From the NCBI RefSeq assembly GCF_001613795.1, contig NZ_LPVZ01000018.1, forward strand, positions 1 through 64,000: a DNA stretch of 64,000 bases, written 5' to 3'. This document shows positions 1-64,000 of this stretch, one piece after another. Made by a program: the position numbers and the translations under genes. Under the pieces are notes generated by a model. That model had not been told where the DNA came from, ran no database searches, and saw only the letters and a program-made list of their open reading frames with translations. Positions within the stretch are counted from its first letter, which is position 1; the number at the start of each line of letters is the position of its first letter. The DNA comes from Thalassospira sp. MCCC 1A01148. GTDB lineage: Bacteria; Pseudomonadota; Alphaproteobacteria; Rhodospirillales; Thalassospiraceae.

Positions 1-1146
1 GGTACCAACAGCTGCACGGGCACGCTGCAAGTCATCAATGGCGCGGGTCACAACTTCAACAGCATTCTGTGCACCAGCTGCGGTAGAGATTGCGTTTGCA
101 CCAAGATCACTAAGCGATTCCTGACCGGTACCACCAGTTCCAAGTGCGGCGGAATCAACCGCCGTCAGATCAATCGAAAGACGGTCGTTGGCAGTATTGC
201 CGCCGCCAACCTGGAATTCGATATTGGTCGCAAGCTGCTGCCCGCTATCGGCCGCCATTGTGACAGTTGTGTCGCTAACATCCACGCCGCCGCCGCCAAA
301 GTCGGTGCCCGAGCCAAAGTCACTGTCGCCCGAGTTGTCACCGGAAATGGTTGCAACCGTTGAGGAGAAGTTGGTGTTAACTGTGAAGGTCAGGCCGAGT
401 TCATCGAAGTTCAGCGTTGCGTTTTCACCTGCGCTAATTTCCGTGGTGCCACCGGTAGCATAGTCCGTGACATCAATCGATTGCGTCCGGTCATTCGCGC
501 CGCCACCATCAATGGTGCTGGACACAGTCATAATGACCTGGCCGCCCGCAGCATAGTTGATATTTACGGTGAATTGGCTGTCCGTAAGGTCTCCACCGGT
601 ATCTGTGTCGGTTGCCCAGTAGTTGTTGTCGGTAATGGCAAAGCCATCAAAGCCGAATGCCGGAACAAGGTCTTCGCCACCCTGGCCGGCAGCAAGGTCA
701 CCATATTCAATCGCAACGTCACCACCGTTGCCCAACAGCTGGATGCCGTTGAAGTTGGTAGAGGACGCGATACGGTCAATCTCGTCTCGCAGTTCGGTGA
801 ACTCGTCATTCAGGAAGCCGCGTTCGGTGTCAGACAGGTTGCCCGAGGATGCCTGAACCGCCAGGGTCTTCATCCGCACGAGAACATCATCAATGGTGGC
901 CATCCCGCCATCAGCGATCTGGAGCATCGAGTTGGCCTGGCCAACGTTGACGGTTGCGGTTTTAAGAGCCTGAGTGGTTGCGTTCAGACGTGCACCAATT
1001 GCCATGGATGCAGCATCGTCACGTGCCGAAACGACGCGCGTACCAGCAGACAGCTTGGATAGCGAACGGGTTGCCATCTCATCAGATGCAGTAAGGTTAC
1101 GGTGTGCAACGTTAGCTGCGTAGTTTGAAATAATATTGAGTGCCAT
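1..1146 (-). CDS. flagellin (first copy, 3' end cut by window edge)
   Basis: Filament subunit, exported by the flagellar type III system. 382 codons are visible from the ATG at 1146; the C-terminal end lies beyond position 1. The N-terminus (MALNIISNYAANVAHRNL) and the stretch NSMLQIADGGMATIDDVLVRMKTLAVQA are the conserved D0/D1 helices of flagellins. The visible part ends in the C-terminal D1 helix (AIDDLQRARA). It is a close paralogue of the complete flagellin at 1556-2905: the first 130 codons are almost identical and the middle differs. A strong terminator separates the copies, so this one should have its own promoter, although none is obvious. The leader RNA can form two small hairpins, one covering the ribosome binding site. 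Confidence 0.96.
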   Translation of the reverse strand, partial: MALNIISNYAANVAHRNLTASDEMATRSLSKLSAGTRVVSARDDAASMAIGARLNATTQALKTATVNVGQANSMLQIADGGMATIDDVLVRMKTLAVQASSGNLSDTERGFLNDEFTELRDEIDRIASSTNFNGIQLLGNGGDVAIEYGDLAAGQGGEDLVPAFGFDGFAITDNNYWATDTDTGGDLTDSQFTVNINYAAGGQVIMTVSSTIDGGGANDRTQSIDVTDYATGGTTEISAGENATLNFDELGLTFTVNTNFSSTVATISGDNSGDSDFGSGTDFGGGGVDVSDTTVTMAADSGQQLATNIEFQVGGGNTANDRLSIDLTAVDSAALGTGGTGQESLSDLGANAISTAAGAQNAVEVVTRAIDDLQRARAAVGT

Positions 1147-1555
1147 CGTTTGGATTCCTACTTGGAATGGGGCTACCAGAAGGTAGCGGTTCGGGTGCGC
1201 AGGAAGTTCATCATGAACAACCAGTAATTGCGAACTCCGCTTATTTGGCTATCGTGCAGGGACGATGTCAAAAGAAATTGCTTGGTAAATAAGAAAAATC
1301 TTACAAACCCTATGCGGGAGAGGTGGCCAAAATATGCAACCCAATTCGTAAGTATATGTTGAATTTTGCATATAGAGGCAATTTTAATAGCTAAGGAGAA
1401 GGCAAACAGTTTGAAAACAAACGATTCGCCTGCTGCGTTGGGCTGTTGGTTGAAGCGTCTTTGGTCGAGGCAGGGCACAGAGGCAAAAAGAAATGGCGGC
1501 AATCCTTGATTGCCGCCATTCGCCGCCGTGGCTGAGAGGTTTGGTTGGACTAAGC
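1147..1555. other. intergenic region between tandem flagellin genes
   Basis: About 409 bases hold the terminator of the upstream flagellin (1492-1520) and the promoter and leader region of the downstream one. On the minus strand the leader just before the start codon contains two short perfect inverted repeats (1172-1187 and 1154-1168). No open reading frame here has family-like content. No clear sigma-54 or sigma-28 sequence was found. Confidence 0.6.
1482..1520 (-). terminator. rho-independent terminator of the second flagellin gene
   Basis: A perfect 13-bp stem (arms 1492-1504 and 1508-1520, loop CTT). Read on the minus strand it is followed by TTTCTTTTTG (1491-1482). It lies 36 bases after the flagellin stop codon. 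Confidence 0.93.
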
Positions 1556-2905
1556 TTAGCCCTGAAGCAGACGCAACAGATTCTGCGGCATCTGGTTTGC
1601 CTGTGCAAGCATAGCCACACCCGATTGAACCAGGATCTGCTTGGAGGTGAAGTTGGTCATTTCTGCCGCAACGTCGAGGTCAAGCAATGTGGAGCGGGCC
1701 GACTCAGTGTTTTCCTGAGTGGATGCCAGGTTCTGTCCCGCGAAGTCCAGCCGGTTCTGGTATGTACCGATATTGGCGCGAGAGCGTTGCAAGTCATCAA
1801 TTGCTCGGCTGACAACTTCAACCGCACTTTGGGCGTTGGCCGCGGTGTCAATTGCGTTATCTGTAAGGTCGGCGATTGACGTTTGAGTGCCTGCAGACCC
1901 ACCGCCCAATGTATCTGAATCAACAGCTGTAAAGGAAATAGCAAGCCGGTCGTTCGCCGTATTGCCTGCGCCGACTTGGAAATCTACGGTTTGTTGTAGT
2001 TGCTGGCCATTGTCAGCTGCCATCGTGACAGTGTTGCCCGCGGCAGAGTCCAGGCCAGAGCCGTTGAAGTCGGTGTCGGTACCAAAGTCGGATGCGCCAG
2101 TGTTATCGCCCCGGATCACAGATACAGACTCAGAGAAGTTGGTATTGACCGTAAAGGTCAGGCCAAGTTCATCAAAGTTAAGCGTTGCATTGTCGCCGGC
2201 GCTGATCGCAGTCGTGCCACCCGTGCGGTAATCCGTAATATCGATTGACTGGGTTCGGTCAACTGCGCCATCAATCGTGCTGGTAACGGTCATGATAACC
2301 TGATCACCTGCGGCGTAATTGATGTTTACTTCGAAGTTGTTGTCCGTGACGCCATCATCGCCTGCGTCCGTCGCCCAATAATTGTTGTCAGTGATATTGA
2401 AGTTGTCAAAACCGTTAACTGGCACAAGGGCTTCGCCCCCACCGCCAGCCGCAAGGTCGTCGAACTCAAGGGCCACATCACCGCCATCACCAAGCAACTG
2501 AATACCGTTGAAGTTGGTGGAAGACGCGATACGATCAATCTCGTTGCGCAGTTGAACGAACTCATCATTCAGGAAGCCGCGTTCAGTGTCAGACAGGTTG
2601 CCCGAGGATGCCTGAACAGCAAGCGTTTTCATACGCACCAGGATGTTGTCGATCGTTGCCATGCCGCCATCGGCGATTTGCAGCATCGAGTTCGCCTGGC
2701 CAACGTTGACGGTTGCGGTCTTCAGGGCCTGTGTCGTTGCATTCAGACGCGCACCGATGGCCATGGACGCAGCATCATCACGTGCGGAAACAACACGGGT
2801 ACCAGACGAGAGTTTTGCAAGCGATCGTGTCGCCATCGTGTCCGAAGCAGTCAGGTTTCGATGGGCGACGTTCGCTGCATAGTTGGAAATAATATTAAGA
2901 GCCAT
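1556..2905 (-). CDS. flagellin (second copy, complete)
   Basis: Complete 449-residue flagellin, the filament protein. The N-terminal D0/D1 region is present, with the TRSLAKLSSGTRVVSARDDAA block at about residues 26-46. The central region (about 140-330) is variable and rich in Asp, Gly and Thr. The C-terminal D1/D0 helices end in MTNFTSKQILVQSGVAMLAQANQMPQNLLRLLQG. The start at 2905 is preceded by TAGGAGA. A consensus sigma-54 promoter lies 79-94 bases upstream and a strong terminator follows. It shares long near-identical stretches with the flagellin at 1-1146, which points to tandem duplication with a diverged surface domain. fliW lies directly upstream. Confidence 0.97.
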   Translation of the reverse strand: MALNIISNYAANVAHRNLTASDTMATRSLAKLSSGTRVVSARDDAASMAIGARLNATTQALKTATVNVGQANSMLQIADGGMATIDNILVRMKTLAVQASSGNLSDTERGFLNDEFVQLRNEIDRIASSTNFNGIQLLGDGGDVALEFDDLAAGGGGEALVPVNGFDNFNITDNNYWATDAGDDGVTDNNFEVNINYAAGDQVIMTVTSTIDGAVDRTQSIDITDYRTGGTTAISAGDNATLNFDELGLTFTVNTNFSESVSVIRGDNTGASDFGTDTDFNGSGLDSAAGNTVTMAADNGQQLQQTVDFQVGAGNTANDRLAISFTAVDSDTLGGGSAGTQTSIADLTDNAIDTAANAQSAVEVVSRAIDDLQRSRANIGTYQNRLDFAGQNLASTQENTESARSTLLDLDVAAEMTNFTSKQILVQSGVAMLAQANQMPQNLLRLLQG

Positions 2906-2983
2906 TTTATTTCTCCTACACGGATAAGAAAGAATGGCTCAGGCCATTCAATTCTTCGGCGACATTGCCTTGTGGGACACCAA

Positions 2984-2999
2984 AGCAACGCACGTGCCA
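2984..2999 (-). promoter_or_regulatory. sigma-54 promoter for the second flagellin
   Basis: Minus-strand reading TGGCACGTGCGTTGCT matches the full RpoN consensus TGGCACG-N4-TTGCW, with GG and GC ten bases apart. It sits between the fliW stop and the flagellin start, so transcription would begin around 2972. Confidence 0.93.
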
Positions 3000-3015
3000 A
3001 TATACTAGGCAAAAA

Positions 3016-3486
3016 TTACAGGTCGTGCTGCACAGAGTATTTTTCATTCGGCAAGATATGCTGCCAGGCAACCTGACGTGCCGTATCTACAAGAATAGGG
3101 GCGCGTAAATTCGTCGACATTGTAATGCCCTCACCACTGGGGGCGCTACGAATAGTGACAACCATCAGAATGGCCATGTCCGCACTGTCGATGGCGAGGC
3201 TTTTCTGCGCGGTCATCAAGTCTTTGTCTGCGTAAACGCCGCTTTCCATATTGTAGGGTGCGACAATGAAAGACAGGCTGGCATCCGTCAGGCTTTGATA
3301 AAGCTTGAACTGATCCAGTGACGTGTTGGGAATATTTGCCAGTCCGAAGACATGATGTTCAGGAAAGCCGAGAAGACCTACCGGCATATAAATGCCCTTG
3401 TCCCAGCTAAACTCGATGTCGCCGAAGCGTGTTTCCACGACAACGGATTCAGGTGTTTCATTTTCGGCGACGTTTTCGGTTTCCAT
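3016..3486 (-). CDS. fliW: flagellar assembly factor FliW
   Basis: 156 residues. FliW proteins bind flagellin and, in the other state, bind and inhibit CsrA, coupling flagellin translation to export. The family pattern is clear: TRFGDIEFSWDKGIYMPVGLLGFPEHHVF near residues 19-48 and NLRAPILVDTARQVAWQHIL near 125-145. The gene lies between flgL and the flagellin gene, and csrA is in the same island (29,969-30,253). About 100 bases separate it from the flgL stop, so it may belong to the flgI-flgL transcript or have its own promoter. Confidence 0.93.
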   Translation of the reverse strand: METENVAENETPESVVVETRFGDIEFSWDKGIYMPVGLLGFPEHHVFGLANIPNTSLDQFKLYQSLTDASLSFIVAPYNMESGVYADKDLMTAQKSLAIDSADMAILMVVTIRSAPSGEGITMSTNLRAPILVDTARQVAWQHILPNEKYSVQHDL

Positions 3487-3585
3487 TCCCGCAATTCTCC
3501 GACGGTCGAAAGGTTCTGTCCTGGATACTACTTAAAGTATCATTCTGACAAAACGGTTAATGACGCAATACTATCTATATCACAA

Positions 3586-4815
3586 TCAACGCAAATAGTT
3601 AGCCAAAGATAAATCTGCGGCGCGCGAGATGGAAATAAAACTGGCCTGCAAGGCTGTTTCGTACTGGGTCAATTCCGCAAGCGTCAGAGGCACATCGACG
3701 GTTTCAATGTCGCTGATCGCCTGGGCCGCAAAAACCTTGAAGTCCTGATGGCGTTCTTCAAAACGTTCGACATTGGCAATATCAAGGCCAATTTGCCCCT
3801 GAACGTTGGGAAGATCATTGATGGCATCATTGATAAAGCCAAGGGCGGTAGAGAGCGCGTCCTGATTCTCAGTGCTTGCGGCAATGCCAAGACCCTGTAT
3901 CAGCTGCTGGAAAGCCGGATTTTCCGCCAGAATGCCATAGGACACATCGTATTGCTCATCGACGCGCAGTTCCATGATCTGGTGGTCGCCCATGTAATAG
4001 TCGGCGTCCGGACGTGGATTGCCGATTTTTTCCATGCCGAGCTTAGAGAGAAAATCACCTGTACCGGTTTCGGTAATGGTGATCGAGCCATTGCCGACAT
4101 TTTCAATGTTCAGCAGGGGTGTTCCCTCACCACCGAGACCTCGCAGTGATGCCATTGCACGGTTCGTCGTGACATTGTTGATGCTGTTCATGATGTCGCC
4201 GACGGTATCGCCAGTGGTGTAGCCAACTGTCGAAGTCGAACTGTTGCCATCTACGTCGGTGCTGACGATCTGGATGGTTCCATTTGCCGTGACGCCCAGT
4301 GATGCAAGGGTCGCGCCTGTGGTAACGGACGTGCCAAGTTCGCTCATATAGTTGTCCGGCGCCCCGATCTTTTCAATATCGACGGCAGGTTCTTCAGAGC
4401 GTCCTCCTGCAAAAAGGTAACGTCCGTCAAGGTTTGTATTGAGCAGATTGGCAATCTGTTGAAGGGCCTGATTGGCTTCCTCGCGAATGTTGACATCGTC
4501 GGCCTGTTGCGCCGAGCTGGCCTGAATCATCAATGTCTTCATCTGGGTCGCGATGGTCAGCATGCTATCGACAGCTGTTTCCATGCTTTGCAGGCGCAAT
4601 TTCCCCTGCGTTGTATTGCGCAGGTACTGTTCCGTGCGGGTATATTCGCCTTCAAGATTGAGCAGGCGTTGCGTACTATCTGCTATCCCGGCGTAATTGC
4701 GCGACTTATAGCCACTCGACGCCTGATTTTGAAGGTCGGTTACACGCGCTGCGTTCCGGAGTGCAAGGTCCGAAAGCAATGTGTGGTTCGTATATGTAGC
4801 GACACGCGTTACCAT
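3586..4815 (-). CDS. flgL: flagellar hook-filament junction protein FlgL
   Basis: 409 residues, flagellin-like hook-associated protein 3. The N-terminal helix (TYTNHTLLSDLALRNAARVTDLQNQASSGYKSRNYAGI) and the LDGRYLFAGG motif near residue 130 are typical of FlgL. The C-terminal helix ends LQASFISISRAADLSLANYLR. It lies 27 bases after flgK as the last gene of the flgI-flgJ-flgN-flgK-flgL run, the usual order for hook-filament junction genes. Confidence 0.93.
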   Translation of the reverse strand: MVTRVATYTNHTLLSDLALRNAARVTDLQNQASSGYKSRNYAGIADSTQRLLNLEGEYTRTEQYLRNTTQGKLRLQSMETAVDSMLTIATQMKTLMIQASSAQQADDVNIREEANQALQQIANLLNTNLDGRYLFAGGRSEEPAVDIEKIGAPDNYMSELGTSVTTGATLASLGVTANGTIQIVSTDVDGNSSTSTVGYTTGDTVGDIMNSINNVTTNRAMASLRGLGGEGTPLLNIENVGNGSITITETGTGDFLSKLGMEKIGNPRPDADYYMGDHQIMELRVDEQYDVSYGILAENPAFQQLIQGLGIAASTENQDALSTALGFINDAINDLPNVQGQIGLDIANVERFEERHQDFKVFAAQAISDIETVDVPLTLAELTQYETALQASFISISRAADLSLANYLR

Positions 4816-4842
4816 GACAGCCTCACTTTACAAGCTTGCAGT

Positions 4843-7254
4843 TTAAACTGCATTGAGCAATGCATCAAACATTTCATCAACCGTGGAAATTACCCGTGCG
4901 GTTGCGGTGTAGGCGCGCTGAAAAACAACCAGATCAGACATTTCTTCATCCAGGTTGACACCAGCTTCGTTCTGAATGCGCGTGCTGAGGTCAACGACCA
5001 GATTGTTCTGGAAGTCAAAAGAGCTCTCGGCAACGCGGGTCTTGGTTGCAGCGGTTGCAACGATGCCGGCGGCATAATCGGTCAAGGACGTGCGTTCACC
5101 TGACAGGCCATCAGTTGCTTCGAAATCAATGTCCGAACGTTCAAAGGCATTACTGATCGAATTGGCGGCACTGTTGTCGCCCTCATGCACCCCGAAATTG
5201 ATCCCAAGGCCAAGAATGGTCGTCAGTGCATCCGCATTGGGAAGCCCGTCATCACTGAAATAGAAGGGGTCGCCATCGGCATCGATCACGTGCAGTTTGT
5301 AGCCGCCAAGCTGACTGTCGAACTTGACTTCGGCAGTTATGTTGTTGTCGGTCATGGTTGCACTGTTGTTGATCGCGTCCGCGATATCCTGCAGCGAAGT
5401 GTTGGTGTCATAATTGATGTTAACATCCGTGAAATTGCCACTCACGGTCAGGGTGTAATTCAGCGGCGGGGGCGTGGTCGGCCCCAGGCCGTTAATGGCA
5501 GCGTCAGGATCAATGACTGCTGTTGACGTATTGTAGGTATCTGCGTTGAGCTGCCCACGCACGATCCTGGATGGGTCATTCTGGATCGCGGCGGCAACGT
5601 TCATGTTACCCGACAGGGACGGGCGGTCCTCGGTGAAGCCGATCTTCGAGGACATCGTCCCCGAATCATTGATCGTCAGGTTTGCGTTATATTCAACGAC
5701 CAGACGATAGCGATTGCCGTCTTCAACAATGAACGCTGCTTCTTCAGACGCAGCAGCAGTCATGCCTGCACCCTGAAGTGCTGTACGAATGCTATCGCGC
5801 ACGTCTTCAAGTGAATCAGTCGCTGTATAGTTGACAGTAATGCCGGCCCCGGCCAGCACCCCGGTGCCCGCGCTGATGGTAAAGGAGCTTGCCGTAACGC
5901 CCAGTGCGTCGGTTGAGCTGCTTTGCGGCGCAGAGGTCATCGTGTCGGACCGTTTGGTGGTCGCGATGAAATCATTCAGACCAAAATAGTGCGATGCGCC
6001 CTGCTGGCGGCCGTCGCTTAGCGTGATCTGGCTGTCGAGTTCGTTGATGGCCACACGGTTACCGTCCTGGCCTTCGATTACGAGCCGGTCATCAACCAGC
6101 GATGCGGTCAGATAAGAACTCGCATCCGATGCGTTAATTGCGTCAACAATACCCTGAACGGTCGCCGGGGTGGTTGGCAGTTCGATATCGGCCCAGCTGT
6201 CGGTTGCAACAAGGTCGCCATTCTGATCAAGGGCGGCGACGCGAAATGCACCGGTTGCAGTCAGTGGGTCACTGCCAGCGACTGTACGTGTACCTGAAAG
6301 GTTGGCTGGTGGCGGGAATGAGGTACCCTTGTTGTGTTCCTCATTGATGGCATCGCGCAGTTCGCCAGCCAGCTCGTTGATCTGGTCATTCAGTGCCGGA
6401 ATTTCGGAATCGCGCATCTCAAACAAGCCCTTGAGCGTGCCCGTACGCAATGTATCGGTGATGTCTTCACCGTCAAGCGAGACACCCGAACCACCTGTGC
6501 CCGGTTCAAAACCGGCAGTCTGGGTGAAGCTCAGCGAATTCGGTGTGCGGTCCAAAAGCGTGTTCGCACCTGCCGCCGAGTAAACGACAATCGAACCGTC
6601 ACTGCGGCTAAACGTGGTGATGTCGATGATCTTCGAAAGTTCGTTCAGTTTCTGGTCGCGCTGATCCTCGAGCTCCGTGGTCGGTTGCTCAAGGTTATTC
6701 AGACGGATGATGCCACTGTTAAGTTCCGAGATCTGTGTGAGCAGCGTGTTGGCAGTATTCACTTCGTCTGTGATCTGGTCGTCAATGTCGTCACGCAGAT
6801 CCTGAAGCTGGCTTGAGAGCTTCTCGAAAGATTCCATGACCTGGATCGCACTTTCGATGGCTTCGATGCGTGGCGAATTCTGATCCGGCGTCACACCAAG
6901 CTGTTCGAATGCATCGGCCAGATCATTGATGCGCTGACTGATCGCAGCATCAGATTGGGTCGTGCCAAACAGCGTCTGAATACGCTGGAAAAACTCGTAA
7001 CGGGCTTCTTCGCGGCCGGCTTTACCCAGTTCGCCGCGCATTTCACGTACCAGGCCCTCATTGACGTTGCGATAGATGTCGGCAACCTGAGAACCAGCAC
7101 CGATACCGTCCAGCGTCAGGGTTTCCTGACCGGCGATCTTTTTGGAATAGCCCTCTGTGTTCACGTTCGAAATGTTCGATGACGTGATCGCAATACGGGC
7201 CTGTGCCGTGTTAAGGCCGGAGATCGCAGTATTGAGTGCCTGAGTAAGTGACAT
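4843..7254 (-). CDS. flgK: flagellar hook-associated protein FlgK
   Basis: 803 residues. FlgK (HAP1) joins hook and filament. The N-terminal rod/hook motif is SLTQALNTAISGLNTAQARIAITSSNISNVNTEGY, and the C-terminal motif is GVNLDEEMSDLVVFQRAYTATARVISTVDEMFDALL. The protein is about 250 residues longer than the enteric form (547 residues). The extra length is in the central region (about 300-680), which is rich in Thr, Asp and Asn and probably surface exposed. It lies 17 bases after the FlgN-like gene, its likely export chaperone. Confidence 0.95.
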   Translation of the reverse strand: MSLTQALNTAISGLNTAQARIAITSSNISNVNTEGYSKKIAGQETLTLDGIGAGSQVADIYRNVNEGLVREMRGELGKAGREEARYEFFQRIQTLFGTTQSDAAISQRINDLADAFEQLGVTPDQNSPRIEAIESAIQVMESFEKLSSQLQDLRDDIDDQITDEVNTANTLLTQISELNSGIIRLNNLEQPTTELEDQRDQKLNELSKIIDITTFSRSDGSIVVYSAAGANTLLDRTPNSLSFTQTAGFEPGTGGSGVSLDGEDITDTLRTGTLKGLFEMRDSEIPALNDQINELAGELRDAINEEHNKGTSFPPPANLSGTRTVAGSDPLTATGAFRVAALDQNGDLVATDSWADIELPTTPATVQGIVDAINASDASSYLTASLVDDRLVIEGQDGNRVAINELDSQITLSDGRQQGASHYFGLNDFIATTKRSDTMTSAPQSSSTDALGVTASSFTISAGTGVLAGAGITVNYTATDSLEDVRDSIRTALQGAGMTAAASEEAAFIVEDGNRYRLVVEYNANLTINDSGTMSSKIGFTEDRPSLSGNMNVAAAIQNDPSRIVRGQLNADTYNTSTAVIDPDAAINGLGPTTPPPLNYTLTVSGNFTDVNINYDTNTSLQDIADAINNSATMTDNNITAEVKFDSQLGGYKLHVIDADGDPFYFSDDGLPNADALTTILGLGINFGVHEGDNSAANSISNAFERSDIDFEATDGLSGERTSLTDYAAGIVATAATKTRVAESSFDFQNNLVVDLSTRIQNEAGVNLDEEMSDLVVFQRAYTATARVISTVDEMFDALLNAV

Positions 7255-7271
7255 GATACTTGCCTTTACCC

Positions 7272-7739
7272 TTAAAGCGTTTCGTTGACGCTATAGGCGC
7301 CACCGGATTTGTTGATCGTGCGACCATAACCGCCAAGCGATGCCTTGCTGGTTTTCGCCGCGCGGTTATAGGTGGTGCATTCTTCCTTGGACTTTTCATT
7401 AACCGCGCGCACGATGGCCTGAACCACACGTTCGTTGGTTTCCTTGGCCGCCATAAGGGTGGACATGTTGCGTCTTGCGGTTTCCTGGAACTCGGCCTGC
7501 AGTTCGCGCAGTTCTTCACGTTCCTCTTCGGACAGAGCGCGAAGCTCTTCGCCACGGCTGCGCAGTTTTACGACAAGTTGTTCGTACTGCATCGACAGGG
7601 CAGATTTTTCCGACAGGAATTGCTCATATTCGGCTGATGTAAGACTGCGAAGTTCGCTCGACTCACGTTCCAGCAGGGACATAAGGTCATAAGTGACGCT
7701 TTTAAGTTCGGTAACCAGCTCTTCGGTCGTCATTTTCAT
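7272..7739 (-). CDS. flgN: FlgN-like flagellar export chaperone
   Basis: 155 residues, mostly helical with long charged coiled-coil stretches (residues 5-110). It is recognised mainly by its layout and position: FlgN proteins are small helical chaperones for FlgK and FlgL and are encoded next to them, as here. The start ATG overlaps the flgJ stop by four bases (ATGA), so the two are probably translationally coupled. Sequence conservation in this family is weak, so the name rests partly on context. Confidence 0.78.
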   Translation of the reverse strand: MKMTTEELVTELKSVTYDLMSLLERESSELRSLTSAEYEQFLSEKSALSMQYEQLVVKLRSRGEELRALSEEEREELRELQAEFQETARRNMSTLMAAKETNERVVQAIVRAVNEKSKEECTTYNRAAKTSKASLGGYGRTINKSGGAYSVNETL

Positions 7740-8083
7740 CCCTCCTGGACTTTGAGGATTTCGCGGGTAACGGCATCTGCAATTCCGATGCCACCAGCGC
7801 GGGTCATTTCTTTGGCGTATTCGTCAACCAGCATGGAACGCATCATCGTTTCGCCATGCCCGCCGCCAAACATTTCGTTGGTTTCAATCCCGGAGAACAT
7901 GTGGCTCAGCATTTGACCGAGAAACATTGATTCAAATTCTTCGCCGGCCTTGCGCGCCTGTTCTTCGGTTTTGATATGGCCATCGGTGAGTGAATTCATC
8001 CGGGCTGTGATATTGTTTTGTTTGCCGTACTGTGCGCTTGCCTGTGCCTGCGCCATCAGTGCTGCGGTGCCGTCGGTCATCAT
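7736..8083 (-). CDS. flgJ: rod-binding protein, FlgJ N-terminal domain type
   Basis: 115 residues covering only the rod-capping domain. The core ARKAGEEFESMFLGQMLSHMFSG...GGHGETMMRSMLVDEYAKEM is the rod-binding signature. The C-terminal muramidase domain of enteric FlgJ is absent, as is usual in alphaproteobacteria, where a separate lytic enzyme clears the peptidoglycan. The start lies at the flgI stop (shared position 8083) and the end overlaps flgN by four bases. Confidence 0.9.
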   Translation of the reverse strand: MMTDGTAALMAQAQASAQYGKQNNITARMNSLTDGHIKTEEQARKAGEEFESMFLGQMLSHMFSGIETNEMFGGGHGETMMRSMLVDEYAKEMTRAGGIGIADAVTREILKVQEG

Positions 8084-9225
8084 TACATCACCTCGATTTC
8101 AGCCTGCAGCGCGCCAGACGTTTTGATTGCCTGAAGGATCGTGATCATGTCGCGCGGACCAACGCCAAGACTGTTGAGACCGTTGACCAATTCCTGCAGG
8201 CTGACGCCACCATCCATGATACCCAGCTGGTTGTCTTCGCCTTCATCGACTTCGATGTTGGTGCGGTCGACAACCTCGGTTGTGCCTGCCTGCGCAAAAG
8301 GCGAGGGCTGCGATACCTGCGGGGTTTCCGTAACACGGATCGTCAGGTTGCCCTGGGCAATTGCAACACGATTGATGCGGACATTTTCCCCCATGACAAT
8401 CGTGCCGGTGTTTTCGTCAATCACGACACGTGCGATCTGATCCGGCTCGACGCGAAGCTGTTCGACATCGGTCAGAAGAGCGACGATGTTCTGATTGTAG
8501 CGTTCCGGGATGCTCAGACGCACCGTCCCCGGATCGCTCGGGCGGGCCGCGACTTCACCCAGATAGGCATTAATTGCTTCTGAAATACGGCGTGCGGTGG
8601 TGAAATCAGGGTTACGCAAGACAACCGACATGTCCTGCATGGAATTCAGGTTAAAGTCGATTTCGCGTTCGACGATACCGCCATTGGCAATACGTGCCGA
8701 GGTCGGAACGCCTTTGACGATTGTTTCTGCATTACCACCGGCCGAGAAACCACCAACAGCAAGGTTGCCCTGGGCAACGGCGTAGACTTCGCCGTCTGCG
8801 CCGACCATCGGGGTTACCAGCAACGTGCCGCCCTGCAGGCTTTCTGCAGTGCCGATTGCACTGATATTCACGTCAATCCGTGACCCCTGACGCGAAAATG
8901 GCGGCAGGGTTGCGGTTGCCATGACCGCAGCAATGTTATCGGATTCCAGATCTTCGATCTGATCGCGGACGTTAATGCCAAGGCGCTCAAGCATCGCGAC
9001 CATGCTTTGACGGGTAAATTCTGCATCGCCCAGGTCATCGCCGGTGCCGTTCAGGCCAACCACAAGGCCATAGCCAACCAGCATGTTGTCACGCACGCCT
9101 TCAAAATCGGCGATATCCTTGATGCGCGACTGTGCATGTGCAGGGCCAAGCTGCGTCAGGGCAAGCATTCCCAGCGTGAGCGTAACGGCCGCTTTTTGCG
9201 CTATTTTGCCAAGACCTGTGATCAT
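8083..9225 (-). CDS. flgI: flagellar P-ring protein FlgI
   Basis: 380 residues from the ATG at 9225. That start is preferred over the longer frame to 9567 because it gives a signal peptide (ITGLGKIAQKAAVTLTLG...GPAHAQ) and has GGAAGTAAG upstream; the extension has no family-like content. The mature protein begins SRIKDIADFEGVRDNMLVGYGLVVGLNGTGD, the strongly conserved FlgI N-terminus. FlgI forms the periplasmic P-ring around the rod. It is first gene of the flgI-flgJ-flgN-flgK-flgL operon behind a sigma-54 promoter about 83 bases upstream. Confidence 0.96.
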   Translation of the reverse strand: MITGLGKIAQKAAVTLTLGMLALTQLGPAHAQSRIKDIADFEGVRDNMLVGYGLVVGLNGTGDDLGDAEFTRQSMVAMLERLGINVRDQIEDLESDNIAAVMATATLPPFSRQGSRIDVNISAIGTAESLQGGTLLVTPMVGADGEVYAVAQGNLAVGGFSAGGNAETIVKGVPTSARIANGGIVEREIDFNLNSMQDMSVVLRNPDFTTARRISEAINAYLGEVAARPSDPGTVRLSIPERYNQNIVALLTDVEQLRVEPDQIARVVIDENTGTIVMGENVRINRVAIAQGNLTIRVTETPQVSQPSPFAQAGTTEVVDRTNIEVDEGEDNQLGIMDGGVSLQELVNGLNSLGVGPRDMITILQAIKTSGALQAEIEVM

Positions 9226-9593
9226 ACTCTTACTTCCGCTTTTACGTTGGATGCATGGCATCCGGTAAATGAGGCGATTGATCGTAAACCGCGTTTGCAA
9301 ACGTATTTGCGAAAACCGTGCCAACTGAGGCTTTGTGCCGCTGTGACGTTCAGGAAGCTGGAATGGCGCAGAAATCCGCGCAATTTCCGGGAAGTTGCCG
9401 CGGTTCCGCCGCCCTTGTCCCGTCAACCCGGCATTTTTTTCCCGTTGCGCGTCTGGCCCGATTGAGGGAGACTCCCGATTGTTGGTCACACGGATGGTGT
9501 TCCATCTGACCTTTCGGGTATGATGCCCGCGTCCAATATGTGCAGTGCATATGTTTATTGAGCGCACCTATAACAACTGAGCGGGAATGGATC
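9226..9593. other. divergent promoter region between flgI and fliX
   Basis: 368 bases. The minus-strand sigma-54 promoter of flgI is at 9308-9323. On the plus side there is no clear sigma-54 site before fliX. The rest shows no gene or repeat. Confidence 0.6.
9308..9323 (-). promoter_or_regulatory. sigma-54 promoter for flgI operon
   Basis: Minus-strand reading TGGCACGGTTTTCGCA: the -24 GG and -12 GC are ten bases apart and the first seven bases match TGGCACG. It lies about 83 bases before the flgI start codon. Confidence 0.88.
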
Positions 9594-10037
9594 ATGAAGG
9601 TAAACGGTTCCAAAGCTGCCGGTGCGGGGGCTGCCTCGCGCAAGAAGGCATCCGGTGCGTCCGGCGGAAGCGGTTTTGCTGATACCATGCGTTCGCTTGA
9701 TTCTTCTGGTGATGCTGTCGGAGCGGGCGGCGTTCGAAGCACCGGTACTGTCAGTGCGTTGGATGCGCTGCTTGCGCTTCAGCAAAGTGGTGATGCACTG
9801 GATTCGCCCAAAAAGGCTGCCATGTTGCGCGCCAAAAGCATGCTTGAACAACTGGAAGCCGTGCGTGATGGCCTTCTGAGTGGGCAACTGTCCCCCGCTC
9901 GGCTGCAGCAACTGGTCGGGTTGCTTGATCAGCAGCGTGAAACGATTGACGATCCTGAACTTTCCGCAGTTCTTGACGAGATTGATCTGCGTGCACGGGT
10001 TGAGCTGGCGAAACTGGAAGTTTCAGGCCTGATCTAG
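9594..10037 (+). CDS. fliX: flagellar assembly regulator FliX
   Basis: 147 residues from the ATG at 9594 (purine-rich GAGCGGGAATGG upstream). FliX links early basal-body assembly to the sigma-54 activator FlbD in Caulobacter. The family core is seen in SALDALLALQQ (residues about 54-64), KAAMLRAKSMLEQLEAVRDGLLSG, and PELSAVLDEIDLRARVELAKLE near the C-terminus. The N-terminal 50 residues are low complexity (Gly, Ser, Ala). It is divergent from flgI. The presence of FliX and of sigma-54 promoters suggests that a FlbD-like activator exists elsewhere in the genome. Confidence 0.9.
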   Translation: MKVNGSKAAGAGAASRKKASGASGGSGFADTMRSLDSSGDAVGAGGVRSTGTVSALDALLALQQSGDALDSPKKAAMLRAKSMLEQLEAVRDGLLSGQLSPARLQQLVGLLDQQRETIDDPELSAVLDEIDLRARVELAKLEVSGLI

Positions 10038-10187
10038 CTGTTTGATTTGCGGTATTTTCCACTAAAAAATCGCAGAATTCTGCGCCATTGAGGGGTGGTT
10101 GACATTTATTTGTTCAATCGGCTTGCACCGTTGGCGTGTGCCATCTATATTGCCGCGCGATCGATGAGTCCTGTATAGAGGGCATAC

Positions 10188-10604
10188 ATGACTATCACTT
10201 TACCACCTGACTATCGTCCTGCAGAGGACGAAGAGTTCATGAACCCGCGTCAGCGGGAATATTTCCGGCAGAAACTTCTGACCTGGCGGGCAGAGCTTCT
10301 GCATGAATCTTCGGAAACATTAGCGAACCTGCAAGATGGCGGGCTTCAGGAACCGGATCTCACCGACCGTGCGTCGGCTGAAACAGACCGGGCACTTGAA
10401 CTTCGTACTCGTGACAGGGCGCGCAAGCTAATTTCAAAAATTGATGCTGCTTTGCGTCGAATTGAAGACGGATCATATGGTTACTGCGAAGAAACCGACG
10501 AGCCGATCAGCTTGAAAAGACTTGAAGCTCGTCCGATTGCTACGCTGAGCATTGAAGCTCAGGAGCGTCACGAACGGATGGAGCGCACACGTCGCGACGA
10601 TTGA
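10188..10604 (+). CDS. dksA: DksA-like RNA polymerase-binding protein with degenerate zinc finger
   Basis: 138 residues. DksA binds the RNA polymerase secondary channel and works with ppGpp. The coiled-coil tip carries D57-x-x-D60-x-A62, the functional DxxDxA motif. The C-terminal finger keeps only one of four zinc cysteines: C100, then T103, S121 and A124 where Cys is usual (YGYCEETDEPISLKRLEARP). Such reduced-cysteine DksA proteins are known in alphaproteobacteria. A TTGACA lies about 90 bases upstream, and a strong terminator follows at 10,704. Its place inside a flagellar island suggests growth-rate control but does not prove it. Confidence 0.9.
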   Translation: MTITLPPDYRPAEDEEFMNPRQREYFRQKLLTWRAELLHESSETLANLQDGGLQEPDLTDRASAETDRALELRTRDRARKLISKIDAALRRIEDGSYGYCEETDEPISLKRLEARPIATLSIEAQERHERMERTRRDD

Positions 10605-10703
10605 TCGCGCCGGGTGGAAAAAATGAAGGATCCGGCTTAGCCGATCCTGGTCATGCAACGACATGACATGGTGGGAGATACCTGGTTAGGGATAACCAAA
10701 ATC

Positions 10704-10732
10704 AAAAGCCCGGCCTATTTGGCCGGGCTTTT
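10704..10732. terminator. bidirectional terminator between dksA and flgH
   Basis: A 12-bp perfect stem (AAAAGCCCGGCC at 10,704-10,715; GGCCGGGCTTTT at 10,721-10,732) with loop TATTT. It has A and T tails on both sides and lies about 100 bases after the dksA stop. Confidence 0.93.
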
Positions 10733-10752
10733 CCTGTTTGGGGCGCTCTTAT

Positions 10753-10781
10753 GCGAAAAAGGTCACCCGAAGGTGACCTTT
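10753..10781 (-). terminator. flgH operon terminator
   Basis: A 10-bp stem (AAAGGTCACC and GGTGACCTTT at 10,758-10,767 and 10,772-10,781) with a four-base loop that reads TTCG on the minus strand. A run of five T follows on that strand. It lies 67 bases after the flgH stop. Confidence 0.87.
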
Positions 10782-10847
10782 GAACGCTTCGTCATATGGC
10801 CAACCGGAACCCGGAAAACGGGATTGAGCCACAAGACTTTTCAAATG

Positions 10848-11621
10848 TTAGAACGGCAGAATGATGTCGAGAACTTCGCTGCCATAACGCGGTTGCTGAA
10901 CATCGGAAATAGTTCCGCGGCCACCATATGAAATTCGGGCTTCGGCAATCTTGTCATAGTTGACTTCGTTGGCAGAGCTGATGTCTGCAGCGCGAATGAC
11001 GCCGGCAATCTGGACTTCGCGAATTTCGCTGTTCACACGAATTTCCTGACGACCGTGAATGACATAGTTGCCGTTCGGCAGAACCTGAATGACAATGGCC
11101 GCAACCCGCAAATCAATTGCTTCGTTACGATCAAGAGTTCCAGCCCCCCGGTTTGACGTGTTGCTGTCAAAATCCAGCATGTTGGTCGGATCAATCGTTT
11201 CAGGCAGCACCTTGGTCATTTCGGCCTCAAGCCCGAACAGGTTCGGAACCGCAAGGTCTTCCGAGTTGGTGCGCGATCGCACCGTGGTGTTGGCAAGTGC
11301 CGCACTGTCCTGCATTTCGACAACCACGGTCAGAATGTCGCCAACCTGATTGGCGCGCTGATCCTTGAAGAAGGATCGGGCGCCGGAACGCCACAGCGAG
11401 TTTGGATTGCGTTCTGCGACCTGCGGGGCAGGCATCGGCAAGCTTACCGGGCGATAGGCCTCGGACTGGGTCGGGTTGTCTATGGATGACAATTTTGGCG
11501 GCTCACCAACTTCGGAAAGTCGTTTCATCGCGTTGCAGCCTGACAACAGTGCAGTCGCACCGATCAGGGTGCCGACAATGGCGATGCGTCGCCAAGATAT
11601 CTGTGCATTTTTACCGGACAT
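10848..11621 (-). CDS. flgH: flagellar L-ring lipoprotein FlgH
   Basis: 257 residues from the ATG at 11,621, preceded by the strong site AGGAGGAATTC; the longer frame to 11,780 lacks this. The signal peptide ends in the lipobox LLSGC (Cys about residue 28), so the protein is lipid-anchored in the outer membrane. The conserved segments are SLWRSGARSFFKDQRANQVGDILTVVV and GNYVIHGRQEIRVNSEIREVQIAGVIRAADI. It is the last gene of flgF-flgG-flgA-flgH. Confidence 0.96.
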   Translation of the reverse strand: MSGKNAQISWRRIAIVGTLIGATALLSGCNAMKRLSEVGEPPKLSSIDNPTQSEAYRPVSLPMPAPQVAERNPNSLWRSGARSFFKDQRANQVGDILTVVVEMQDSAALANTTVRSRTNSEDLAVPNLFGLEAEMTKVLPETIDPTNMLDFDSNTSNRGAGTLDRNEAIDLRVAAIVIQVLPNGNYVIHGRQEIRVNSEIREVQIAGVIRAADISSANEVNYDKIAEARISYGGRGTISDVQQPRYGSEVLDIILPF

Positions 11622-11736
11622 GAATTCCTCCTGGGTTCCTGCATTCTGTAACGCAAGTACCGTGCCAGTTATCAGCCGATCCAAGAGGAAAAGCTTGCCG
11701 GGTTGGCTGAGGGTTTGCCGGATGTGACGGGGTAAA

Positions 11737-12744
11737 TTACTGCGACATTGCAGGCAGGGCGCGAACTTCGTTTTCTGCAACGACTTCGACCTGAATGGTC
11801 TTGTTGCTTGACTGGTTCACCACACGAATGACGTCGCCGAGCGATCCGTTTTCCATCGCTTTGCCCCGTGCGGTCAGGGACATATTGGCTGTGACCAGTC
11901 GGATAATGACAAGCGACCCGCGTCGCACCAGGATAGGGTTGCTCAAATCGCGGAACATCAAGGGTTCATTGGGGTTGCTTGGTCGTGTGACTTCTTTGCC
12001 AATAACATCGTTGATGTCGCGAATGGCCCCGGCAGGAACCCGTTCTGAACGAAATTCGCGGTATTCGACCTGATCGGCACGAATAACCGATCCACGTGAT
12101 ACCGGTTCGACCAGCACGGGAACATTCGTCAGCGGGTAATATTTGCCGCTAATCCGATAGGTACGTTGTTGGGAAGTTTGTGCAGCGGTTGTCACACTGG
12201 CAACAAACCGTTGGGTGCGCGAGTTGATTTCAAGCGCACTGACATCAATATCGCTGCGCGCGTCAACCGGCAGGTGAATTTGAAAATTCTCGCTGGAAAG
12301 GTCGACGGTGAAGGGGCGCTCGATACCGTGATCCACCAGGGCAACTTCGACCGCATCACGGATTTCATCAATTGTGATGACCTGACTGGCCCGGGTGATC
12401 AGAACCTGATCGGCGGTCGTGCGCGGCCGCCATTCAATATCGTGGCGCTGCGCAATGCCGTACAGCCAGCGATAGTCCAGAATGGTTTGTCTGCCCGGTT
12501 GCGGGGCATGTGCGACAGCAATGTCTTGCTGCTGGGGATCGACACCCGAAAACAGATCGCCAAGGGTTACATATTGCCCTTCGACGAGTGCATCGGGTTT
12601 GAGAAAGATGGAAGAACTGTTTGGCTGAATGTTGCGCAGGTCATTGCCTTGCGACGATTGCGCGAAGGCAGCCTCTGACAAAAGAGGCAGAGACGCAAGT
12701 GCCGACAAGATCGCGAATGCGAGGATTGTGTTCTTTATCTTCAT
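11737..12744 (-). CDS. flgA: flagellar P-ring assembly chaperone FlgA
   Basis: 335 residues from the ATG at 12,744, which gives the signal peptide KIKNTILAFAILSALASLPL. FlgA is the periplasmic chaperone for FlgI. The C-terminal SAF-type domain is clear: VPVLVEPVSRGSVIRADQVEYREFR (about residues 200-225) and GKAMENGSLGDVIRVVNQSSNKTIQVEVVAENEV near the end. It is longer than enteric FlgA (about 219 residues) because of an N-terminal region of the type usual in alphaproteobacteria. It lies between flgG and flgH. Confidence 0.92.
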   Translation of the reverse strand: MKIKNTILAFAILSALASLPLLSEAAFAQSSQGNDLRNIQPNSSSIFLKPDALVEGQYVTLGDLFSGVDPQQQDIAVAHAPQPGRQTILDYRWLYGIAQRHDIEWRPRTTADQVLITRASQVITIDEIRDAVEVALVDHGIERPFTVDLSSENFQIHLPVDARSDIDVSALEINSRTQRFVASVTTAAQTSQQRTYRISGKYYPLTNVPVLVEPVSRGSVIRADQVEYREFRSERVPAGAIRDINDVIGKEVTRPSNPNEPLMFRDLSNPILVRRGSLVIIRLVTANMSLTARGKAMENGSLGDVIRVVNQSSNKTIQVEVVAENEVRALPAMSQ

Positions 12745-12855
12745 CCACCCACAATACCACGGAACGGTATACATCGTGTAAAGACAGTTTGCGCAAGTGC
12801 GCGCGTGATGCGACGGCGACTTGCGCAAACCCAAAGCATGTTTCAGGCGGTGGTA

Positions 12856-13641
12856 TTAGCGCAGGTTGCTGACCGCGCTCATCATTTCGTCGGTGGTCGA
12901 GATTGATTTGGAGTTCATCTCGTAGGCACGCTGCGCCTTGATCAGGTTGGTAATTTCCTGAACGACGTTGACGTTTGAGGATTCAAGATAGCCCTGCTGA
13001 ACCGTGCCAAAACCCACATCCCCGGGGGAGCCCACACTTGCGGCACCCGATGCCTCGGTTTCAAGGAACAGGTTATCGCCAAGGGCATTCAGGCCCGGGG
13101 GGTTGATAAAGGTTGCAAGCTGGATCTGGCCAAGGTTCTGAAGGGCGACCTGGCCATCAATCTCGGCAAAAACTTCACCGTTGGAGTTGATGGTAACAGA
13201 GCGGGCATTGTCCGGAATGGTGATACCCGGCTGAACCGCAAAGCCATCCTTGGTCACAAGGGCACCGTCAGCATCCAGTTTAAGGGTACCATCACGGCTA
13301 TAGGCGGTTTCACCACTTGGCAGGTCAATCTGAAGATATCCGCGGCCCTGAATGGCGATATCAAGTTCGTTTTCGGTCATGGTCAGCGACCCCTGACCCA
13401 TGTAACGGCCGATCGCGGCGGTCTTCACACCAAGGCCGACCTGAACACCGGTCGGGACAATGGTGCCGGTGTCCGAGGACGGCGAACCCGCACGGCGCAA
13501 ATCCTGATAGAGCAGATCCTGAAACTCTGCGCGCTGGCGTTTGTAGCCCGTTGTGGTCATGTTGGCGATGTTGTGCGAGGTGACGTCCACGTTGGTGGAC
13601 TGTGCCTGCATCCCCAAGGCGCCGATATCAAGTGACCGCAT
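12856..13641 (-). CDS. flgG: flagellar distal rod protein FlgG
   Basis: 261 residues, full family length. The N-terminus RSLDIGALGMQAQSTNVDVTSHNIANMTTTGYKRQRAEFQDLLYQ and the C-terminus GYLESSNVNVVQEITNLIKAQRAYEMNSKSISTTDEMM are the rod/hook signatures of FlgG. It builds the distal rod through the P and L rings. It follows flgF by 64 bases in the same operon. Confidence 0.97.
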   Translation of the reverse strand: MRSLDIGALGMQAQSTNVDVTSHNIANMTTTGYKRQRAEFQDLLYQDLRRAGSPSSDTGTIVPTGVQVGLGVKTAAIGRYMGQGSLTMTENELDIAIQGRGYLQIDLPSGETAYSRDGTLKLDADGALVTKDGFAVQPGITIPDNARSVTINSNGEVFAEIDGQVALQNLGQIQLATFINPPGLNALGDNLFLETEASGAASVGSPGDVGFGTVQQGYLESSNVNVVQEITNLIKAQRAYEMNSKSISTTDEMMSAVSNLR

Positions 13642-13705
13642 CTGTCTTCTCCTTCGATTGCGCTGATTTTGCGCTAAATTTCCGTGTTATCGGGATCGCT
13701 GCCGA

Positions 13706-14464
13706 TTAGGCGCGAACATCTCCGAGCTTGTTGATCATGTTGCGCATACGCTCGTTCTCGCTTTCCAGAGAACGGGTAACGGATTGATACGTGCGAAGAA
13801 CATCAATCATCTGGGTCATTGCACCGATCGGATTGACGTTGGATTTTTCAAGTGCGCCCTGCACGATGCCCGGGTTCTCGACCAGTTCGACCAGATCCTG
13901 ATTGTCCTCGCCTTCCGGCGCCTGATACAGCGTGTTCCCGGTAACGGTCATTTCCTGGACGTTGTCGACGGTCACGACCTGAAGTTTGCCGATCTGACCG
14001 ATGTCGGTGGCGATGGTTCCGTCACCCTTGATTTCGATCTGGCCGTCCGCTTCGTTGAAGAACATGGGCTGGCCTGCATCGCTGAGCACCGGGAAACCGT
14101 CATTGGTAATCAGCTGCCCGCCCGGATCCAGCGAAAAGTTGCCCGAGCGGGTATATTGAACACCGGTCGGGGTTTCGACGGCAAAGAACATGTCTGGCTG
14201 ACTAAGCGCGACATCCAGCGGGCGGTCGGTATGTTCGATCGTGCCTACTGTGGTGTTGCGATACTGGGAGATATCCTGAACCAGCGAAATCTCGCGTTCG
14301 CCACGGAACGGCGCATCCTTGTTCTTCGCGATCCAGTCGGTGAACATCATGCGCTGCTCTTTGTAACCGGTCGTATTCATGTTTGCCATGTTCTGCGACA
14401 GGTTGGACATCATGCTGCGCAGCGTCTTTTGACGGGACAGTGCAATGTATGAAACGTTTTCCAT
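13706..14464 (-). CDS. flgF: flagellar proximal rod protein FlgF
   Basis: 252 residues. The N-terminal rod motif LRSMMSNLSQNMANMNTTGYKEQRMMF and the C-terminal motif QGALEKSNVNPIGAMTQMIDVLRTYQSVTRSLESENERM identify FlgF. It is first gene of flgF-flgG-flgA-flgH, with a sigma-54 promoter 44-59 bases upstream of the start. Confidence 0.95.
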   Translation of the reverse strand: MENVSYIALSRQKTLRSMMSNLSQNMANMNTTGYKEQRMMFTDWIAKNKDAPFRGEREISLVQDISQYRNTTVGTIEHTDRPLDVALSQPDMFFAVETPTGVQYTRSGNFSLDPGGQLITNDGFPVLSDAGQPMFFNEADGQIEIKGDGTIATDIGQIGKLQVVTVDNVQEMTVTGNTLYQAPEGEDNQDLVELVENPGIVQGALEKSNVNPIGAMTQMIDVLRTYQSVTRSLESENERMRNMINKLGDVRA

Positions 14465-14885
14465 GGTCGAAATTTCCCTTTCAGGACTGTAGCTTGACCA
14501 TCAGGAATGCGATCTGTGTGCCAGTTTCATTAAGATATTGATTTTATTTAATAAAAATCAGGTTCGGCATTTGTTGCCGGGCGTTTTTATCGGCCAGCTG
14601 GCAGAAACTGCCGGAAAATTTCTGGGTTTCAGGAAAAGGATTGCCGGGATCGGGATGCGTGACGTGACCATCGGCAATTTCTTCCGGTGGGGACGGGGGC
14701 GTGCATTGTTTTTACCGCGCGCCTGATACATATGGCGCAGAGATGCAAAAATTTCCGCCTGTCTCAAATCGTCAGTGGACGGAAACGCAACAGATTTTTA
14801 ACGTGATAGCGTTATGGCTTTTAATCCGGCACAGTGTTTGCTGGATCAGGAAGACAGAACTTCAAACGCAGGAATTTGCGAAGCG
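14465..14885. other. divergent control region between flgF and fliL
   Basis: About 420 bases. It holds the minus-strand sigma-54 promoter of flgF (14,508-14,523) and an A/T-rich inverted repeat (TGATTTT at 14,539-14,545, AAAATCA at 14,554-14,560) just upstream of it. No clear promoter for fliL was found. The fliL frame stays open back to 14,814, so part of this stretch could be coding if that start is used. Confidence 0.55.
14508..14523 (-). promoter_or_regulatory. sigma-54 promoter for flgF operon
   Basis: Minus-strand reading TGGCACACAGATCGCA keeps the GG/GC pair ten bases apart and TGGCAC at -24. It would start transcription near 14,496, about 30 bases before the flgF start codon. Confidence 0.88.
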
Positions 14886-15422
14886 ATGGGTGACGACGTC
14901 GACGAAATTGAAATGGACGAAGGTGGCGGCGGCCGCAGCAAGAAAATGCTGATTGTGGTCGTTTTGCTTGTGCTGCTTTTGTTGGGTGGTGCTGCGGCGG
15001 CGTATTTCACAGGTTTGCTTCAGCCAGTGATCGACATGCTGACCGGTGGCGGTGGCGAGCAGACCGAAGAGGTCATCACCGAAGACTCCATTGAAGAAGC
15101 CCCGGGGGTGCCGGAAAATGTCGGTTTCGTGGATCTGCCTGAAATTCTGGTCAATCTGAATACAGGGGGTGGCAAACAGAGCTACCTTAAAATTCGGGTC
15201 AGTCTGGAAGTTGCCGATCAGGGAATGCTGCCGCAGGTCGAACAGATGATGCCGCGCATTGTTGACAACTTTCAGGTTTATCTTCGCGAACTGCGTCCCG
15301 AAGACCTTTCCGGGTCAGAGGGGATGTTCAGGCTGCGCGAAGAACTTCTGATCCGGGTAAGTGCCGCAGCCAAGCCTGCGAAAATAAACGACGTTTTGTT
15401 CAAGGAAATGCTGGTACAATAA
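14886..15422 (+). CDS. fliL: flagellar basal body-associated protein FliL
   Basis: 178 residues from the ATG at 14,886; an in-frame ATG at 14,814 would add 24 residues but has no ribosome binding site. An acidic cytoplasmic head is followed by one membrane helix (about residues 20-42, LIVVVLLVLLLLGGAAAAY) and a periplasmic domain with the FliL core FVDLPEILVNLNTGGGKQSYLKIRVSLEV. FliL surrounds the stator units and affects torque. It opens the fliL-fliM-DUF6468-motE-cheY-cheZ-motB run. Confidence 0.9.
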   Translation: MGDDVDEIEMDEGGGGRSKKMLIVVVLLVLLLLGGAAAAYFTGLLQPVIDMLTGGGGEQTEEVITEDSIEEAPGVPENVGFVDLPEILVNLNTGGGKQSYLKIRVSLEVADQGMLPQVEQMMPRIVDNFQVYLRELRPEDLSGSEGMFRLREELLIRVSAAAKPAKINDVLFKEMLVQ

Positions 15423-15464
15423 TCTTGTAGCAGCCCGAATGCCAAATTCAGGAAGCAATCGCTG

Positions 15465-16619
15465 ATGGCTGATGAAGACGATGATGATGATGCTCTCGCC
15501 GCTGAATGGGAAGCCATGGCAGGCGGCGATGACGAGGATGGAGACGACGGCGGCGAGGATATGGCCGCCGAATGGGAGTCCATGCTCGGTGACGATGACG
15601 GCGACGAAGGCGGCGGCGATGACGAAATGGCCGACGCCATGGGTGGCGGTACATCTGCGCGCGTTCTGAACCAGGACGAAATTGACAGTCTTCTGGGCTT
15701 CGATGACGGTTCGGGGGCGGGCGATCAGTCGGGTATTCAGGCCATCATCAACTCTTCAATGGTGGCCTATGAACGACTTCCGATGCTTGAAGTCGTATTT
15801 GACCGCCTTGTGCGTATGATGTCGACTTCCCTGCGTAACTTCACATCCGATAACGTCGAGGTATCGCTTGATAACATTCTGTCTTTGCGTTTCGGCGATT
15901 ACCTGAACTCGATCCCGCTGCCCGCAATGCTTGGTGTTTTCAAGGCAGAGGAATGGGATAACTACGGGCTGCTGACAGTTGATTCAGCGCTGATTTATTC
16001 CATTGTGGACGTTCTTCTGGGCGGGCGTCGTGGTACGGCGGCAATGCGTATCGAAGGCCGCCCTTACACCACGATTGAACGGAACCTTGTCGAACGCATG
16101 ATCCATGTGGTTCTGGGTGACCTGTCAGCGGCGTTTGACCCGCTAAGCCCGGTAACCTTCCGTTTTGAACGCCTTGAAACCAACCCGCGTTTTGCCACCA
16201 TTGCCCGTCACGCCAACGCTGCCATCGTCGCGAAGCTGCGCATCGACATGGAAGACCGCGGTGGTCGTCTTGAACTTCTGATCCCGTATGCAACGCTGGA
16301 GCCGGTTCGTGAACTTCTGCTTCAGATGTTCATGGGTGAAAAGTTCGGTCGTGACTCCATTTGGGAAAACCACCTCGCAAACGAACTGTGGCAGACCCAT
16401 GTTAATCTATTGGCAGTCCTTGATGAGCAGGTCATGGCCCTTGGCGATGTGATCAACCTTGAAGTTGGGAACCGACTGGTTCTTAATACTGGTCCGACCT
16501 CGCCAGTCGAGGTTCGGTGCGGGGATGTACCCCTGTTCAAGGGATTAATGGGGCGCAAGGGTGACAGGATCGCAATTCAGGTTCGTGATCGTGCGCGCTT
16601 AACCGAGGAAGATAGCTGA
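15465..16619 (+). CDS. fliM: flagellar motor switch protein FliM with acidic N-terminal extension
   Basis: 384 residues. FliM is the C-ring switch protein that binds CheY-P. The CheY-binding motif LNQDEIDSLLG is at residues 68-78 rather than at the extreme N-terminus. The 62 residues before it are highly acidic and contain a repeated LAAEWEAM / MAAEWESM unit (about 11-18 and 33-40). The middle domain (MIHVVLGDLSAAFDPL...) and the C-terminal SpoA domain (GDVINLEVGNRLVLNT...VRCGDVPLFKGLMGRKGDRIAIQV) are complete. Its stop overlaps the next start (TGATG). Confidence 0.96.
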   Translation: MADEDDDDDALAAEWEAMAGGDDEDGDDGGEDMAAEWESMLGDDDGDEGGGDDEMADAMGGGTSARVLNQDEIDSLLGFDDGSGAGDQSGIQAIINSSMVAYERLPMLEVVFDRLVRMMSTSLRNFTSDNVEVSLDNILSLRFGDYLNSIPLPAMLGVFKAEEWDNYGLLTVDSALIYSIVDVLLGGRRGTAAMRIEGRPYTTIERNLVERMIHVVLGDLSAAFDPLSPVTFRFERLETNPRFATIARHANAAIVAKLRIDMEDRGGRLELLIPYATLEPVRELLLQMFMGEKFGRDSIWENHLANELWQTHVNLLAVLDEQVMALGDVINLEVGNRLVLNTGPTSPVEVRCGDVPLFKGLMGRKGDRIAIQVRDRARLTEEDS

Positions 16620-17317
16620 TGGACTTCGCGTTCTATCTGGATCTTGTGATGATCGTGTTGCTGGTGGCAACGATCATTTATGCGATCATCCTGAACCGGA
16701 AGCTGGCGGCCTTTCGGCGTAGTCGCGAGGATATGCAGAACTTTTTGACCGCTTTCAACGCGGCCAACGAACGCGCGGAAACCTCGATCACAGCGCTTAA
16801 GGAAATGGCCGAGCAGTCTGGTGAAAGGCTGCGCGAGGACATTGAAAAGGCAGGGGCGCTCACTGAGGACCTCAGCTTTATGGTCGATCGTGGTGAAAGT
16901 ATCGCCAACCGTTTGGAAAAGGCCGCGCGTGACGTGAACTCGGTTCGTCGCAACGCAGGTGGCAGCGAAGGTGTGCAATCGGGATCATCGGCGAATAGCG
17001 ATACGGTAAAGTCCCCCGGCGGAGCGACGGCTGGTCTTGGTCGTATGATGGGGGCCCAGGATCGCAACGACGTGATTGATGATCGCGACCATGTCGGCGT
17101 TGAAACCCGCGCAGAGGAACTCGCTGCAAGAATGGTGGGCGAGATCGAGCGCGGATCAAACGGGCCGGTTGATGATGGTTACGACCGTGAAGAACCTGCG
17201 CGTGGTGGCATGCAGGGCAGTCGGGCCGATGTTTCTGATCCCTATGACAAGGACGAAGACGCCGGCCGCTCTGAGGCAGAACGTGAATTGCTGGCCGCAC
17301 TCCGGTCAGTACGATAA
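16619..17317 (+). CDS. DUF6468 motility-operon membrane protein
   Basis: 232 residues. One N-terminal membrane helix (about 4-26) is followed by a charged coiled coil (about 30-110) and a disordered acidic tail. It resembles the DUF6468 proteins encoded between fliM and motE-like genes in alphaproteobacteria. The function is not known to me; the one-helix-plus-coiled-coil layout and the position suggest a cytoplasmic motor accessory. It overlaps the fliM stop by one base, so the two are probably coupled. Confidence 0.75.
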   Translation: MDFAFYLDLVMIVLLVATIIYAIILNRKLAAFRRSREDMQNFLTAFNAANERAETSITALKEMAEQSGERLREDIEKAGALTEDLSFMVDRGESIANRLEKAARDVNSVRRNAGGSEGVQSGSSANSDTVKSPGGATAGLGRMMGAQDRNDVIDDRDHVGVETRAEELAARMVGEIERGSNGPVDDGYDREEPARGGMQGSRADVSDPYDKDEDAGRSEAERELLAALRSVR

Positions 17318-17481
17318 GAGGCCGCGAACGGCGCGTTTTGCGTCGTTTGTGGGCTTGAGATTATGAGTTTTCTTTTTATCTAATGGCTAGGATCCTGTTC
17401 CGCTGGAAACGCCATTGGAACAGAAAGAAATCAAGTGAGAAGGAGCATGGGCACTTTGTGCCGACATGCTTGGGTGTGTGA

Positions 17482-18216
17482 ATGTCAGGTGTGCGAATTC
17501 TGCCGTTGGTCGTCTTGGTCGGCGTGATGGTGCTGTCGATGCGGGTGGTCAACCTGTTTTCCTATGATACCGATGCACCGGTATCAGCAACGAAAACGGG
17601 TGTGAGCATGGTGCAGATCGCACAAGCGCAGGCACCGGAAACCGCAGGTGATCCAGCAGCAGAACAGGCCGCCACACCGGAAAATGGTGACCCGGGGCTC
17701 GACAGCCCCGAAGGACTCACCATGGAAGGTGAACCGATTGACGGTGTTACCGGCGATGCTGCCGTCCCGCCAATGCTCGGTGGCGATCCAACACTTTTCA
17801 CGCAAGAAGAAATCGACCTGCTGCAGAACCTTTCGGTGCGTCGCGGCGAGCTTGATCGCAAGGAACAGCGTCTTGACGAACGCGAAAGCCTGATTGCGGC
17901 GGCCGAAGCGCGTATTGATGCCAAGATCGAAGAAATGAAATCCCTGAAATCGGCCATCGAAGATTTGGTCGAGACCAAGGAAGCCCAGGAAGATGATCGC
18001 ATCAAGAAGCTGATCAGCGTTTACGAAAAAATGAAGCCGAAAGATGCCGCGCGCATCTGGAACGACCTTGATATGGATATCCTATTGCAGGTCGCCCTTG
18101 GTATGCGCGAAGCCAATACAGCTGCGGTTCTTTCGGAAATGACACCGGATCGTGCGCGTGCGCTGACCTCGGAGTTGGCCTACAAGCAAGATATCAATAT
18201 GTTGCCGCTGCAATAG
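17482..18216 (+). CDS. motE: MotE-family periplasmic motility chaperone
   Basis: 244 residues. A signal or anchor helix (about 4-24) is followed by a Pro/Ala/Glu linker, a long coiled coil (about 110-175, NLSVRRGELDRKEQRLDER) and a C-terminal MgtE-N-like helical domain (LISVYEKMKPKDAARIWNDLDMDILLQVALGMREANTAAVLSEMTPDRA). This is the MotE architecture; in Sinorhizobium MotE is a periplasmic chaperone for a motor protein. The ATG at 17,482 lacks a good ribosome binding site, while AAGGAG at 17,440-17,445 serves a short out-of-frame ORF that overlaps it. Confidence 0.85.
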   Translation: MSGVRILPLVVLVGVMVLSMRVVNLFSYDTDAPVSATKTGVSMVQIAQAQAPETAGDPAAEQAATPENGDPGLDSPEGLTMEGEPIDGVTGDAAVPPMLGGDPTLFTQEEIDLLQNLSVRRGELDRKEQRLDERESLIAAAEARIDAKIEEMKSLKSAIEDLVETKEAQEDDRIKKLISVYEKMKPKDAARIWNDLDMDILLQVALGMREANTAAVLSEMTPDRARALTSELAYKQDINMLPLQ

Positions 18217-18308
18217 CGACACAGCTTCAAAGGATTGACCGCGCGGTCCGAATGGGAAAGAGTGATCGACAGGACAATTTTTTGAAAAGAGCCAAGGTGA
18301 TGAACAAT

Positions 18309-18323
18309 TTAATAGCGGGTTAA
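18309..18323 (+). promoter_or_regulatory. candidate CtrA box upstream of cheY
   Basis: TTAA-N7-TTAA (spacer TAGCGGG), the CtrA consensus, about 112 bases before the cheY start. A second TTAAC lies 8 bases downstream, so GGTTAA and TTAACC form an inverted pair. CckA, the kinase that feeds CtrA, is encoded later in the window. Confidence 0.6.
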
Positions 18324-18435
18324 ACATCTTGATTAACCAATATTAAATATGTACATCACGATTATTAGGGGCCTTGTCACTATGCGGAAGTATGGTAGGC
18401 AAGGGTGGGAGATCAGATAGCTGATGGAGTTGTGA

Positions 18436-18822
18436 ATGGCCGTCGATCCGAATATGCCGATCCTGATTGTGGATGATTACAAAACCATGTTGCGTATCAT
18501 CCGTAACCTTCTGCGGCAGCTCAACTTTACGAATATTGAAGAAGCGACCGATGGTAGCATGGCGCTTCGCAAGCTGCGTGAGGCTCCTTTCAGTCTCGTG
18601 ATTTCTGACTGGAACATGGAGCCGATGACCGGTCTCCAGCTTCTGAAAGAAGTGCGCGCAGATGCCAAACTGAAGGATATGCCCTTCATTATGATCACCG
18701 CTGAAGCCAAGACCGAAAACGTTGTCATGGCGAAAAAGGCAGGCGTTTCCAACTACATCGTGAAACCGTTCAACGCAGAGACGTTGAAGGGCAAGATGAA
18801 GACTGTCATTGGTGATTTCTGA
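18436..18822 (+). CDS. cheY: chemotaxis response regulator CheY
   Basis: 128 residues, a stand-alone receiver domain. The acidic pocket D13/D14, phospho-acceptor D58, T88, Y107 and K110 are all in place. CheY-P binds FliM (LNQDEIDSLLG motif, 15,465 gene) and switches rotation. The CheZ-like phosphatase follows 17 bases later. A 219-base gap with a CtrA-type box precedes it, so the motor half of the operon may have its own promoter here. Confidence 0.95.
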   Translation: MAVDPNMPILIVDDYKTMLRIIRNLLRQLNFTNIEEATDGSMALRKLREAPFSLVISDWNMEPMTGLQLLKEVRADAKLKDMPFIMITAEAKTENVVMAKKAGVSNYIVKPFNAETLKGKMKTVIGDF

Positions 18823-18839
18823 TCAGGAGCGCGGGGCTT

Positions 18840-19499
18840 TTGTCCCGCGATACCGCTATGTCTAAGGCGTCCAAGGACGAACTACGGCAATTGTTGAATG
18901 ATCTTCGGGCGCGCCTTGATGGTGATGACCTTAAGGTCGAACAATTGTCAGAGCTGATGGATCAGCTTTCGCGCTTCATGGGCGACAAGCCGTCCGAGGA
19001 CCAGCAACGGCTGTTTGGCGAGCTTGACGAACTGTCGGGCATCATCCGCAAGATGAAGTCGGAGATTGCCTCGCTCCGTCCGGATGACATCAAGGCTGAA
19101 TATATCCCCAACGCAACCGACGAGCTCGACGCAATTGTCGATGCGACGGCGGGGGCAACCCACGAGATCCTTGATGCCATGGACGCGCTTGAGGAGTTCG
19201 CGACAACCTTGCCGCCAGAACAGGCAGAAATCGTGACGGGTGCAACCATGCGCGTGTACGAGGCCTGTAACTTCCAGGATATTACCGGGCAGCGCACGAC
19301 CAAAGTGATCAAGGCCCTGAAATCCATAGAAGAACGTGTTGAGGGGCTGGTCACGGCATTTGGCGACGAGATTGCCAAATACGCAGCGGCTAATCCGCGC
19401 CAGAAAAAAGAAGCCGAAGGCGAGGATGCCTTGCTGAACGGTCCGCAGCTTGAAGGAAAAGGCGTAACGCAGGCCGACATCGACGCGATGTTTAACTAA
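18840..19499 (+). CDS. cheZ: CheY-P phosphatase CheZ
   Basis: 219 residues from a TTG at 18,840, which has AGGAG eleven bases upstream; an ATG at 18,858 would remove six residues. The long helices and the catalytic segment NFQDITGQ (D147, Q151) match CheZ, in which the Gln dephosphorylates CheY-P. The C-terminus (GVTQADIDAMFN) resembles both the CheY-binding tail of CheZ and the FliM N-terminal motif. It follows cheY directly. Confidence 0.9.
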   Translation: MSRDTAMSKASKDELRQLLNDLRARLDGDDLKVEQLSELMDQLSRFMGDKPSEDQQRLFGELDELSGIIRKMKSEIASLRPDDIKAEYIPNATDELDAIVDATAGATHEILDAMDALEEFATTLPPEQAEIVTGATMRVYEACNFQDITGQRTTKVIKALKSIEERVEGLVTAFGDEIAKYAAANPRQKKEAEGEDALLNGPQLEGKGVTQADIDAMFN

Positions 19500-19510
19500 G
19501 TGGCGTTATC

Positions 19511-20392
19511 ATGGCGGAGATAGAGGAAGACGGACCAACACCACCATCCCCCCCAGCGAACGGGGCCGTGGCGTTGTTTCTGGCCCTCTATCTTCTTCTG
19601 CTTGCCTTCTTTATTCTGCTGAACACCATCTCGACCTTTGAAGAGGTCAAAACCCGCGAAGTGCAGGAAAGCCTCTCCTCGGCATTCGCGGCCATTCTCC
19701 CGCCGACGACCAGTCTGCAGACCGTGACCTCGATTGAAGGGCCAACGGTCTCTGCGCAGGAAACCCAGGACAAGCTGGGGCATCTTTTTGAAACTGCCAT
19801 CAAGGTGGTCCGGGTTGAAGTCATTCAGCCGGGCAAGCTGATGGAAGTCATCATGCATGTCGATCAGCTGTTTGATACCAATTCCATCCTGATCCGCGAA
19901 CGTCAGGCCGACTTCATGCGTCAGCTTGCCGAAGTGCTCGCAGATGAAGAAGGCTACGCGTCCTACGAGATGGAAATGGTGATGGGTAGCCAGATCGAAG
20001 ACAAGGGCACGATCCAGATCGAAAACAACCTTCAGATCGCGCAGGCAGGATCGTTTGCGCGTGAGCTGATTGATGTTGGCGCCCCGGAAGACCATTTCTT
20101 TGTGGGCATTGACCCGGGCGCTGACCCGTTCATCGTGACGTTCCGGTTCTTCTGGAATTTCGGACCCAAGGAACCGCCAGAACCCATCGAGCGCAACGGG
20201 AATGGTAATACGCCTGATGTAACGCCTGACGCCACATCACCGGGCACGGATGGCAACGGTGGGGGAAGTTCCGGGCAAACCGGCGCAATTGCACCTCAGC
20301 AGTTCATGATTCCGCCGGCAACGGGCACTGGCCAACCAGCCATTTCCCAGCCAATCCCGCTTGGGCCGCAAGCATCGGGAGGTGGCGGATGA
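19511..20392 (+). CDS. MotB-like stator protein lacking the channel aspartate
   Basis: 293 residues. One N-terminal membrane helix (about 18-38, AVALFLALYLLLLAFFILL) precedes a short plug-like segment and a degenerate OmpA-like periplasmic region (MHVDQLFDTNSILIRERQADFMRQLAEVLADEEG, about 116-149). The last 70 residues are rich in Pro, Gly and Thr. The topology is that of MotB, but no Asp is present in the helix where MotB carries its proton-binding residue. The stop overlaps the start of the true MotB-like gene (ATGA). It may form heteromers with that protein or act as a structural partner; this is inference. Confidence 0.72.
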   Translation: MAEIEEDGPTPPSPPANGAVALFLALYLLLLAFFILLNTISTFEEVKTREVQESLSSAFAAILPPTTSLQTVTSIEGPTVSAQETQDKLGHLFETAIKVVRVEVIQPGKLMEVIMHVDQLFDTNSILIRERQADFMRQLAEVLADEEGYASYEMEMVMGSQIEDKGTIQIENNLQIAQAGSFARELIDVGAPEDHFFVGIDPGADPFIVTFRFFWNFGPKEPPEPIERNGNGNTPDVTPDATSPGTDGNGGGSSGQTGAIAPQQFMIPPATGTGQPAISQPIPLGPQASGGGG

Positions 20393-21114
20393 GCGACGAC
20401 GCACCGCGCAAGGAAGAACACAAGGGGCCGCCGCCCTGGATGCTCAGTCTCGCGGACTTGATTTCGCTGCTGCTGACATTCTTTGTGATGTTGTTTGCCA
20501 TGTCCAAGGTCAAGATCGACCGTTGGGACGAGGTGGTCGACGCCTTGTCGCAGTCTATCAAACCCTCGCCGGTCGAAGATACCGACGAGCCGATGGCAAA
20601 TATGAACATCCCGCGTGTCTATCGTAAACCGGCGATGAACCTTGATTATCTGAGCGCCGTGATCGATGACGCCATTGATGACAACGCGGTTCTGGGGGAT
20701 GCCCGGATGTCGCGCGAAGCTGACAAGCTGGTGATTTCACTGCCGGGTGATCTTTTGTTTTTTGCTGGCAGCTCGGAAATGACGCCAAAGGCAAGGCAGG
20801 CTTTGTTTGTGCTGGGCGGGGTGTTGCGAAATATCGGCAACCGTATCGGTGTTCAGGGGCATACCGATCCGCGTCCGCTAAGTGGTCGTGGGCAATATGC
20901 ATCCAACTGGGAGCTTTCCCTTGCCCGTGCCGGTTCAGTTGCCAACGAGTTAAAGCAATCTGGTTACACAGATTACATAAATATTTACGGATTTGCGGCA
21001 TCAAGATACGACCAGCTTCCCAAATTGTTGGATGAGGAGGCGCGATTTGAGATGGCGCGCCGGGTCGACATTGTAATCGAGCCTCATGGGGGAAGCGGGA
21101 TCGGAGGCACGTAA
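20389..21114 (+). CDS. motB: flagellar motor stator protein MotB
   Basis: 241 residues. The membrane helix PWMLSLADLISLLLTFFVMLFAMS carries D23 in the position of the proton-binding aspartate of MotB. The periplasmic OmpA-like domain is clear (VISLPGDLLFFAGSSEMTPKARQALFVLGGVL...VQGHTDPRPL...SLARAGSVANEL) and anchors to peptidoglycan. It overlaps the preceding MotB-like gene by four bases and is followed two bases later by a giant TPR protein. No motA lies in the window. Confidence 0.9.
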   Translation: MSDDAPRKEEHKGPPPWMLSLADLISLLLTFFVMLFAMSKVKIDRWDEVVDALSQSIKPSPVEDTDEPMANMNIPRVYRKPAMNLDYLSAVIDDAIDDNAVLGDARMSREADKLVISLPGDLLFFAGSSEMTPKARQALFVLGGVLRNIGNRIGVQGHTDPRPLSGRGQYASNWELSLARAGSVANELKQSGYTDYINIYGFAASRYDQLPKLLDEEARFEMARRVDIVIEPHGGSGIGGT

Positions 21115-21116
21115 GT

Positions 21117-24100
21117 ATGGCGAAACTTGCCGTGCGCATCCTGCTGGCGGTTGTTGTTGCGACCACCACGGCAATGGTTTTGCCCTTAAGCGGTATGCGC
21201 CCTGCAATAGCCCAGGTGGCGGACCCTGTTATTATTCGCTCTGGGCTTCATAACGGTTATGGACGAATTGTTCTGCAATGGAACGAACCGGTCAATTACA
21301 CCGCCGAAATTATCGGCGATCAGTTGGTTGTGCGTTTCGATGAACGGTTGGTTGCCTCTTTGCGTGGTGTTGTTGCGCCCGTTTCGCGCTATGTTTCCGA
21401 TGCTTTCTTTGATCCTGACGGGCGGACTATCGCCTTTGTCTTAAGCGATGACTACGAGGTCCGCGCCTTCAACGTTGGCAGCAACGTGGTGCTTGATATT
21501 CTCGATAAGCCCGAAGCTGAACCGACACCTCCACCGGCATCGGTCCCGACGCCGCCTGTGCGCCCCGCACAGCAGGATCAGAATCAGACCCCTGAAATAA
21601 CCCCGGCCCCAACGACGCCGGTTGAGACAGTCGCTGATGACGGTGCGACACTGCCCGAACTTGATGTCCGCGTCGGGCGTCACCCGACATTCTATCGGCT
21701 GGTTTTTGATTGGCCGAACCGGACTGACTATGCGCTTGAAGGTGCGCAAGGATCACAAACCATTGCCTTTGGTGCTCCTGCCCGGATTGATGCAACAGAT
21801 GTTTCCCGTCGCCTGCCTCAAGGTGTGCGGGTGCGTCAGGATGGCACCAACCCGCTTGATGTGGTTATCGAAACCACACCGGCACGGCAATTGCGCCATT
21901 TCCGGTCCGGTAACAAGGTGGTGGTAGATATCATGGGGGTGCAACGTGCACCGGCAACGACCAGCGCGCAAAACCGCACCGCAGGAACAACGGATCCAGC
22001 AACAACCGCCCCGACACCACCTGCACCTGCGGCACCCGCGACTGAAACCGCGGCGCAAACGGATGACACCCCCGCAAATGGCAGCGCCGAAGACTCTGGC
22101 GATGCCGCGGTTAATGCCGAGGGGGCGGAACTTGACCCCAATTCGCCAGAAGCACTGGCGCAGGCGGCCCAGAACGCGGAAAACACCGTTCGTACAAACG
22201 GGCAGGCACCAGTCGAGCGCGAAAGCATTGGCGATCTTGTGGTCACGGTCGAACAGACTGCGACGGAACTTTCGCTTGGTTTCCCGTTCGGGCAACCGGG
22301 CGGTGCCGCTGTCTGGTCGCGCGCAGGTTTCTTGTGGCTGGCCTTTGATGTCCGTGCCAATCTCAACCTTGATACCGTGCGGCAAGAAGCTGCCCAGATC
22401 ATCGGGGTGGTCGAACAGGTCGAAAGCCCCTATGCCACGATTGTGCGCATGACAATCCCACCGGGTATCGGCCTTTACACGACCCAAAGTGATGCCGGTG
22501 ACTGGCGTGTCACCATGCAGCAGGGCATAATGCAGCCGGTTGAGAAGCTGGGCCCGTCAATTGAACTTGATGAGCAAACCCGCGCACGTCTGATCGTGCC
22601 GCTGGATGATGTTGGGCCGATCATCCCGATTGATGATCCAGAGGTCGGTGACACGTTGCGTGTCACCACAACAACCCAAAGCGGGTATGGCATCGAGGTT
22701 TCTTTGCGCTATCCCGAATTTGAGGTTTTGCCATCTGTTCAGGGTGTTGTTGTCGCCCCGATGAATGACAGCGTTCAGGTCGCCGGGCGTGATGACGGTC
22801 GGGGTGTGATCGTCACGGCCGAAGATGGTTTGAACATCTCGCCAGAAGGGGCGCGTTTGTTGGCATCGGCAACTGGCGTGCGGGCAGGAACCGGCGATGG
22901 CCGCGAAGGATTGATTTTTGAGCTCGAAGAATGGCGTCGTGGTGGGCTTGATAATTACAACAGGACAATCCGCGATCTTCGCCAGGGTATTGCTGATAGC
23001 GGTGACGAACATCGCAACAAGGCCCGTCTGGACCTGGCGCAGTACTATCTGGCCAATGGACTGGGCCCAGAAGCCGATGCTGTCATTTCGACAATGGAAC
23101 ACGATGATCCATTGATCGCACAGCGCCTGCAATTCCGGGCGCTCAAGGCGGCGGTAAAGTTTCTGAACCGCGATTACGAGGAAGCTGAACGCCTGCTTGA
23201 AGACGAACGTTTGCGCGAAATCCCCGAAATGCAGTTGTGGCGCGCGGTGACACTTGCTGCGCGCGGTCGCCCGAACGAAGGTGCGCGCGATCTTCTGGAA
23301 AGCGTTCATATTCTTGACTACTACCCGCCGGAACTGTTGTCGCGCATCGTGCCGATTGCAACCGAGCAGGCGCTTATCGTCGGCAACCCGGAAGCGGGGA
23401 TGGACATGATCGAGAAGATGCTGGTGACGCCCGGATTGTCCGAAAGCAAGATTATGGATATCCAGTACCTCAAGGGGGTCTTTGAGGAAGAGGCGGGCGA
23501 GCTTGAGCAAGCGGTCGCGACCTGGGATCAGGTTGCCGAGGGCGAGAACCGCAAGGCGCGCGCCCATGCAATCTTTGATCGAACAGAACTTTTGATGCGT
23601 CTGGAGCGTTTGACGGTCGAAGATGCGATTGAACAGCTTCAGAAGCTTCGCTTTGCCTGGCGCGGTGATGCATTCGAGATGGCATTGCTCAAGCGCATTG
23701 GCGAACTGCAGATCGAGAACAAGGATTTTCGTGAAGGGCTGAACACGCTGAGACAGGTGGCGATCTTCTTCCCCAATATGCCGGTGGCCAAAGAAGCAAC
23801 CGACATGATGCATGAAACCTTCGAAAATCTGTATCTGGGTGACGAGATTAACAACATCTCGGCGATCAAGGCCGTTGCGCTGTATGACGAATTCCGCGAA
23901 CTGACACCCGCCGGCGAAAAGGGCGATGAACTGATCCGTCGCCTTGCCGACCGGATGGTCGATGTCGAACTTTTCGAGCGTGCCGAGGATCTTCTGGAAC
24001 ATCAGGTAGACTTCCGCCTGTCCGGTGTTGAAAAAGCCCGGGTCGGGGCGCGATTGGCGCTGGTTTATCTTCTGGATAGCAAGCCCGAAGACACCATTCG

Positions 24101-24623
24101 CGTTATCGAGGAAACGGAAGTACCCGATCTTTCCGAGGAACTTGCAACGCAGCGTCGCCATCTTCGCGCGCGTGCACTGCTTGATACGGACCGCGGTGCC
24201 GAGGCCGTTGCATCGCTTGAGGGTGACTATTCACGTAATGCGGAACTGCTGCGGATTGATCATTATCGCAGCACCCGTGATTACATGTCCGCAGCCGAAA
24301 CATTCCAGCGTCTGGTGGGTGAAGAGCCGTTTGACGGGGACGGGATCTCTGATGAGCGCGGGCGTTACATGCTCAACTGGGCGGTCAATCTGGCAATGGC
24401 TGGTCAGGAACGGACGCTTAACATGCTCAAGCGCCGCTACGGCGAGATCATGGCCCAAAGCCCGTATGCAGAGGCATTCAGCCTGATTACATCATCGCCG
24501 ACCCAGGGGCTGATTGATTATCGCACCCTTGCGGATCGGGTTGACGAAGTAGAAGACTTCCAGGGTTTCCTTGCAACCTATCGAGACCAGTTGGAAAAGT
24601 CTCAGCTTAGTGCTATAAATTAA
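21117..24623 (+). CDS. giant periplasmic beta-domain/TPR protein of the motor operon
   Basis: 1168 residues. The signal peptide is about 1-33. Two related beta-rich, AMIN-like segments lie at about 34-130 (VVLDILD end) and 178-282 (VVVDIMGV end), separated by Pro/Thr-rich linkers. A third beta-rich part (about 370-610) precedes a long helical TPR-like superhelix (about 625-1168). I do not recognise a named family. The start lies two bases after motB, so co-translation with the stator gene is likely. The plan (periplasmic beta part then TPR) recalls PflA, a stator-scaffold protein of epsilonproteobacteria; that comparison is architectural only. Confidence 0.85.
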   Translation: MAKLAVRILLAVVVATTTAMVLPLSGMRPAIAQVADPVIIRSGLHNGYGRIVLQWNEPVNYTAEIIGDQLVVRFDERLVASLRGVVAPVSRYVSDAFFDPDGRTIAFVLSDDYEVRAFNVGSNVVLDILDKPEAEPTPPPASVPTPPVRPAQQDQNQTPEITPAPTTPVETVADDGATLPELDVRVGRHPTFYRLVFDWPNRTDYALEGAQGSQTIAFGAPARIDATDVSRRLPQGVRVRQDGTNPLDVVIETTPARQLRHFRSGNKVVVDIMGVQRAPATTSAQNRTAGTTDPATTAPTPPAPAAPATETAAQTDDTPANGSAEDSGDAAVNAEGAELDPNSPEALAQAAQNAENTVRTNGQAPVERESIGDLVVTVEQTATELSLGFPFGQPGGAAVWSRAGFLWLAFDVRANLNLDTVRQEAAQIIGVVEQVESPYATIVRMTIPPGIGLYTTQSDAGDWRVTMQQGIMQPVEKLGPSIELDEQTRARLIVPLDDVGPIIPIDDPEVGDTLRVTTTTQSGYGIEVSLRYPEFEVLPSVQGVVVAPMNDSVQVAGRDDGRGVIVTAEDGLNISPEGARLLASATGVRAGTGDGREGLIFELEEWRRGGLDNYNRTIRDLRQGIADSGDEHRNKARLDLAQYYLANGLGPEADAVISTMEHDDPLIAQRLQFRALKAAVKFLNRDYEEAERLLEDERLREIPEMQLWRAVTLAARGRPNEGARDLLESVHILDYYPPELLSRIVPIATEQALIVGNPEAGMDMIEKMLVTPGLSESKIMDIQYLKGVFEEEAGELEQAVATWDQVAEGENRKARAHAIFDRTELLMRLERLTVEDAIEQLQKLRFAWRGDAFEMALLKRIGELQIENKDFREGLNTLRQVAIFFPNMPVAKEATDMMHETFENLYLGDEINNISAIKAVALYDEFRELTPAGEKGDELIRRLADRMVDVELFERAEDLLEHQVDFRLSGVEKARVGARLALVYLLDSKPEDTIRVIEETEVPDLSEELATQRRHLRARALLDTDRGAEAVASLEGDYSRNAELLRIDHYRSTRDYMSAAETFQRLVGEEPFDGDGISDERGRYMLNWAVNLAMAGQERTLNMLKRRYGEIMAQSPYAEAFSLITSSPTQGLIDYRTLADRVDEVEDFQGFLATYRDQLEKSQLSAIN

Positions 24624-24640
24624 CGTTCAATAAATATATC

Positions 24641-26041
24641 GTGGTGCCGAATTCGCCCTTTGCGGGTGTGAGCGCTATGATTCTGTTGGATTTTTTGAAC
24701 GGTAATGAGTGTAGAGCTGTGATGGATCGTGCACTTAAAATGGTCTATTACGATGAGGCAAATGTCGAAAAGGACATTTTTGCCCAGCTTTCGCTTGCCC
24801 AGAAACACTATCAGGGCGACGGGATGCCGCGTGACGAATCCGCGACCCGCCGTATCCTTGACCAGATTCACCGCCAAAGCCGTGCGTTTGCTGCTGTTTG
24901 CTATGGATATATGCGCAGCAAGGGACTCGGCGTTGCCGAAGACCTTGGTGAAGGTCAGCAATGGTACCGAGAGGCGGCCTATTGGTTTAACGAAGAAGCC
25001 ACTTCTGGCGGCCCGGTATCGGCCAACAATCTTGGATATCTCTATGCCAAGGGGCTTGGCGTTCAGGAAAATGCCGAGACCGCTGCACACTGGTTTGAAG
25101 AAGCAATCGAATTCGGATCGGTCGCAGCCCTCTATAACCTTGGTGTCTGTTATCTCAACGGATGGGGCGTGCCACAGGATGACGAAAAGGCTGTGTCCTA
25201 TTTCGAACGTGCAAGCGAACTGAACGACCCGTCCGCTGCCAGTGTTCTGGCGTACCTTTATCTTGAAGGGCGCGGGGTGCGTCGCGATCCATCCAAGTCA
25301 TTTGAATTCAACATGCGCGCAGCACGCGCCGGCAGTGTCGAAGCGGCATCGGCCCTTGGCTACGCGCTGGGTGTCGGGTTGGGCGCAGAGCGCAATATTG
25401 CCGAAAGCATCAGCTGGTTTGAACTCGCCGCGAGCGAGGGGGACGCCTATGCGCAGGCCAATCTTGCGATGTATTTCTGCCATTCTTCTGATCTGAAATT
25501 GTTTAATCGCGGCTGGAAGATGTTGAGCCATGCGGTGGATCAGGGGGATGCATCTGCGAAATATCAGATGACCCAGATCCAAATTTTCGGTGTGCCACAT
25601 CGCGAACCGGATTATGCCAATGCGCTTGATCTGGCGATGGATCTGGCGGAGCTCAGTCATCCGGGCGGATATCATCTGATCGGGGTTATGTACGAACATG
25701 GTCTTGGCGTGCCTGTTGATATGGTACGTGCGGCGACCTGGTATGAACGCGCGGCCCGCAAAGGGTCAGCAAACGGTCAGGCAGCACTTGGACGCCTCTA
25801 TGCGATTGGCAGCGGTGTCGAACAGGACAATGTTCTTGCCTATTACTGGCTGAAAATGTCCGCACCGACAGAAGACAGTCAGGCGCAGCGTGAAATGGGG
25901 GCGATTTACGCCCGCATGAGCGAAAGGGAGCGCCAGGTGGCCGAGAAATATGTGACCGAAAATCCGGGTCCGCGTCGGGGAAGTTTTGGCCTCAAGCCGC
26001 TTGAACAGGATGTTTTTAAATCCGGTCGCCAAAAAGGCTAA
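24641..26041 (+). CDS. Sel1-like repeat protein
   Basis: Up to 466 residues from a GTG; ATGs at 24,677 and 24,722 are equally possible because no start has a strong ribosome binding site. It carries at least eight Sel1-like repeats with the pattern A-x-x-x-LGxxYxxGxGVxxDxxxAxxWFxxAA. No signal peptide or membrane segment is convincing, so it is probably cytoplasmic. Such repeats bind proteins; the partner is unknown. It is the last gene before a strong terminator and follows the giant TPR gene by 17 bases, which suggests it belongs to the motility operon. Confidence 0.85.
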   Translation: MVPNSPFAGVSAMILLDFLNGNECRAVMDRALKMVYYDEANVEKDIFAQLSLAQKHYQGDGMPRDESATRRILDQIHRQSRAFAAVCYGYMRSKGLGVAEDLGEGQQWYREAAYWFNEEATSGGPVSANNLGYLYAKGLGVQENAETAAHWFEEAIEFGSVAALYNLGVCYLNGWGVPQDDEKAVSYFERASELNDPSAASVLAYLYLEGRGVRRDPSKSFEFNMRAARAGSVEAASALGYALGVGLGAERNIAESISWFELAASEGDAYAQANLAMYFCHSSDLKLFNRGWKMLSHAVDQGDASAKYQMTQIQIFGVPHREPDYANALDLAMDLAELSHPGGYHLIGVMYEHGLGVPVDMVRAATWYERAARKGSANGQAALGRLYAIGSGVEQDNVLAYYWLKMSAPTEDSQAQREMGAIYARMSERERQVAEKYVTENPGPRRGSFGLKPLEQDVFKSGRQKG

Positions 26042-26087
26042 ACCGGATATCTGTGGGGCATCAATGCCCAGGTCTAGGGAAGACCAG

Positions 26088-26117
26088 AAGCCGCCATGCA
26101 ATGCAGGCGGCTTTTTT
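26088..26117 (+). terminator. terminator of the fliL-to-Sel1 operon
   Basis: Stem AAGCCGCC (26,088-26,095) and GGCGGCTT (26,106-26,113). The intervening TGCA-A-TGCA can also pair. A run of six T (26,112-26,117) ends it. Confidence 0.92.
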
Positions 26118-26279
26118 ATTTGTCCTGTCAGATATTGTTGGCTGTGCTGTTGCGGCGACGTACCGATCAGGTCAACGGAATGTATTGATATAGTTGGAAC
26201 TTGAGTTAGGGTTTTTAAATCAAACTGTTACTTCACGTATTCTGGTCTTGAGGCGAAATGCCCTGCCACCGAGGTCCGC

Positions 26280-27548
26280 ATGAAAGATGAACTGACATCG
26301 CTATGGGAGGCGACCGCCAATGACGCCCCCAAGACCGAAAAGCCCGAAGGCGAATATGATTGCGATGTCATGATTGTCGGCGCTGGCTTTACGGGCATGT
26401 CCTGCGCGCTTCAACTGGCCAAGGGTGGTGCATCGGTCATTGTGGTCGATGCTGTGCAACCGGGGTTTGGGGCCTCGGGCCGAAATGGTGGGCAGGTTAT
26501 TCCCGGGTTGAAACATGACCCCGAAACGATTGACCGGCTCTATGGTGCGTTCTCGACCGAGTTTGCGGGGAATACCGCCAAAACCACATTTGATCTGATC
26601 GCGAAACACAGTATCGATTGCGACGCCACGCCAAGTGGCTGGATACAGGGCACGATCAAGCGTGATCACCTTGACTTGCTTGAAACCCGTATGCGGGAAT
26701 GGCAATCGCGCGGCGCGGATGTACGCTTGCTAGATGCAGCTGAAGTTCAGGCGATTTCAGGCAGTAAACGCCTTGTTGGTGGCTGGCTTGATAACCGTGC
26801 AGGTCAACTTCATCCGCTTAAATACATCCGCGGTTTGACCCGTGCTGCGCAGGCGGCGGGATGTCAGGTGTTTGCCCCCGCGCCAGTTCGCAGCATGAAC
26901 TGCATTTCCGGAAAATGGCATGCCAGGATTGCCGAGGGCACGGCAACGATCAAAAGTGACCATGTGGTGGTCGCAACAAACGGCTATTCCGATGACCTGT
27001 TCCCGAAATTGCGCAGAAGCCTGATTCCGGCAAACAGTTTTCAGGTTGCAACCGCACCGCTTGGCGCGGAACAACTTGCCAGCGTTCTACCAAACAAAAC
27101 GCCTGTTTCGGACAGCCGGCGCATTGGTAATTATTTTCGGATTGGGCCAGGTGGGCGGTTGATGATGGGCGGACGCGGGACGTTTGCAGATCCGGTTGGC
27201 CGTGATGCTTTCAGGGAAATTATCTCGGAGCTGCATGCCTATTACCCGCAGGTCAAATCTTTGCCGATTGAATTTTGCTGGTCGGGTACGCTTGCCATGA
27301 CCTATGACCATTTCCCGCATCTGCACCGACCGCTGGAGAATATGACCATGGCGGTTGGCTATAACGGGCGCGGCGTGGCCCTGTCGACCTCACTGGGCAA
27401 GGCGATTGCCGATAACCTTCTGAGACCGGATATGCCGTTGCCGCTGCGTTTTAGCGACATCAAACCGTTATTTGCCCATGATCTGCACCGTGCCTATGCC
27501 ACGATGGCGATCTGGTATTATCGCCTGCGCGATCATCTCGAACGCTAA
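26280..27548 (+). CDS. FAD-dependent amine/amino-acid oxidoreductase (DAO family, PuuB/OrdL-like)
   Basis: 422 residues. The Rossmann motif VIVGAGFTGMSCALQLAKGG (about 31-50) is followed by GFGASGRNGGQVIPG, the FAD-contact segment seen in gamma-glutamylputrescine oxidase-like enzymes. Near the C-terminus FCWSGTLAMTYDHFPHLHRP and VGYNGRGVALSTSLGKAIAD are also typical. It probably oxidises an amine substrate, which is not identifiable from sequence. It sits between two flagellar blocks after a terminator, with its own promoter, and converges on fliP. Confidence 0.87.
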   Translation: MKDELTSLWEATANDAPKTEKPEGEYDCDVMIVGAGFTGMSCALQLAKGGASVIVVDAVQPGFGASGRNGGQVIPGLKHDPETIDRLYGAFSTEFAGNTAKTTFDLIAKHSIDCDATPSGWIQGTIKRDHLDLLETRMREWQSRGADVRLLDAAEVQAISGSKRLVGGWLDNRAGQLHPLKYIRGLTRAAQAAGCQVFAPAPVRSMNCISGKWHARIAEGTATIKSDHVVVATNGYSDDLFPKLRRSLIPANSFQVATAPLGAEQLASVLPNKTPVSDSRRIGNYFRIGPGGRLMMGGRGTFADPVGRDAFREIISELHAYYPQVKSLPIEFCWSGTLAMTYDHFPHLHRPLENMTMAVGYNGRGVALSTSLGKAIADNLLRPDMPLPLRFSDIKPLFAHDLHRAYATMAIWYYRLRDHLER

Positions 27549-27598
27549 GATGACCTGTTTTCTGTTCGTCTGGAATGGAACGTTTTCGGCCCGCCGGC

Positions 27599-28417
27599 CT
27601 AACCACCGAAACTCTCGACCAGAGATCCGGCGATCAGATACCAGCCATCGACCATCACAAAGAAGATCAGTTTGAATGGCAGGGAAATAATAACCGGCGG
27701 CAGCATCATCATGCCCATCGACATCAGGATACTGGCAACCACCATGTCGATGATCAGGAACGGGATGAACAGCAAAAAGCCGATCTCGAACGCACGGCGC
27801 AGTTCACTGATCATGAAGGCCGGGATCAGGGAACGCAGCGGGATATCCTCGGGCGCGGTGACTTCCTCAATACCAGCCAGATTGACAAAAAGCTGAAGGT
27901 CGCGTTCGCGCACCTGGGTCATCATGAAGTCATGTACCGGCTGGACGGAGCGTTCGAACCCTTCGAATTCGTCAATGTTGCCATTGATCATCGGCTCCAG
28001 GCCTTCGTCCCAAACCCGTTCAAGGGTTGGCATCATGATAAACAGGGTCAGGAACATCGCCAGACTGATCAGAACCTGGTTCGGTGGTGACTGCTGAATA
28101 CCAAGTGCAGTTCGCAGCAGGCTGAGCACCACGATGATACGGGTAAAGGACGTCACCATCATAAGGATGGCGGGGGCAATACTCAGAACCGTGATCAGGC
28201 CGATCAGCTGAATCAGGCGGCCAGATGATGTCACGCCCGGACCGTCACCCAGATCAAAATTGAAAGACTGCGCCTGAACCGTGTCGCCGCCCGCCAAAAT
28301 GGCAATCATCGGGATCAGTGACCAGATCGCACACAGGGTTAGCCAGCGCGGCGCACGCCACCCGGCCTTTGCCGGTTTCTCATCCTCGGTGCGGGCTGAT
28401 GGGATATCACGGTTCAT
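27599..28417 (-). CDS. fliP: flagellar export gate protein FliP
   Basis: 272 residues. An N-terminal signal-like helix (about 24-50) is followed by the FliP core: SFTRIIVVLSLLRTALGIQQSPPNQVLISLAMFLTLFIM and IPAFMISELRRAFEIGFLLFIPFLIIDMVVASILMSMGMMMLPPV. FliP forms the export gate with FliQ and FliR. Its start overlaps the fliO stop by four bases. No terminator is visible between it and the convergent oxidoreductase gene. Confidence 0.97.
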   Translation of the reverse strand: MNRDIPSARTEDEKPAKAGWRAPRWLTLCAIWSLIPMIAILAGGDTVQAQSFNFDLGDGPGVTSSGRLIQLIGLITVLSIAPAILMMVTSFTRIIVVLSLLRTALGIQQSPPNQVLISLAMFLTLFIMMPTLERVWDEGLEPMINGNIDEFEGFERSVQPVHDFMMTQVRERDLQLFVNLAGIEEVTAPEDIPLRSLIPAFMISELRRAFEIGFLLFIPFLIIDMVVASILMSMGMMMLPPVIISLPFKLIFFVMVDGWYLIAGSLVESFGG

Positions 28418-28800
28418 GCAGGCGTATTCCTGTCAGTCGGGGCGGCATCTTTTGTGGCATCAATGGCAATTTCGGTGGTTTCAGGCGACAGGGTTTCGTC
28501 TGACGGGGGCTGATTACCAAGTATTTCGCTGAAATGGGTGCCAATATTGCGTTCGACCACGGTGTCGCCATTTGGTCCAAGCATGACAAGATGTTCGGTA
28601 TCATCGCGTCTGAGCAAAACCAGACGGCGCTTGGTGTCGACAGGAACGACTTCGACGACCGACAGGCGTCTTTTCACGCCACGGCGGTTGATGTTGCGCG
28701 CGCCCGGAACAAATCGCCGCGCCAAAAGGGCAAACACGCCAATAATCCCCAGCACAAAAAGCAGGGCGGCAACAAACCGGAAATAGGCGCTTAGTTCCAT
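28414..28800 (-). CDS. fliO: flagellar biosynthetic protein FliO
   Basis: 128 residues. One membrane helix (about 8-28) precedes a small cytoplasmic domain with RLSVVEVVPVDTKRRLVLLRRDDTEHLVMLGPNGDTVVE, the FliO signature. A Thr/Glu-rich tail follows. FliO helps FliP assemble. The ATGA overlap with fliP supports coupling. It is separated from the next upstream minus-strand gene by 174 bases. Confidence 0.92.
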   Translation of the reverse strand: MELSAYFRFVAALLFVLGIIGVFALLARRFVPGARNINRRGVKRRLSVVEVVPVDTKRRLVLLRRDDTEHLVMLGPNGDTVVERNIGTHFSEILGNQPPSDETLSPETTEIAIDATKDAAPTDRNTPA

Positions 28801-28974
28801 CAGGCAGCTTTCCCCGTCAACAACCCGTGATCATCTGTTGGCAGCATTACCATCGCACTTGCGATCACCGTCTTCATGTCCTTGTTTACCGTGCCGTGCA
28901 AGGCCAAGCAAGATGACATCCAAACCCCGCCTTTACGATAGCCGTTTTCAAAACAGCGCCTTAGGGGGGCTTTG

Positions 28975-29310
28975 CTATTTGGTGCGTGCAGCCTGTGCAT
29001 AGGCATTTGTTGCCTGCGCGGTGTTGCTGATGCCACGAAGCTGGCGCTGAATGTCACTGTATTCCTGCTGCATCCGGGTTTCGAATTGCCCCAGTTCCTC
29101 GGTCAGTGATGCAAGCAGCGGCGCGACTTCCTGGCGTTGCTCCGGGGCAAGGGTGCGGGCCTGTTCGCACAGGTCGGCAATGCGGCTTTCAAGGGCTGAC
29201 AGTTCAACGACCTTGCCGTCTTCGAGATATCGTTGTCCGGTGCGGATCAATGACAGGACGCGCTTCAGGTCGTTTTTGAACTGATCGGGCTTGTATTGCT
29301 CTGGGCTCAT
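28975..29310 (-). CDS. small helical protein of the flagellar cluster (FliT/FlgN-like?)
   Basis: 111 residues, almost entirely helical, with a heptad-like stretch at about 35-95 (VVELSALESRIADLCEQARTL). I do not recognise a family with confidence. Size, charge and helix content resemble flagellar export chaperones of the FlgN/FliT type. Its ATG overlaps the FlhB-tail gene stop by four bases, so it is co-translated with an export-apparatus relative, which fits a chaperone or regulator role. Confidence 0.75.
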   Translation of the reverse strand: MSPEQYKPDQFKNDLKRVLSLIRTGQRYLEDGKVVELSALESRIADLCEQARTLAPEQRQEVAPLLASLTEELGQFETRMQQEYSDIQRQLRGISNTAQATNAYAQAARTK

Positions 29311-29723
29311 GATGGGCCTTCCCCGTTTACGTCATCTGTTGGTGTTGCCAGGATCTGATCTTCTGGATCGGACTGGCTGCGCGACGGACCGCCATAAATG
29401 CGATTGATCCGGTATATATAGTTCAATATCTCGGCGACGGCTGCAAAGGCTTCAAGCGGTATTTCACTTTCAACGTCCACAGCCATCAAAATCTCGGCAA
29501 GATCACTGTCCTTGCGGACCTTGATCCCGTTGGCAAAGGCGACCTGCAATATCTGTTCCGCAACGCTGCCTTCGCCTTTAGCACTTAGTGTCGGGGCATT
29601 GTCCCGCCCATGCTTGTACCTTAGCGCGACCGCCTTTTGGTCAGGCGCACCCGGTGCGGCAAGGTCTTCCGTCTTGCTCGCCGGTGTGTCGGTAATGTCA
29701 TAGGTCGGCTTTTTCCCGCTCAT
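29307..29723 (-). CDS. FlhB C-terminal-domain homologue (FlhX/EscU-like)
   Basis: 138 residues from the ATG at 29,723, which has GAAGGA just upstream; a start at 29,753 would add ten residues without such a site. The region KAVALRYKHGRDNAPTLSAKG...AEQILQVAFANGIKVRKDSDLAEILMAVDVESEIPLEAFAAVAEILNYIYRIN matches the cytoplasmic tail domain of FlhB after the cleavage site. The membrane part and the NPTH motif are missing. Known stand-alone relatives (FhlB/FlhX) can partly replace the cleaved FlhB tail. The full flhB is at 33,328. Confidence 0.85.
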   Translation of the reverse strand: MSGKKPTYDITDTPASKTEDLAAPGAPDQKAVALRYKHGRDNAPTLSAKGEGSVAEQILQVAFANGIKVRKDSDLAEILMAVDVESEIPLEAFAAVAEILNYIYRINRIYGGPSRSQSDPEDQILATPTDDVNGEGPS

Positions 29724-29968
29724 ACGGTCCTTCAATTCAGGACGGTTTGCCATTTTTGCCAGTGGCAGGCACCCCTAACAGGGTCGACCATAGACCCAAG
29801 ATGGTCAACAAAACGTTGTCGACCTGAACGTCGACCCAAATCTTGTGATCATCACATCGGCAATACAATCAAAACCACACTGGCCAATAGGCCTGCATGC
29901 TGTTGATGGTAGGACAAATTGTCGGGATTTGTTACCGGTCCGAACTCTGTGTGACCGGCGCAAGGGTG

Positions 29969-30253
29969 CTAGTCGTCGCTGGAGCTTTCGGTCGACTCAG
30001 CATCGGCCTTTTTCTTGGAAGCGGCTTTGTCAGACGGGTCAACATTGCCAAGATGACGAATAAGGTCCTCGCTGACGGCTGCAGAACGGTTTTCTTCCTG
30101 AATGCGGTCATAGAGTTCGCGGCGCAGGACCTGAACATCTTCGGGGAAGGTGAAGCCAAGTTTCACGGTTTTGCCACGCACCTCAACGACGGTGACTTCA
30201 ATATTGTCATCAATGACAACGGAGTCGCCAACTTTTCGTGTGAGATAGAGCAT
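29969..30253 (-). CDS. csrA: carbon storage regulator CsrA with long acidic tail
   Basis: 94 residues. The CsrA core MLYLTRKVGDSVVIDDNIEVTVVEVRGKTVKLGF and the binding arginine region ending VLRRELYDRIQEEN are complete. The C-terminal 35 residues form a charged Lys/Asp/Ser tail, longer than enteric CsrA (61 residues). CsrA represses translation by covering ribosome binding sites; FliW, also encoded here, is its protein antagonist in other bacteria. It lies upstream of the FlhB-tail gene on the same strand with a gap of about 245 bases and is divergent from flgB. Confidence 0.95.
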   Translation of the reverse strand: MLYLTRKVGDSVVIDDNIEVTVVEVRGKTVKLGFTFPEDVQVLRRELYDRIQEENRSAAVSEDLIRHLGNVDPSDKAASKKKADAESTESSSDD

Positions 30254-30390
30254 GCAGTGTCCCGGTTTCGATAGATAGGTGACAAACTTAATTCGTCAGA
30301 TGAGCCCAATATGCCCGGTTTCATAGGCGGGGTCTAGTACTCGCAGTGATTAGAACTATTCTTGGGTGAATTCAACGCTGTTTTTGGTTT

Positions 30391-30406
30391 TGGCACGCAA
30401 CGTGCA
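30391..30406 (+). promoter_or_regulatory. sigma-54 promoter for flgB operon
   Basis: TGGCACGCAACGTGCA: TGGCACG at -24 and GC at -12, ten bases between the GG and GC. It lies 133 bases before the flgB start and would give a leader of about 120 bases. Confidence 0.87.
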
Positions 30407-30538
30407 TTTGTGTTGGCAGGATTTGACGGGGCGGCAAAAACGGCCTTTCGGAAAATCCCGGCCCGATCAGGGCGTGACGTTAACTTCGGCTTTACCCGCG
30501 CACTCAATACTGAACGACGCGCAGACAAGGAGCAGGAA

Positions 30539-30937
30539 ATGGATATCGGCAAACTTGGCATGTTCGCCAATCTCAAGGAGAAGATGGACTGGCTGACACA
30601 GCGTCAGGAAGTCATCGCGCAGAATATTGCCAACTCCGATACGCCAAACTACCGCGCCAACGATCTTAAGGAATTCGACCCGAAAAATATCGGCCGCGAC
30701 CGCCAGTTCATCCTTGCGATGCAGGCGACCACGCCGGGCCATAGTCAGGGTCTTAACAAACCGCAGAACTTCAAGGACGAGGAAGTGCGCAAGAACTACG
30801 AAGTCGCACCGGGCAAAAACGCCGTCATCCTTGAAGAACAGATGGTCAAGATGAACGAAAACCAGGTCGATTATCAGACCATGACCCGTTTGTACGCCAA
30901 ACAGAAAACAATGTTTATTTCGGCACTTGGCCGCTAA
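30539..30937 (+). CDS. flgB: flagellar proximal rod protein FlgB
   Basis: 132 residues from the ATG at 30,539, which has AAGGAG upstream; the longer open frame to 30,362 lacks family content. The motif LTQRQEVIAQNIANSDTPNYRANDL (about 20-44) and the C-terminal segment QVDYQTMTRLYAKQKTMFISALG identify FlgB, the first rod protein after FliE. It opens the flgB-flgC-fliE run behind a sigma-54 promoter. Confidence 0.96.
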   Translation: MDIGKLGMFANLKEKMDWLTQRQEVIAQNIANSDTPNYRANDLKEFDPKNIGRDRQFILAMQATTPGHSQGLNKPQNFKDEEVRKNYEVAPGKNAVILEEQMVKMNENQVDYQTMTRLYAKQKTMFISALGR

Positions 30938-30961
30938 CCGGTAATCAGAGAGTAAGAAACC

Positions 30962-31369
30962 ATGGAACTCTACAAGGCTTTTAAAATCTCTGCTGCCGGC
31001 ATGCGCGCACAGGGGACCCGTCTTCGGATTGCGGCAGAAAACGTTGCCAACGCAGACAGCTTGCCGACCGCGCCCAATCAGGATCCGTATCGCCGCAAGC
31101 TCCTGACGTTCAAGAACGTTATGGACCGCGAAGTCGGTGTTGAAATGGTCAAGGTCAATAAGGTAATGCCGGACCGCTCTGATTTTGGTATGAAGTACGA
31201 ACCAAGCCATCCGGCGGCCAACGATCAGGGTTATGTCCAGACCCCGAATGTCGAAACGCTGGTCGAAATGATGGATATGCGCGAAGCACAGCGGTCCTAT
31301 GAGGCAAACCTCAATGTGATCCAGTCATCGCGTAGCATGTTGCTCAAGACCCTTGATATTCTGCAATAA
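30962..31369 (+). CDS. flgC: flagellar proximal rod protein FlgC
   Basis: 135 residues. The N-terminal rod motif AFKISAAGMRAQGTRLRIAAENVANADS and the C-terminal motif TPNVETLVEMMDMREAQRSYEANLNVIQSSRSMLLKTLDIL match FlgC. It lies 24 bases after flgB and builds the proximal rod with FlgB and FlgF. Confidence 0.96.
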   Translation: MELYKAFKISAAGMRAQGTRLRIAAENVANADSLPTAPNQDPYRRKLLTFKNVMDREVGVEMVKVNKVMPDRSDFGMKYEPSHPAANDQGYVQTPNVETLVEMMDMREAQRSYEANLNVIQSSRSMLLKTLDILQ

Positions 31370-31414
31370 GCAGCCGATATAGCCGGGTACGAACACGTTT
31401 AAGGATTAAGACCG

Positions 31415-31741
31415 ATGGTCGGAAGCTTCAACGATGCCATTTCTGCCTACCGCAATGCGGCCGCAGGCAAGACCAATACCGTTACGGAAACCGTGACCGG
31501 TACGGGCCAGTCCGTAAACCCGGGGGAAAGTTTTGCCGACATGGTGAAGGGCGCGGCATATGATGCCCGCGACACCATGGCGATGAGCGAGCAAATGACC
31601 CAGAAAGCCGTCACCGGTGATGCGGAACTGCACGAAGTTGTCACCGCCGTTTCCGCAGCCGAGGTTACCTTGCGTACCGTGGTTTCAGTTCGCGACAAAG
31701 CCGTCGAAGCGTATCAGAGCATCCTGAATATGCCGGTCTGA
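31415..31741 (+). CDS. fliE: flagellar hook-basal body protein FliE
   Basis: 108 residues. The C-terminal block TGDAELHEVVTAVSAAEVTLRTVVSVRDKAVEAYQSILNMPV is the FliE signature. FliE is the adaptor between MS-ring/export gate and rod. A terminator follows at once, so transcription of the export-gate genes may be partly separate. Confidence 0.95.
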   Translation: MVGSFNDAISAYRNAAAGKTNTVTETVTGTGQSVNPGESFADMVKGAAYDARDTMAMSEQMTQKAVTGDAELHEVVTAVSAAEVTLRTVVSVRDKAVEAYQSILNMPV

Positions 31742-31765
31742 TTGGCATTCGCAGACGTGACTGAC

Positions 31766-31796
31766 AAAACCGCGCGATCATTCGTGCGGTTTTTTG
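31766..31796 (+). terminator. intra-cluster terminator after fliE
   Basis: An 11-bp stem with one G-T pair (arms 31,766-31,776 and 31,783-31,793, loop ATCATT), followed by TTT and a T-rich tail. It lies between fliE and fliQ. Confidence 0.82.
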
Positions 31797-31927
31797 TTCT
31801 TTTGGAACGATCCACAACGAAGCATTTGATAAGACAGGAAATCATGGCAATACCCGTGATAAATCCTGTATGAAGGATAAAGGCCCGACGCGGCGCGCAA
31901 GACAAGACGGCGAGACAGGAAGACCCA

Positions 31928-32197
31928 ATGGATCAAGCGGAAATCATGGACGTGGCCTATGACGCGGTTTGGACACTGCTGAAAGTCACCACGCCGCTGA
32001 TGCTGATTGCCCTTGGTGTCGGTTTGATCATCGCCCTGTTTCAGGCCCTGACCCAGATTCAGGAAATGACACTGACCTTTGTCCCCAAGATTCTGGTGAT
32101 CTTTGTCGCGCTTCTGGTTTTGCTGCCGTGGATGATGACCGAGATGATCGAATTCATGGGCCGAATGGTTGACCACTTTATCGGGTTGCCCAACTAG
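31928..32197 (+). CDS. fliQ: flagellar export gate protein FliQ
   Basis: 89 residues with two membrane helices (about 16-40 and 52-75). The segment LLKVTTPLMLIALGVGLIIALFQALTQIQEMTLTFVPKI is the FliQ core. Part of the FliP5Q4R1 export gate. It follows a terminator by about 130 bases and is 51 bases before fliR. Confidence 0.96.
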   Translation: MDQAEIMDVAYDAVWTLLKVTTPLMLIALGVGLIIALFQALTQIQEMTLTFVPKILVIFVALLVLLPWMMTEMIEFMGRMVDHFIGLPN

Positions 32198-32248
32198 CGT
32201 TAACTCCGCCGCATGCCAGCGTGAATATGTAAGGCAGTCGAAGACGAC

Positions 32249-33013
32249 ATGGATCTTCAAGAACTTCTTACGCTGAATGTTTACGTCGTCCTGATGACTT
32301 TCGCCAGGGTGGGGGCGGCTTTTGCCTTTATGCCCGGAATCGGATCCCGCGCCGTGCCTGCACGTGCCCGGCTTTTGTTTGCCTTTTGGGTGGCGGTTGT
32401 GATCTCGCCGCTGGCCGGGCCGTTATTCCCGCCACAACCGGCTGATGCGCCGTCTCTACTTGTCGGAATCGGATATGAAGTTACGGTTGGCCTGTTTTTC
32501 GCCCTGTTTGCCCAGGTCATGTTGGCGGGTATTCAGACGGCCGGGTCAATTATTGCCTATCTGTCTTCGATGGCGAACGCCTTTACCGCCGACCCGCTGT
32601 CAGGCGCGCAAAGTGCGGTGACGGGTAACTTGTTGATGCAAGTCGCGCTTGTGCTTTTGTTTGCGACCGGGATGGATCATTTGATGATTCAGGCCGTGTT
32701 TGAAAGCTATACCTTGTTCCCGCCCGGTGGTGTTTTGCCCGTCGGGGATATGAGCGAATTTTTCGCCAATGCGCTCAATGACAGTTTCGTCATCGCAATG
32801 CAAATGTCTGCACCGTTTCTGGTCGTGGCGATTTGTTTGCAAATTGCGCTGGGCTTGCTGAACAAGCTGATGCCGCAATTGCCCGTGTTCTTTGTTGCCA
32901 TGCCGGTTCAGATCGCGATTGCGCTGCTTTTGTTGACCTTGGCCCTGCCATCCATGATGATGGTCTTTCTTGCATATTTCGAGACCGGGCTTGAGGCGTT
33001 TCTCAATCCATAA
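32249..33013 (+). CDS. fliR: flagellar export gate protein FliR
   Basis: 254 residues with about six membrane helices. The segments FARVGAAFAFMPGIGSRAVPARARLLFAFWVAVVISP and FFALFAQVMLAGIQTAGSIIAYLSSMANAF identify FliR. Its TAA stop (33,011-33,013) is one half of the three-base duplication flanking an inverted-repeat element that separates it from flhB. Confidence 0.96.
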   Translation: MDLQELLTLNVYVVLMTFARVGAAFAFMPGIGSRAVPARARLLFAFWVAVVISPLAGPLFPPQPADAPSLLVGIGYEVTVGLFFALFAQVMLAGIQTAGSIIAYLSSMANAFTADPLSGAQSAVTGNLLMQVALVLLFATGMDHLMIQAVFESYTLFPPGGVLPVGDMSEFFANALNDSFVIAMQMSAPFLVVAICLQIALGLLNKLMPQLPVFFVAMPVQIAIALLLLTLALPSMMMVFLAYFETGLEAFLNP

Positions 33014-33274
33014 TACCAAGGAGTAGAAATAGTCACCTATAGAGACACCTTATCGGGTTCTCTGGTTAGGAGAGGCTCGCGCGGCGATGCGGAGCACCGG
33101 AAATGAGCTACGCCGCGATCCGGAGGGCGTGATAAGGTGCCGTCCCGGTCGCGCAAACAAACTACCGGCTGGCGTCAGATCAGCTTGACGATGCACCGCA
33201 TCGCCTGCACTGTTCTTCTTGGCCAATAGCTCGTTTGCACGATCTCTATTGATGAGTATTTCTGCTCCTTGGTA
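33014..33274. mobile_element. MITE-like inverted-repeat element inserted at the fliR stop codon
   Basis: A 261-base stretch bounded by imperfect terminal inverted repeats of about 35 bases (left from 33,014, right ending at 33,274); the outermost ten bases, TACCAAGGAG, are identical. It is flanked by direct repeats TAA (33,011-33,013 and 33,275-33,277), consistent with a three-base target duplication that kept the fliR stop. It has no transposase. Inside are further inverted repeats: CACCTTATC/GATAAGGTG (33,046-33,054 and 33,131-33,139) around CGCGGCG/CGCCGCG (33,080-33,086 and 33,111-33,117). Confidence 0.78.
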
Positions 33275-33327
33275 TAAGGCCGTGACGGGCGGCGTTTTGC
33301 CCCGTTTTGCCAAGCATGGGTGTGCCA

Positions 33328-34398
33328 ATGGCAGAAGAAGACGACAGCCAAAAAACAGAAGACCCCACAAGTAAAAAGCTTGAGGACGCGCGAAAAAAAG
33401 GTCAGGTGGCGGTTTCCAAGGAAGTCGGGAACTTCATGATCCTGTTCGGCGGTGGTCTTGTCATGACCATGCTCGGCCCGACCATGGCGGCTGGCGTGCG
33501 TGATCTGGCCTTCGGTTTTATTGAACACCCGCATATGATTGATGTGACCCAGGCGGGTGTCCCCGGTCTGTTTGAAGACGTCATCCTTGGCATGCTTTGG
33601 GTGATGGGCATCCCGTTTGTGCTTTTGGTATTCTTCGCCGTGGCCGGGCATATCGTGCAGAACGGGATTGTCGTCGCGGTTGACCGTATCGAGCCCAAGC
33701 CCGAAAAGCTTAATCCGCTAAAGGGGCTCAAGAACCTCTTTTCGATGAAAAGCCTGGTCGAGTTCGCCAAGAATGTCAGCAAGATCATATTGGTCGGTGT
33801 GGTCCTTGCACTGGTGATCATGCCCGAACTGGTGGATGTCGAACTGTATCCGCAGCTGTCCCTCGGTCTGACGCTTGAACGCCTTTATGACATGATCATC
33901 ATCCTGTTGATCGCGACGGTTTCTTTGACCGCTGTGATTGCCGGGCTCGACTTTGCCTATCAGAAGTACGAGTTCAATCAGCAGATGAAGATGTCCAAGC
34001 AGGAGATCAAGGACGAATTCAAACAGACCGAAGGTAGCCCCGAGATCAAGGCGAAGGTCCGTCAGATCAGGATGGAACGTGCCCAGCAGCGCATGATGTC
34101 AAACGTGCCAAAGGCCGATGTTGTCATCACCAACCCGACGCACTTTGCCGTTGCCCTGCAATATGACATCGACACCATGGGGGCACCGATGTGTATCGCC
34201 AAGGGGCAGGACAACGTTGCGCTCAAGATCCGTGAAGTCGCCGAAGAACACAACATCACGATCATGGAAAACCCGCCGGTCGCCCGGGCGTTGTTTGCCA
34301 CCGTCGAAATCGATCAGGAAATCCCGCCCGAACATTACAAGGCGGTTGCCGAGATCATCTCGTTCGTGTTCCGTCAGCGCGGCAAGAAGCTGGGCTAG
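33328..34398 (+). CDS. flhB: flagellar export switch protein FlhB
   Basis: 356 residues from the ATG at 33,328, matching the usual family start (MAEEDDSQKTEDPTSKKLEDA); a TTG at 33,307 would add seven residues. Four membrane helices lie at about 35-205. The autocleavage motif NPTH is at residues 269-272 (VVITNPTHFAVALQYD), followed by a complete FlhB tail. FlhB controls the switch from rod/hook to filament export. An inverted-repeat element lies directly upstream. Confidence 0.97.
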   Translation: MAEEDDSQKTEDPTSKKLEDARKKGQVAVSKEVGNFMILFGGGLVMTMLGPTMAAGVRDLAFGFIEHPHMIDVTQAGVPGLFEDVILGMLWVMGIPFVLLVFFAVAGHIVQNGIVVAVDRIEPKPEKLNPLKGLKNLFSMKSLVEFAKNVSKIILVGVVLALVIMPELVDVELYPQLSLGLTLERLYDMIIILLIATVSLTAVIAGLDFAYQKYEFNQQMKMSKQEIKDEFKQTEGSPEIKAKVRQIRMERAQQRMMSNVPKADVVITNPTHFAVALQYDIDTMGAPMCIAKGQDNVALKIREVAEEHNITIMENPPVARALFATVEIDQEIPPEHYKAVAEIISFVFRQRGKKLG

Positions 34399-34510
34399 CG
34401 CGGCGCGTCGGTATCTTTATCTGAATGAAAACTTGCCGGTAGCCAGTCGGGCGATAAGCAGCTAAAAGTATAGACTATTTTGTTAAGTTATTGTCGTTAA
34501 AGGCGGTCGC

Positions 34511-37117
34511 GTGCTGTTTCGGGGGCTTATCCTTGCTGTAAGTGTCGCATTCGTTGCGTTTGTCTTCGTCCTGATGGATGTGCTGGCAAAGGCAGGACTC
34601 GACGCGCGTCTGATGTGGATTATCGGTGCCATGGTCACGGGGGTGGCTGTCGTGGCTGTGGCGTCGCTTTCCCTGTCGGCAAAGCTTCGCAGTGGCGGTC
34701 ATGATGGTCTTGCGCCGCTGATTTCGGGTTTTGCCAAATCTGACATTGGTGTTGCGCTGATTGATGCCTATGGCAAGACGATCTATGCCAACCCGGCCTT
34801 TTCTTCCAAGCTTGGTATTGATGCAGGGTCGGACATGTTGTCCGCACTTGAAGCCCGTCTGTCATTTCTGGGGATCGGCGGTGACGAACTTGCCGAACTT
34901 CGCACACGGGCGATGCGCGGCGAGGGCGGCCAGATGTTTGTTGATCTGTCGCGCTCTGACAAATTTGCCGATGATACAGGTGCTTCTGACAACGAAGGTT
35001 CCGAAGAAACCGGCGAGGACAACGAAGACGACCGCACCGAGAATACAGAGACATCCGCCAACGGTGCTTGTCTGAGGATTGCTGTCACGGCGGCCAATGC
35101 ACGTGCGGGTCAAATGCTTTGGACTGTTGACGGGGTTGATCAAACGGTCTTGGCCGATCGCGACGCGTCCGTGCTTCTGCCGTCAGACGAGCCACAGCAA
35201 AGCTTTGCCCTTTCTGCGCCACAGGCACCTGAAATGGCGGCCAACCTGCCGGTTGCCGCCGCCCAAGGTGGATTTGAGCATGCTGATCAGATGATCGAAC
35301 GCCTGCCGGTCGGGGTGTGCGGGCTCGATGAAGACGGGCGCATTATTTACCTTAACCGCCGCCTTGCAAGCTGGCTGGGTGGAGAGCCCGAAGACTTCAA
35401 TGACGGCACGGTTGAGCTCGCCGACCTGATCGTTGGGGACGGTGTGAATGGTGAAGTCAAATTCAAGGTGGCCGGTGGCGAGCCCATTCGCTGCTTTGTG
35501 ACCCACTCAATCAATGCGCCGGGCACAGGGCCTGTGCGCAGTCAGGCGGTGGTCTTCCCGGACCCGATGCCGGCCCACGAATGGGAACATGCGCTTGCCG
35601 AAACCGAACGTCGCGTGCGCTGGTTCTTTGATGAAAGCCCGCTTTCCATTGTTCTGGCGGATATGTCGGGCACGGTAACTGATGCCAACCGTGCCTTTAT
35701 TGTCACCGCCGGTCAGACACATGACAAGGTCGTCGGGCGTTCGATCCTGGAGCTGATCGTTCCCGAAGATCGCGACGAAGTGGCGCGCTATTTGTCCAAG
35801 GCTGTGATGGGAATGGGCAAGGGCGGCCAGATTGAGGCCCGCCTTGCCGGTGCGCGCGGTGTTGCCGCACAGATTTATCTGCAACGCGTCGCAGGCCGTT
35901 CTGGCGAAGCCGGTGCGCTGCTTTTGAACTTCCTTGATACGACCGAACAGAAGAACCTTGAGGAACAATTTGCCCAGTCCCAGAAAATGCAGGCTGTTGG
36001 CCAGCTTGCCGGTGGGGTGGCACATGACTTCAATAACCTTCTGACGGCGATGATCGGTTTCTGCGATCTTTTGTTGTCGCGTCACGGGCCGGGCGATCCG
36101 AGCTTTGCCGACATCATGCAGATCAAACAGAACGCCAACCGTGCGGCCAACCTTGTCAGGCAGCTTTTGGCGTTCTCGCGGCGTCAGACATTGCAGCCGA
36201 AAATCATCAATATCACTGATGCGCTGGCCGAAATGTCCAATCTTCTGCGCCGCCTGATTGGCGAGAAGATCGACCTTAAGGTGAGTCATGGGCGTGACAT
36301 CGGATTGGTCAAGGTCGATCCGGGCCAGCTTGATCAGGTGATCATCAACCTTGTCGTCAATGCGCGTGATGCCATGGCAGGCGAGGGCGGAACGCTTACG
36401 GTGCAAACCAGCCCCGAAATCATTGACGAACCGACCGCGACCGGTACCGAGATCATCCCGCCGGGGGATTATATTGGCATCAAGGTGACCGATACCGGTA
36501 TTGGCATTCCCAAGGAAAACCTGACGCGCATCTTTGAACCCTTCTTCTCGACCAAGCAGCGTGGCGAGGGTACCGGGCTTGGGCTTTCGACCGTGTATGG
36601 GATCGTCAAGCAGACCGGTGGTTTCATCGCAGTCAACAGCGAAGAAGGCAAGGGCACGACCTTCACCATTTATCTGCCGCGCTATGAGGCATCCGAGCAA
36701 GAGCTTGCCGAAACGCAGGCCGTGATCGAAGAAACCCCGTCACGCGACCTGACCGGAACCGGCGCGATCCTGTTGGTCGAGGACGAAGACGCGGTGCGCA
36801 CATTTGGCGCCCGGGCGCTGCGCAGCAAGGGATATGACGTGCTTGAAGCCAATAACGGCGACAACGCGCTTGAAGTCCTGAACAATACGGACAAGACAAT
36901 CGATCTGGTGATTTCGGATGTCGTGATGCCGGGCATTGATGGCCCGACACTTATTCGCATGCTGCGCGAACAAAAGCCGGAACTCAAAGTCATCTTTATA
37001 TCGGGCTACGCCGAAGATACCTATCGCGACGAACTGGACGAAGAAAATGGTGTTCACTTCCTGCCCAAACCGTTCTCGCTCAAGGATCTCGCAACCAAGG
37101 TCAAGGAAGTGCTTTAA
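34511..37117 (+). CDS. cckA: hybrid sensor histidine kinase CckA
   Basis: 868 residues from a GTG with AAAGGCGG upstream. Two N-terminal membrane helices (about 5-28 and 34-57) are followed by PAS-like regions (about 70-200, 256-350 and 365-480), a HisKA domain with H505 (GGVAHDFNN), an HATPase domain ([33 protein letters not shown]) and a receiver with D803 and K853. The HisKA block closely follows CckA. CckA phosphorylates CtrA through ChpT, or reverses this. The first PAS carries an acidic insert (about 154-181). The position after flhB is common in alphaproteobacteria. Confidence 0.93.
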
Positions 37118-37149
37118 GCGCTTTGGCGTAAACTGACCGAACAGAAATG

Positions 37150-37184
37150 AACAAGGCGTCTGGTTCTCAGACGCCTTGTTTTTT
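37150..37184. terminator. terminator after cckA
   Basis: A perfect 13-bp stem (arms 37,150-37,162 and 37,168-37,180, loop GTTCT) followed by a T run on the plus strand. It lies between the convergent cckA and hmp genes; with a weaker tail on the minus side. Confidence 0.92.
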
Positions 37185-37187
37185 GGT

Positions 37188-38402
37188 TCATGCGGCAATG
37201 TTTTCATCAGTCGGGCCGAAAAATTCGTAGTGAATGCGATCGGTTTCCACACCGCGTTTTGCAAGTGCATATACCATTGTGCGCAAGAACGGTTTTGGAC
37301 CACACAGGAAAAAGTCGGCATTGTGAAACGGCGTGTTGGCCGATAGCCAGTCTGGTGAAATATATCCGTCCTGATCATGCGTTTTACCACAGAGATCATC
37401 GTTCGTCGGGTCGCTATAGAACGTTGCGACAAACATCTTTCCGTGCTGCTTTGCGACTTGGCGGACATGTTTGTCCATCGCATGTGTCCGGCTGTTGAGC
37501 GCACCATGGACATAGTACGTTTCAATATCAGGGTAATGTGCACCGATAGTTTCTGCCATACTGACCATCGGCGTCAGGCCGACACCCGCTGACAACAATA
37601 CAACAGGGCGTTCGGGTTCATCGGGCAGGAAGAAATCACCAGCCGGGGGCGTCAGGTCAATAACATCACCAATCTGTGCAGTTTCATGCAAGAAGCGCGA
37701 CCCGCCTTGGCCGTTTGGCTCCAGCTTGACGGAAATCCGATAGTGATCATTATTTGGTGCGCAGGATATTGAATAGTTCCGCTTGATCGTACGTCCATCT
37801 TCGAGCTTAAGGCGCAGCGTCAGATATTGTCCGGGACGATGGTCCAGAACAGGTAACCCATCGACCGGTGACAGCGTAAAGGATGTGATAACGTCACTTT
37901 CTGGCTGCTTTGCCGTTATCTTGAATTTGCGCCATCCGTTCCAGCCGCCTTTGCTGTTTTCAAGCGTTGTGCGGATGTCGGCTTCACGATTGATCAGGAT
38001 ATCGGCAAGAAACCAATATGCTTCTCCCCAAGCCTCAAGAACCTCTTGCGTGATATCGGGTGCAAGGACTTCTTCAATGGCAGCAAGAAGTGCGCGGGCT
38101 ACATAGTCATAATGTTCGGGCAGAATATGATAGCCGATATGTTTGTGGGCAATGCGTTCAACGACCGGAACCAGCGCATCAAGTTTGTCGATATTCTGTG
38201 CATAGGCAATGAGCGCGCCTGACAGGGCATGAACCTGTGATCCGTTATCACCTTGGTTGGAGTGATTAAAAAGCGCCCGGATATGGTCATCCTGAAACAG
38301 TTTTCCATACATCACCGTTGTGATGTCGCTGCCCCGCGCGGAGAGGGCCGGGACGGTTGATTTTACCAGTTCGATGGTGCGTGGAGAAAGGGGGTTTGAC
38401 AT
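37188..38402 (-). CDS. hmp: flavohemoglobin, nitric oxide dioxygenase
   Basis: 404 residues. The globin domain (1-140) has the distal Tyr (Y32) and proximal His in KHIGYH (H88). The FAD domain carries RPGQYLTLRL and RNYSIS, and the NAD domain carries LLSAGVGLTPMVSM. It converts NO with oxygen to nitrate using NAD(P)H. It lies downstream of a truncated globin and nsrR, which places it in an NO-responsive group. Confidence 0.96.
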   Translation of the reverse strand: MSNPLSPRTIELVKSTVPALSARGSDITTVMYGKLFQDDHIRALFNHSNQGDNGSQVHALSGALIAYAQNIDKLDALVPVVERIAHKHIGYHILPEHYDYVARALLAAIEEVLAPDITQEVLEAWGEAYWFLADILINREADIRTTLENSKGGWNGWRKFKITAKQPESDVITSFTLSPVDGLPVLDHRPGQYLTLRLKLEDGRTIKRNYSISCAPNNDHYRISVKLEPNGQGGSRFLHETAQIGDVIDLTPPAGDFFLPDEPERPVVLLSAGVGLTPMVSMAETIGAHYPDIETYYVHGALNSRTHAMDKHVRQVAKQHGKMFVATFYSDPTNDDLCGKTHDQDGYISPDWLSANTPFHNADFFLCGPKPFLRTMVYALAKRGVETDRIHYEFFGPTDENIAA

Positions 38403-38448
38403 TGCAAAATCTCTTTTCAGGCTTCGGTTAAAGACAAGGGTAACGGTT

Positions 38449-38524
38449 CGGCACTTCGGACGAAGTGCCGGTCACGATGCGAAAACGTGACGGAGGCAAG
38501 CTCAGTCAGGCGTCTTGAAGACGC
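38449..38524. repeat. three hairpins between truncated globin and hmp
   Basis: The intercistronic gap carries three inverted repeats: CGGCACTTCG/CGAAGTGCCG (38,449-38,470), GTCACG/CGTGAC (38,471-38,491) and GCGTCTT/AAGACGC (38,510-38,524). None has a T run. They could stabilise or process the transcript. Confidence 0.6.
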
Positions 38525-38539
38525 TGATCCGGTTTTGTG

Positions 38540-38941
38540 TCAGGGATGAATATCGGCATGCTGGTGTCCGTGACACGGTTCATACATGACCGCCTTTAGG
38601 CGAGACGAGATGCGCCGGGCCTTGGTCTGCATGATCATGGCCACTTCCGGGGACAGCAATTCGTCGGTGGTGGCTGTCCATATTGCAAGCCAGCGATCAA
38701 ACATGTTCGGGGTAATCCGGTCGGAATGCAGCGTATGCATCACAAGCGGATTTCCCTTGTAGCGCCCGGATGCCAGCATCAGTGACGACCAGAAGTCTTC
38801 GAGGCGGGCGAGGTGTTCGTCCCAATCTTCAACAATGTCATCAAAGACCGGCCCAAGTTCGGGGTCCTTGCGCACGCGTCCGTAGAATACCGACAACAGT
38901 TCTGTGATCCTTTGCGGGGGGAACTCATCAACATGTTTCAT
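38540..38941 (-). CDS. group III truncated hemoglobin
   Basis: 133 residues. The pattern FYGRVRKDPELGPVF (Y20 as the B10 Tyr), WDEHLARLEDFWSSLML, and YKGNPLVMHTLHSDRITPNMFDRWLAIW (proximal His near H69) is that of group III truncated globins such as Campylobacter Ctb. It probably takes part in NO or oxygen handling. Its promoter region holds a palindromic NsrR-like site, and hmp follows 137 bases downstream. Confidence 0.9.
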   Translation of the reverse strand: MKHVDEFPPQRITELLSVFYGRVRKDPELGPVFDDIVEDWDEHLARLEDFWSSLMLASGRYKGNPLVMHTLHSDRITPNMFDRWLAIWTATTDELLSPEVAMIMQTKARRISSRLKAVMYEPCHGHQHADIHP

Positions 38942-38965
38942 GACGACCTCTTAATAAGTATTCTA

Positions 38966-38993
38966 AATGCATATATAACTATAAATATGCATT
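38966..38993. promoter_or_regulatory. NsrR-like operator before the truncated globin
   Basis: A perfect inverted repeat AATGCATAT-N10-ATATGCATT, 25-52 bases upstream of the globin start codon. It contains the ATGCAT core of NsrR sites. The spacing differs from the enteric 11-1-11 site, so the exact half-sites are uncertain. Confidence 0.65.
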
Positions 38994-39064
38994 GTAAATA
39001 CCAATTTTATGACATCGCATTTCAAACTGAGCGGTTGCAGTCTAGTGATTTGATATGAAGTGAC

Positions 39065-39508
39065 TTATTTGGCGTTCATGCTGATCAAAAGATCAAACAT
39101 GCCGCTCTGACGTTTCAAAACATCCGCCAGCGTGACCTGATCCAGGGTTCTGAAAAACGATTCTTCTGCATCTTTCAGGACAACCGCCAAGCCACAGGCA
39201 ACTGACAGCCGACAATTGCCGCGATCTTCACGCATGCATTCGACAAGGGCAGTCTGGCTTTCAAGTTTGCGGACGAGTGTGCCGATGCAAATTTGATCAG
39301 GCTGTTTTGCCAGGGCGATCCCGCCGCTGCGTCCCCGGATTGTCTCAATATAACCTTCATTGGCCAGCCACTGCGTGACCTTGGCGAGATGGTTGTATTT
39401 GGCACCATGCAAGTCGGCTATTTCGCGTGTCGACATGAGGCGTCCGTTGGCGGCGGCCAAGTGCATCATGACGCGAAGGGCATAGTCAGTGAAACGGTTT
39501 AACTGCAT
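39065..39508 (-). CDS. nsrR: Rrf2-family nitric oxide-sensing repressor NsrR
   Basis: 147 residues. The N-terminal winged helix (TDYALRVMMHLAAANGRLMSTREIADLHGAKYNHLAKVTQWLANEGYI) and the three cluster cysteines C91, C99 and C105 (ECMREDRGNCRLSVAC) match NsrR rather than IscR. The Fe-S cluster is lost on NO exposure, relieving repression. It lies upstream of the truncated globin on the same strand with a gap of 123 bases. A palindrome AAATGCGCATTT before its own start suggests autoregulation. Confidence 0.93.
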   Translation of the reverse strand: MQLNRFTDYALRVMMHLAAANGRLMSTREIADLHGAKYNHLAKVTQWLANEGYIETIRGRSGGIALAKQPDQICIGTLVRKLESQTALVECMREDRGNCRLSVACGLAVVLKDAEESFFRTLDQVTLADVLKRQSGMFDLLISMNAK

Positions 39509-39527
39509 GAATTCATTCTACAGATAA

Positions 39528-39539
39528 AAATGCGCATTT
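39528..39539. promoter_or_regulatory. palindrome before nsrR, possible NsrR autoregulatory site
   Basis: AAATGCGCATTT, a 12-bp perfect palindrome 20-31 bases upstream of the nsrR start, followed by GGAATGCAAATATTT. The core resembles the ATGCAT half-sites at 38,966-38,993. Confidence 0.5.
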
Positions 39540-39602
39540 GGAATGCAAATATTTCTGCGTGGTCACAAGGCGATGAGAACCGGCCGGTCAATGTTGTGAC
39601 GT

Positions 39603-40640
39603 TTAGCCTGCCAGATAAAAGATCGACGCCCCATAAAGGGCCAGCATCGCCACACTTTCCCAGCCGATATTGCCCATGCCGCGTCTCTCGCGGTTGAGCA
39701 TGCCCAACAGCAACACGCCGCTCATCAGGATAACCAACGCGATGGTGAACAGGTGCTGATTGCTAAAGGCGGCATAGATTGACCCTTCGCGATAGGCGAT
39801 GTCAGATGCCGCCAGAAACAGCACATCAAAGGCGTTGCCGCCGATAATGTCCCCGACCGCCAGATTAACAGCACCAATGCGCACTGCCGCAATGGCCGAG
39901 ACAAATTCTGGGAAGGACGTTGAAATCGCCGTCAGGAAAGTTCCAACTGCGGTCTCGCTGATCCCTGTTTTGGCAACAATGGCAAGGCCAGCTTGACCGA
40001 TAATGTGACCGGCAACCGCCGTTAGCAGGGCAAAGGCAAGGAATTCGGCCCACAGTCTTGCGCTGGTTTCCGGGTGACTGTCATGTCCATCCTGTTTGGC
40101 ATCTTCTTCGGTCAGGTCGGTTTTCTTGGGGTGCCACATCGGCTCGTCGCGGATCTCCGACAACAGACTCAGGCCAAACCCGTAAATAATGAACAACAGG
40201 ATGGATGCCGGATGAATATGGAAAAAAGTCCAGTCCGGTCCGGCATAGGCCAGAACCGGCACGGAAAGCATGCTGACAAGCAATGTCGTTTGCGCAAGGC
40301 CGGTTGCGCTGGCAGCGGCATGTTCAAGATTGCCCTTGCGGTAAAACAGATCGGCAATCGCCAAAAACGTCGTTTGGGCCGCAATCCCGCCAAGCGCATT
40401 GCCAATGGCAAGATCGGTATGCCCCTGCCAGGCGGTGGTAACCGAGAGGACACTGCCCGGAAGACTGGTCGACATGCCAACAAACAGCGCCCCGGCGATG
40501 ATTTGCCCCATGCCCGTGCGTTCGGCCAACTTGACCGCCACCCCCGCAAGGCGGGTTCCGGCAAAACCGATGATCAGCGTGCAAACTGCAAAGGTCAGCA
40601 CAATCATGCCAAGCGACTGCTGGCCAAGGTCAAAGGGCAT
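39603..40640 (-). CDS. CaCA-type sodium/calcium exchanger-like membrane protein
   Basis: 345 residues with about ten membrane helices in two inverted halves. The second alpha repeat is canonical (ISTSFPEFVSAIAAVRIGAVNLAVGDIIGGNAFDVLF, with E245). The first repeat reads MSTSLPGSVLSV, so the ion-binding Glu is Gly62, and GSN is replaced by GGIAAQ. A charged His/Asp loop (about 170-195) joins the halves. Transport of calcium is therefore uncertain. It stands alone between nsrR and the solute-binding cluster. Confidence 0.82.
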   Translation of the reverse strand: MPFDLGQQSLGMIVLTFAVCTLIIGFAGTRLAGVAVKLAERTGMGQIIAGALFVGMSTSLPGSVLSVTTAWQGHTDLAIGNALGGIAAQTTFLAIADLFYRKGNLEHAAASATGLAQTTLLVSMLSVPVLAYAGPDWTFFHIHPASILLFIIYGFGLSLLSEIRDEPMWHPKKTDLTEEDAKQDGHDSHPETSARLWAEFLAFALLTAVAGHIIGQAGLAIVAKTGISETAVGTFLTAISTSFPEFVSAIAAVRIGAVNLAVGDIIGGNAFDVLFLAASDIAYREGSIYAAFSNQHLFTIALVILMSGVLLLGMLNRERRGMGNIGWESVAMLALYGASIFYLAG

Positions 40641-40984
40641 ATACGACTTTCCACAAACAGATAAGGCTTGATGATGTAACTACTGGCAGGCTTGCTTGTT
40701 CCCTTGGCATCGGGTTTTGTTTGCCAACGCAATGTTCGTGGTTGGCAATTCACGTTCGCGGGTCTTTTCTCAATCCATGGAATCCTGCACCTGACCCTTG
40801 TTGGGCCAGCGTATTTCGGCGGGTTTGGCCAAACGGCGTGTTTCGTGCTGGTCAAACCAAATATTCCCACGTATCGTCTTCCCAAAAGGGGCAACTGACC
40901 CGAAAAAAATTAATCCCGATAAGATTGAATCAAGAAACTTCGGGGGCGGCATAACAAGAATAATGAAACTGCCGTGGGGGCTGT
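40641..40984. other. intergenic region before the first solute-binding-like gene
   Basis: 344 bases between a minus-strand exchanger gene and a plus-strand gene, so it should hold two promoters. I see no clear consensus, repeat or gene-like frame. An A-rich stretch and TAAGAT lie close to the downstream start. Confidence 0.5.
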
Positions 40985-41686
40985 ATGGTGCGCAATTCAA
41001 AGTATCGTTTTGTCAAAATTTGCGTGCTCGCAACAATTGGCTTTGTTGCCCTGCTGCTGTCCTTTGGGCTTTTGCCTTCTGCCAGTGCCGAGCAAAGATG
41101 CCTTCGGATCGCGATGCCGGAAATCCTTGCCGATCAATGGAAAATCGATCTTTATCATCAGGTTATGAAGGACGAGGGGCTTTGCGTTTATCCCCGTATG
41201 TATCCTCAGGTCCGGGCTGTTTATGCCCTGCGCCTTGGCAGGATTGATGGTGTTTTCGCTGCACGGGATGATTTGCCCCGTGAGGCAAATGTCGCGATGG
41301 TGCGCGGGGACGTACTGTTGGGGGCGCTAAACGGCTATCTGATTGTGCGAGATGGTCCCGTCAAAGGTATCGAAGACCTTGGTGACGAGGTGCTCGGCGT
41401 GCCGATTGGCGCGACATGGTGTGACAAGCTGTTGGGAGACTATCCGAACGTTGTCAAAGTTCCACGCGGCGCATCAATGTTGCAGGAAATGCTGGCCGAA
41501 GGGCGAATAGATGCCATGCTGCTTGATGCCTATTCGCTCGGGACCTCCGGGGGCATACCGGACGGGTACAAGGCCATCACAGTTGATCATTTCGAAGTTC
41601 ATAGCTGGCTAAAAGCAGAGTATGCCCAACTCAAGCCGCAGTTCGACCGGGCTACCAGCACCTTTCTTGCCGCGCTTGCCCAATAG
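40985..41686 (+). CDS. orphan solute-binding-like periplasmic protein 1
   Basis: 233 residues. A signal peptide (about 1-35, VLATIGFVALLLSFGLLPSASA) is followed by a small type II periplasmic-binding fold: RCLRIAMPE, GRIDGVFAARDDL, IEDLGDEVLGVPIGATWC, MLAEGRIDAMLLDAYS. Two Cys near the mature N-terminus (in RCLRI and GLCVYP) are conserved in the two paralogues that follow and may form a disulphide. No permease or ATPase gene lies nearby. The ligand is unknown; a sensory or scavenging role is possible. Confidence 0.82.
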   Translation: MVRNSKYRFVKICVLATIGFVALLLSFGLLPSASAEQRCLRIAMPEILADQWKIDLYHQVMKDEGLCVYPRMYPQVRAVYALRLGRIDGVFAARDDLPREANVAMVRGDVLLGALNGYLIVRDGPVKGIEDLGDEVLGVPIGATWCDKLLGDYPNVVKVPRGASMLQEMLAEGRIDAMLLDAYSLGTSGGIPDGYKAITVDHFEVHSWLKAEYAQLKPQFDRATSTFLAALAQ

Positions 41687-42031
41687 GGCGTCTGATACGC
41701 TTCAGTCATCAGTAATGACGTTGGCCTTTGATGTGCGCATTTGCCCGCCAAATCGGGATTTGCAAATATCGGTTTCGTCGGGCGCTTGTCGTGTGGAAAC
41801 ATGCGCGACTTAGATGATCATCAAAACCTATACGTTTGCCTTATCCTGGAGATAAACAGGCGCTTGCAGGGGCTTTTGGATTGCGCTTATAGTTTTTCCC
41901 ATAACGGCAAAAGCCGAACCTAATAATCAATGATAATGACCCGACCGCATTTAAATGACGGCGGGCAATCAGGAAGGTAAAGCAACCTGTCCCACAACGA
42001 TTGGGATTGATGTTGCCTTGGGGGTATTAAC
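41687..42031. other. intergenic region between solute-binding-like genes 1 and 2
   Basis: 345 bases without a convincing gene, terminator or known binding site. Its length suggests that each paralogue has its own promoter. Confidence 0.5.
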
Positions 42032-42760
42032 ATGGCGCTTCGCAAGCCAAATGCGATCGTTCGCTCGTGGATGTTTGCTGTCATTCTTCTGACGGCGCTT
42101 TTCCTTTCATTTGAACTTTTGCCATCGGCACGTGCCGATGAGGAAGTCTGTCTCAAGATTGCCCTGCCGGAAATGGCGGACCATGACCGTTCTGCCGAAC
42201 GATATCGCGCGGCAATGGCCGAGGCGGGCTTGTGTGTTCAGCCGGTTTGGCTGCCCAACAAGCGGACGGCGGTTTCGCTGAAGCGCGGTGAAATTGATGG
42301 CGTGTTTGCCAGCGGGGATACCATTCAACAATCCGCCGGCGTGCCGCTTGTCGCCGGAGGAGTCGTGGTCGGGCGTCCCAAAAACGTGCTGATCACCGCA
42401 GATACAACGATCCATGCATTAAGCGATCTTAAAGACAAGGAGATCGGGGTATGGCTTGGTGATGATCGTGGCAAACAGGAACTGGTTGGCCTTGCCGATA
42501 TCGTGATGGTTCCCGGTGGGGCGGACATGATGTTGCGAATGTTGCGCCTTGGGCGGCTGGACGGACTGTTGATTGACGATTTCTCCCTTAATCAAAGTTC
42601 AGGTGTGCCTGAGGGCTATCGCACGATCGAACTCGAAGCCCATACGACATACAGCTGGCTTCGTAAGGAATACGAGGCCCTGTTGCCGCAATTCAATCGC
42701 GGAACATACCTTTTCCGAGCTTCGCTGGAACCGGAAACGGGAACCGAAACAAAGTCGTGA
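42032..42760 (+). CDS. orphan solute-binding-like periplasmic protein 2
   Basis: 242 residues, a paralogue of the 40,985 gene. The signal peptide is about 1-37. It shares the pattern VCLKIALPE, GLCVQPVWLP, GEIDGVFASGD, LSDLKDKEIGVWLG, MLRLGRLDGLLIDDFSLNQSSGVPEGY and a C-terminal YSWLRKEYEALLPQFNRGTYLFRASL. The order of motifs is that of SBP-bac-3-like domains. Both conserved Cys are present. No transporter genes flank it. Confidence 0.82.
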   Translation: MALRKPNAIVRSWMFAVILLTALFLSFELLPSARADEEVCLKIALPEMADHDRSAERYRAAMAEAGLCVQPVWLPNKRTAVSLKRGEIDGVFASGDTIQQSAGVPLVAGGVVVGRPKNVLITADTTIHALSDLKDKEIGVWLGDDRGKQELVGLADIVMVPGGADMMLRMLRLGRLDGLLIDDFSLNQSSGVPEGYRTIELEAHTTYSWLRKEYEALLPQFNRGTYLFRASLEPETGTETKS

Positions 42761-42836
42761 ATCTCCAGACCTGATCTGATAAGTTGAAATTGTATCATCT
42801 TATCTAATGTTTCAGATCAGGCTTGGAGTCCGCTTT

Positions 42837-43514
42837 ATGCGGTTGTTCGGTACCGCTAGTGTGTTGATTGCCCTTGTGATTCTCATCGGGCAGCCAATTT
42901 CAGTAAGAGCACAACCGTGTTTGCAACTGGCTGGCCTTGAAGATGCCATCGGCAGAGAAGTCGGTGAAAAGCTCGAACACATCTTTGTCGGTCATGACCC
43001 CTGCCTTTCAGTACAATATATGCCTGCAAGTCGTTCAGAGACTATGCTTCTGAGTGGTCAGATTGACGGCGATTTTCCAAGGTTGCCGGAGTTTGCGCCG
43101 TATGTCGGCGGCAAGGCAGTAATGGTTCCGGTCCCGCTGATATCCGGTGATGGGATGTTGGTAACCTCTGATCCCACCATCACATCGATTGATGATCTTG
43201 GTGCCGTGACATTGGGGCTTCGGCGTGGCACGAAATGGTCGCTGGAGGCCTCTGGCGCGCATATCAACCGGATCTTTTTACCTTCATATGACATCGTCGT
43301 TGATATGTTTCTAAGAGGTCGTCTGGATGCGTTTCTGATCGAAAGCAATAATCTGAGACAGTATGAGGCGCAATTGGTTTTTGCGACCAGAACCCTGGTC
43401 AGACACGGCCGTGCCTATCTTTGGCTCGCAAAAAAGAACGAAAAATATCTGCCAGAAATCACGCGTGTGCTGAACCAATCTGATTTTCAGGCTCTTGATA
43501 TCTACGATCGATAA
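42837..43514 (+). CDS. orphan solute-binding-like periplasmic protein 3
   Basis: 225 residues from the ATG at 42,837, which has GGAG nine bases upstream; an ATG at 42,807 would add ten residues. The signal peptide ends near SVRAQ. It is the most diverged of the three paralogues but keeps PCLQLAGLED, DPCLSVQYMP, SGQIDGDFPR, IDDLGAVTLGLRRGTKW, MFLRGRLDAFLIESNN and the two Cys. It begins 76 bases after the second paralogue and may share its transcript. Confidence 0.8.
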   Translation: MRLFGTASVLIALVILIGQPISVRAQPCLQLAGLEDAIGREVGEKLEHIFVGHDPCLSVQYMPASRSETMLLSGQIDGDFPRLPEFAPYVGGKAVMVPVPLISGDGMLVTSDPTITSIDDLGAVTLGLRRGTKWSLEASGAHINRIFLPSYDIVVDMFLRGRLDAFLIESNNLRQYEAQLVFATRTLVRHGRAYLWLAKKNEKYLPEITRVLNQSDFQALDIYDR

Positions 43515-43767
43515 ACATCAAACACCGTCTGGCCGCTGTGTTGCGCCCTCAAGACCTTCATCAAGACCATCATCTGATCAGTCTATTTTCCGTTATGCGG
43601 CCTAAGACATGTCGGCCAATGGAAGCTTGCGTCTTTGCCGGGTAATAAAATCCATTGCAAATGATGTAAAACTTCGCTGTATGACAGAGGCAGGTATGCG
43701 TCACCACGGCCTGCACTCATAACCGGCATCAAAGTCGGACAGACAAACCATTTTTTGGAAACGCCCC

Positions 43768-44667
43768 ATGATCCCCCTGTTTGGCGAAGCTGCCGCCCTA
43801 ACTGCTGCGCTCTGTTGGGCGACATCGAGCATGATTTTTTCCAATGTTGGCGGCAAGGCCGGTGCACAAACCGTCAACCGTGGACGTCTGGCATGTTCGA
43901 TCTTTTGTCTGACCTTTTTGCACTGGATACTTGAAGGGCAGCCATGGCCAAACGCCGTCACGTGGGAACAGCTTGGCTGGTTGTCGCTTTCCTCGGTGCT
44001 GGGGCTGGTGATTGGTGATGCCATGCTGTTTCAGGCCTTTGTTCTGATTGGGGCGCGACTGTCGATGTTGTTGATGTCGACGGTCCCGATCATGGGCGCG
44101 ATTCTGGCCTGGATCCTGTTTGATGAAACACTTCGACCGATTGAAATCACCGGAATTGCATGCGGTGTGGGCGGGGTCTTGATTGTCATTCTTGGCAAAA
44201 AGGGCCGGCCGATCGGGCTTGAGGGGCGCAATTACGTCATTGGCATTTTGTTTGGTCTGGGTGGCGCGGTCGGGCAGGTCGCAAATCTGATCACCGCGAA
44301 ATATGCTTTGATCGATGGTTATTCCGCTCTTTCCGCGACCTGGATCAGAACACTGGTCGCGGTGATTGCCATGTGGGGACTGGCGGTCATCCTTGGCCGG
44401 GTGCGTCGGACTGTTACGGCCTGTATCGCGCCGGATGTTGGCAAATGGCTGTTGCTAGGCGCCCTTGTCGGGCCTGCCATCGGTGTGTGGCTTTCGATGC
44501 TGGCGGTTCAAAATGCCAATGTCGGTATTGCCTCAACCCTGATGGCGCTGCCGCCGGTTATTCTGATCGTCTATGAAGGCCTGATCCTGCGCAAGCCTGT
44601 CGGGTTTCAGGCCGTGGCAGGAACGTGCCTTGCGTTTGGCGGGGTGGCCTTGCTGTTTATGCCCTGA
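43768..44667 (+). CDS. DMT-superfamily (EamA) transporter
   Basis: 299 residues with ten predicted membrane helices in two EamA halves (about 1-145 and 155-299). The segment LGLVIGDAMLFQAFVLIGARLSMLLMSTVPIMGAILAWILFDETLRPIEITGIACGVGGV is typical of the first half. The substrate cannot be read from sequence. The TGA stop abuts the TCA (reverse stop) of the convergent NikL-like gene, forming TGATCA. Confidence 0.88.
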   Translation: MIPLFGEAAALTAALCWATSSMIFSNVGGKAGAQTVNRGRLACSIFCLTFLHWILEGQPWPNAVTWEQLGWLSLSSVLGLVIGDAMLFQAFVLIGARLSMLLMSTVPIMGAILAWILFDETLRPIEITGIACGVGGVLIVILGKKGRPIGLEGRNYVIGILFGLGGAVGQVANLITAKYALIDGYSALSATWIRTLVAVIAMWGLAVILGRVRRTVTACIAPDVGKWLLLGALVGPAIGVWLSMLAVQNANVGIASTLMALPPVILIVYEGLILRKPVGFQAVAGTCLAFGGVALLFMP

Positions 44668-45222
44668 TCAGTCCGACGGTTTCCGGGCGATCTGGCGACG
44701 CTGCCAAAGCAAAAGCCCGCCAAACAGGTTGGCGAGGATGCTGCAGCCAAACAGGATGCTTGCCCAAAGCGGCAAATCAAACAGGGCGGGTGTGCCCTGG
44801 ATGGTCGTTGCGGTCATTGCCGACGCGCCAGCAGCTTTCTGGCCGCCCGCCGGAACGGCAGTGGTATCGGTTGGTTGATAAGTCAATTGCACAACATGCC
44901 CCATGCCATCGGCCACCTTGAGGTGGAGTTCACTTGGCGCATCTTGTGGCGTTGTGCTGCCAAGCCCAAGGGAGAACTGACCGATCCGGTCCGTACGCGC
45001 CTTTTGCCAGACCTTGCCGTCCTTGGTTGTGACAACAACCTCGGCAAAGGCCATCGGGGATCCGTCAGTATATCGGAAACCATAGGTCTTTGTTTGGGCG
45101 CTGTCTTCGACCTGCCAACCAGCACCATGGGCATGGGCCGATGTCGAAGTGGCCAATGGCCCCGCAATCAGCAGGGCCATCAGAACCAAAAGGTGATAAA
45201 AGGCGATCCGTGCCATCATCAT
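44668..45222 (-). CDS. NikL-like nickel-uptake accessory protein
   Basis: 184 residues. The signal peptide ends near TSAHAHG, leaving a mature N-terminus with His-x-His, as in NikL-type proteins. A beta-sandwich-like domain (about 40-120) is followed by a C-terminal membrane helix (about 150-172, LPLWASILFGCSILANLFGGLLLW). Its start overlaps the NikK-like gene by four bases. The role assigned here, periplasmic nickel handling, rests on layout and on the adjacent nikR and operator; the transporter core genes are not in the window. Confidence 0.7.
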   Translation of the reverse strand: MMMARIAFYHLLVLMALLIAGPLATSTSAHAHGAGWQVEDSAQTKTYGFRYTDGSPMAFAEVVVTTKDGKVWQKARTDRIGQFSLGLGSTTPQDAPSELHLKVADGMGHVVQLTYQPTDTTAVPAGGQKAAGASAMTATTIQGTPALFDLPLWASILFGCSILANLFGGLLLWQRRQIARKPSD

Positions 45223-46007
45223 TCATCAACGGCAAAGGAAAGAGTCGCGCGGAGGTTATGGTTGCCAACGCCTTCCTCGGCATCGGGCATATCGGCTGCG
45301 ACACGCACAATCCACAAACCCGGGGCAGAAACCCGGATCTTGGCAATACCGCTGCCATCTTCAGTGCTGAGTGTTTCGGTCGCATAGGCCCAGGAGGACG
45401 GTGTTTCGGTAAATCCGCCGTAGGTTGCCAGCACCGATGTCGTCAACGGGTGGCCGTTTAGCAGAATCCGGAATTCTGCATCCTCGCCAACCCCGGTGTC
45501 ACGCGGGTCGCTGAGCGGGACAATTTCAAGCATGTCGCCAATCGGTTTGGTGACAAAATCAGAAGTGCTTTCGCCGCCAACCAGAAGTTTGGCAAACTTT
45601 TCATAGCGGGTCGATGCAATGGCGTCCGGGTGCTTGTCAGCACCCCCAGCCTGCCAGCCATCAGGGGTTTGTGACCAGACAACACCCAGACGATGCGCGG
45701 CAATCCAGCTGGCTGCATTGGGAATTTCAAAACTGCCGATCAGGTTGGGAGCGTCGTCATTTTGGGAAATCGCAATGTCGTTCGTGCCATCGGCGGTGAT
45801 CAGTGTGGCGCGGACATCATTCACGCCTTCTGCTTCTTCGGGAAGACCAAACTGATGGGTAGAATCAAGAACAAGTGTCGCATTCTCGCCCGGTTTTGCG
45901 TTCGCAGGGGTGTGGCTTGCCATGAATTCATGGGCGCTTGCCGACATGCCGATCAGGAATGTTGCCGCACCAATCGCCATGCTGGCTGCGAACTTTGATT
46001 GAAACAT
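45219..46007 (-). CDS. NikK-like DUF4198 periplasmic nickel-binding protein
   Basis: 262 residues. The signal peptide ends SASAHEFMAS, leaving a His at or near the mature N-terminus, as in DUF4198 proteins. The domain spans the rest of the protein (ASWIAAHRLGVVWSQTPDGW, RYEKFAKLLVGG, DAEFRILLNGHPL). DUF4198 members called NikK accompany ECF-type nickel importers. It is divergent from nikR over a 104-base region that holds a near-canonical NikR operator. Confidence 0.78.
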   Translation of the reverse strand: MFQSKFAASMAIGAATFLIGMSASAHEFMASHTPANAKPGENATLVLDSTHQFGLPEEAEGVNDVRATLITADGTNDIAISQNDDAPNLIGSFEIPNAASWIAAHRLGVVWSQTPDGWQAGGADKHPDAIASTRYEKFAKLLVGGESTSDFVTKPIGDMLEIVPLSDPRDTGVGEDAEFRILLNGHPLTTSVLATYGGFTETPSSWAYATETLSTEDGSGIAKIRVSAPGLWIVRVAADMPDAEEGVGNHNLRATLSFAVDE

Positions 46008-46051
46008 TTGCGATCCTTTGGGAAATTGGTTTTATGGGAGAACAATGTCGG

Positions 46052-46078
46052 GTATGAATTTTTCAAAAAAGATCATAC
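46052..46078. promoter_or_regulatory. NikR operator between nikK-like gene and nikR
   Basis: GTATGA-N15-TCATAC. The enteric NikR site is GTATGA-N16-TCATAC, so both half-sites are perfect and the spacer is one base shorter. It lies 45-71 bases before the NikK-like start and 34-60 bases before nikR, so it could control both. Confidence 0.88.
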
Positions 46079-46111
46079 TCGTCAAGCCGTTGATTTTGAA
46101 AGGTAGTCAAT

Positions 46112-46591
46112 ATGACCCGCGTGACCGTATCGATTGAAGACGATCTGATGGAGGCGTTTGACGCTTTTTTGGATCATCGGGGGTACACCAATCGGTCCGA
46201 AGGGTTTCGCGATCTGATTCGTGAAAAGCTTCAAAACACCAAGTTGGAAGAAAATGCCGACGGGGTCGGGATTGCGGTTCTGAACTATGTTTATGATCAC
46301 GAAGAACGCATGCTGGCATCGCGTTTAATGAGCACACAGCACGAACACCACAATCTGACCGTCTCCACGGTTCACTTCCACATTGATCATGATACCTGTC
46401 TTGAAAGCGTGACCTTGCGCGGACGCCTTTCCGAAATTCGTGCGTTTGCAGACAAGGTATTGGCACAACCCGGTGTGCGACATGGGCAGCTTTACTCCGT
46501 ACCGGGAGAGCTTCATGTCGAGACCCATCACCATGGCGGTGATCACGAAGGTCACCCGCACAAGCACGAACATCTGAAAATTTCGACCTGA
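46112..46591 (+). CDS. nikR: nickel-responsive regulator NikR with histidine-rich tail
   Basis: 159 residues. The N-terminal ribbon-helix-helix is MTRVTVSIEDDLMEAFDAFLDHRGYTNRSEGFRDLIR. The nickel site residues H88, H90 and C96 (VHFHIDHDTCLE), with a His from the 77-80 group, match the NikR core. The C-terminal 18 residues are His-rich (HHHGGDHEGHPHKHEH), which is unusual and may add metal capacity. NikR with nickel represses uptake genes; the operator before it supports control of the divergent NikK/NikL genes. Confidence 0.95.
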   Translation: MTRVTVSIEDDLMEAFDAFLDHRGYTNRSEGFRDLIREKLQNTKLEENADGVGIAVLNYVYDHEERMLASRLMSTQHEHHNLTVSTVHFHIDHDTCLESVTLRGRLSEIRAFADKVLAQPGVRHGQLYSVPGELHVETHHHGGDHEGHPHKHEHLKIST

Positions 46592-47151
46592 TTTTCAGGC
46601 GTGGCAGCGCCCAGTGGCCGGGAGGGCGCTGTCTGAGGACGCCGTGCGATGGCTCTAAAACCGCAAGGCATTTGACAGCTGCGCCTCCCATCCCCTGAGG
46701 GATACGCGTTTGGGACGCGATGCGAGAAGCATACTGCCTGCCTGCCGGAATACAATGTGCCGAGAATCCAAATAAATGTGCATGGCGTCCAATTCTTGCG
46801 ACGCCAATTGTTCAGCCTGCCTTGTGGGAGGTGCCGGTGCCATTGCCATGATCTGGTTAAACGGCTGCCCGATCCCTGTTTGTGCAGGATTTGCCCCGGA
46901 CGCGACAGCTCTTGGGAAGGCAAACGGCGTTGGCTTTCCTGCTTGATAAATGGATAAATGAGAACAAACTTGCAACATCTGAAGTTTTGTGAGAATGTTC
47001 GCATTATGTTCTCAATTGTTTTGTTGATGAGAACGCGGTGGCAGGCCGCGGCAACAGGCAAGACAGTCTAGCGGTGGCGTTCCGCATCTAGGTCCGGGGA
47101 ACCGCCTGCGTTGCATCCAACCCGGCCCTGTGGAATAAGAGAGTTCGAGCA
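46592..47151. other. long region between nikR and recA
   Basis: 560 bases. After nikR there is a hairpin CAGCGCCC/GGGCGCTG (46,605-46,631) without a T run. The recA SOS box is at 46,997-47,011. A minus-strand open frame (46,655-46,978, 107 codons) has no ribosome binding site or family likeness. The middle part shows no confident feature; a small RNA is possible but unsupported. Confidence 0.55.
46997..47011 (+). promoter_or_regulatory. LexA (SOS) box of recA
   Basis: GTTC-N7-GTTC (spacer GCATTAT), the alphaproteobacterial LexA direct repeat. It is about 141 bases before the recA start. Confidence 0.88.
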
Positions 47152-48225
47152 ATGATTCAGACCGCGCTGCATTTGGTGGATAAGGATACTATGGATAAGC
47201 AGAAGGCACTCGAAGCCGCCCTTGGGCAGATCGAACGGGCATTTGGCAAAGGTTCGATTATGAAGCTGGGTCAGCGGGAAAGCGCCGTTGATATCTCCGC
47301 AATTTCAACCGGTTCGCTCGGTCTTGATATCGGGTTGGGCATTGGCGGTCTGCCGCGTGGCCGTATCGTCGAAATTTATGGCCCGGAAAGTTCCGGTAAA
47401 ACCACGCTCGCACTCCATACCATCGCCGAAGCCCAGAAGCTTGGCGGGACCTGTGCCTTTGTCGATGCCGAACACGCACTTGATCCAAGCTATGCGCGCA
47501 AGCTGGGTGTAAACACCGATGAGCTGCTGATTTCCCAGCCCGACGCGGGTGAGCAGGCGCTTGAAATTGCCGACACGCTGGTACGTTCGGGTGCGATTGA
47601 TGTTCTGGTCGTCGATTCGGTTGCGGCCCTTGTGCCGCGTGCTGAACTCGAAGGTGAAATGGGTGATACCCACGTGGGTCTGCAGGCCCGCCTGATGAGC
47701 CAGGCGCTGCGTAAACTGACCAGTTCCGTTTCGCGGTCGAACTGCATGGTCATCTTCATCAACCAGATCCGTATGAAGATCGGTGTAATGTTTGGCAGCC
47801 CGGAAACCACCACCGGTGGTAACGCGCTGAAATTCTATGCCTCTGTCCGTCTTGATATTCGCCGTATTGGTCAGATCAAGGACCGTGACGAGGTCGTGGG
47901 CAACCAGACGCGCGTCAAGGTCGTCAAAAACAAGATGGCCCCGCCATTCAAGCAGGTCGAATTCGACATCATGTATGGCGAAGGCGTTTCCAAGATGGGT
48001 GAAATCCTTGATCTTGGTGTCAAGGCTGGCATCGTCGAGAAATCCGGTTCCTGGTTCTCTTATAACTCGACCCGTATCGGTCAGGGCCGCGAGAACGCCA
48101 AGAACTTCCTGCGCGAAAATCCGGAAATGACCAAGGAGATCGAAACCAGCATTCGCGAGAGCGCCGGTCTGATCGCCGAAGCCATGACCAACATGAGCGA
48201 GGATGATCCGGTCAACGACGATTGA
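47152..48225 (+). CDS. recA: recombinase RecA
   Basis: 357 residues. The start at 47,152 matches the alphaproteobacterial N-terminus ([33 protein letters not shown]); a second ATG at 47,191 is possible. Walker A is GPESSGKT (77-84), and the DNA-binding loops and [32 protein letters not shown] are complete. The acidic tail ends SEDDPVNDD. RecA forms the strand-exchange filament and triggers LexA cleavage. An SOS box lies upstream and a strong terminator downstream. Confidence 0.98.
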
Positions 48226-48251
48226 TCTGATTGATCTTTCGAACGGATTGC

Positions 48252-48286
48252 AAAAAGGCGGGATCAACATTGGTCCCGCCTTTTTC
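48252..48286 (+). terminator. terminator of recA
   Basis: A 12-bp stem (AAAAAGGCGGGA at 48,252-48,263; TCCCGCCTTTTT at 48,274-48,285) with a ten-base loop and a T-rich end, 27 bases after the recA stop. Confidence 0.93.
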
Positions 48287-48329
48287 TTTGTTCATTTACG
48301 CCAACAGGTCGCGTTGCCCACATGTGGGA

Positions 48330-49340
48330 CTATGGGGACGATTTTTGCTGCCACTGGCTTGGTGTTTTGCCGGTAATCCGCAGGAATTCGCGATTGAAGT
48401 TCGACTTGGTGTTAAAGCCGCTTGCCAGCATGGTGTTGGTGACATTCTCGCCGGCGTCAAGTGCGCGACAGGCATGGTCGATCCGGTATTTATTGATATA
48501 GCGCGACACATTTTCGCCAGTAACCGCGTTGATCGCCGTTGAAACCTGTTTAAGCGGATATCCCAAACGCCGTGCGATGCGCGCCAGCGTCAGATCCGGA
48601 TCAAGATAAAGCTTCTCGCGGCTGACCAGTTCTTCCAGCTGTTCCATGATTTCTGTAACCGGAATATCGGGATCATGATTTCCGGTGTCCGGCTCGGTCT
48701 GTCCTTGCTGATCATCATCCTGCGCCAGCGCAATCGCGGGTGACAGGGCCAAAAAGCCGATGGCGAGCAAGGCCAGCGACGAGAAGATGCTCAGGATAAT
48801 GCCCGGTGCGTCCTTTGCGCCCAGTTGCAGGGTCGCGGAAATCAGGGCGTCACTTGCTGCCGAGATGATCAGGGCAATGGCAATCACCCGCCAGATCAAG
48901 GCCGGGACCGGACCGGATGCCAGACGCGTGTGGGCCAGTTCATTGCGCTGACGGTGCAAGACCAGAAGAATTGCAAGCCCGTACCCGACAAACAATCCCC
49001 CCAGAAGCGCATCAATCAGCATTGGCGCGATCGTCACCACCCCGGCCATCACGATCGGGGCGGCAAGATGCCAGATATCGCTGCGCTGAAAACGCTGGTG
49101 CACGCCGCCTTCAAGAAACGCGACCCATGCCAAAGCCGGGATCACGGATGCGGTGATCGGCTGAACAAGGCGCAATTCCGTCACGCCGTAATAATGAACG
49201 ATGGAAACGACGACACTTTGAACTGCACAGGCCAGCAAAAGAGCCCCCAGCAACGGCGTGGTTTTTTCAAACAGCACAGAGCGAACGAACAGGAAAACCA
49301 GCAGTAGGGCAACAATCAAGGGAACGGGTAATGCAATCAT
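48330..49340 (-). CDS. membrane-bound AraC-family regulator
   Basis: 336 residues from the ATG at 49,340; a TTG at 49,373 would extend it. The N-terminal half has about seven membrane helices (roughly 5-215). The C-terminal part carries an AraC-type double helix-turn-helix (LTLARIARRLGYPLKQVSTAINAVTGENVSRYINKYRIDHACRAL...TNTMLASGFNTKSNFNREFLRITGKTPSQW). A membrane sensor fused to a DNA-binding domain suggests control from the envelope. It is divergent from the 49,472 hydrolase gene across 131 bases, a likely target. Confidence 0.88.
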   Translation of the reverse strand: MIALPVPLIVALLLVFLFVRSVLFEKTTPLLGALLLACAVQSVVVSIVHYYGVTELRLVQPITASVIPALAWVAFLEGGVHQRFQRSDIWHLAAPIVMAGVVTIAPMLIDALLGGLFVGYGLAILLVLHRQRNELAHTRLASGPVPALIWRVIAIALIISAASDALISATLQLGAKDAPGIILSIFSSLALLAIGFLALSPAIALAQDDDQQGQTEPDTGNHDPDIPVTEIMEQLEELVSREKLYLDPDLTLARIARRLGYPLKQVSTAINAVTGENVSRYINKYRIDHACRALDAGENVTNTMLASGFNTKSNFNREFLRITGKTPSQWQQKSSP

Positions 49341-49471
49341 GGTGGCGGCGCTATCCAGACGATCATGTCCCAAAACCGGTTTTGCACGTCCTGAAACCGG
49401 TTCGAGGACGCCACAAACCGCAAGGCAGGTGCAATTTGATGTCCGTGAAACTTAGAACACGGATTGAAATC

Positions 49472-50524
49472 ATGAAACACGTAACTTCTGCACTTGTTGT
49501 TGCCGTTGGCATTCTCGCAACCCTCGGGTCCATGCCGGCCCATGCTGGTGGTGATCTGGCAGGATATGATCGATTTGATGTTGATGCTGCCCATCGTTCG
49601 CGTCCGGTTGCGGCATCCATCTGGTATCCTGCCGATACATTCATCTATCGCGCCCCGGTCAATCAAAGTGCGATCTGGAAAAGCACGGATGCCTATATCG
49701 GCGCGGCTGTTGCGCCTGGCAAACATCCCCTGATTTTGCTGTCGCACGGTTCGGGCGGGAACATGGACGCGATTGGCTGGTTATCGTCGGAACTGGCGCT
49801 TCGCGGGGCCATGGTGCTTGCGGTCAATCACCCCGGCAGCACATCGGGTGACTCATCGCCGCGCCGCCAGCCAGAGCTCGGCCCGCGTGCGATGGACCTT
49901 CATGCCGCCCTTGATCAGCTTCTCTCACACCCGGAGTTCGAACCATATATCGATCCTGATCGCATCGCGGCGGCGGGCTTTTCGCTTGGCGGGGCGACGG
50001 TGCTGAACCTTGCCGGGATGCGCTTTGATCGTGATGCCTATCGCGAATATTGCCAACGGTTCGGCACGACGGTTCAGGATTGCGCCTTCCTGCAAAAGGG
50101 CGGCGTACGTCTTGATCAACTGCCCGCGGATTTTGAAGCTGGATCAAAAGACCCCCGCATATCAAAATTCATTGCGATCGAGCCGGGCATGACATTTGCG
50201 GTTAATGACGCCAGTCTTGATGATGTTGATCCGGATTTGCTGTTTATCCGTCTCGGGCGCGAACATGGCTGGAAGGCAGCAGATATTACGGAGACTGGCA
50301 GTAACCTTTTGGGCAAGTTGGATAACCCGTCCTATGCGGTTTTTGCCCCGGCCGATCATCTGACCTTCCTTGGTGAATGCAATGCGGGGGCGGCCGAATT
50401 TTTGGCAAAGATGGAAGATGACCCAATCTGTTCAGACCCCGAAGGCACGGACCGCGCCCTGATCCATCGCCAGATTATTGATGAAATCAGTCGCTTTCTT
50501 TCGCTTGATCCCGGTGCATCGTGA
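49472..50524 (+). CDS. secreted alpha/beta hydrolase (dienelactone/PAF-acetylhydrolase-like)
   Basis: 350 residues from the ATG at 49,472, chosen because it gives a signal peptide (KHVTSALVVAVGILATLG...AHAGG); the frame is open further upstream. The oxyanion region is LLSHGSGG (about 89-96), the nucleophile motif GFSLGG has S171, and the His lies in APADHLTFLG. Two Cys pairs in the cap (EYCQRFGTTVQDC) may form disulphides. The substrate is unknown. It is divergent from an AraC-type regulator. Confidence 0.83.
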   Translation: MKHVTSALVVAVGILATLGSMPAHAGGDLAGYDRFDVDAAHRSRPVAASIWYPADTFIYRAPVNQSAIWKSTDAYIGAAVAPGKHPLILLSHGSGGNMDAIGWLSSELALRGAMVLAVNHPGSTSGDSSPRRQPELGPRAMDLHAALDQLLSHPEFEPYIDPDRIAAAGFSLGGATVLNLAGMRFDRDAYREYCQRFGTTVQDCAFLQKGGVRLDQLPADFEAGSKDPRISKFIAIEPGMTFAVNDASLDDVDPDLLFIRLGREHGWKAADITETGSNLLGKLDNPSYAVFAPADHLTFLGECNAGAAEFLAKMEDDPICSDPEGTDRALIHRQIIDEISRFLSLDPGAS

Positions 50525-50680
50525 AGTGACCGGTTAACACCAAGACGGGCGCGGGGGATCAAGATTGGTCTTCGCGTTTGCTCCTGCCCCAAAATGATCA
50601 CGATTGGGAAAATTCCCCGGAAAAATGGGCCTTTCCAAGGGGGTGTGTTGATAAAAAGAATACATTGAAAAACCGTCACC

Positions 50681-50705
50681 GGAACAATTCACGGTTGTTG
50701 TCGTT
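50681..50705 (+). promoter_or_regulatory. EcfG-type general stress promoter
   Basis: GGAAC-N16-CGTT, the consensus of EcfG (extracytoplasmic stress) sigma factors of alphaproteobacteria, 44-68 bases before the first entericidin gene. Confidence 0.8.
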
Positions 50706-50748
50706 TGAAATCCTGTGAGCATCAACAAGAGCAAACAGGAGAAAGATC

Positions 50749-50889
50749 ATGTCGAACACGATGAAAAAGCTTTTCGCGATCCTGATGATTTCGGGCATGG
50801 GCCTTGGCCTTGCTGCCTGTGAAACCGCCGAAGGTTTTGGCGAAGACGTCGAAGATGCTGGCGAAGCCATTCAGGAAGAAGCTGATTGA
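50749..50889 (+). CDS. entericidin-like lipoprotein 1
   Basis: 46 residues, too short for many gene finders. A signal peptide ends in the lipobox LAAC (Cys 24), followed by an acidic mature part (ETAEGFGEDVEDAGEAI), the EcnA/EcnB pattern. These are small membrane-anchored stress lipoproteins. CAGGAGAAAG is the ribosome binding site. An EcfG-type promoter lies upstream. A second copy is at 51,378. Confidence 0.9.
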   Translation: MSNTMKKLFAILMISGMGLGLAACETAEGFGEDVEDAGEAIQEEAD

Positions 50890-50989
50890 TAGATCGGTCC
50901 TTGCTTGTGTTGCTGACAGACCATTTGGCTGCACCTGAACAGGTTGCACCAATGGTGTGTCAGCGAACACCGAAAAAGGAGATAAGAAC

Positions 50990-51166
50990 ATGTTAGGTTG
51001 GGCACTATTCTGCTTGGTTTTGGCACTGATCGCCGCCGTTCTTGGCTTTGGCGGACTTGCCGGGGCCTTCGTTGGCTTTGCCAAGATATTGTTCTTCGTC
51101 TTTATCGTGCTGTTTGTGATTTCCCTTGTGGTCAACGCATTCCGCGGCCGTCGTCCGCCCGTTTGA
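50990..51166 (+). CDS. DUF1328 small membrane protein (YtjA family)
   Basis: 58 residues from the ATG at 50,990, which follows AAAAAGGAGATAAG. Two membrane helices (about 4-22 and 28-50) are joined by a short GGLAGAF loop, and the tail is basic (FRGRRPPV). This fits DUF1328, small stress-associated membrane proteins of unknown action. It lies between two entericidin genes and may share their stress promoter. Confidence 0.9.
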
Positions 51167-51224
51167 TCAAGCCATCTGATTGAGGCATTTACAAATTTGC
51201 GATACGAGCAACGCTTTATAAAAG

Positions 51225-51246
51225 GGACGCCAAAATGGCGTCCTTT
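51225..51246 (+). terminator. terminator after the DUF1328 gene
   Basis: Stem GGACGCCA/TGGCGTCC (51,225-51,243) with an AAA loop, followed by TTT. The T run is short, so termination may be partial. Confidence 0.7.
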
Positions 51247-51377
51247 CTGCGTTTGGGCCAAACCTGACCGTCTTGATAACAGTTGCACGCGTATGCGTGG
51301 CGCGCCAAACTATTGCAATAAATAACAAGCCGGGCACAATGCCCGATATTCGGACTTGAATGGAGCATTCAGCAAAG

Positions 51378-51521
51378 ATGGAAACGATCACAAAGCGTCT
51401 TTTCGCCATCCTGATGGTTCTTGGCTTTGGTCTTGCCCTTGGTGCCTGTGAAACCGCCGAAGGGTTCGGGCGCGATATGGAAAACCTTGGCAAGACGATT
51501 CAGGACAGTGCAAACGACTAG
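51378..51521 (+). CDS. entericidin-like lipoprotein 2
   Basis: 47 residues. The lipobox is LGAC (Cys 24), followed by ETAEGFGRDMENLGKTIQDSAND. It is a clear paralogue of the 50,749 gene, sharing KRLFAIL and CETAEGFG. The Shine-Dalgarno site is weak. The stop overlaps the GTG start of the following acetyltransferase, so the two are probably coupled. Confidence 0.88.
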   Translation: METITKRLFAILMVLGFGLALGACETAEGFGRDMENLGKTIQDSAND

Positions 51522-52038
51522 TCCGAAAACGGCACACGTTCCTGCAGCCCCGCTTTATACAGAACGTCTTGAGCTCTGTGGCGCGCGGCTGGCCGACATC
51601 CCCGATCTTTATGCCTTCCTTGGTGACAGCACAGCCATGCGCTTCACCCAGTGCGATGAAAGCTTTGCGGCCTGTCGCAAGCGTGTGTTGGTGCATGAAT
51701 GGTTCCGGCGTCGCGACGGGTTTGCACCATGGGTTGTGCGGCTGCGCAAGACGGGCCGTATCATCGGCTGGGGCGGGCTTTATACCGATCCGTTTGACCC
51801 CGGCTGGGGACCGGAACTTGGCTATTACCTGGTCCCGGCGGCGTGGGGTCAGGGATTTGGTCGGGAACTGGCGATGGCCGCACTTGAACATGCGCGTGAC
51901 ATGACGCCAATCAAGGAGTTAACGGCCTTTGCTCATCCTGAGAACGTCGCATCGCGCAAACTGCTTTTGGGGCTTGGGTTTGAACCGGCCGGGTTTGTTG
52001 CGGCAATGAACCGCGACCGATTCACATTTCTGCCTTGA
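51508..52038 (+). CDS. GNAT-family N-acetyltransferase (RimJ/RimL-like)
   Basis: 176 residues from the GTG at 51,508, preceded by CAGGAC; a longer frame to 51,421 would run through the entericidin gene. The N-terminal TERLELCGARLADIPDLYAFLGD and the acetyl-CoA loop LVPAAWGQGFGRELAMAALEHA (about 112-133), followed by HPENVASRKLLLGLGFEPAG, fit RimJ/RimL-type enzymes. The acceptor is unknown. It overlaps the second entericidin gene by 14 bases. Confidence 0.85.
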   Translation: MQTTSPKTAHVPAAPLYTERLELCGARLADIPDLYAFLGDSTAMRFTQCDESFAACRKRVLVHEWFRRRDGFAPWVVRLRKTGRIIGWGGLYTDPFDPGWGPELGYYLVPAAWGQGFGRELAMAALEHARDMTPIKELTAFAHPENVASRKLLLGLGFEPAGFVAAMNRDRFTFLP

Positions 52039-52227
52039 GGGTGGTGAATTTCGGGTCAGCAAAAGCAGATTAAAAGCCATCTGATCGCCAATTTCTGGAA
52101 AACTTGGGGCAAATGCCCCGGACTCCTTTCGCCTGACTGGACAGGGCAGGGCCGAGCCGCTAAATAGGGCAGTCCGTTCGCCAGCATGGCGGACGCAGTT
52201 GTTCCGCGTTTTCCGGGTTGGAGAGAT

Positions 52228-54882
52228 ATGCAGACCGTTAACGATATCCGCACCACGTTTCTGGAGTTCTTCCGCAAGAACGGCCACGAAGTCGTTTCTT
52301 CCAGCCCGCTGGTGCCGCGCAATGACCCTACCCTGATGTTCACCAACGCCGGGATGGTTCAGTTCAAGAACGTTTTCACCGGTCAGGAACACCGCGATTA
52401 TTCGCGTGCCGCGACCTCGCAGAAATGCGTGCGCGCCGGAGGCAAGCATAACGACCTTGAAAATGTCGGTCATACCGCCCGCCATCACACCTTCTTTGAA
52501 ATGCTCGGCAACTTCTCGTTTGGCGACTATTTCAAGGAAAACGCGATTGAATTTGCCTGGAACCTGATCACCAAGGAATACGGTCTTCCGGCCGACAAGC
52601 TTCTGGTCACGGTCTATCACACCGATGACGAGGCACATGCTCTTTGGAAAAAGATCGCCGGTCTGACCGATGATCGCATCATCCGTATCCCGACCTCGGA
52701 TAACTTCTGGTCGATGGGTGATACCGGTCCGTGTGGTCCGTGCTCGGAAATCTTCTTTGACCATGGCGATCACATCTGGGGTGGTCCTCCGGGCAGCCCG
52801 GAAGAAGACGGTGACCGTTTCATTGAAATCTGGAACCTCGTCTTCATGCAGTACGAGCAGATGGCAAATGGTGATCGTGTCGATCTGCCAAAGCCGTCCA
52901 TCGATACCGGCATGGGCCTGGAACGCATTGCGGCTGTTCTGCAGGGCAAACACGACAACTATGACATCGATTTGATGCGCGCGCTGATCGAAGCATCGGC
53001 TGACGCCACCAATACCGATCCGGATGGCCCGCATAATGTGTCGCACCGCGTGGTTGCCGACCATCTGCGTTCCACCAGCTTCCTGATCGCCGATGGCGTT
53101 CTGCCGTCCAATGCCGGTCGCGGTAACGTTCTGCGCCGCATCATGCGCCGCGCGATGCGTCACCTGCACATGATCGGAACCCAGGACCCGGTGATGTATG
53201 AACTGGTCCCGTCGCTGGTTCGCAAAATGGGCGGTGCCTTCCCGGAGCTGGTCCGTGCACAGGCGCTGATCGAAGAAACGCTCAAGCTCGAAGAGCAGGG
53301 CTTTAAAACCATGCTCGATCGCGGCCTCAAGATGCTTGATGACGCCACCGATGGCATGGATGCTGGCGCGACCCTTTCGGGTGAAGTCGCCTTCAAGCTG
53401 TATGACACATATGGCTTCCCGCTTGATCTGACGGCTGATGCGCTCAAAGAACGTAAAATCGGCATCGACGAAGACGGTTTCACCTCCGCCATGGAAGAAC
53501 AGAAAGCCAAGGCACGTGCCGCCTGGTCCGGGTCGGGCGAAGCTGCGACCGAGGAAGTCTGGTTTGACATCAATGACCGTGATGGCGCGACCGAGTTCCT
53601 TGGCTATGAAACCGAAACCGCCGAGGGTGTTGTTACCGCACTGATCAAGGACGGGGCCGAAGTCAAATCCGCATCTGCGGGTGATGAAGTTGCCGTGATT
53701 GCCAACCAGACGACTTTCTTTGGGGAGTCCGGTGGTCAGCAGGGCGATTCCGGTGTGATCAAGACCGAAAACGGTGCGATCATCGAAATCACCGACACCC
53801 AGAAAAAGCTTGGTGCTTTGCATGTGCATCTTGGCAAGGTGACCGAGGGCGACGTCAAGGTCGGCGATGCCGCGGAATTCCGCGTCGATCATGCCCGCCG
53901 TTCAAGCCTTCGTGCCAACCACTCGGCCACCCACCTTTTGCATGCTGTACTGCGCAAGCATCTTGGTGATCACGTGACCCAGAAGGGATCCTTGGTCGCG
54001 GCTGATCGTCTGCGTTTTGATATCTCGCATCCCAAGGCCGTCACGGCAGAGGAAGCAGCCGTGATCGAAGCTGACGTGAACAGCCTGATCCGCGAAAACA
54101 GCGAAGTCACCACCCGTCTGATGACCCCGGACGAGGCGATTGAGCTGGGCGCGATGGCGCTTTTTGGCGAAAAATACGGCGATGAAGTCCGCGTTGTGTC
54201 GATGGGCGAACCTGTTGCCAATGAACATGCCTATTCGCTTGAACTTTGCGGCGGTACGCATGTAAAGCGCACCGGTGATATCGGCATGTTCAAGATCGTT
54301 TCCGAAGGTGCTGTTTCAAGCGGTGTGCGCCGCATCGAAGCACTGACCGGTGCGGATGCAGCCAACTACATGTCGGCACGTGAAAACGTTCTGGCTACTG
54401 TTGCTGCGGATCTGAAAGCTGTTCCGGAAGATGTCCCGGCACGTGTTAAGGCACTGCAGGAAGAACGTCGTCGTCTGGAACGCGAAGTCTCCGATCTGCG
54501 CAAGAAGCTGGCAACTGCTGGCTCGGGCGCGACGTCGGGTGGCGATGCCTTCAAGGAAGTCAACGGTGTCAAACTGGCACTGCGTTCGCTTGACGGTATT
54601 CCGGCCAAGGAACTCAAAGGCATGGTCGACGAACTCCGTGAACAGATGGGGTCGGGCATTGTTGCACTTGTGTCCGGTGACGGTGGCAAGGCCTCCATCG
54701 TTGTTGGTCTGACCGAAGACCTTAAAGACAAATACAGCGCAGTTGACCTTGTGCGCATCGGTGTTGAGAAGCTTGGCGGCAAGGGCGGCGGTGGTCGTCC
54801 GGATATGGCCCAGGGCGGCGGTTCTGATCCGTCGCAGGCGGATGCCGCACTGGCCGCGATCGAGGCGCATATCGCGGGATAA
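52228..54882 (+). CDS. alaS: alanyl-tRNA synthetase
   Basis: 884 residues from the ATG at 52,228, which has GGAGAG upstream; a start at 52,186 would add 14 residues. The catalytic core has [22 protein letters not shown]; the editing domain has [17 protein letters not shown] and CGGTHV; the C-terminal DHHA1 part is glycine-rich. It charges tRNA-Ala. It follows the stress cluster by 189 bases and ends at a strong terminator. Confidence 0.98.
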
Positions 54883-54912
54883 GCGATCTCAGCCACAAAA
54901 GTATGAAGAATA

Positions 54913-54938
54913 AAAAGGGCCCCAAACGGGGCCCTTTT
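54913..54938. terminator. terminator of alaS
   Basis: An 11-bp stem (AAAAGGGCCCC at 54,913-54,923; GGGGCCCTTTT at 54,928-54,938) with loop AAAC. It lies between convergent genes and could act both ways. Confidence 0.92.
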
Positions 54939-54959
54939 GTTTTGTCTGATGATTATCAG

Positions 54960-55847
54960 TCACGCCAGTGGCAAAAGAATATCTGTAATCGCCTCATGTT
55001 CGGCGACGTCTGGATAAAACGCGATCCGTTGGAAAATCAGCGGAAAGTCACCCGGTGTTTCACCGCTGTGCGGTAGCCAGTCACGATAAAGCGCAAGCGC
55101 ACTGTCGCGTAATGTCTGGTCGCTGCCGATATGGCGCAGTTTTGCATAGCGTCCGGCGGGCAGGGTTTGGGAATAGAAACCCTTTTTGTTGTCTTCATCT
55201 GAAAATTCCTGATCGGTGGCAACGGCAAGGCCCATGCGAAATTCATCGGCTGGAGTGTCTTCGGGGTTGCACCAGAGGATATTGAAGGTTGCGTGTTTTG
55301 ACGGGTGCAGATGATGGATCTTGCGCCAGGCAATAAAGCGCTGGATGGTCTCGCCAATCCGGGCCGGCGAGCCAATATGATCCATGCAGGCGGTTCGGGT
55401 TTCCGGGAATTCGATGATGGTGACGTTATCAGATTCCGTGCCGGTCATCGTGTTCCTCCGAATCTGTTGAAGTTTGGCATAGGGGGCTTGCCAGTTATCC
55501 CAGTCGGGATGGCTGCGAAAGTCTGACGGGCTTTGATCATGGAGCTTGCGAAACGCGCGCGAGAAGGACTCCGCATTCTCATACCCGGCGTCAAAGGCGA
55601 TGTCGGTGATCGGGATATCTTTGCGAAACAAAAGACTGTGGGCCGCACGATATATCCGAACCAACCGGATATAGTGGGTTGCAGTGATGTCAAACAGGGC
55701 GGCGAACTGGCGGTGGAAATGAAAGGGCGAAAAAGCCGCAATCCCGGCCAGTTCTGCCAAGTCCAACTGGCGGTCTGCATGGGCATCAATGTGGGCGATG
55801 ACACGGGCAAAGCGGGTTTGCAAGTGATCATTCGGGCAGGTTGTCAT
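54960..55847 (-). CDS. AraC-family regulator with GyrI-like effector domain
   Basis: 295 residues. The N-terminal AraC DNA-binding domain (about 10-110, LDLAELAGIAAFSPFHFHRQFAALF...ITDIAFDAGYENAESFSRAFRKLHDQSPSDFR) is followed by a GyrI-like/SOUL-type effector domain (about 140-295), as in Rob/SbmC-type regulators that sense small lipophilic ligands. The target genes are not evident; the nearest gene on the same strand is the DUF2254 membrane protein. Confidence 0.9.
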   Translation of the reverse strand: MTTCPNDHLQTRFARVIAHIDAHADRQLDLAELAGIAAFSPFHFHRQFAALFDITATHYIRLVRIYRAAHSLLFRKDIPITDIAFDAGYENAESFSRAFRKLHDQSPSDFRSHPDWDNWQAPYAKLQQIRRNTMTGTESDNVTIIEFPETRTACMDHIGSPARIGETIQRFIAWRKIHHLHPSKHATFNILWCNPEDTPADEFRMGLAVATDQEFSDEDNKKGFYSQTLPAGRYAKLRHIGSDQTLRDSALALYRDWLPHSGETPGDFPLIFQRIAFYPDVAEHEAITDILLPLA

Positions 55848-55935
55848 CGGGATCGCTTTTCAACGGAGTTGGTTGACGGCTTGATTGCATCAGTCTGCCC
55901 GGAATTGAAAAGGATTGCCTGACCATTCTTGCGGT

Positions 55936-57300
55936 TTATGCGCCTTTGGCGTCATCGGCGTTTGCGGCCGGTTGCTGATGGCGAAGAACACGGGTTGCGG
56001 CCCTGAGCACAGCTTTGCGGTCGTTTTCTTCGGGCACGCTGCGTTCCGCAGCACTTGCGATCATGCGGGCATGTGTGCGCAATGTGTCGCGTTGTTGGTC
56101 GGTCTTGGCCGGTCGCATCAGACTTTCCAGCACCTCTGCCATCGGCAGCAAGATATCGGGTTTGCTGCCTGCAGCCTGACGGATCTGATCAAAGGCGGCA
56201 CCCAGCATGCCGTCGAAATCCGATAGCTTTGCTTTTAAGCGGAGCTCTTCATGATCATCAATCCAGATGCCGACCGGATAGCGGAATTCCATGGCATGGG
56301 GCAGCGCACGGCCAAGGCGATAGACCGCAGCAATGGCGGTGAACGGATCATTGATACCAGGCGACAGGGCGCGCAAGGCAACCTCGACCAGCTGGCGCAA
56401 CGCAAATTCGACATCAAGCATCGCAGTCCGGTGGGTGCCGATCATGATCACCTCAAGGAGATCGGCATGGCATTGGGCGATACGCTTGCCGGAACCGTCC
56501 GGTTTCAGAGGCACGATCTGTCCCACGATGTCACCTGCCAGCACATGATGTCCGGCACGGATGACCAGCGAAATGCGGGTATCGGTCTCCTTGGCGATTT
56601 CGCAGACCTTTTCATAGTCGATGCCCTGCACATATCCTGATGCGCCGATGCAAATGCCCTGATCCTTGGTGATGTCCTGCGGGTCGGGCAGGGTGGTTTG
56701 TGCCTTTTCAGCGGCCTTGATTGGTGCGGCCAAAGTGGTGCAGGCCGATTGAATGGTTTCTTCAAGGTTCTTGCCGACATGCTGAATGACTTCATCGGCA
56801 ACGATGGACCGGCCAAGATGATGAACAAACAGGATCAGGACAAAGACGCTGATAACAAAAAGCGCAATCCCGACGGTCGCGCCAAGACGCGGGACCGGTC
56901 CGCTTTCCGGATTGCTTCCCATCATCACAAGCGATGTGATCAGAAACAGGATGCTGCCGACAAAGATGCCAAGCGCGTTCTGGGTTTTGTTATCGCCCAT
57001 AAAGTTGCGGATCATGCGCGGGCCCAGCGATCCGGCGGCAAGGGTCAGAACCACCATCGTGATCGACAGGGCAAATGTCGTCATGGTGACAATGGTGGCC
57101 AGCAAGGTCTCAAGAAGGCTTCGGACCGTTTCGATTTCACTGAAACCCGGCAAAAGGTCCGGCAGGCTATTGCGCAGGATCTCTTGCGGGAGGGCCATTA
57201 CCCCAACAGCAATTGCCGCCCCGCCCAATGCGAAAAGCAGGGGCGAAAGCCACAGGCTATAGGCCAGAAATTCCCAGACGCGGATCAGGCGTTGAACCAT
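55936..57300 (-). CDS. DUF2254 membrane protein
   Basis: 454 residues. Four membrane helices lie in the first 165 residues (LAYSLWLSPLLFALGGAAIAVG, LLATIVTMTTFALSITMVVLTLAAGSLGPRMIRNFMGD, and two more). The long cytoplasmic part has PLKPDGSGKRIAQCHADLLEVIMIGTHRTAMLDVEFALRQLVEVALRALSPGINDPFTA, the DUF2254 core. The function of this family is not established. It may be co-transcribed with the AraC/GyrI-like regulator 88 bases downstream. Confidence 0.87.
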   Translation of the reverse strand: MVQRLIRVWEFLAYSLWLSPLLFALGGAAIAVGVMALPQEILRNSLPDLLPGFSEIETVRSLLETLLATIVTMTTFALSITMVVLTLAAGSLGPRMIRNFMGDNKTQNALGIFVGSILFLITSLVMMGSNPESGPVPRLGATVGIALFVISVFVLILFVHHLGRSIVADEVIQHVGKNLEETIQSACTTLAAPIKAAEKAQTTLPDPQDITKDQGICIGASGYVQGIDYEKVCEIAKETDTRISLVIRAGHHVLAGDIVGQIVPLKPDGSGKRIAQCHADLLEVIMIGTHRTAMLDVEFALRQLVEVALRALSPGINDPFTAIAAVYRLGRALPHAMEFRYPVGIWIDDHEELRLKAKLSDFDGMLGAAFDQIRQAAGSKPDILLPMAEVLESLMRPAKTDQQRDTLRTHARMIASAAERSVPEENDRKAVLRAATRVLRHQQPAANADDAKGA

Positions 57301-57478
57301 GACGCAAGGCCCCCTTTTTGAACCAAAGGCAGATCAAACAGTATCGCGCCATCCGGATCAGGGAAAACGCAAGCGACATCATACGATTAAACGCCGGGCA
57401 AGGCATGCAGTTCCCGCCCGGTCTGCTTTACGGGCAGGAATGAATTCGGGAAGTGCTCGAAGAAGGACCTGAGCCAGA

Positions 57479-58321
57479 TCAGATATCAATCTCTTTGATG
57501 GCGGCCATGCTGATCAGGGTTGCTGCCTCTGGCGTGCCCTTGCGGGCATTGTCAGGCAGCTTTGCCAGTTGATCTGCAGCAGTGCGGATTTCATCAAGAT
57601 TCTCGATCGCGTCGCAGACCACCATCACCCGGTTCCAGATCGCATCATGATCCATACCGCCCATCACGGTCAGGGCGATGGCGCGATTAAGTGTCGCCTG
57701 CGGGTGTTCCGATTCTTGTGAAAGGATTTGTTCGAATGCCTCGAACGCTGCGATCAGGTGACCTTCACGCAGGTTGATCGCACCGAGATCGTTGGATGCG
57801 CTAAGCGACGACGGGTTGATGCGCAACAATTGTTCGACTGCACGGCGTTCGTTTTCAAAATCCTCGTTCCTGCGATAGCAGCTTGCGATGAGGCGGTGAA
57901 TGGTTTCAGAGCCTGGGCTGTGATGCCCGGCGGATTGCAGCGCGGAAAGTGCAGCTTCATAGCGTTCAAGTGCGATCAGCGCCTGAGCACGCAGGGTCAG
58001 AAATTCCGGGTCGGTTGGTTTGCCACGCAGGACAATATCAACATGGTTCAAGGCACTGCGTGCATCGCCATTTTGCAACAGGGCGCGTGCAATGTGATGC
58101 AGGCAGTCTTCATGACCCCCATCAGATTGCAGCACCGTGCGATATTCACCGATTGCTTCGATGATCGAACCTTTTTCATGAAGGGCACGTGCCAGCCCGA
58201 AACGGGCCGCAAGATTATCCATGTCTTCGCCAAGTGCCTGACGCAGCATATTGATCGCGGCATCAAACTGCTGCTGTTTCAAGGCCGCAAGCCCCATATC
58301 GGAAAAGGACATTGCATTCAT
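57479..58321 (-). CDS. TPR repeat protein
   Basis: 280 residues with about seven tetratricopeptide repeats over residues 4-230 (GLAALKQQQFDAAINMLRQAL, GLARALHEKGSIIEAIGEYRTVL). There is no signal peptide or membrane segment, so it is probably cytoplasmic. No specific family is recognised. It stands alone between a DUF2254 gene and a lipoprotein gene, and an ATG at 58,312 is an equally possible start. Confidence 0.8.
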   Translation of the reverse strand: MNAMSFSDMGLAALKQQQFDAAINMLRQALGEDMDNLAARFGLARALHEKGSIIEAIGEYRTVLQSDGGHEDCLHHIARALLQNGDARSALNHVDIVLRGKPTDPEFLTLRAQALIALERYEAALSALQSAGHHSPGSETIHRLIASCYRRNEDFENERRAVEQLLRINPSSLSASNDLGAINLREGHLIAAFEAFEQILSQESEHPQATLNRAIALTVMGGMDHDAIWNRVMVVCDAIENLDEIRTAADQLAKLPDNARKGTPEAATLISMAAIKEIDI

Positions 58322-58470
58322 AGGTGGTCTCCCAATCCAGTCATGATCCGTTGTCCGGACCCCTAAATTTATCGATTAACGATGGGATTATAGTCACCAA
58401 ACCGATCATTACCAGCCCTATGTGGTAACGACTTCATGACGTCTTTCATGGGCTGCGCGTGACGGTGAAA

Positions 58471-58502
58471 CAGAAAAGGCCCCGGAGCGTGCCGGGGCCT
58501 TT
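58471..58502 (-). terminator. terminator of the 58,526 lipoprotein gene
   Basis: An 11-bp stem (AAAGGCCCCGG at 58,475-58,485; CCGGGGCCTTT at 58,492-58,502). On the minus strand TTTTCTG follows. A similar stem occurs after the aldehyde dehydrogenase gene. Confidence 0.82.
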
Positions 58503-58525
58503 GCTTTACGGATTTAGTATTCGCC

Positions 58526-59242
58526 TTAGTCCAGGAATGTCGATCGAATGGTGTCTTCTTTCTCTTTTGACCAAGCGATGACAGTTTCCAAATTCGTTTT
58601 CCAGAGTTCCCGTCCGAAAGACTTGTCATAGTTGAACTTTTCCGCTGGGGTATAGCCGGGAATTACGTTGCCAGTAGGCTGTCGATAGTTGAACCCGTAT
58701 TGTACAACAAGCAGCTTATGCCCGCGTACCACGCGATACGCGCTGAATAGCATCGAATCATGCCGATACACGTTATGGGTATCGAGATAGCTATCTGCTT
58801 GGGTCAGATGAGCTTCGTCGGAGTCGTCGAGCGAAACTCCTAGATCCCGTACCGAAAAGCATCCCTGAACGCCTAGTTCCTGATTGGATGACTTTTCGTG
58901 ATACAGGTCGCCTTCCCTACGATCACAGGCACCAGTAGCATAGAAGCCATAACCGAAATGGCTTTCAAGTGGTGTCGTGAAAAAGACCAAACCATCCAAT
59001 TCTTTGGTCACAGAAATCTGCGCCAAGGCCACTTGCCCAAATGGATGGTAATTGTTGTTTCGAAATAGATCTTTGCCAACAACAGTCCACTTGCCAGGCG
59101 GGAGAAGTACGTCTCCCTGTGGCGTTGAAACCTTGTCTGTTACGACTGTTCCGATAGGCATGTCGGTTTGAAATTTGTCTGCGGCAGTCACACAGCCCGT
59201 CAGCAAGGCGGCAGTTGCAAGTGCGACGAGTTTTTTGATCAT
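58526..59242 (-). CDS. hypothetical lipoprotein
   Basis: 238 residues from the ATG at 59,242 (AAAGGGA upstream). The signal peptide ends in the lipobox LLTGC (Cys 17). The mature part is not recognised; it has a beta-rich look (VGKDLFRNNNYHPFGQVALAQISVTKELDGLVFFTTPLESHFGYGF) and a few Cys. Composition and codon use look slightly less G+C-rich than the neighbours. It stands alone, bounded by a terminator, so no context hint exists. Confidence 0.78.
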   Translation of the reverse strand: MIKKLVALATAALLTGCVTAADKFQTDMPIGTVVTDKVSTPQGDVLLPPGKWTVVGKDLFRNNNYHPFGQVALAQISVTKELDGLVFFTTPLESHFGYGFYATGACDRREGDLYHEKSSNQELGVQGCFSVRDLGVSLDDSDEAHLTQADSYLDTHNVYRHDSMLFSAYRVVRGHKLLVVQYGFNYRQPTGNVIPGYTPAEKFNYDKSFGRELWKTNLETVIAWSKEKEDTIRSTFLD

Positions 59243-59400
59243 TTGTGTCCCTTTCCTCAACGTCACTTCAATTTTTAAGTGTCTGTGATGAAAGGGTAAA
59301 CTATTCAAAGTTATGGGTTGTTGCGCAAACGGATAGGGATGGATGCCAAAAGTATCTGTTGGGAAAGAGGGTTCGCACGGACCGGTATCTGGAATCTGAG

Positions 59401-59424
59401 AGGCCCCGACACATGCCGGGGCCT
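59401..59424. terminator. hairpin after the aldehyde dehydrogenase gene
   Basis: Stem AGGCCCCG/CGGGGCCT (59,401-59,408 and 59,417-59,424), 25 bases after the minus-strand dehydrogenase stop. The T run on the minus side is missing, so it may be a weak terminator or a stabilising hairpin. Confidence 0.5.
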
Positions 59425-59448
59425 TTGCAATGTGGTCTTGGTATGGAA

Positions 59449-60873
59449 TCAGAGTTTGTGGATCATCTTGATTTCCATGAAGTCTTCCAGGCCGAACAGG
59501 CCGCCTTCGCGACCGTTGCCCGATTGTTTGTAGCCGCCAAACGGGCTGCCTGCGAGCGGGGAAGAGCCATTGAGCAACACCATGCCGGCGCGCAGTTTGC
59601 GGGCGACGCGGTCTGCCTTTTTGGCATCCGGGGTCTGGACATAGGCGGCCAGTCCATAGGGTGTGTCGTTGGCGATCTCGATTGCTTCTTCTTCGGTGTC
59701 AAACGGGATCATCGAGACCACCGGACCAAAGATTTCCTCGCGCGCGATGCGCATATTGTTGTTCACATCGGCAAAGATGGTCGGCTTTGTATAGTAGCCT
59801 TCGTTGGTGCCATCGGGCTTGCCCGCACCGCCAACAAGAAGGGTCGCACCTTCATCGATGCCAGCCTGAATAAGGGTCTGTACGCGGTCAAACTGGATGT
59901 GGCTGACCAGCGGGCCGATGTGGTCACCTTCTTTGGTCGGATCGCCAACCGATGCTTCTTCGCCGACACGTTTGGCGACCTTGACGGCGTCGTCATAGAT
60001 CGAACGTTGCACCAGCATGCGGGTGGGCGCATCGCAGGTTTGGCCGGAGTTGTTGAAAACGGCGTTCACGCTCCAGGCGATACGGTCTTCGATATCGACA
60101 TCATCAAACACGATGTTGGGCGATTTACCGCCGAGTTCCAGGGTGACGCGCTTGATGTTTTCCGACGCATCCTTGGTAATTGCCTTGCCTGCACGGGTCG
60201 ATCCGGTAAAGGACATCATGGTGATGTCGGGATGACGCGAAAGGGGTGCACCGGCAACCGGACCCGCCCCCTGAACCATGTTGAATGCGCCTGCCGGGAA
60301 GCCTGCCTCGTGGATCATTTCGGCATAAAGCATGGCATTAAGCGGGGTGAATTCGGATGGTTTCAGCACGCAGGTGCAGCCGGTGGCAAGGGCCGGAATG
60401 ACCTTGAGAACGATCTGGTTGATCGGCCAGTTCCATGGCGTGATCAGGCCGCAAACCCCGATGGGTTCGCGCAACAGATGTTCGCCGTTATAAAGCGTTT
60501 CCTCGGTTTTAAGCTTTTTCAGCGCAACGATGAAGTCTTCCAGATGGGCTGTGCCCGCCGCTGCCTGCTGTTCGTGCGACATGGTGGTTGGCGCGCCGAG
60601 TTCGGATGTGATGGTATCGGCGACTTCGCTATAGCGGCGCTTGTAGATCGCAAGCAGATTTTCAAGCCAGCCAAGGCGCTGTTCGACGGTTGTCTGGCTG
60701 TAACTTTCAAAGGCACGCTTGGCCGCGGCGACGGCAAGGTTGACATCTTCTTCGCTGGCCAGGGTGATTTGGGTGATGACTTCTTCGGTGGCCGGATTGA
60801 TGACGTCCATCGTTTCTGACGAAATCGGATCAACCCATTTGCCGTTGATGTAAAATTTGCCTGCGTTATTCAT
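59449..60873 (-). CDS. NAD(P)-dependent aldehyde dehydrogenase
   Basis: 474 residues, full length for the family. The catalytic Cys is C280 (NNSGQTCDAPTRM) and the general base is E246 (TLELGGKSPNIV). The nucleotide-binding motif is FTGSTRAGKAI, and ITPWNWP is present. The substrate is not determinable; the adjacent polyamine-type ABC importer and metallo-hydrolase suggest amine-derived aldehydes. It follows the hydrolase gene by 65 bases on the same strand. Confidence 0.93.
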   Translation of the reverse strand: MNNAGKFYINGKWVDPISSETMDVINPATEEVITQITLASEEDVNLAVAAAKRAFESYSQTTVEQRLGWLENLLAIYKRRYSEVADTITSELGAPTTMSHEQQAAAGTAHLEDFIVALKKLKTEETLYNGEHLLREPIGVCGLITPWNWPINQIVLKVIPALATGCTCVLKPSEFTPLNAMLYAEMIHEAGFPAGAFNMVQGAGPVAGAPLSRHPDITMMSFTGSTRAGKAITKDASENIKRVTLELGGKSPNIVFDDVDIEDRIAWSVNAVFNNSGQTCDAPTRMLVQRSIYDDAVKVAKRVGEEASVGDPTKEGDHIGPLVSHIQFDRVQTLIQAGIDEGATLLVGGAGKPDGTNEGYYTKPTIFADVNNNMRIAREEIFGPVVSMIPFDTEEEAIEIANDTPYGLAAYVQTPDAKKADRVARKLRAGMVLLNGSSPLAGSPFGGYKQSGNGREGGLFGLEDFMEIKMIHKL

Positions 60874-60938
60874 TGGAAGCCTTCCTGAGTTTCTCTGTGT
60901 TGGGCCAGGGCGTTAACCCCGGCATGGGTGGCGCGGTT

Positions 60939-61679
60939 TCAGGTTCGTTTCCTCAGCCAGCTTTTTATGATTTCGCGATGGCGTTCGCCGCCATAGCTGG
61001 CAAAATGCCCGCCATGCACGACCCGGACCGGCAAATCATAAAGCCGTTCCATGGACCGAACATAGTCGGTTGCATTTGCATGATAAGTGTCTTCGATCAA
61101 AGGTCCATCATAAACAATGTCCCCGGAAAACAGGATACCGGTCGCCTTTTCCCATAGCGCAATCCCGCCGGGCGAATGACCCGGTGTGTGAATGACCTCG
61201 AAATGTCGGTCGCCCAGATCAATCACATCGCCGTCTTCGACAATCCGGGTGGCCGGTGCGGCCTTGACGGCGTAAGTGGTTGAAGAATATGGCAGCGGCG
61301 GGAGTTTCGTGAAAATCTCGTCGGTCACATAGGGATCGGCCAGCGTGTTTTTGCGGGTTGGTGCGGCCAGCAGGTCGGCTTCGCAGCGATGACACACCCG
61401 GTTTTCAAATTCGTGGTGGCAGCCGATATGATCAAAGTGGGTGTGGCTGGCAACCGCCTGCACGGCGCGTTCGGTCACAAGCGGTACCCATTGGGTCAAG
61501 GACACCACCCCCATGCCACTATCAATCAGCATGTCGCCATCGCGGCCACGCACATGCCAGATGTTGCAGCGGTAAAATTCCTCGATAAACGGTTCGCCAA
61601 TATAGGTCACATCATCGCCAACGGTCTTCAGGCTGTACCAGTCTTCGGGCTTGGTGCGTTCCATGTTTTCTGACGTCAT
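60939..61679 (-). CDS. metallo-beta-lactamase-fold hydrolase
   Basis: 246 residues. The zinc motif HTHFDH is at 79-84 (VASHTHFDHIGCH), with later His in HTPGHSPGGIALW and VVHGGHFASYGG. Cys-rich loop residues (HRCEADLL) are unusual. The substrate is unknown; lactonase or thioesterase activity is possible. The start overlaps the ABC ATPase gene stop by four bases, so it is coupled to a transporter and may act on the imported compound. Confidence 0.88.
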   Translation of the reverse strand: MTSENMERTKPEDWYSLKTVGDDVTYIGEPFIEEFYRCNIWHVRGRDGDMLIDSGMGVVSLTQWVPLVTERAVQAVASHTHFDHIGCHHEFENRVCHRCEADLLAAPTRKNTLADPYVTDEIFTKLPPLPYSSTTYAVKAAPATRIVEDGDVIDLGDRHFEVIHTPGHSPGGIALWEKATGILFSGDIVYDGPLIEDTYHANATDYVRSMERLYDLPVRVVHGGHFASYGGERHREIIKSWLRKRT

Positions 61680-62788
61680 GATGTGACACCTTCCTGTGCA
61701 GTCTGGGTCGGATGGCCGGGCAACAGCACGACCGAGGTCGGGTCAAGGGTCAGTTCAACCCAGGCGCCCGGTTCGATGATTGCCGATTGCGGCATGTGGG
61801 CGGTGATCGTCATGTTGGGGTAATCAAGCGGGCTAAGATGCGCACGATGATGGGTGCCAAAGAACGAACCGTCTTCGACCTTGGCCTTGCCAAGGGTGAC
61901 GCGCGGTCCGGTCCCGGTGCTGGCACGGAAATGTTCCGGGCGGATGGCAAGGGTCACCGGCGCATCGGGCGTAAAGCCAGCATGGTCAAACGCCGGAAGT
62001 TCAACAGTGCCGAGCGGCGTTTTGATGGTGAGCGCATTTTCGCGCGCACTTTCGAGCGTGCCGGGGATGAAATTGACCTCGCCCATGAAGCTTGCCGAGA
62101 ACAGTGTTTTGGGCTGCATGTAAATGCTTTCCGGGCTTCCGACGTCTTCGATCCTGCCAGCATTCATCACCACGATCCGATCGGCAATCGCCATGGCTTC
62201 TTCCTGATCGTGGGTGACGTGGACAAAGGTGGTGCCAACCCGTTTCTGAATGGCTTTCAGTTCATCCTGCATTTGACGACGGAGCTTGAGGTCAAGCGCA
62301 CCCAGCGGTTCATCAAGCAACAAGACATCGGGTTCAACCGCCAGCGCACGGGCAAGAGCAACGCGCTGGCGTTGACCGCCGGAGAGCTCGTGCGGTTTCT
62401 TATTGGCCGATGTTTTGAGCCCGACCATATCAAGGAGTTCTTCGGCCTTGGCATGGCGTTCGGCTTTGCCGACCTTGCGCATCTTAAGCCCGAAGGCGAC
62501 ATTGTCGCGCAGGCTCATATGCGGGAACAGGGCATAGTCCTGAAACATCGTGGTGGTCGGGCGTTTGGCGGGGGCAACATCGCCCATATCCTTGCCATTG
62601 ATTTCAATCGTGCCACTGGTGGGCGACAGGAAACCGCCCAGAAGCGACAGCAGGGTGGTTTTGCCACATCCCGACGGGCCAAGAAGAACGATGAACTCGC
62701 CGGCTGCGATTTCAAGGCTGACATCGTCAAGGGCAGTAAAGTCGCCAAAAATCTTGGTGGCGTTGCGGATGGATACAGGGGCGGTCAT
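61676..62788 (-). CDS. polyamine-type ABC transporter ATP-binding protein (PotA-like)
   Basis: 370 residues. Walker A GPSGCGKTT, signature LSGGQRQRVALARAL and Walker B VLLLDEPLGALDLKLRR are complete. A TOBE-like C-terminal domain (about 285-360, FRASTGTGPRVTLGKAKVEDGSFFGTHHRAHL) is present. Length and motifs fit the spermidine/putrescine importer ATPases. It overlaps both neighbours (permease 62,785 and hydrolase 61,679) by four bases. Confidence 0.92.
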   Translation of the reverse strand: MTAPVSIRNATKIFGDFTALDDVSLEIAAGEFIVLLGPSGCGKTTLLSLLGGFLSPTSGTIEINGKDMGDVAPAKRPTTTMFQDYALFPHMSLRDNVAFGLKMRKVGKAERHAKAEELLDMVGLKTSANKKPHELSGGQRQRVALARALAVEPDVLLLDEPLGALDLKLRRQMQDELKAIQKRVGTTFVHVTHDQEEAMAIADRIVVMNAGRIEDVGSPESIYMQPKTLFSASFMGEVNFIPGTLESARENALTIKTPLGTVELPAFDHAGFTPDAPVTLAIRPEHFRASTGTGPRVTLGKAKVEDGSFFGTHHRAHLSPLDYPNMTITAHMPQSAIIEPGAWVELTLDPTSVVLLPGHPTQTAQEGVTS

Positions 62789-63576
62789 TTCTTTGCCGTC
62801 CTTCTAAAGACAATCAATTCAAGAATAAGCAGCAGCGCAACCGATACAAGGAAGACAACACTTCCGACCGCGTTGGTTTTCGGGTTCAGGCCCGAACGCA
62901 ACATGCTCCAGATTTCAACCGGCAGGGTGACGTCAAAGCGCGACAGCAAGAATGCGATGATGAATTCATCCCAGCTAAACGTCACCGACAGGAAAAAGGC
63001 CGCAAGGATCGAGGGCATCAACATCGGGGCGGAGACCTGCGTCATCACCTGCCATTCGGCAGCCCCCAGATCGCGGGCGGCCCGTTCGATATTTTTCTGA
63101 TGGTCCCCCATCGAGGCATAAATAATCGCAAAGCACAGCGGCAGATTGATCACCACATGCCCGATCCCGACAGTCCAAAGCGACAGCGAAACGCCGAGCC
63201 AGTTAAAGGTGGTCAGCAAACCAAGCGCAATGATCAGGTAACTGACCGTCATCGGTGCAATCAGAAGGCCACGCTGAAGACGCGAGGCGGGCAAGACAAA
63301 TCGCGCCAGCCCATAGGCCGCACAGAAACCAAGCACGCAGGCAACCGTGGCCGAGCCGATGGCAACCATCAAGGAGTTGGTCAGGGCCGACATCAGGCGA
63401 CTGTCTGAAAAGACCTCGCCATACCATTTAAGGGTCGCGCCGTTAAATGGCGGAACCGGCAGGCGGCCATCCTGAAATGAAAACAGGACAAGGACCGCCA
63501 CAGGTAAAAAGATAAAGCCATAAAGTGCCGCCAGATAAGACCAGGACAGCAGTTTGGAAAAGCGTGAAGAGATCAT
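62785..63576 (-). CDS. ABC transporter permease (PotC/PotI-like)
   Basis: 263 residues from the ATG at 63,576, which has GGAGAGAAC upstream; the frame to 63,615 would overlap the next permease gene. Six membrane helices and the EAA-like loop EWQVMTQVSAPMLMPSILAAFFLSVTFSWDEFIIAFLLS are typical of the second permease of polyamine importers. It follows the first permease gene by one base. Confidence 0.92.
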   Translation of the reverse strand: MISSRFSKLLSWSYLAALYGFIFLPVAVLVLFSFQDGRLPVPPFNGATLKWYGEVFSDSRLMSALTNSLMVAIGSATVACVLGFCAAYGLARFVLPASRLQRGLLIAPMTVSYLIIALGLLTTFNWLGVSLSLWTVGIGHVVINLPLCFAIIYASMGDHQKNIERAARDLGAAEWQVMTQVSAPMLMPSILAAFFLSVTFSWDEFIIAFLLSRFDVTLPVEIWSMLRSGLNPKTNAVGSVVFLVSVALLLILELIVFRRTAKK

Positions 63577-63577
63577 T

Positions 63578-64000
63578 TTATGTTCTCTCCATCTTGAGCC
63601 AGCGCGCACAGGCAATATAGGCCATCGTTACCACCACCATCAGAATGATCGAAAGGGTGGCAGCCATCGGGAAATCAGCCCGACGTCCCAGTTGCAGCAT
63701 GATGACTTGCGGCAGGGCGAGTTCATTATTGCCGCCCAATATCTGCGGGGTGATGTAATCACCGATACACAGCACAAAGGTCAGGAACGCACCGACCATA
63801 ATGCCCGGCAATGTGAGCGGTAACACTACATGCCAGAATACCTGAAACCCGTTTGCACCAAGATCGGCCGCAGCCCTGCGATAGTTCGGCGGCATCTGCA
63901 CCAGATTGGCATAGATGGTCAGGGTCAACAGCATGACAAAGAAATGCACAAACCCGATGACGGTCGCACTTCGCGTGCTGGCCAGTTCGAGCGGTTCGGA
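63578..64000 (-). CDS. ABC transporter permease (PotB/PotH-like), 5' end cut by window edge
   Basis: 140 codons of the C-terminal part are visible; the frame is open to the window end, and the shorter start at 63,949 (GTG) is not a real start because the upstream codons (SEPLELASTRSATVIGF) continue the permease pattern. The EAA loop ADLGANGFQVFWHVVLPLTLPGIMVGAFLTFVLCIGDYITPQILGG is typical of the first permease of spermidine/putrescine importers. The solute-binding protein gene probably lies beyond the edge. Confidence 0.92.
   Translation of the reverse strand, partial: SEPLELASTRSATVIGFVHFFVMLLTLTIYANLVQMPPNYRRAAADLGANGFQVFWHVVLPLTLPGIMVGAFLTFVLCIGDYITPQILGGNNELALPQVIMLQLGRRADFPMAATLSIILMVVVTMAYIACARWLKMERT

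Follow-up and report, generated by a model that had tools for sequence, protein, structure and literature searches.

The window analysed here is a stretch of 64,000 nucleotides of Thalassospira sp. MCCC 1A01148, and all of the genes discussed lie on its forward strand. It contains fliL (14814-15422, PF03748), fliM (15465-16619, TIGR01397), a gene for a DUF6468 protein (16619-17317; PF20072, E 3e-20) that is PflI by position in the published gene order, motE (17482-18216), a cheY-like gene (18436-18822, Pfam/NCBIfam match) and a cheZ-like gene (18840-19499, PF04344). The motE product is a FlgY/FlbB-type E-ring protein by synteny, and its matches to MgtE_N (6e-5) and NCBIfam FlbB (6e-5) are both below the cut-off. 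Two motB genes follow, both recognized by Pfam and alignment. The first, a motB' paralogue (19511-20392), has a plug region but an Ala in place of the ion-binding Asp; the second, motB (20389-21114), has plug and OmpA regions and has kept the Asp. An unpaired motA is found on a different contig from this operon. Two bases after motB, an ATG opens a reading frame of 1168 codons (21117-24623), which thus sits in a fliL–pflI(DUF6468)–motE operon, and a gene for a Sel1-repeat protein comes after it (24722-26041). A scan of positions 14000-27000 found 6 promoter-like sites (7.3 in shuffles) and 20 terminator-like sites (14.5 in shuffles, sd 3.9), none of either kind in the gap before the Sel1 gene.

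The 1168-residue protein begins with a signal-peptide-like segment, residues 1-33 (21117-21215), identified by hydropathy (maximum Kyte-Doolittle mean of 2.53 in 15-residue windows) with a cleavage site placed by eye between AIA and Q. It therefore looks like a Sec-exported, periplasmic protein, and the exported product predicted to start directly behind motB is indeed encoded there. Pfam returned AMIN-like (E 4.9e-4), AMIN (0.0038) and TPR_16 (7e-4), none of which reaches its curated cut-off, and a PDB sequence search gave a match to PilQ (E 0.003). The original prediction described two related AMIN-like segments; their presence and relatedness hold, but profile-profile comparison finds three. 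Module 1 covers residues 36-132 (21222-21512; profile-profile comparison and AlphaFold model). Module 2, residues 180-276 (21654-21944; Pfam, profile-profile and AlphaFold), is the best predicted, with a pLDDT of about 75. A linker rich in Pro, Ala and Thr, residues 277-369 (21945-22223), with weak conservation in the alignment and low pLDDT in the model, leads to module 3, residues 370-475 (22224-22541; profile-profile), which 97 of the 100 survey rows also contain. The comparisons used segments of a 116-row alignment, with 86 to 113 rows per segment, and matched module 1 to module 2 at 99.6% (E 1e-24), module 1 to module 3 at 97.4% (E 1.5e-11) and module 2 to module 3 at 96.6% (E 6e-10). Segment 476-612 had no match to any of the three modules (0.4% at the highest). 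As controls, 12 comparisons were made against three TPR-region pieces, and all stayed at 2.1% or below. Outside the class, the module-1 part of the profile matches reading frames that are mostly about 400-560 residues long, a length that would suit AmiC amidases.

The predicted TPR superhelix occupies residues 605-1168 (22929-24620). TPR sequence matches are below the cut-off, and an AlphaFold model of residues 600-1168 has 31 helices with a pLDDT of 76.8, in agreement with the superhelix proposed earlier. The most conserved block of the alignment, residues 841-980 (23637-24056; LRFaWRGD ... LYdeFReLTPaGekGD ... LEHQVdFRL), lies within this part, and a WRGD-like motif is present in 93 of 100 survey proteins.

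Homologues of the protein were found with a single-sequence query in 152 of 289 alphaproteobacterial genomes. They occur in 144 of 160 genomes that have FliM and in 8 of 129 that do not, leaving 16 with FliM only and 121 with neither (odds ratio 136, Fisher p 2e-52). The 8 FliM-negative genomes with a homologue are 57-97% complete, and the match in one of them, G217, reaches only E 1e-4. The FliM region was fetched for 8 of the 16 FliM-positive genomes that the single-sequence query left without a homologue; the profile found a fragment or short form in 2 and nothing in 6, and some of these contigs end there. A link between the family and the flagellum is supported by this co-occurrence with FliM across the sampled class. 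The profile of the window family, A2 (31 rows), was also run against 299 Pseudomonadota genomes, where matches running unbroken over at least 778 of 1102 positions (E at most 2e-188) were obtained in 34 genomes, all of them Alphaproteobacteria, and the best match outside the class was a 152-position TPR piece (8e-10). What is new here is a family that, by sequence, spans the sampled Alphaproteobacteria. A tblastn search of PLSDB also returned 6 plasmids with partial matches to the protein.

The gene neighbourhood was surveyed at 100 loci, one from each of 100 genomes among the 152 that gave a match. The survey omits the window's own genome and a genus-mate (which other loci cover), further members of a genus already sampled, a number of matches that are weak or fragmentary, and genomes without listed match positions. 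Within 400 bp upstream, the closest gene with an annotation is MotB at 52 loci, CheZ at 14, MotE at 13 and CheY at 9, so that the family gene follows one of these four in 88 of 100; the remaining 12 have no annotated gene within that distance, 3 of them being contig ends. Every survey locus with a MotB match (52 of 100) has MotB as the nearest annotated upstream gene, and the conserved link to motB that had been proposed is therefore borne out. Among the 100 fetched regions MotE is present in 83, DUF6468 in 79 and FliL in 77.

The 1168-residue protein is most probably a long member of the recently described MotK/FssB family and not a new kind of part. The published operon of Cereibacter sphaeroides has the order fliL-pflI-motE-motA-motK (PMC10954123), and the same order, FliL-DUF6468-MotE-MotA-TPR, was found in 4 of 6 fetched Rhodobacteraceae-like loci. 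Set A4, which includes 4 of the 6 loci, matches A2 at 99.7% (E 3.2e-25) over 677 columns in profile-profile comparison. The loci were fetched from 6 of the 7 f24 genomes with a match (G444, with a TPR-only match, was left out); G154 and G406 are f24 genomes without a match to A2. A genome contig scan gave Thalassospira-type loci only. The putative link to the named MotK (Q3IY86) and CC_2058 (Q9A6M9; both accessions as printed in PMC10954123) runs through gene order and through homology to proteins whose genes stand in that order, and CC_2058 and MotK themselves have no similarity by BLAST (PMC10954123). The window protein has the features of the family: a hydrophobic N-terminus, N-terminal AMIN-like domains, a C-terminal TPR array and a place in a fliL-pflI-motE operon. 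It shares these with MotK of the C. sphaeroides Fla2 system, which is likewise exported; however, MotK has 652 residues and one AMIN-like domain (PMC10954123) compared with 1168 residues and three modules, and motA stands between motE and the spoke gene in Cereibacter where the window has CheY, CheZ, MotB' and MotB. FssB (CC_2058) is also an exported TPR protein, and its gene is downstream of motE (CC_2059; PMC13023049), an arrangement comparable to the 13 survey loci in which MotE is the nearest upstream gene.

MotC of Sinorhizobium and other rhizobia is likewise a periplasmic protein and a partner of MotE, but an AMIN domain has been named for MotK and not for MotC (PMC13023049). Its gene begins 3 bp after motB at locus L189, much as the window gene begins 2 bp after motB. 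In profile-profile comparison the window family has no homology to MotC (5.0%; 4 MotC rows), and MotC and the MotK-type set match at 0.2%. The MotC rows come from 4 of 6 loci, as L188 and L193, taken on the + strand only, had no usable MotC. With hmmsearch, the window profile scored 6.5-8.8 bits in four of five putative MotC reading frames, over low-complexity or short stretches and with E-values that refer to a five-sequence database. Filing the protein under MotC was rejected because of the lack of profile homology. MotK, CC_2058 and MotC have already been termed PflA-like (PMC11870540, PMC13023049). Since the operon corresponds to the published motK arrangement and the relatives already carry this description, the suggestion of a previously undescribed motor module has to be given up.

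PflA of Campylobacter and Helicobacter consists of one beta-sandwich domain, a linker and a superhelix of 16 TPRs, and its spokes contact FlgY and help to position stators (PMC12222027). The window protein may share the plan of beta-sandwich, linker and TPR superhelix, with three AMIN-like modules as opposed to one beta-sandwich. When its full-length model was compared with 350,542 PDB chains by Foldseek, the top match was 9hmf_K (E 3.6e-9; the next was 1.1e-6), a chain of the periplasmic scaffold of C. jejuni which its length assigns to the PflA spoke. The predicted likeness to PflA is partly supported by this match, but TM is 0.14-0.19, the query model is poor (pLDDT 55, pTM 0.35) and the TPR half is not specific: taken alone it places 9hmf_K fifth (5e-6), level with unrelated TPR proteins. 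For both models the 50 entries listed by VIA-align are generic TPR proteins; 9hmf is not among them, which excludes nothing. A phmmer search of the PDB with the protein gave nothing relevant, and a PDB sequence search gave no flagellar scaffold chain among the best 60 of 65 matches, in a file that may or may not include a PflA chain. PflA is kept as a description of how the protein may work and not as its sequence family.

We consider it likely that the protein, as the representative of the alphaproteobacterial MotK/FssB(CC_2058) family in Thalassospira, acts as a spoke of the PflA type. The protein would go to the periplasm and form radial spokes that hold the torque-generating units in place. 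At the N-terminus, the three AMIN-like modules with their flexible linkers would attach the outer end of the spoke to peptidoglycan or to a neighbouring scaffold molecule. In this way stator units could be brought to fixed positions or kept active there. Every contact, orientation and function of the spoke in Thalassospira is one that we infer. In C. sphaeroides, MotK binds MotE and MotB2 and is required for rotation (PMC10954123), and deletion of fssB in Caulobacter crescentus results in paralysed flagella (PMC7885107).

A different role has been considered, in which the protein would assist the assembly of MotB/MotE in the periplasm, or act as their chaperone, and would be needed for stator maturation without being a structural spoke. 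TPR proteins are commonly chaperones, such a function was the initial proposal for the S. meliloti MotE-MotC pair, and the gene directly follows motB, as rhizobial motC does. MotE of C. sphaeroides is also unstable without MotK; however, MotK-sfGFP foci at the flagellated pole depend on MotA2/MotB2 (PMC10954123), and PflA, the top fold match of the full-length model, serves in situ as a structural spoke (PMC12222027), which makes a chaperone unlikely. The three AMIN-like modules could instead point to a peptidoglycan-side anchor that places the polar flagellum, with stator loss as a secondary effect. Peptidoglycan binding has been described for the AMIN domain of AmiC, and the operon includes pflI, which is implicated in positioning (PMC10954123), but mutants of the relatives keep their filaments and show the paralysis of motB mutants (PMC10954123, PMC7885107), and conservation is highest in a block of the TPR part and not in the AMIN part. 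An anchor of this kind is very unlikely, and a spoke is preferred to both.

The downstream Sel1-repeat gene is present as predicted, with seven Sel1 stretches (Pfam, E 3.8e-54). The start shared by its relatives is the ATG at 24722, giving 439 residues, and not the GTG at 24641; from this ATG no hydrophobic N-terminus or signal peptide is visible by eye, and the protein looks cytoplasmic. It had been proposed that the Sel1 and TPR proteins may form one new stator scaffold; in such a scaffold the former would be a MotX-like part. A Sel1 gene comes next at each of the 15 Thalassospira-type loci (14 distinct, as L002 and L038 are one locus, so that the 115 loci of this count are 114), and the protein matches NCBIfam MotX at 1.5e-15. 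However, this match scores 57.2 bits against a cut-off of 330, the MerG and AlgK models score higher, and a Sel1 gene is beside the spoke-family gene in 0 of the 100 survey loci outside the Thalassospira type. Assignment as MotX was rejected on the score and the lack of a visible signal peptide. The Sel1 protein probably does not belong to the stator spoke and is not counted with it here, and a joint scaffold is extremely improbable.

A 2020 study of the Caulobacter motor in situ concluded that the motor has its 11 stator positions without a scaffold such as MotXY or PflAB (PMC7534056). Taken with the later papers, the present results place a PflA-like spoke gene, findable by sequence, in 144 of 160 sampled FliM-positive alphaproteobacterial genomes. 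Therefore candidate targets for mutation can be named in tractable motile alphaproteobacteria, namely residues 841-980 with the WRGD block and AMIN domains 1-3. A wider proposal, which we regard as rather unlikely, is that most flagellated alphaproteobacteria build their stator ring on a single spoke family, ancient and coherent in sequence, whose members have as many as three AMIN modules, and that, in the many lineages where the genes for MotB', MotB and the spoke form a trio, the stator is asymmetric and spoke-locked, with one ion-conducting MotB and one MotB' lacking the Asp. A more unusual lead is the tandem MotB' that lacks the ion-binding Asp. In an alignment of 67 MotB and 64 MotB' rows, including the window and near-identical Thalassospira rows, the exceptions at this position are a Gly (L125) and a gap (L079) in MotB, and in MotB' one gap and an Asp in L093, which is apparently a MotB.

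On the + strand of the window the genes run in the order fliL, fliM, a DUF6468 gene, motE, cheY, cheZ, a MotB-like gene (B'), motB, the ORF of the 1168-aa exported protein and a Sel1-repeat ORF. The 1168-aa ORF (21117-24623) lies directly behind motB with a gap of 2 bases, as first described. Proteins 70-90% identical to it were found at 13 contig loci, 12 from Thalassospira and one from a Rhodospirillales MAG. The protein is a new, long representative of the known MotK/FssB kind. The original prediction was that such a module would be previously undescribed, a claim that is not sustained, as passages of PMC11870540 and PMC13023049 already liken MotK, CC_2058 (fssB of Caulobacter) and MotC to PflA. 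What is added by this analysis is the unity of the family at the sequence level, a three-module AMIN array, the tight link to motB and a case against the Sel1 protein. A literature search combining Thalassospira, flagellar motor and stator found no paper, and neither the class-wide sequence family nor its motB-adjacent form is described in the literature listings and paper passages covered. According to a section of PMC11870540, alphaproteobacteria were searched with CC_2058, MotK and MotC, and the family may therefore already be in the tables of that paper.

The protein begins with a signal peptide (residues 1-33, assigned from hydropathy and by eye), followed by AMIN-like modules at residues 36-132, 180-276 and 370-475. 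There are thus three related modules instead of the two proposed originally. A Pro-rich linker separates the first two and a long Pro/Ala/Thr-rich linker the second and third. Residues 476-612 form a partly conserved stretch with a low-confidence prediction and no match to the AMIN modules, and residues 604-1168 form a TPR superhelix in which 31 helices are predicted. Conservation is highest at residues 841-980, and 93 of 100 proteins from a survey of the family carry a WRGD-like motif. In 61 of the 100 survey rows occupancy reaches at least 60% in each of the three AMIN regions; module 1 falls below 60% in 30 rows, module 2 in 13 and module 3 in 3, losses that are partly inflated by mechanical ORF starts and contig ends. 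An LSxxN-like C-terminal tail (often LSAIN, LSALN or similar), a possible contact peptide, is present in 30/100 survey proteins. A shorter TPR form of about 570 aa, counted from an internal start with a signal-like sequence, is encoded at L159:11496-13463 near FliL-FliM-DUF6468-MotE; it has no AMIN match, and its match to the family (1e-88) covers the C-terminal half.

Membership of the MotK/FssB family is well supported. The portion of PMC10954123 consulted here describes MotK as an exported protein of 652 aa with an AMIN-like N-terminus and a TPR-like C-terminus, encoded in Paracoccaceae in the order fliL, pflI, motE, motA, motK; motK mutants are paralysed, MotK binds MotE and MotB2, its polar placement requires stator proteins, and CC_2058 was not similar to MotK by BLAST. 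Six loci of one genome family (f24, presumably Rhodobacteraceae) were chosen because of weak profile matches, and four of the six have the order FliL-DUF6468-MotE-MotA-TPR, two of these four DUF6468 calls being weak (E 2e-3 and 6e-4). One of the other two has no called MotA; the other, truncated at a contig end, lacks a DUF6468 call. Profile-profile comparison of four f24 proteins with the family of the 1168-aa protein gave 99.7% (E 3.2e-25, 677 columns). Since DUF6468 (PF20072) occupies the place of pflI in motK-type operons, it is very probably PflI. The DUF6468 gene of the window is at 16619-17317, and in the survey DUF6468 is found in 79/100 regions, usually between FliM and MotE. At 13/100 survey loci and at three further loci (L185-L187, E below 1e-250) the nearest annotated upstream gene is MotE, an arrangement like that of CC_2058 in Caulobacter. 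As reported in part of PMC7885107, deletion of CC_2058 (fssB) yields flagellated, non-motile cells, and fssB was judged necessary for stator activity.

The likeness to PflA stands in part. The best Foldseek match of the full-length model is 9hmf_K (E 3.6e-9, 901 columns; second hit 1.1e-6; 9hmf_L at rank 41), but the TM score is 0.14-0.19, and the AlphaFold whole-protein model is poor (pLDDT 55, from an alignment of Thalassospira-type relatives only). With a better TPR-only model (pLDDT 77), 9hmf_K ranks 5 amid generic TPR proteins. Given the low TM score and this rank, the specificity of the match rests on the beta-plus-TPR plan. The text of PMC12222027 consulted identifies 9HMF as the periplasmic scaffold of C. 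jejuni, and 9hmf_K is taken as PflA because its 773 residues equal residues 16-788, the span in which PflA was cloned according to a section of PMC11870540. No sequence link of MotC to the family was obtained (5% in a profile comparison with four MotC rows). Among six rhizobial loci (L188-L193) chosen via PRK05996-type MotB hits, L189 has motC starting 3 bp downstream of motB, in the position that the spoke gene takes in the window, without sequence homology to that gene.

The survey took one locus from each of 100 alphaproteobacterial genomes, with mechanical ORF calls and gene assignment by profiles grown from the genes of the window. Within 400 bp, the nearest annotated upstream gene was MotB at 52 loci, CheZ at 14, MotE at 13 and CheY at 9; one further locus had a distant MotE and 11 had no annotated upstream gene (3 at contig ends). 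The survey regions contained MotE (83), FliM and DUF6468 (79 each), FliL (77), MotB (52), CheY (50), MotB' (49) and CheZ (47). The proposed conserved link to motB was borne out, as a MotB hit, where present in the region, was the nearest upstream gene in 52/52 cases. At L122 and L124 the MotB-TPR genes are apart from the fliL-fliM part, with FliM about 1 Mb off or on another contig.

An association of the family with flagella is well supported. In sampled species genomes, some incomplete, the single-protein query matched 152 of 289 alphaproteobacterial genomes (119/223 genera) and FliM was present in 160; both occurred in 144, the protein only in 8, FliM only in 16 and neither in 121. The 8 protein-only genomes are 57-97% complete and one matches only at 1e-4; in another of the 8 (G124, locus L069) the gene is preceded by MotE-CheY-CheZ-MotB'-MotB. 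Against 299 Pseudomonadota genomes, a 31-row profile gave long matches in 34, all of the same class; outside the class only short TPR or AMIN-sized pieces matched, at best 8e-10. As 113/299 genomes passed E 1e-3, most matches beyond those 34 are of the generic TPR/AMIN-sized sort.

We infer every contact in Thalassospira, and the best supported role is that of a spoke that would run from the MotE E-ring to the stator, MotE being the likely E-ring protein in the parts of PMC11870540 and PMC13023049 consulted. Its outer end would be formed by the AMIN array. If the protein is arranged like C. jejuni PflA, whose C-terminal spoke is directed to the motor axis and whose beta-sandwich wraps PflB (PMC12222027, in part), the TPR end would point toward MotE and the AMIN modules toward the periphery. 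The survey adds a case against the Sel1-repeat protein as part of the module. Its start, corrected to 24722, is kept among relatives; the family occurs at 15 of 115 loci, all Thalassospira-type (14 distinct), and a search of the locus regions found it at 0/100 survey loci.

MotB', the MotB paralogue upstream of MotB (19511-20392 in the window), is present in 49/100 survey regions. At the transmembrane ion-binding Asp column, D is found in 65/67 MotB rows and S, A or G in 62/64 MotB' rows, including that of the window; the two other MotB' rows have a gap and a D, the latter in what is apparently a MotB row. For survey rows alone, 50/52 MotB rows have D and 48/49 MotB' rows have S, A or G. One can conceive of a B/B' stator that has a single ion Asp; literature searches turned up nothing apparently relevant. 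In genome G000 a motA without adjacent motB lies at G000:C9:13329 (loci L045 and L173), next to a FliN-like ORF and on a contig other than that of the motB' and motB genes of the window. Contigs C12, C13 and C20 together carry three more motA-like/motB-like pairs. Within the window, a gene on the - strand (29307-29753) encodes a 148-aa protein that matches the FlhB family (PF01312) over its C-terminal 78 positions only, and this gene adjoins a weakly FliT-like gene.
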